DNA of 17,294 nt from an uncultured Synergistales bacterium (GTDB lineage: Bacteria > Synergistota > Synergistia > Synergistales > Aminobacteriaceae), in assembly GCA_905234205.1 (NCBI GenBank), contig CAJOGG010000021.1, forward strand, positions 891-18,184. Direction: 5' to 3'. Of this stretch, positions 1-17,294 are shown piece by piece. The notes under the pieces are model-generated. The model was not told the origin of the DNA. It did no database searches and was given only the letters and a program-made list of their open reading frames with translations. Numbering within the stretch: the first letter of the stretch is position 1; every line of letters begins with the position of its first letter. Position numbers and translations under genes: made by a program.

Positions 1-1
1 A

Positions 2-1348
2 AATTTTGACGTGCCTCCTACGTTAATATCGTTTGCTGTGAGTGTTGCTGACGTTCACGAAATAATCACACCTGAATTTAAGCGTGCCGGCTCACGAGTC
101 ATCTTGCTTGAACCTGATTACGATGATAAGGGCTTGCCTGTAAGTGACTCGTTGCTGAAAATTTTTGATGAGCTTCAGAAACTCAACGCTGCGGGAAAAA
201 TTTTGTCGTGCTACGTGCCAACGTTTGGAGGAGTTAAAGCTGCTACCTTCAAAATGTGCTTGGGAAATAATTTTGGCTTTGAGTTCACCAACACGAATTA
301 TCACAACAATCATTGCCAATTTATCATTGAGATTAACGACGCTGAATACGGAAAAGAGCTTGGCCGAGTGATTGAGTCTCCGGAAATTATATTTAACGGT
401 GAACATGAGCAACTTTCTGACCTTGAGAAAATTTATGATGCGCCACTGGAGTCAATCTTCCCGACGAAAACTCAAGAGGCTTTACAGATTCCCGACGTGA
501 AGATAAATTCTGACCTACCAAAAACTTTTTACGCTCACAAACTCTCTACGCAAGCAAGCTTCTTGATACCCGTATTTGCCGGGACTAATTGCGAGTACGA
601 GACGGCCAAGGCAATTCACAAAGCTGGAGGCAAGCCGGAAATTTTCGTAGTGAGAACTTTAACGCCCGAACTTATGCGACAATCAGCCGAGGAATTTTCA
701 CGCAAGCTCAAAGATTCTCAAGCTCTAGTTTTGCCTGGAGGATTCTCAAATGGAGACGAGCCTGACGGGTCAGGGAAATTCATAGCGATATTCTTGCGTA
801 GTCCTGAAGTTAGTGAAAGTGTTGCTAATTTGCTTGACGTTAAAGGCGGATTAATCTGTGGAATATGTAACGGATTTCAAGCTCTAGTCAAGACAGGTTT
901 GCTCCCGTTTGGTAAAATTTGCTCACCCGAAGAATTGCCCAGCACTTTGACATTTAATTCAATCGGCCGACATCAATCCAGAATAATTCGTTCTCGTGTA
1001 ATCGCTAATCATTCGCCCTGGTTGAGACTCACAAAAGTTGGCGAAGTGTATTCAATCCCCATTTCTCACGGTGAAGGAAAATTCTTGTGCGATGAAACTA
1101 TGTTCAGGAAGTTAATGAGCGCTGGCCAAGTCGCAGGACAATATGTCAACTTCAACAACGAGCCTTCAATGGAAACGCAATTTAATCCGTCGGGTTCATG
1201 TTATGCTATTGAGTGCTTGACGTCTCCAGATGGCAGAGTTTTAGGGCGAATGGGGCACGTTGAAAGAGTTGGACGCGATTTGTACAGGAATGTCCTCGGA
1301 AATTATGACATGAAATTTTTTGAGGCAGCCTGTGAATATTTTAGTTAA
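2..1348 (+). CDS. purL: Phosphoribosylformylglycinamidine synthase, C-terminal part (5' truncated by window)
   Basis: This enzyme converts FGAR, ATP and glutamine to FGAM in the fourth step of purine synthesis. About 448 residues are visible. The reading frame is open to the window edge and begins inside the conserved motif NFDVPPTLISFAVSVADV, so the ATG-less start near base 11 is not a real start; the N-terminal ATP-binding half lies outside. The first part is the end of the second AIRS-like synthetase domain. From about base 560 the chain is a fused class I glutamine amidotransferase domain: VFAGTNCEYETAKA, VLPGGFSNGD, the nucleophile Cys in GICNGFQA (codon at 866), and the His and Glu of GHVER (codons at 1256 and 1262). 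This is the large single-chain PurL, not the separate PurL/PurQ/PurS form. The stop codon overlaps the Shine-Dalgarno sequence of the next gene, which suggests co-transcription. Identity is secure; only the missing 5' end is unknown. Confidence 0.95.
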   Translation, partial: NFDVPPTLISFAVSVADVHEIITPEFKRAGSRVILLEPDYDDKGLPVSDSLLKIFDELQKLNAAGKILSCYVPTFGGVKAATFKMCLGNNFGFEFTNTNYHNNHCQFIIEINDAEYGKELGRVIESPEIIFNGEHEQLSDLEKIYDAPLESIFPTKTQEALQIPDVKINSDLPKTFYAHKLSTQASFLIPVFAGTNCEYETAKAIHKAGGKPEIFVVRTLTPELMRQSAEEFSRKLKDSQALVLPGGFSNGDEPDGSGKFIAIFLRSPEVSESVANLLDVKGGLICGICNGFQALVKTGLLPFGKICSPEELPSTLTFNSIGRHQSRIIRSRVIANHSPWLRLTKVGEVYSIPISHGEGKFLCDETMFRKLMSAGQVAGQYVNFNNEPSMETQFNPSGSCYAIECLTSPDGRVLGRMGHVERVGRDLYRNVLGNYDMKFFEAACEYFS

Positions 1349-1364
1349 GGAGTTGTTATAAACT

Positions 1365-4175
1365 TTGGAACGCAAAAATCTTGAGCAATACCTAGGAATG
1401 AATATCGAAATCATGTTGATGCCGGACGGTCACAAAACCTCCGGTGTCCTTCTTAAATGTGAAGATGATCATATAGCTTTAGGCAATGAGTTATGGGTTT
1501 ACCCAATGATATGGGGAGTTCGTCCTATAGATAATAAAGTCGAAATAGACAAGCAGCCAGAAGCTCCCGTTAATGTTTCACCTGAACAACCAAAATCTCA
1601 AAGCATAAACTTTCAAAGCGACCTCGATAAATATTTTCACCTTATGCAGCAGGATTTAGAAGCTTATACGTTAAACGCCGATTATGTTCGCAAATTTAGA
1701 CAGAAGGGCCCAAATAAGATCCAGAAGATTATCGAGAGCATACTCACTAAATATCAATATGCAGTCAAGACTCATGAAGATAGACCTTACTCTATGCGTA
1801 TGCGCGAAATTCTTAACACAGCTTATCAATTATGGAAGGCGAACAAGAATAATATAGCCGCGTCAGAAATTTATGCATTCGTTCTATATCTTACTGGTGA
1901 AAGTGAGAGAAGCGTAAAACTTTATGTGCGAGTTCATGATTTTCACGGAGCTTTTATGGCCGCAGCGTCGACAGCCTCAAAGATTTTAGCCTCAACATGT
2001 ATAGCTATAAGTGAACCTTTAACGCCTAAAAATTTCGCTACGTTATTGAAACTTGATCCGCCGCAATTGATTACCCTCCTGAAATGGATTATGAACAATG
2101 CGATTCTTAACGATAACTCTACGGAAGAATATAAAGAATTATGCTTTAATCATGTTGCTAGTTTATCGGCAAAAGTTTTGGGCTTTTCATCGTGGAACGA
2201 CAACGACACTTTATTCTCGCAAGCTAATATTGACGCGTTAATGCAATGGCTTGAAACTCAACCTGACGACAATAAAATTATCACTGATGCTGAAAAACTC
2301 GTAGATAAATCGAAATTGCCAATCCTTGAAGATAACAGTAAACCTAAAATTGACTGGACTACAGTGAGATTTGAAGGAGAGTTCGATTTCTTTAACCCCA
2401 ACCGCGACAAATTATATGGCTTTATCAAGTGTCCAATCCTCAAAAAATATAACGTGCCTTTACGCTCTGAAAATTCCGTTTTCGTTCACTTCAATCAGAT
2501 TCAGGACAGAGATTTACGCCGTAAATTATTGCTCGATAAAAAAATGAAGCCACAAATTCGTGTTACGTTCAAACTTGGCAATAACGTTGAGGGCCCGGCA
2601 GCGTTTGAGGTGCGCGAGAAACAATCTAGCATGGCTGATACGTTATTGAAGGTCGATGTGGCCGCAGCTTTATCTGAAGAGGGCGAAATAGATTTTTATA
2701 GGCGTCATGAAGATATTCCATTCGGGAAAGTCAGAACCAAAGACGGAAAGTTATACACGTTCAACGAGAGCAATATTATTGATCCTGTGTTAGCTGTCTT
2801 TCTCGAATACACTCCTTCAGCAGAAGGCCACCCCGTTAGATTTACTAAAACTTTTCTCGAGAACAACAAAGTTCAAATTCATAATATCGAGTCCGCAATA
2901 AATTTCCCTGAAGATAAGCTAAAGGCTTGGGAAGAAGGGGGCTTAATCAAGAAAGCTAAGGAGCGAATGAATATTAATTTCACCGACGACGAATTTAACC
3001 ACGAAGATAGCGAGATAACTGACGAGATTGACGAGTTAATTAATCGTGGTTACATACCGCTTGATGTATATTCTCCTGATAATGGCAACGAAACGAAAAT
3101 TGCAGACGTGCTTCAAGTAAACGACATTAGCGAACAAAAAAGAAACGGCGTGGAGACTTTCAACGAGTTACCAAAATTTTTGCAGGATAAAATATTGAGC
3201 GTGAGGACGGCCGGCAAAGTCAACACAGAATTTTTGGGCGATACACTTTACAGACGCGGGCATTATAAAGAAGTCAAGGCGAATTATTTGCAGCTTATAG
3301 GCAAGTTCAACAGTGAGGACGCTACACTTACAAACGCTGAACGGGCTGAACAATGTATCTTGATTGCCAGATACGTGTACAATTTTTTCGCTCTTGCTGA
3401 TTATGCTGACATAAAACTTTATTCCGCCTCCGAAGAAGATAATATTCGCGTGATGGCTTACAAGGGACTCGAATACTTGATCTATGAACAACTTGACGGG
3501 GCCAAGAAGAACGAAGCAAATTACGATACTGCCCGAAGATTTTGTTTGCTCAAGATAGCCGACGAGATTCAGACAGCAAGACAAATTGATAATGACAACA
3601 TGTGGCTGAAAATTTATATTTACTCGTATTTTGTGAATGGCTTGAGAGTCCATAGCAAGAGTGGTAAATGGTCGCCGCAGAATATTTCGTTGGCCGGGAG
3701 CAGCTTGCTTGAGTGCAACGACTTCAATAAATTCTACGATGGTTTGTTGGCATTAGCTTACGTGACAGAACCTTCGCTTTTGTATAAGACTCTGCGTGAC
3801 GTGCTTTACAATCCTGAATACGCGGGAATGTTGCTTGAGAAACTTGGCCTTGATTACAGCAAAGGAAATATAATGACTCAGCTTCAGGAGAGCTTCCAAA
3901 ATTCACTCAACGAATACGCAAAACGTAAAGATATATTCATGCAGGACCCTGAAGTGAAACTTTCGCCGGAGATATTTAGAATCTTGAGCGTACAATCTGG
4001 AATAATTCGCCTAATGAAACGAGAGCTTGCTAACGTGTTGAAGACTTCCCCGGAAAATCTTGACCCAGCTTTGAAACGAGTTATCCCTATACTTGATAGT
4101 GACGAGTCCAGAAATTCTCTGGCCAAGACGCGACGAAAATATAACCCTGAACTCTGCTTGATATTCTTCCGATAA
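1365..4175 (+). CDS. Large multi-domain putative RNA-binding protein (Sm-like, two cold-shock-like domains, helical repeats), frameshifted before its HEPN domain
   Basis: I do not recognise this as a named gene. It starts at TTG 1365, with AAGGAG at 1347-1352 overlapping the purL stop; no better start is seen. Residues about 8-56 (LGMNIEIMLMPDG, DDHIALGNELWV, WGVRPID) resemble an Sm/Hfq-like small barrel. Residues about 334-418 look like a cold-shock OB domain: YGFI at about 351, then SVFVHFNQI and EGPAAFEV. Residues about 438-506 (EGEIDFYRRHEDIPFG, YTFNESNI, VRFTK) look like a diverged second copy. Residues about 595-800 are helical and may be TPR-like (LGDTLYRRGHYKEV). The frame ends in a low-quality tail (KYNPELCLIFFR), while a HEPN domain continues one frame away (entry at 4151). 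Removing the shift gives 3,030 bases and about 1,009 residues. Domain calls are by eye and function is inferred as RNA-related. No transmembrane segment is seen. Confidence 0.75.
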   Translation: MERKNLEQYLGMNIEIMLMPDGHKTSGVLLKCEDDHIALGNELWVYPMIWGVRPIDNKVEIDKQPEAPVNVSPEQPKSQSINFQSDLDKYFHLMQQDLEAYTLNADYVRKFRQKGPNKIQKIIESILTKYQYAVKTHEDRPYSMRMREILNTAYQLWKANKNNIAASEIYAFVLYLTGESERSVKLYVRVHDFHGAFMAAASTASKILASTCIAISEPLTPKNFATLLKLDPPQLITLLKWIMNNAILNDNSTEEYKELCFNHVASLSAKVLGFSSWNDNDTLFSQANIDALMQWLETQPDDNKIITDAEKLVDKSKLPILEDNSKPKIDWTTVRFEGEFDFFNPNRDKLYGFIKCPILKKYNVPLRSENSVFVHFNQIQDRDLRRKLLLDKKMKPQIRVTFKLGNNVEGPAAFEVREKQSSMADTLLKVDVAAALSEEGEIDFYRRHEDIPFGKVRTKDGKLYTFNESNIIDPVLAVFLEYTPSAEGHPVRFTKTFLENNKVQIHNIESAINFPEDKLKAWEEGGLIKKAKERMNINFTDDEFNHEDSEITDEIDELINRGYIPLDVYSPDNGNETKIADVLQVNDISEQKRNGVETFNELPKFLQDKILSVRTAGKVNTEFLGDTLYRRGHYKEVKANYLQLIGKFNSEDATLTNAERAEQCILIARYVYNFFALADYADIKLYSASEEDNIRVMAYKGLEYLIYEQLDGAKKNEANYDTARRFCLLKIADEIQTARQIDNDNMWLKIYIYSYFVNGLRVHSKSGKWSPQNISLAGSSLLECNDFNKFYDGLLALAYVTEPSLLYKTLRDVLYNPEYAGMLLEKLGLDYSKGNIMTQLQESFQNSLNEYAKRKDIFMQDPEVKLSPEIFRILSVQSGIIRLMKRELANVLKTSPENLDPALKRVIPILDSDESRNSLAKTRRKYNPELCLIFFR

Positions 4176-4393
4176 ACGTGCTTGGAAAAATCATGGGGCA
4201 ACATTGGCCGACGTTCGCAGTGTATTTCAACAACAAATCTTATAACATGTACTGGAAGGAACGTTTCGAAAAATTACAATGGGTTCGTAATCCTGTCGTT
4301 CATGCTCACCCCGAGTATGTCAAGAAAGAGGACGTTGAACAAGTGAAAGCTATTTGTCAGGAAATTACGGAATGCCTTGCAGGAAAATTGTAA
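4151..4393 (+). pseudogene. Frameshifted C-terminal HEPN (Swt1-type) domain of the preceding gene
   Basis: This frame opens just after TGA 4148-4150 and reads LLDILPINVLGKIMGQHW, then a helical stretch. It contains RNPVVH (R codon 4286, H codon 4301), an Rx4H motif typical of HEPN domains, and the pattern fits the Swt1-type subgroup. An ATG-like start inside it (GTG at 4178) has no Shine-Dalgarno sequence. The 71-residue piece would be only half a domain, so it is best read as the C-terminus of the gene starting at 1365. The upstream frame stops at 4173-4175, so the shift must fall in 4151-4175, and a single missing base restores the fusion. HEPN domains with Rx4-6H are often metal-independent ribonucleases; activity here is unproven. 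The cause could be a sequencing error, a real mutation or, less likely, recoding. Confidence 0.8.
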
Positions 4394-4406
4394 CGAGATA
4401 ACAAAA

Positions 4407-4433
4407 TCCCCACTGCCTTAATGACAATGGGGA
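4407..4433. terminator. Hairpin between convergent genes, possible bidirectional terminator
   Basis: TCCCCACTG at 4407-4415 pairs with CAATGGGGA at 4425-4433, with one mismatch and a 9-base loop. It lies between the + strand HEPN gene (ends 4393) and the minus-strand hsp20 gene (ends 4456). The T-run is weak on both sides: only TTTTG follows on the minus strand and there is no run on the + strand. Termination is therefore plausible but not certain. Confidence 0.55.
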
Positions 4434-4455
4434 CTCAAATTATTTGCTCTAATTA

Positions 4456-4920
4456 TTATGCTTCAGCTGTTATTTCGACTTTCTTGTGTGCTTTGTCCTG
4501 ACTCTTCTCGTTCACTTCGATAGTTAAGACTCCGTTCTTGAAACCTGCCTTCGCGCTCTCTGGATCAACTTCAACTGGAAACGCTATAACCCTTTCGATT
4601 TTTCCGTAAGCTCTCTCGCTCCTGAAGTAGTTTTTGTCGTCGCCGCCTTCTTTGGTCTCCGTCTTCTTCTCGGCTGATAAAGTCAATCTGTCCGCATAAA
4701 CATGAAGGTCAACGTTCTCAGGTGCTATTCCCGGTAATTCAGCCTCTGCAAAAATTTTCCCGTCCTTGCGATATACATCAATGCTAGCTGCTCCCGTGAA
4801 GCCTTTGAAATTATCGTTGAAGCCAGCGAAAAATGGTGCTGCAAAATTTCTCTCGAACTCGTCAAACATTCTAGCTGGATCCATCATTCTCATCATTGGA
4901 TAATATTTCTCTCTACTCAT
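4456..4920 (-). CDS. hsp20: Small heat-shock protein, Hsp20/alpha-crystallin family
   Basis: A 154-residue ATP-independent cytoplasmic chaperone that holds unfolded proteins as an oligomer. It has a short N-terminal arm rich in Met and Phe (YYPMMRMMDPARMFDEF). The alpha-crystallin domain spans about residues 44-150, with AELPGIAPENVDLHVYADRL, the FRSERAYGKIERVIAFP strand region and the conserved GVLTIEV strand near the end. Length is normal for bacterial Hsp20. AAGGAGA at 4931-4937 sits about 10 bases before the ATG. The gene stands alone with its own upstream control region (4957-5040) and is separated from the TMEM43-family gene by a terminator, so it is probably stress-regulated on its own. 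Confidence 0.95.
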   Translation of the reverse strand: MSREKYYPMMRMMDPARMFDEFERNFAAPFFAGFNDNFKGFTGAASIDVYRKDGKIFAEAELPGIAPENVDLHVYADRLTLSAEKKTETKEGGDDKNYFRSERAYGKIERVIAFPVEVDPESAKAGFKNGVLTIEVNEKSQDKAHKKVEITAEA

Positions 4921-4956
4921 TGTAATTCAATCTCCTTCATCAAATTATTTCTTATC

Positions 4957-4976
4957 TCGTGATTTCTCCCTCACGA
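4957..4976 (-). promoter_or_regulatory. Inverted repeat upstream of hsp20, candidate operator
   Basis: TCGTGA at 4957-4962 and TCACGA at 4971-4976 form a perfect 6-bp inverted repeat with an 8-base gap. It lies between the TATAAT box and the Shine-Dalgarno sequence of hsp20, at or just after the expected transcription start. It could be a repressor site or a 5' UTR hairpin. It does not match the CIRCE (HrcA) or CtsR consensus. Confidence 0.4.
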
Positions 4977-4984
4977 CGCTGCAT

Positions 4985-4990
4985 ATTATA
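4985..4990 (-). promoter_or_regulatory. Candidate -10 box of the hsp20 promoter
   Basis: Read on the minus strand this is a perfect TATAAT, about 65 bases upstream of the hsp20 ATG. No TTGACA-like -35 box is found 16-19 bases further up, so the promoter may need an activator or another sigma factor. The adjacent direct repeats fit an activator model. Confidence 0.45.
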
Positions 4991-4994
4991 TCTC

Positions 4995-5040
4995 TGACTT
5001 TTATAAATCATATCGTAACAATTACTGACTTTTGACTTTT
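4995..5040. repeat. Three copies of TGACTTTT upstream of hsp20
   Basis: TGACTTTT occurs at 4995-5002, 5026-5033 and 5033-5040, so the last two are tandem and share one base. On the hsp20 strand they read AAAAGTCA and lie just upstream of the TATAAT box, where a -35 box would be expected. They may be binding sites for a regulator; this is inference from position alone. Confidence 0.4.
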
Positions 5041-5050
5041 ATTGCCCAAC

Positions 5051-5078
5051 AAAAAACCTCCCCGTGTTATCGAGGAGG
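5051..5078 (-). terminator. Rho-independent terminator after the TMEM43-family gene
   Basis: On the minus strand a GC-rich stem (arms 5072-5078 and 5057-5063, one mismatch) with an 8-base loop is followed directly by six T (5056 down to 5051). It begins 26 bases after the stop of the gene at 5104-6285. It is a textbook intrinsic terminator and isolates that gene from hsp20. Confidence 0.85.
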
Positions 5079-5103
5079 CGTGAGTGCGATTAACGAGTTA
5101 GTC

Positions 5104-6285
5104 TTAAGCTTTTCTGCCCTTCATGTATGACAAGCAAACAAGCAATAAGGCAACAGCTATTAAGCCGCCCGCTATTAACGGTCTGAATCTTATCCAAGCT
5201 AGAGCGATTATGATCAACGACCACGCAAGCCCAAGCAAGAACGCCACGAAGCCTGTGCCAGCTCCAATAATATCGCCAACCAATGGGATTACGTCACCAA
5301 GAACTGATAACGGCCTCAAGATCATTCCTAAACCAACCATGACTAACACAACTCCGACGACGCGCAATATCCAAGCCATCAAATTATTGTCAGAGCGTGC
5401 GCCCTCAAACATTGTTGCCATTCCAATTTTGCCCATTGTGAGTCTGCTGAAGGTGTAGCCGTTTGACGCCGTGAAAGGTTCAAATGTATCACGAATAACT
5501 TGCGCAATTATTGAGACTTCAGCCGAAGGAGTTTGCGAAAATGTTACGCGTACGTCGCCGATTGAAGGTGAGCCAGGATTAGGGCCAAGATAGACTGTGC
5601 TTCCAGAAACATGAATCAATTCTTCCGGCGTGTACATGTTGCTGTATGCTTCTGACATTGTTATAACGCCCTTGACAGCATTAACGTCAACGCTTGCCAA
5701 AGTCATAGGTGTTGAGCCGCTTATTGAGTGTTTCAGGAAATCAGGAAGTTTGTACGCGCCGAAAGTTACTTCAGGGGCCCAGATAGTATTGTCATCGAGT
5801 TTTGCTAACGTAGTGTTCAATCCGCGATAACTTGGATCTTTGAATGAGTTCGAGTCAACTGGATCTGATGCCCAAGTTTGTTCGTAAGTGTAAGTTGTAA
5901 CGGTCTCTTCACCACCGCCGAGTTTCTTGCGAGTCTCTGAATGCGAATGTTCTTCCCACTGATAAAACTCAACTTCACGTTCAAGATTTATTGCGTTAGT
6001 CTCAACTCCGAAAACTGGATCGCGCAAAATATTTTTCGTATCAGCTCTGTCTATTGCGTGAATAACTTTGCCTTCGAGTGCCGGATCAACTTTGCTGATG
6101 TCCTTAACGTCTTGCGTCACCAATTCAGCCTCACCAATTGCTCCAGCAGTCTTGAAAGTTCTGCCTTCATTCCACCATAATAGCCATGTAGCCAACGCGA
6201 TTATCACGAAGCCAATAAGTATTCCCTTAAATGCCTCGCCTAAACGTTGAAACCAATTCTTGCTGGTAGTCTCTGTATATGCCAT
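5104..6285 (-). CDS. TMEM43-family membrane protein
   Basis: A 393-residue integral membrane protein of the TMEM43 (LUMA) family, whose bacterial role is unknown. One N-terminal transmembrane helix spans about residues 20-39 and is followed by the family signature LLWWNEGRTFKT. A large middle region carries VEFYQWEEHSHSETRK and YTYEQTW, typical of the family. The C-terminal 110 residues form about four hydrophobic helices starting near NLMAWILRVVGVV. AGGAGG lies 8 bases upstream of the ATG. The gene begins 12 bases after ispE ends and closes with the terminator at 5051-5078, so it may be the last gene of the long minus-strand operon. Confidence 0.85.
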   Translation of the reverse strand: MAYTETTSKNWFQRLGEAFKGILIGFVIIALATWLLWWNEGRTFKTAGAIGEAELVTQDVKDISKVDPALEGKVIHAIDRADTKNILRDPVFGVETNAINLEREVEFYQWEEHSHSETRKKLGGGEETVTTYTYEQTWASDPVDSNSFKDPSYRGLNTTLAKLDDNTIWAPEVTFGAYKLPDFLKHSISGSTPMTLASVDVNAVKGVITMSEAYSNMYTPEELIHVSGSTVYLGPNPGSPSIGDVRVTFSQTPSAEVSIIAQVIRDTFEPFTASNGYTFSRLTMGKIGMATMFEGARSDNNLMAWILRVVGVVLVMVGLGMILRPLSVLGDVIPLVGDIIGAGTGFVAFLLGLAWSLIIIALAWIRFRPLIAGGLIAVALLLVCLSYMKGRKA

Positions 6286-6297
6286 AATCTAAGCCTC

Positions 6298-7089
6298 CTA
6301 GAAATATAAAACGTGATTTATATAACTTGGCCACTTGAATTTTACGCTCTCACGCAAAACTGCAAAGGCTGCGCTCCCTGAACCAGTAACGCCCCACGCA
6401 TTAGCCGCTCCAGAATCTTTGAAGAGTCTGAATATCTCGTTATATTTCGGGTGCTTCTTTAGCAAAACTTTCAGAAAATCATTAGGCAAGAGGCCAACGT
6501 ATTTTCCGGCGTTAGCGTGATACATATCTCTCATTTCCGTACGAGCAAGCATTGTATCGACTCCAAAGCCCATTTCATCAAGTTCAGCGTATGCGCTTTT
6601 CGTATCAGTCTGCCAATCCGGGATCACGATAACTCCATGTGGAATAACACTTTTTGCTGGCTCTATGTGGTCACCAATTCCTGACGCTATAGCCATCGTA
6701 AAATCACTGCATAAGAACGGAACATCAGCGCCAACTTTTGAGGCTATCTTCTCTGCTCCCAACAACATAAGCAAGGCCGCTGCATTTCCTGAACCTGCTC
6801 CTAAGCCTGAACCTGGTGGAATACTCTTGTGAATCATTACGTTCATGGGGGGAATCTTAAAGCCGTTTTCGCGCGCAATCCTCAAAGCCTTAGCCACGAT
6901 ATTTTCGCCTTTAATAGGAATGTTAGAGTTTACTATGTCAATACCAGCTGTAGATTCGGAAACATACAAGACGTCCCCAGAAGGAATTTTCAGGAACGTC
7001 GAAACGATATTGTGATAACCATCAGGGCGTTTGTTGATAACCCTAAGAGTTAGATTCAGCTTTGCAAACGTTGGAAGTATTAGACGCAT
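6298..7089 (-). CDS. ispE: 4-diphosphocytidyl-2-C-methyl-D-erythritol kinase
   Basis: This GHMP-family kinase phosphorylates CDP-methylerythritol in the non-mevalonate (MEP) isoprenoid pathway. Starting at ATG 7089 gives FAKLNLTL with Lys10, matching the catalytic Lys10 of E. coli IspE, so this start is preferred to the in-frame GTG at 7098. The ATP-binding loop is PPGSGLGAGSGNAAALL (about residues 91-107) and the catalytic Asp is in GADVPF (about D122). The C-terminal motif is VTGSGSAAFAV. At 263 residues it is a little short: the helix between the GHMP loop and GADVPF is trimmed by roughly a dozen residues compared with typical IspE. Its start overlaps the ilvE stop by 10 bases, so the two are translationally coupled. 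Confidence 0.93.
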   Translation of the reverse strand: MRLILPTFAKLNLTLRVINKRPDGYHNIVSTFLKIPSGDVLYVSESTAGIDIVNSNIPIKGENIVAKALRIARENGFKIPPMNVMIHKSIPPGSGLGAGSGNAAALLMLLGAEKIASKVGADVPFLCSDFTMAIASGIGDHIEPAKSVIPHGVIVIPDWQTDTKSAYAELDEMGFGVDTMLARTEMRDMYHANAGKYVGLLPNDFLKVLLKKHPKYNEIFRLFKDSGAANAWGVTGSGSAAFAVLRESVKFKWPSYINHVLYF

Positions 7090-8144
7090 TCCGTCCACCC
7101 AAAGGGATCAGGTTTAGTGCCCCATTGAATGCCCGTTAATTCGTCATATAATTTTTGCGCAATAGGCCCGATCTTGAAATCGTTGACTGTATATTTCTTG
7201 TCGTTGTAGAAGAGCTCTCCTATAGGTGAAATTACCGCGGCTGTACCTGTTCCGAAAGCTTCCTCAAGTTTTCCGTCTTCAGCAGCTCCGATTAACTCAT
7301 CAACGCTCAATAATCTTTCTTCAGCTGGAACTCCCCAATGTCTCAAAACTTCAAGGCATGATTTACGAGTTATGCCACCGAGTATAGATCCATTCTCAAG
7401 CGATGGAGTTACTACAGTGCCGTTAATCTTGAACATTACGTTCATTGCTCCAACTTCTTCGATATATTTTCTGTGAACGCCGTCAAGCCATAAAACTTGT
7501 GAGTAACATTTAGCTAATGCTCTGTCGCCTGCTCTGTTGCTTGCTGCGTAGTTACCTCCACATTTCGTGTAGCCTGTTCCGCCTCGTACTGCCCTGACGT
7601 CTTCTGTCTCAAGCATGATTTTCACGGGCTTAATTCCTTCTGCAAAGTAACTTGCGCTTGGGGAAGTGATTATCACGAAAATAGCCTGATGAATGCCATG
7701 AAGTGCGAGCTCTGGATCTGTTGCGAATATGAACGGACGAATATACAACGATGTTCCATTTCCAGAGGGTACCCAATTTTTGTCTACCTTAACAAGCTCT
7801 CTGACAGCTTCAAGGAAAATTTCGTTCGGAATTTGCGGGAGGCCAATTCTTTCTGCGGAAATGTTTATGCGTTTAGCGTTCTCGATCGGCCTGAAAAGGT
7901 GTACGCTTCCGTCTGCCCAACGATAAGCCTTCATGCCTTCAAAAACTGTATTAGCGTATTGAATGCCGCTTCCTGCTGGTGATAATGAAAGAGGGCCATA
8001 AGGAACTATGCGTGGATTATGCCATTGTTCAGCGTCCGTGTAATCCATCACGAACATATGATCAGAAAAAATTGATCCGAAACCTAATTTGTCGCTTGGA
8101 GGCATAGTGCCTGGGTTAGGATTCTTTGTGATACTTATCTGCAT
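7080..8144 (-). CDS. ilvE: Branched-chain amino acid aminotransferase
   Basis: A PLP-dependent class IV (D-amino-acid-transaminase fold) enzyme that interconverts Val, Leu and Ile with their 2-oxo acids, using glutamate/2-oxoglutarate. It has 354 residues, normal for the longer BCAT type. Motifs seen: QYANTVFEGMKAYRW, the PLP Lys in GTGYTKCGGNYAAS (about K194), the IEEVGAMNVMF segment with the Glu that contacts the PLP ring nitrogen, GSILGGITRKS, and EAFGTGTAAVISPIG. AAGGAG lies about 11 bases upstream of the ATG. The gap to the PilP-like gene upstream is 42 bases; downstream it overlaps ispE. Very secure. Confidence 0.96.
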   Translation of the reverse strand: MQISITKNPNPGTMPPSDKLGFGSIFSDHMFVMDYTDAEQWHNPRIVPYGPLSLSPAGSGIQYANTVFEGMKAYRWADGSVHLFRPIENAKRINISAERIGLPQIPNEIFLEAVRELVKVDKNWVPSGNGTSLYIRPFIFATDPELALHGIHQAIFVIITSPSASYFAEGIKPVKIMLETEDVRAVRGGTGYTKCGGNYAASNRAGDRALAKCYSQVLWLDGVHRKYIEEVGAMNVMFKINGTVVTPSLENGSILGGITRKSCLEVLRHWGVPAEERLLSVDELIGAAEDGKLEEAFGTGTAAVISPIGELFYNDKKYTVNDFKIGPIAQKLYDELTGIQWGTKPDPFGWTECV

Positions 8145-8186
8145 AAAATTTTGCTCCTTGCTGTGAATTTTTGTGAATACTTTATA

Positions 8187-8885
8187 TTATCGCATTCCTT
8201 TTATTAGTTCAATCTTTGAGACGTTATAATCAAAATCGCGTTTATTTGCTCTGACTGTTATTCCGTTGGATCTTATTCTCACGACGCGGCCAAGCTCACC
8301 GGGTAATTTATCGCCTCGACTAACTACAAGGCCCTTCAAGTCTCCAGCATCAACTACGGCTTTAGCTGACTTTCCTGAACTCATGATAGCTTTGACGAAT
8401 ATTCCTTCGGGGGCAATTGGTTCTTCTGTTGTTTCTTGCTGTGGTTCAGAGTTACCGGACATAGCTGCTATAGCGTTAAGTCGAGTTATATCTCTGCTGC
8501 GATCCCCACCTAGATCTTCAAGGCCAAATTCGTTTACGCCTTCAACATTAAATGGTCTGCTGTTCATTGCGGCTATGGTTGTGGCTATGGCTTCCCCGCC
8601 CTCTCTCATGTTGCTGATAGTTTTTGCGAGAGCCTCAAATTTATTCATCGTGTCGCGATTTTCCGGTGTATGTGATGAAGAGCTTCGGCCAAAAAGAAAC
8701 ATTGAGTCAAAAGCTTGGTTCGTATCCGCGATTCTGTCGGCTCTGAAATAATTCACGGCGGCCCATAAAATCCCAAGGAATAAAACTGTGAAACACGATA
8801 AGCGCACTAACTTTGCTTTGTTGTCATCAATCACTCCGGTTAATATGTCCCAGAACTCTTGAAAAGATTCAATCAATATGTTCAT
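8187..8885 (-). CDS. PilP/GspC-like inner-membrane protein
   Basis: A 232-residue protein with a cytoplasmic N-terminus, one transmembrane helix at about residues 28-47 (LSCFTVLFLGILWAAVNYF) and a low-complexity linker with QQETTEEPIAPEG. The C-terminal domain from about residue 155 (IFVKAIMSS, GLVVSRGDKLPGELGRVVRI, SNGITVRANKRDFDY) resembles the PilP/PulC-type domain that binds the secretin in type IV pilus and type II secretion machines. It starts 3 bases after the PilO-like gene ends, so the two are probably partners. The TM helix is unusual for PilP, which is often a lipoprotein, and closer to GspC. No PilM, PilN or secretin is in the window. Assignment is by pattern, moderate. Confidence 0.6.
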   Translation of the reverse strand: MNILIESFQEFWDILTGVIDDNKAKLVRLSCFTVLFLGILWAAVNYFRADRIADTNQAFDSMFLFGRSSSSHTPENRDTMNKFEALAKTISNMREGGEAIATTIAAMNSRPFNVEGVNEFGLEDLGGDRSRDITRLNAIAAMSGNSEPQQETTEEPIAPEGIFVKAIMSSGKSAKAVVDAGDLKGLVVSRGDKLPGELGRVVRIRSNGITVRANKRDFDYNVSKIELIKGMR

Positions 8886-8888
8886 GAT

Positions 8889-9389
8889 TTATTCTGCCTT
8901 CCATGCCTCAATAACTATATCAACGTCAACTGAATCTTCGGGGTTATCGTGATCTCTGACGATCTTAAGCGACGTTATACGTGAAGCGAACGGCATATTT
9001 CTCCAATCCGCAAATACCTTGGCCAAGGCGTAATAATTTCCGCTAATTTTTAGGTTCAAGACGTTTCCAGCACTATCATTCTCATTTGATGACATTGACA
9101 AAGTGTTCATGTTATATTTGTCAAGGATCTCGCGAACATGTGAATAAAATTCAACTGAATCAGAAGCTGTACCAACGTTATCAAAGTTTAACTCGTTAAC
9201 AGTGGTCAAAACTTTATTCTTTGCGCGTAAATCGTCCATTACACTTGAGAAATTATCACGTTCATTTATCATAGTGTCATACTCATCGCGATATTCGCTA
9301 AGCTCATGCAGTCCGTACCAGACTCCTACAGATACAGCCAAGCATAACGCGAAAAATATTCCTACGAAAATTAAGCTCTTGTTGTCCAT
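8889..9389 (-). CDS. PilO/GspM-like inner-membrane protein
   Basis: A 166-residue bitopic protein. It has one transmembrane helix at about residues 5-26 (LIFVGIFFALCLAVSVGVWY), a likely coiled coil at about 30-65 (LSEYRDEYDTMINERDNFSS), and a C-terminal ferredoxin-like domain (VLNLKISGNYYALAKVFADW, ITSLKIVRDHD). This is the PilO/GspM layout, in which the protein helps build the inner-membrane platform of type IV pili or type II secretion. The Shine-Dalgarno sequence is AAGG about 9-12 bases before the ATG. It lies 11 bases after the CDF transporter gene and directly before the PilP-like gene. Confidence 0.6.
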   Translation of the reverse strand: MDNKSLIFVGIFFALCLAVSVGVWYGLHELSEYRDEYDTMINERDNFSSVMDDLRAKNKVLTTVNELNFDNVGTASDSVEFYSHVREILDKYNMNTLSMSSNENDSAGNVLNLKISGNYYALAKVFADWRNMPFASRITSLKIVRDHDNPEDSVDVDIVIEAWKAE

Positions 9390-9400
9390 GATTTATTGCC

Positions 9401-10498
9401 TTAATCAGAAACATCAACATCGGGAGCTATCTGGAAGTTGTATTCGGGATAAGCCTTTGTCAGTTCGTCGTAAATTATCATCAAGCCCTCTTTGTAATTT
9501 ATATCGAAGCTCATAACTACGTCAAACCTTATGTTATTGTTCTCAACGTAAAAGCCGTGTACTTGCATTGCCCAATCATGAGCCAAGACTCTTTTGCGTA
9601 TATCGTTTTGAAGTTTCGCGGCCTCATTGTCGCTAGTGTTATACGAATACACACCAACCCCCGCGAGAATAACGCCGGTTTTCTGATAAACTTTTACTTC
9701 GATCTTTCTGGTGAGCTTGTCAATTTCTTTAGCCGTCATTGTATCGGGTACTTCAATGTGAACAGACGCATAATTTTTATCGGGGCCGTAATTGTACACA
9801 AATAAATCATAAGCACCTTGAATTTCAGGCTCTTCACATATAAGCTTCTTTATCTCGTTAGTTGTTTCTTTATCAGCACGAACCCCTAAAATCTCGTCCA
9901 GAGTTTCACTCATCATTTCAACGCCGGATTTGATTATAACGATAGAGATAATTGCTCCGACATAAGCTTCGAGTGATACGTCGCTTAACAAGTAAATGAT
10001 CGCTGAACCCAAAACTGACAGTGATAACACCGCGTCAAACATTGCGTCAGAACCTGAAGCTATTAACGAACCTGAATTAACTTTCTTGCCCTGTTCAGTT
10101 ATGTATTTGCCGAGAATTATTTTCACTACGACGGCTACGGCAATGATAATAAGTGACGTGATACTATAGTCAGCTTTTTCCGGGTGAATAATTTTCTTAA
10201 TAGATTCAACTGCTGAAGTAATTCCTGCGTAAAGGACGATCCCGGAGACAAGCATTGCGCTAATATATTCTATGCGACCATGACCGAGCGGGTGTTTCTT
10301 GTCTGGTAACCTGCTGGATAATTTTGTGCCTATGATCGTTATGATAGAGCTTAAAGCGTCAGAGAGATTATTAACAGCGTCAAGAATCACTGCGATAGAG
10401 TTTGATAGAATCCCTATTACGGCTTTGAATGCTACGAGAAATAAATTTGTGATTATTCCGATTATGCTTGCTCTAATGATTACGGCGTCACGATTCAT
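9401..10498 (-). CDS. Cation diffusion facilitator (CDF) family transporter
   Basis: A 365-residue divalent-metal/proton antiporter exporting metal from the cytoplasm. About six transmembrane helices fill residues 8-205. The metal site residues are visible as DAVNNLSD in TM2 (D40, N44, D47) and SDAMFD in TM5 (D151, D155), with KKHPLGHGRIEY in the following loop. After the usual cytoplasmic ferredoxin-like domain (about 210-285) there is an extra domain of about 75 residues (VHGFYVENNNIRFDVVMSFD) that looks like a second, diverged copy. The metal cannot be told from sequence: the N-containing site A differs from classic Zn types, and Mn, Fe or Zn are possible. AAAGGAG precedes the ATG. It lies 6 bases after the methyltransferase gene. 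Confidence 0.92.
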   Translation of the reverse strand: MNRDAVIIRASIIGIITNLFLVAFKAVIGILSNSIAVILDAVNNLSDALSSIITIIGTKLSSRLPDKKHPLGHGRIEYISAMLVSGIVLYAGITSAVESIKKIIHPEKADYSITSLIIIAVAVVVKIILGKYITEQGKKVNSGSLIASGSDAMFDAVLSLSVLGSAIIYLLSDVSLEAYVGAIISIVIIKSGVEMMSETLDEILGVRADKETTNEIKKLICEEPEIQGAYDLFVYNYGPDKNYASVHIEVPDTMTAKEIDKLTRKIEVKVYQKTGVILAGVGVYSYNTSDNEAAKLQNDIRKRVLAHDWAMQVHGFYVENNNIRFDVVMSFDINYKEGLMIIYDELTKAYPEYNFQIAPDVDVSD

Positions 10499-10504
10499 AA
10501 AAAT

Positions 10505-11866
10505 TCACTCCTTTGTTAATAGACATACGCTTTCTACGTGTGCAGTTTGTGGAAACATGTCAAACGCCTTCACGCTTTCAAGTTTATAGCCATGACCAGA
10601 TAAAATTTTGCAGTCCCGCGCAAGTGTTGCAGGGTTACACGAAACGTAAATCACTCGTGGCACACCGAAATTATTCACGGCCTCAAGCACAGAACGTTCA
10701 CAACCATCACGCGGAGGATCTAACACTACAGCGTCAAATCTTCTTGTAGGCTCGTTAAGGTCAGAAATTACTTCCTCGGACTTCCCGCAAAGTGTTTCAA
10801 CGTTATCAAAGCCGTTAGCCTTGAGATTCTTTGCAGCCATTCGCACAGCACTCTTCCATTCTTCAATGCTTGTTACGTGTTCAGAGTTAGCAGCAAGATA
10901 ACAAGTTAATGATCCTGTACCGCTGTAGAGTTCTAAAATATTTTTTGCGCCCTTGGCAAGTTCTGAAGCATACGTGAATAATTTTTCAGCTTGGCCCGTG
11001 TTCACCTGAAAGAATGACGTTGTATCGAACATTAAATCAAATTTCCCCAAGCGTTCATGAATCAATCCAGAGCCCAATAAATTTTCCGTGTACGTCCCTA
11101 GAATCACATTGCCAGGCTTTGAATTATGATTTAGCGTGAGAGTATCGGGCGCTGCGGACATTCCCAACGAGATTAACGCCTTAACATTCTTTGAGCTTAA
11201 TTTTCCGTTTATCACGAATGACAACAGACTCTCGCCGGTGTTAATTCCTGTTCTTGCGATTATGTGACGTAACTTGCCCTTGTTAGTTCTCTCGTCGTAA
11301 CCATCAAAAGAATAGCGATTATTTTCGAGAGCCGCTAAAATTTTCTCGTACATTTCATTCAATTTCTTAGCATTAACTGGACATTGCCTGATTAATTCTA
11401 ACCTGTGAGTCCCTGCACGATAAAAGCCAGTTGCGATTTTGCCTTTAAGATTCTGCACAGGAAACGAAGCCTTATTGCGATACCCCCAAAATTTCGGTGA
11501 AGCCTCACAAGTTAGAGCGTTGAATTTTTCCGCTGGGAAGCCTCCGATTCTCGTCATTGCGTCACGAACTATTCCGGCCTTGAGAGTTAATTGTGTGTCA
11601 TAATCAGCGTGTTGAAGTTGACAGCCTCCACATTTACCGTAATATTTACAGCGTGGTGTAACTCTTCCTGATGAAGCTTGTTCGATTGAAACTGTGTCAG
11701 CTATCATAAAATCCTTCTTGCGCGCAACTATTTCAGCGTTGACCTTTTCGCCTGGTAAAGCTCCCTGAACAAACACGACGCCTTTATCAGTTCTAGCTAT
11801 TCCAGTCCCTTCACTAGTAAAACCTGTAACATTAAGCGTGATTATCGTGGTGCGCCTCCCATTCAA
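10505..11866 (-). CDS. rlmD: RlmD/TrmA-family 23S rRNA (uracil-5-)-methyltransferase
   Basis: An S-adenosylmethionine-dependent enzyme making 5-methyluridine in RNA. An N-terminal TRAM domain ([27 protein letters not shown]) is followed by the 4Fe-4S motif [13 protein letters not shown] (three Cys visible, with a fourth in IRQCPVN). The C-terminal Rossmann domain has [33 protein letters not shown] and the catalytic Cys in [12 protein letters not shown]. The open frame extends to 11911, but that stretch only re-reads the lptB 3' end; TTG 11866 puts the start at the TRAM domain. The overlap with lptB is still 35 bases. The exact RNA target (23S U747, U1939 or other) cannot be fixed, so the symbol is tentative. 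Confidence 0.9.
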
Positions 11867-12575
11867 AGTTTTCGCCCAAGTAAAATTTGCGTGCAAGCTC
11901 ATTTTCTGCAACCTCTTCAGGAGAACCAGACAAAAATATTTCGCCGTCGTGAATTAAATACGTCCTGTCAGTTATAGAAAGAGTCTCGCGTACGTTGTGG
12001 TCAGTGATTAAGATCCCGTAGCCTTGGTCTTTGAGCTCGTGAATCATTGATTGAATATCAGCAACTGCTATTGGGTCAATGCCGCTGAAAGGTTCGTCAA
12101 GCAAAATAAATTTCGGCTTCAGGGTCAAAGCTCGTGCAATCTCTACGCGCCTTCGTTCTCCTCCTGATAAGCTATAGCCTTTAGTTTCCGCTATGTGAGT
12201 TATCTTAAATTGCCGCAGTAATTCGTCGGTCAAGTCGTTCGCATAACGTTTCTTGCCTGTTTGTTCCCAGACTAGATTAATATTTTCGCGCACCGTTAAA
12301 TTTCTGAAGACTGAAGCTTCTTGTGGAAGATAGCCAATGCCAGCGCGTGCACGTTGATAAACTGGTAAATTCGTAATGTCGTTGAAGTCTATTAATACGC
12401 TACCAGAGTCAGGCCTGATTAATCCGACTATCATATAGAAAGATGTAGTTTTGCCAGCACCATTCGGGCCAAGCAGTCCGACAACTTCACCAGCGTTTAC
12501 GGTGAGGCTGACTCCTCCAACAACAAGACGGCCATCATATTCTTTGCGTAAGTCTGAAGCTGTCAATGTGTTCAT
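11832..12575 (-). CDS. lptB: LPS export ABC transporter ATP-binding protein
   Basis: The cytoplasmic ATPase of the LptB2FG complex that extracts LPS from the inner membrane. It has 247 residues. Walker A is GPNGAGKT (about 36-43), the Q-loop lies in YLPQEASVF (Q85), the ABC signature is LSGGE (136-140), Walker B is FILLDEP (D160, E161) and the H-loop is ITDHN (H193). [17 protein letters not shown] and RLTVREN-type motifs distinguish LptB from amino-acid importers. The start overlaps the LptA-like gene by 4 bases (ATGA type), so the two are coupled. LptF and LptG are not in the window. Confidence 0.95.
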
Positions 12576-13531
12576 TTCTTTTTTGTCGTCTTCCTGCTAG
12601 ATTTTTTTGCACTAGTTTTGCTCTTGTTTTCGGTCTGTGGTGTTTCGTCTTTGCTTTCAAGTTTTATTTCGGGACGGGAGAATCTTGAACGTAAATTGCT
12701 GTTATTGGGTTCACGCGATAAATCTATGGTAATCTCTGCGCGGTCCATGCTAGTTACTCCGGCTATTTCACGAGTCAAACCTCCTAAGGCCTCAACGCGG
12801 CTTTCATCGGGAAAATAAACTACAGCATCAGACTTCAAAGTCCTGCCGCCCTGAATAGCTATAACGTGACCACTTACGACAACGCTTCCACGTTCAACAG
12901 CATAAACTGCTTTATCGCCTTTGAGGCTAACGGGTTGATTGTTGCCTTTATCGCGTCCCCTGATCCATACGTTTTTATCAGCCGTCATTTCCTGAAGAAC
13001 TCCTTCACGTACGACTCCCTCAATAGAATTTGCGCCGAACTTCAAATTCCTGGACTTGTCCTCAATGTTTCTGACATTAGCGGCTAAGAACCTTGTGTGA
13101 GTGTCTATTTCTGTCGGGTCAGAAAATCCTCCTACACCCACTAAAATCAATCCGTCCGCATCAATAGCCATTGGCCCATAATTTCCGCGAACACCACTTT
13201 GAAATCTACACGTGGGAACTTCAAAGAACGATAACAACAAACGCCCGGACTTTATATCTACGTCAGTATCTTGCCATCTCCCTGTAGCTACTATTCCGTC
13301 GGTAAAATTTATCTCTCTGCGATCAACATTGCCTGAACCTGTAGGGGCCTCAACGTTTAATTCGCCGGCTTGTATAGTAACATTACCATCGGCCAAGAAG
13401 TCCCCGGTTTGTGCATCAAAGCGCATTCGGTTTGCTGAAAGTGTAGCAGTGTCGGGCATATCCTCATTATCAAGCGAGTAACAAGGAAGAGCAAACACCA
13501 CCACAAGCACAAACGCTAAAAATTTTTTCAT
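12572..13531 (-). CDS. LptA/OstA-like periplasmic LPS transport protein
   Basis: A 319-residue secreted protein. The signal peptide covers about residues 1-19 ([19 protein letters not shown]). The body is rich in beta strands of the OstA type: [19 protein letters not shown] near the N-terminus and [20 protein letters not shown] later, as in the beta-jellyroll of LptA/LptC/LptD. It is about twice the length of E. coli LptA, so it may hold two OstA units. The end is a lysine/serine-rich tail ([14 protein letters not shown]), unusual for a periplasmic protein. Its direct coupling to lptB supports a role in the LPS bridge. It starts 4 bases after the glutaredoxin-like gene. Confidence 0.8.
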
Positions 13532-13535
13532 GAGA

Positions 13536-13820
13536 TTAATTTAATGACGCCTCGAGAACTTTCTTGACGTTGGATTTACATTCATCGTATTTTTCCCCGG
13601 GGTGAGCTTCGTAGATTTTTTCTCCGTCAACAAACATTGTGGGCACTCTGTAATAATCATACTGTTCAGAAATTTCCGGGTGCTGATTCTCTTCTACCCA
13701 CTCAATATTTACGGAAGAGTATGTGGTATTTTCAGCGGTCAATTCCTTCAGAGCCTCGCGGGCTTGTTTACAATACGGACAACCTTCAAGATAAAACGCT
13801 AAAACTTTTTTCGCTGCCAT
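13536..13820 (-). CDS. Glutaredoxin/thioredoxin-family protein
   Basis: A 94-residue cytoplasmic redox protein with the active site CPYC (C14, C17) and the cis-proline motif RVPTMFVDG (P60), in the thioredoxin fold. It likely reduces disulfides or mixed glutathione-type disulfides; the true reductant is unknown. AAGGAG lies upstream of the ATG at a longish spacing of about 15 bases. It is the first gene of the long minus-strand operon, read divergently from the isochorismatase-family gene. Confidence 0.88.
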   Translation of the reverse strand: MAAKKVLAFYLEGCPYCKQAREALKELTAENTTYSSVNIEWVEENQHPEISEQYDYYRVPTMFVDGEKIYEAHPGEKYDECKSNVKKVLEASLN

Positions 13821-13860
13821 GATAAATAATCAAATCTCCTTTCAATTTTCCTAGATAGTA

Positions 13861-13866
13861 TATAAT
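13861..13866 (+). promoter_or_regulatory. Candidate -10 box in the divergent intergenic region
   Basis: The 82 bases between the glutaredoxin-like gene (minus) and the isochorismatase-family gene (plus) are AT-rich. They contain GTATATAATAAAT, with TATAAT at 13861-13866 placed for the + strand gene. TATTAT and TATACT on the other strand could serve the minus-strand operon. No clear -35 box was found on either side. Confidence 0.4.
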
Positions 13867-13902
13867 AAATCACAAAATTTTTCGGACAGTGAGGTTTTTT
13901 CC

Positions 13903-14472
13903 GTGCATAAGGCAATCAATGCTAGTTCGACGTTCTTAATGATGATAGATATTCAGGAACGTTTGATGCCAGCAATTTACAATAAAGATGAAGTGGTCAG
14001 TAATGCTGTGAAAATTTTGACGGCTGCTCATGAGCTTTCTGTGCCTTCAATAGTTTCTGAGCAATACCCAAAAGGAATAGGCCCTACTCTTCCTGAATTA
14101 AAATCCCTAATTCCTCAAGACTCTACGATAATGGAAAAAGTTGAGTTCTCTTGCTGTGAGAGTCCGAAGTTTGGCGACGCGTTCTTGAATCTTAGCTTCG
14201 GTTCTGGCACAAAGGATACGGCGGTATTGTTTGGAGTTGAGACTCATATTTGCGTGCTTGGGACTGCTATTGACCTTATCGAAAAATATAATTTGAACGT
14301 TGTAATAGCTGCTGACGCTTGCGGGAGTCGCACTGAACAGAATCACAAACTAGCTCTTGAGGCTGCGAGGTCTGCTGGTTGTTTTGTAGTACCTACTGAA
14401 ACCGTAATATATCACATGCTCCGAAAAGCAGGCACTCCAGAATTTAAGGCTTTGTTGCCGTTATTCAAGTAA
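13903..14472 (+). CDS. Isochorismatase-family cysteine hydrolase
   Basis: A 189-residue cytoplasmic hydrolase with the family's Asp-Lys-Cys triad: D16 in MMIDIQERL, K79 in MEKVEFSC and C117 in GVETHICVLGTA. The cis-peptide region before Cys (VET) is normal. The closest general type is the YcaC/ISOC1-like group; the substrate (amide, isochorismate or nicotinamide-like) cannot be told. The start is GTG 13903, with a weak GTGAGG about 8 bases upstream. The stop is 2 bases before the next gene, so they are probably co-transcribed. Confidence 0.9.
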   Translation: MHKAINASSTFLMMIDIQERLMPAIYNKDEVVSNAVKILTAAHELSVPSIVSEQYPKGIGPTLPELKSLIPQDSTIMEKVEFSCCESPKFGDAFLNLSFGSGTKDTAVLFGVETHICVLGTAIDLIEKYNLNVVIAADACGSRTEQNHKLALEAARSAGCFVVPTETVIYHMLRKAGTPEFKALLPLFK

Positions 14473-14474
14473 TT

Positions 14475-15164
14475 TTGAAGACTCGTAAAGCGGCTATATT
14501 ATTTGCGTTATTCCTTTGCTACTTGTATTTCCGAGGCATTGGAGATCACGGCCTGATTGATCCGGTTGAAGGAGTAAACGCGTCAGTAGCTCTTCACATG
14601 GTTGCGGGGAGAAATTATTTTGTCCCTAAGATTGGCAATGAATTAACAGCTGGCTCAACTATGGGGACGTGGTGGCTTGAAGCTCTGTCGCTTGACTTAT
14701 TCGGCTGGAGTGAATTTGCTGTAAGGTTCTGGTCGGCTTTGTCGGGGCTCGTCATGATTTTGGCGGCGGCTTTGTCTGCTCGTTCAAGTGATGATTCTGT
14801 TAAGACTTCACGAAAATTTTTATCCAGTTGGCTTGCTGCTTGTGCGTGCGCAAGTATGACTCTTTGCTTCATAGCCTCACAAATTGCTTCGTCTCATGCT
14901 ATATTTTCCTGCCTCACTGCTTTAGCTATGACCGGGGTAATACGTTCGCGCGGTGACAAAGCTTGGTTGATGCTGTCTCATACTTCAATAGCCTTTGCAT
15001 TCATAGCACACGGTCCGGCGGGATTGTTCATGCCGATTTTGGCGGTGTCGTCATATTGCGTTCTGTGCAACGACATGGAACTATTCAAAGACTTTTTCAC
15101 GTGGCCATTTAATATCCGGCTCTTATTACGTTATGCTGATATTCATAAATCCAAGCGTGATTGA
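14475..15164 (+). CDS. ArnT/PMT_2-like membrane glycosyltransferase, N-terminal segment (frameshifted)
   Basis: The first of three pieces of one gene. It starts at TTG 14475, directly after the previous stop, and no clear Shine-Dalgarno sequence is seen. The N-terminal helix LFALFLCYLYFRGIGD is followed by LIDPVEGVNASVALHMVAGR and NYFVPKIG, matching the first periplasmic loop of ArnT-type transferases, where an acidic residue is catalytic. Several more helices follow. After FFTWPFNIRLLL (to about 15129) this frame turns into RYADIHKSKRD and stops. The true continuation is in the +1 frame from about 15130 (VMLIFINPSVIEF). The family moves a sugar from a polyprenyl carrier to lipid A, lipids or proteins; the substrate here is unknown. 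Confidence 0.82.
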   Translation: MKTRKAAILFALFLCYLYFRGIGDHGLIDPVEGVNASVALHMVAGRNYFVPKIGNELTAGSTMGTWWLEALSLDLFGWSEFAVRFWSALSGLVMILAAALSARSSDDSVKTSRKFLSSWLAACACASMTLCFIASQIASSHAIFSCLTALAMTGVIRSRGDKAWLMLSHTSIAFAFIAHGPAGLFMPILAVSSYCVLCNDMELFKDFFTWPFNIRLLLRYADIHKSKRD

Positions 15165-15951
15165 GTTTATGGTGTGCCGAAATCATAATTACACGTTCGG
15201 AGGGATCCTAGGCATAATAGTTTTCGTGATAGTAGGTTTTGCTCCGTTCCATGGATTTTTGCTAAGGGCATTGTACGAGATAGTCCCGCGAAAATATCCT
15301 GCCTCTAAATCTCCAGAGCTATTCATGTTCGTATGGGCTGTGGTGTTTGCGTTTTATGCTGTTGCTTCAATGGATATATTAACGTTGGCGGCATGTGTCC
15401 CGGCATTGAGCGCGCTTCTCGGGAGAAAGTTAGATTTTTGGCTGAACAAAAAATTTTTGTCGGTAAGATATTCCGTCATGTTCAATATCTTGATATCGAT
15501 ACCACTGTTTTATATAGCGTTGCCGTTGATGATGAACTACGTACCAGTTATAAAGGTTTCGTTGCTGAGTTTGATACCTTATGAAATTATGCTTGGATTG
15601 TTCTTGATCGCATGTTGGTATTACACTAAGACTAGGCAAATTACAAAATGGATGCGTAATGTTTCTGCTGCGGCGTTGTTGTGCTTAATGCCTATTGCAG
15701 GAGTATTTAATCTTACGGCTGAAGTTTATGGCATTCGAGATATTGGGCTAAAGCTGCGTGATTTAATTCGGACTGATGATATAGTGCTTCAGTATGAAGT
15801 AAATTTTCCATCGTTATATTTCTACACTTTGAGAAATAACCCCGGGCGTAACCGAGAGGAGATTTGTTTATCCGGCGTCAGTGATCGAGCCTGTATGGAC
15901 AGGAAAAAACCGCGCGTTCTTGATAATTCCCACGGACAGAAGCACAGATAG
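15133..15951 (+). CDS. ArnT/PMT_2-like glycosyltransferase, middle segment (frameshifted)
   Basis: Continuation of the gene at 14475 in the next frame; the ATG at 15133 is internal, not a start. It shows FMVCRNHNYTFGGILGIIVF, matching the HN-type loop of ArnT-like enzymes, then helices such as FVWAVVFAFYAVASMDIL and LLGRKLDFWLNKKF. Late in the segment VLQYEVNFPSLYFYTLRN marks the periplasmic C-terminal domain. After about 15840 the frame gives an implausible basic tail ending at 15951. The good continuation (PGVTERRFVYPASVIEPV) is one frame further on. Removing one extra base at each break makes 1,542 bases, about 513 residues, a normal length for the family. Confidence 0.82.
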   Translation: MLIFINPSVIEFMVCRNHNYTFGGILGIIVFVIVGFAPFHGFLLRALYEIVPRKYPASKSPELFMFVWAVVFAFYAVASMDILTLAACVPALSALLGRKLDFWLNKKFLSVRYSVMFNILISIPLFYIALPLMMNYVPVIKVSLLSLIPYEIMLGLFLIACWYYTKTRQITKWMRNVSAAALLCLMPIAGVFNLTAEVYGIRDIGLKLRDLIRTDDIVLQYEVNFPSLYFYTLRNNPGRNREEICLSGVSDRACMDRKKPRVLDNSHGQKHR

Positions 15952-16018
15952 CGTAATGCCTAAAAATATATTTCACATTCTTGAATCACACGGAATGTTG
16001 TTGCTAAGTAATCAATAA
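15842..16018 (+). pseudogene. ArnT/PMT_2-like glycosyltransferase, C-terminal segment (second frameshift)
   Basis: In this frame the sequence reads PGVTERRFVYPASVIEPV, then WTGKNRAFLIIPTDRS and HILESHGMLLLSNQ, ending at TAA 16016-16018. The beta-strand pattern fits the soluble end of the enzyme. No start codon or Shine-Dalgarno sequence introduces it. The break falls in 15833-15845, around a run of four C, so one extra C explains it. Confidence 0.75.
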
Positions 16019-16044
16019 CTCTGAAAGGGTGTTCATTAATAACT

Positions 16045-16764
16045 ATGTATAAATTTTTTGTTGCAGTAACGTTAATTTTTTGCTTGTGCAGTTGTAGCTT
16101 AGCTGAAGAGGCAATCGTTGAGCCAGATATTGAGCTTCATAAAGTCATTGGTGGCTTGTATACGCTTGCAGCAGCAGTTGATATTAATCAAACGACAAAA
16201 CCCGATCCGCTTCAGTTACGCAATTACTTCGATAACCTTCCAGCAAATTGGTTAGATAATATACGAGTATCAATAAAGACTGACTCAATATGGGTAGGTA
16301 TATTGCTTGACAAACAATCGAGCGCAAGAAATTATTTACGGATAAATGCTCCTAAGTTCAACATAAAGAGCGAACCCGAAAGTTATGACTGGCTTGGCGG
16401 CTATTATGCTTGGATAAAGGCTGCTGATGTCGTGAACAATAAACTTCAACCGATTAACCTCATAGCCACAAAAAGCGACGGGGTATTGTTTTTTAGCACT
16501 CCTGGGCAGACTCAATGGTGGCAAGCTGATCCGGCATTTAGTTTTCGTGCAGAAAGCTTGGTGTTAGAAAAATTTGAGGCTCACGACGCACCTAAACTAA
16601 AAAAGCCTGCTGGTGTATCACATAGCATTTACGAATCAGTTAAGCCACGAGGAGTTATCAAGAAACCTGATGATATTAATCTGAAACGCGAAAAGACTTT
16701 TACTGAAGAAATGTCAATCGAAATGGGCGACGTACTATTTAACCCAATCCCTAATACGCATTAA
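16045..16764 (+). CDS. Unknown secreted protein, probable lipoprotein
   Basis: I do not recognise this 239-residue protein. Its N-terminus (MYKFFVAVTLIFCLCSCSLA) is a signal peptide with a possible lipobox LCSC (lipid Cys at residue 17); cleavage by signal peptidase I after SLA is the alternative. The rest is soluble, with DWLGGYYAWIKAADVVN and DGVLFFSTPGQTQWWQAD in the middle and a basic, Lys-rich stretch before MSIEMGDVLFNPIPNTH. GAAAGGG lies 16 bases before the ATG, a poor spacing. It follows the glycosyltransferase by 26 bases and precedes galE by 15, suggesting an envelope-related operon. Confidence 0.75.
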   Translation: MYKFFVAVTLIFCLCSCSLAEEAIVEPDIELHKVIGGLYTLAAAVDINQTTKPDPLQLRNYFDNLPANWLDNIRVSIKTDSIWVGILLDKQSSARNYLRINAPKFNIKSEPESYDWLGGYYAWIKAADVVNNKLQPINLIATKSDGVLFFSTPGQTQWWQADPAFSFRAESLVLEKFEAHDAPKLKKPAGVSHSIYESVKPRGVIKKPDDINLKREKTFTEEMSIEMGDVLFNPIPNTH

Positions 16765-16779
16765 AGGAGGCTTAGCAAC

Positions 16780-16887
16780 ATGTCAGTATTAATTTGCGGA
16801 GGAGCCGGCTATATTGGTTCACATAACGTTAGAGCTTTTATGGCTCATGGTGAGGATATAATCATTGTAGACAATCTCTCCATCTAA
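16780..16887 (+). pseudogene. galE: UDP-glucose 4-epimerase, N-terminal fragment cut off at a sequence join
   Basis: Strong AAAGGAGG at 16763-16770 lies 9 bases before ATG 16780. The 35 codons read MSVLICGGAGYIGSHNVRAF then EDIIIVDNLS, the NAD-binding start of GalE (GxxGxxG). Native GalE would continue with a T/S-G-H type motif for about 300 more residues, but after NLS the frame hits TAA at 16885-16887 and sequence of another gene begins. GalE interconverts UDP-glucose and UDP-galactose for LPS and capsule. The gene start is real; the truncation is probably a join artefact. Confidence 0.85.
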
Positions 16888-17294
16888 AATTGTGTATTTA
16901 ACTTTTCCAAAAAGTTTATATCCATCAAAAGGTGTGTTCTTACCCTTTGACTCAAATTCATTTTTGTTAACTGTATATTCTTCGTCTGGGTCGAAAATCG
17001 TGATATCAGCTACACTTCCCTCGTTCAAAGTCCCTTTATCAATGCCTAAAATCTTTGCTGGGTTATAGCTCATCTTCTCAATCATCTGTTTCAATGTGAT
17101 GTGTCCTGGTTTAACTAGTTTAGTAACTGTTAGTCCAACAGATGTCTCGAGTCCCACAATTCCAAACGGAGAATTCTCAAAGCCTTTAGACTTTTCTTCC
17201 TCACTGTGTGGTGCGTGGTCTGTTGAAATTACTTCTAATATATCTTCTGACAAACCTCTGATTAGTTCATCTCTATCCTCTTTAGTTCTTAATG
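16870..17294 (-). CDS. pyrC: Dihydroorotase, C-terminal fragment (truncated at both ends)
   Basis: Dihydroorotase closes the ring in pyrimidine synthesis. The frame is open to the window edge and begins with LRTKEDRDELIRGL, the family's PPLRTKED motif. Then comes VISTDHAPHSEEEKSKGF with the metal/catalytic Asp and His, FGIVGLETSVGLTVTKLV, NPAKILGIDKGTLNEGSVAD, NTPFDGYKLFGKVKYTILDG and EIVY. A TTG near 17253 is inside the gene and is not its start. The last codons beyond EIVY (NDYILT and on) are reverse-read galE, not dihydroorotase. It resembles clostridial class I dihydroorotases and its sequence is AT-rich near the join, unlike the neighbours' style, so it may come from another organism. 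Confidence 0.85.

Follow-up and report, generated by a model that had tools for sequence, protein, structure and literature searches.

HEPN proteins with RNA-binding partners in conflict systems

Swt1-like HEPN domains fused to STAND ATPase, TPR and S1 modules are listed in Table 1 of PMC3710099, with Npun_F6454, MED222_16016 and Desac_1927 as examples. Two-gene nSTAND2 counter-invader systems carry a HEPN or a GT4 effector in the account given in PMC8195603, and the CoCoNuT type IV restriction systems are outlined as a single system class that contains both cold-shock-like OB folds and HEPN RNases (PMC11090510). In the portions of these reports used here, HEPN domains accompanied by STAND and by S1 or cold-shock-like domains have been published for conflict systems.

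The gene described here, X, lies in a stretch of 17,294 nucleotides (the window) from an uncultured Synergistales bacterium. Its product has in common with the fusions of PMC3710099 a Swt1-type HEPN domain with an Rx4H motif, helical repeats and OB-fold RNA-binding domains. Compared with the descriptions in that table, X has cold-shock rather than S1 domains, an Sm-like N-terminus and a position behind purL, and among the forms read, it has no ATPase outside genome G022, where the relative has STAND-like modules as the published fusions do. The CoCoNuT domains, as summarized in PMC11090510, reside on McrB-type and separate effector proteins, unlike those of single-chain X, and McrB was not seen among the window proteins scanned. 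The reading we favour, and consider moderately probable, is that X is an RNA-binding endoribonuclease of the HEPN type, co-expressed with purL and related to the HEPN proteins of conflict and stress.

Gene structure and reading frame

X is encoded at positions 1365-4393 of the window (+) and has about 1,009 residues; tblastn with an intact relative (P0001) and the 52 intact relatives identified (995-1067 residues) bear out both the extent and the size given in the original prediction. The source assembly (G000; 2,296,916 bases, 311 contigs, 92.8% complete) shows X as two pieces in different frames, which the same tblastn comparison joined, as the original prediction had advised. Residues 1-931 of P0001 map to 1365-4163 with 90% identity, and residues 929-1008 to 4151-4390 in the other frame with 94% identity, so that the frame changes locally near 4151-4163, and the second-frame piece terminates with WVRNPVVHAHPEY...CLAGKL at 4393. 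This frame change could be real, in which case X would be decaying in this strain with its HEPN motif removed, but the second-frame piece is still highly similar to the relative, X is open in related genomes and the assembly is a draft in many contigs, and we judge decay unlikely. The features of the region are listed in Table 1.

Table 1 Features of the purL-X region of the window
Feature	Position	Strand	Basis or remark
C-terminal part of single-chain PurL, directly upstream of X	2..1348	+	PF13507 GATase_5, E 5.8e-69
Ribosome-binding site AAGGAG, sharing bases with the purL stop	1347..1352	+	direct reading
First open piece of X (936 aa): Sm-like, helical 1, cold-shock 1, cold-shock 2, helical 2, start of HEPN	1365..4175	+	
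Sm-like / RimP-C-like SH3 domain, ~residues 1-55	1365..1529	+	strand pattern of the model; PF17384 in relatives
Helical region 1, ~residues 82-316	1608..2312	+	AlphaFold2 model of P0001
Cold-shock domain 1, ~residues 331-420	2355..2624	+	RNP1- and RNP2-like motifs retained
Cold-shock domain 2, ~residues 432-514	2658..2906	+	RNP motifs gone
Helical region 2 (MID), ~residues 596-859	3150..3940	+	absent from the G028 and G018 relatives
HEPN domain with the frame change inside	3945..4393	+	R-N-P-V-V-H motif and stop in the second frame
Hairpin 3' of the X stop, common to X and a convergent Hsp20 gene	4404..4436	.	terminator-like on the - strand

The start codon of X is TTG, and GGAG precedes the gene in the 20 loci compared. 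The upstream gene encodes phosphoribosylformylglycinamidine synthase with a glutamine amidotransferase domain; its relatives at the same position measure 1189-1269 aa, contig-edge pieces aside. Elsewhere in the window, the Hsp20 gene adjoins a gene for a TMEM43-family bacterial membrane protein (5104-6285, -; PF07787, E 3.4e-71). At 14475-15951 there are two overlapping ORFs in different frames, a PMT_2-like one followed by one without a Pfam match; these may be a single broken gene, although tblastn with a relative covered the first of the two only.

Domain architecture

From the N-terminus, X consists of an Sm-like domain, helices, a canonical and a degenerate cold-shock domain, further helices and a C-terminal HEPN domain. 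The original prediction had read an Sm-like domain, two cold-shock-like domains, a helical part and a Swt1-type HEPN domain from the sequence, and profile, structure and conservation tests agree with this, although the HEPN and cold-shock matches in X fall below the curated Pfam cut-offs. The RimP-C/SH3 profile (PF17384) exceeds its cut-off only in the relative from G018 and reaches E values up to 1 in 4/31 members. An OB fold was found in both cold-shock domains, together with the RNP1 and RNP2 motifs in the first and alone in the second; against a Pfam cut-off of 27 bits, the X proteins scanned score 20.1 bits or less and paralogue Y (see below) scores 22.8.

Unr/CSDE1 (6y6m) is the best Foldseek match of the tandem cold-shock pair. 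It likewise has tandem cold-shock domains, but it is eukaryotic and the relative placement of its two domains differs from that in X (rmsd 17.6); we know of no HEPN domain in Unr/CSDE1. A search of PDB sequences with a profile built from the 52 intact members (A1) gave one match, at chance level, and a literature search at the level of the opening lines of abstracts found no such architecture in print. The claim that X belongs to no named family fits Pfam, NCBIfam, PADLOC and the PDB, but the combination of HEPN with RNA-binding OB domains has precedents, and the earlier interpretation as a whole is in this respect qualified while its domain reading is supported.

The HEPN domain and its motif

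HEPN RNases are metal-independent dimers whose active site contains R and H, and the R of their Rx4-6H motif is followed by a polar residue. In X the motif R-[N/D]-x3-H is invariant (52/52 intact members, also 28/28), the residue after R being D in 35 and N in 17 of the 52. The original prediction had named homologues lacking the Rx4H residues and clearly assigned elsewhere as evidence against itself; the 52 intact members all keep these residues.

Profile evidence for the domain is uneven. Pfam did not find HEPN in the window ORF or in seven whole relatives. A six-frame scan of 183 genomes with HEPN_Swt1 (PF18731, curated cut-off 27.5 bits) matched the X gene of G028 below the cut-off (E 1.7e-4, 22.4 bits) and no other X gene. 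Among the 29 rows of a second alignment (A2; 28 with HEPN, one helical only), nine match HEPN_Swt1 at E values up to 1 (best 9.9e-5), two HEPN_RiboL-PSP and one HEPN_Apea, and the first row matches nothing in the HEPN profile search. An hhalign comparison with seven Swt1-HEPN stretches aligned the R and the H (score 22.1, P 0.0057, probability 6.4%); in the control, the slice from 851, which contains HEPN, scored 18.6, and 17 mutually overlapping slices from 1 to 801 scored 13.8 or less, those from 751 and 801 extending into HEPN. An HMM of the X HEPN did not separate Swt1-HEPN ORFs from reversed decoys. In structure comparison, the C-terminal model aligns with two chains of Csm6, a CARF-HEPN ribonuclease; no other HEPN entry was noted among the 50 rows listed, and the Foldseek match to Cas13a (E 0.79) is not significant. 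The C-terminus of X is very likely a HEPN domain; scoring below the curated cut-off, it stands formally outside Pfam HEPN membership.

The domain might instead be a non-catalytic module for RNA binding or dimerisation, making X an RNA chaperone. According to PMC3710099 the eukaryotic Swt1 HEPN, having lost the motif, may be inactive, and nuclease activity of X is a prediction from sequence; given that the motif R and H are kept in every intact member, we find such a role rather improbable. Binding and cutting of RNA by X would be expected because of the known properties of HEPN RNases and of cold-shock domains.

Linkage to purL

X lies directly 3' of purL on the same strand in 27 of the 28 genomes with upstream sequence, the sole exception being G018 (20/21 genomes plus 7/7 further ones; locus L071, which starts inside X, and four repeat rows were left out of the count). 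Measured to the aligned start of X, the gap between the genes is 15-92 bases in 19/20 loci and 157 in L039 (genome G003), where a terminator-like hairpin separates purL from X, so that a separate promoter for X is possible in that genome. Flanks other than purL vary among loci, which is the outcome of the comparison of gene neighbours that the original prediction had proposed. The gene most often found immediately upstream of purL is purD (5/18 loci), and the commonest gene downstream of X is found in 9/19 loci, G018 included. An AICARFT (PurH-type) gene is present on the X contig in four of seven genomes tested (G003, G009, G030 and G036), the last three of which also have a PurN-type formyltransferase there; in G030 both are about 12 kb from X.

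Two genomes lacking X (G024 and G092) have a convergent gene directly after purL; compared by eye, the start of its sequence resembles that of the ArsP_1 permease found after X in other loci. A supposed Shine-Dalgarno remnant after purL in G092 was rejected, the same bases belonging to the convergent gene, and a riboswitch was likewise rejected, no Rfam match at gathering score being present in 10 sources. In four genomes from two further genera within the family (L091-L094), PurL matches are ORFs of 244-413 aa with the amidotransferase part only; the contrast with the single-chain PurL of this genus suggests a different origin of purL here.

The linkage implies expression of X with purine synthesis. 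Taken alone, it may mean only that X depends on the promoter of another gene, and a functional tie of X to purines is for that reason hypothetical. We give little credence to a version in which X is a purine-coupled RNase that is expressed with purL, senses the state of RNA or nucleotides and cuts RNA to adjust translation or growth to the purines available; X would then represent a regulatory class that arose by domestication of a STAND-HEPN conflict system.

Distribution, inheritance and selection

Protein searches with X gave 62 hits, of which the 10 with a source name are each labelled 'Synergistaceae bacterium'; the 60 proteins found with profile A1 are all among the 62, and the diverged G018 form as query retrieved, besides itself, a single relative of 587 aa. 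Of 185 Synergistota genomes 31 have a match, all within the 43 genomes of one genus, with none in the 142 genomes outside it. The matching genomes carry X or a variant in 28 cases; the exceptions are G018, G034, with only a 215-aa N-terminal protein behind purL, and G015, with a short paralogue and no X. The remaining 12 of the 43 have no match. Protein searches showed no relatives outside the genus, and none were found in viral contigs, plasmids or phages. A search of genome contigs had no match with the window ORF as query; A2 as query found 26 loci, whose titles read Synergistales, Synergistaceae or uncultured Fretibacterium and in 23 cases name a ruminant or the rumen; the other three (uncultured Fretibacterium) give no habitat.

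The X and purL trees, compared by eye, have three main clades in common; the two trees disagree on the position of G006 and of G000, whose purL is no more than 37% filled. On a purL tree of 32 genomes the presence of X requires five changes, a number as low as which was reached in 0/500 shuffles. X identities correlate moderately with those of purL over 210 pairs (r 0.38, diverged forms included), and in the pair G007/G020 X is 97% alike against 93% for purL, so that some exchange is possible. The dN/dS ratio of X is 0.05-0.18 in eight of nine close pairs, the ninth being saturated, and that of purL 0.08-0.14; these are rough values, since many dS values lie near or above 0.8. The tree of X broadly follows that of purL and purifying selection acts on X, which is a real, lineage-specific gene under selection.

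These results bear on whether X is a housekeeping factor for RNA processing or mRNA stability, placed in a purine operon for co-expression and with no role against invaders; such a factor would be a regulator or a nuclease-bearing RNA chaperone. The clades shared with purL, a dN/dS within the purL range, the near-constant linkage to a metabolic gene, the purD genes beside purL, the purH genes on X contigs and the lack of relatives found in phages, plasmids and viral contigs all argue for it. On the other hand, X is missing from part of the genus and is to that extent dispensable, G015 and G034 keep only a paralogue and a fragment, and G022 has a STAND-like form, and we treat this explanation as possible but doubtful. 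It and the counter-invader explanation considered below are narrower forms of the favoured reading.

Variant forms

Shorter forms of 731 aa (G028) and 722 aa (G018) lack most of helical region 2. The diverged G018 gene is located away from purL (L050:5413-7581, -) and is preceded by a gene whose small product shows a weak C19orf12-like match. Paralogue Y (G000:C159, L002:1501-2439 on the - strand, 312 aa in G000) combines the Sm-like domain with both cold-shock domains and lacks HEPN, and a separate Y-like ORF occurs in 13/43 genomes.

In the purL slot of G022 (L049:7914-14449), X is interrupted by two STAND-like ATPase modules and spread over two ORFs that overlap. The first, ORF1 (1683 aa), matches X residues 1-575 and 590-858 and then has a terminal ATPase (AAA_16 E 8.5e-7, 30.1 bits where the cut-off is 32.6; nSTAND1 2.1e-4, below cut-off). 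ORF2 (523 aa) has a second ATPase (AAA_16 8e-6, below cut-off) and a C-terminal HEPN with 43% identity to that of X; its matches elsewhere begin at residue 347 or later, so that among 183 genomes the ATPase part turned up in G022 alone. Among the X proteins scanned, an ATPase match was seen only in G022, below the Pfam cut-offs. Two adjacent overlapping STAND-like ORFs, the second terminating in HEPN, recall the nSTAND2 systems as presented in PMC8195603, but both P-loops appear intact in G022, ORF1 holds the RNA-binding half of X, and nSTAND2 itself matches only at E 0.048 (ORF2). The two-gene nSTAND2-HEPN systems have a STAND NTPase in each gene, and X itself is without STAND.

Defence and mobile genes

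Of four X proteins none matches PADLOC, and of five relatives or pieces one does, the G022 HEPN ORF (PDC-M34B, E 6.3e-5). A defence island in the window was considered and rejected: most of its proteins have housekeeping functions, four of the scanned ones lack a Pfam match, and no conflict-type genes were recognised there. Mobile or conflict genes nevertheless occur in some purL-X loci. A D5-like primase lies downstream of X in L041 (4235-6667); L045 has what we take to be a TIR-like Sel1-repeat protein (452-2551) and L047, presumably, a YoeB/RelB-like pair upstream (15992-16504), both judged by reading. Ten chosen neighbour proteins were compared with PADLOC, eight without a match at E 0.01; the L041 primase has weak reverse-transcriptase matches and the L036 SecA matches through its SEC-C motif.

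X could be a STAND-less member of a HEPN conflict system that cuts RNA and halts growth upon infection, as an abortive infection effector. The G022 arrangement, the PADLOC match of its HEPN, the genes near X in L041, L045 and L047, and the published precedents (the nSTAND2-HEPN pairs of PMC8195603 and the Swt1-like HEPN with STAND, TPR and S1 of PMC3710099, as described there) are consistent with this. The window without defence genes, the lack of relatives found in mobile collections, the low dN/dS, the near-strict purL linkage and the confinement of the ORF2 ATPase part to G022 speak against it, and we entertain such a role only tentatively.

Proposed role of X

In the reading that we favour, that of an RNA-binding HEPN endoribonuclease, X and purL would share one transcript. 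The Sm/RimP-C-like domain and the canonical cold-shock domain, aided by the degenerate one, would hold single-stranded RNA or ribonucleoprotein, the helical regions may relay or dimerise, and the C-terminal Swt1-type HEPN would cleave RNA through the R-[N/D]-x3-H site. Most likely, a stress, nucleotide-shortage or invader signal would lead X to cut cellular or foreign RNA. X would be a chromosomally fixed relative of the HEPN effectors of conflict systems, and could act as a switch that cuts RNA, either linked to the metabolism of nucleotides or descended from a defence system of bacteria.

X, in our reading a variant form of HEPN conflict and stress proteins, is unusually fixed in its place behind purL. 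If the favoured reading is true, a predicted RNA-cutting effector has taken a fixed place next to a gene of core metabolism in much of the genus, inherited largely with purL and not through island hopping. X would then offer a test case for the entry of conflict-type HEPN proteins into normal cell physiology, and for the wiring between purine synthesis and RNA turnover.
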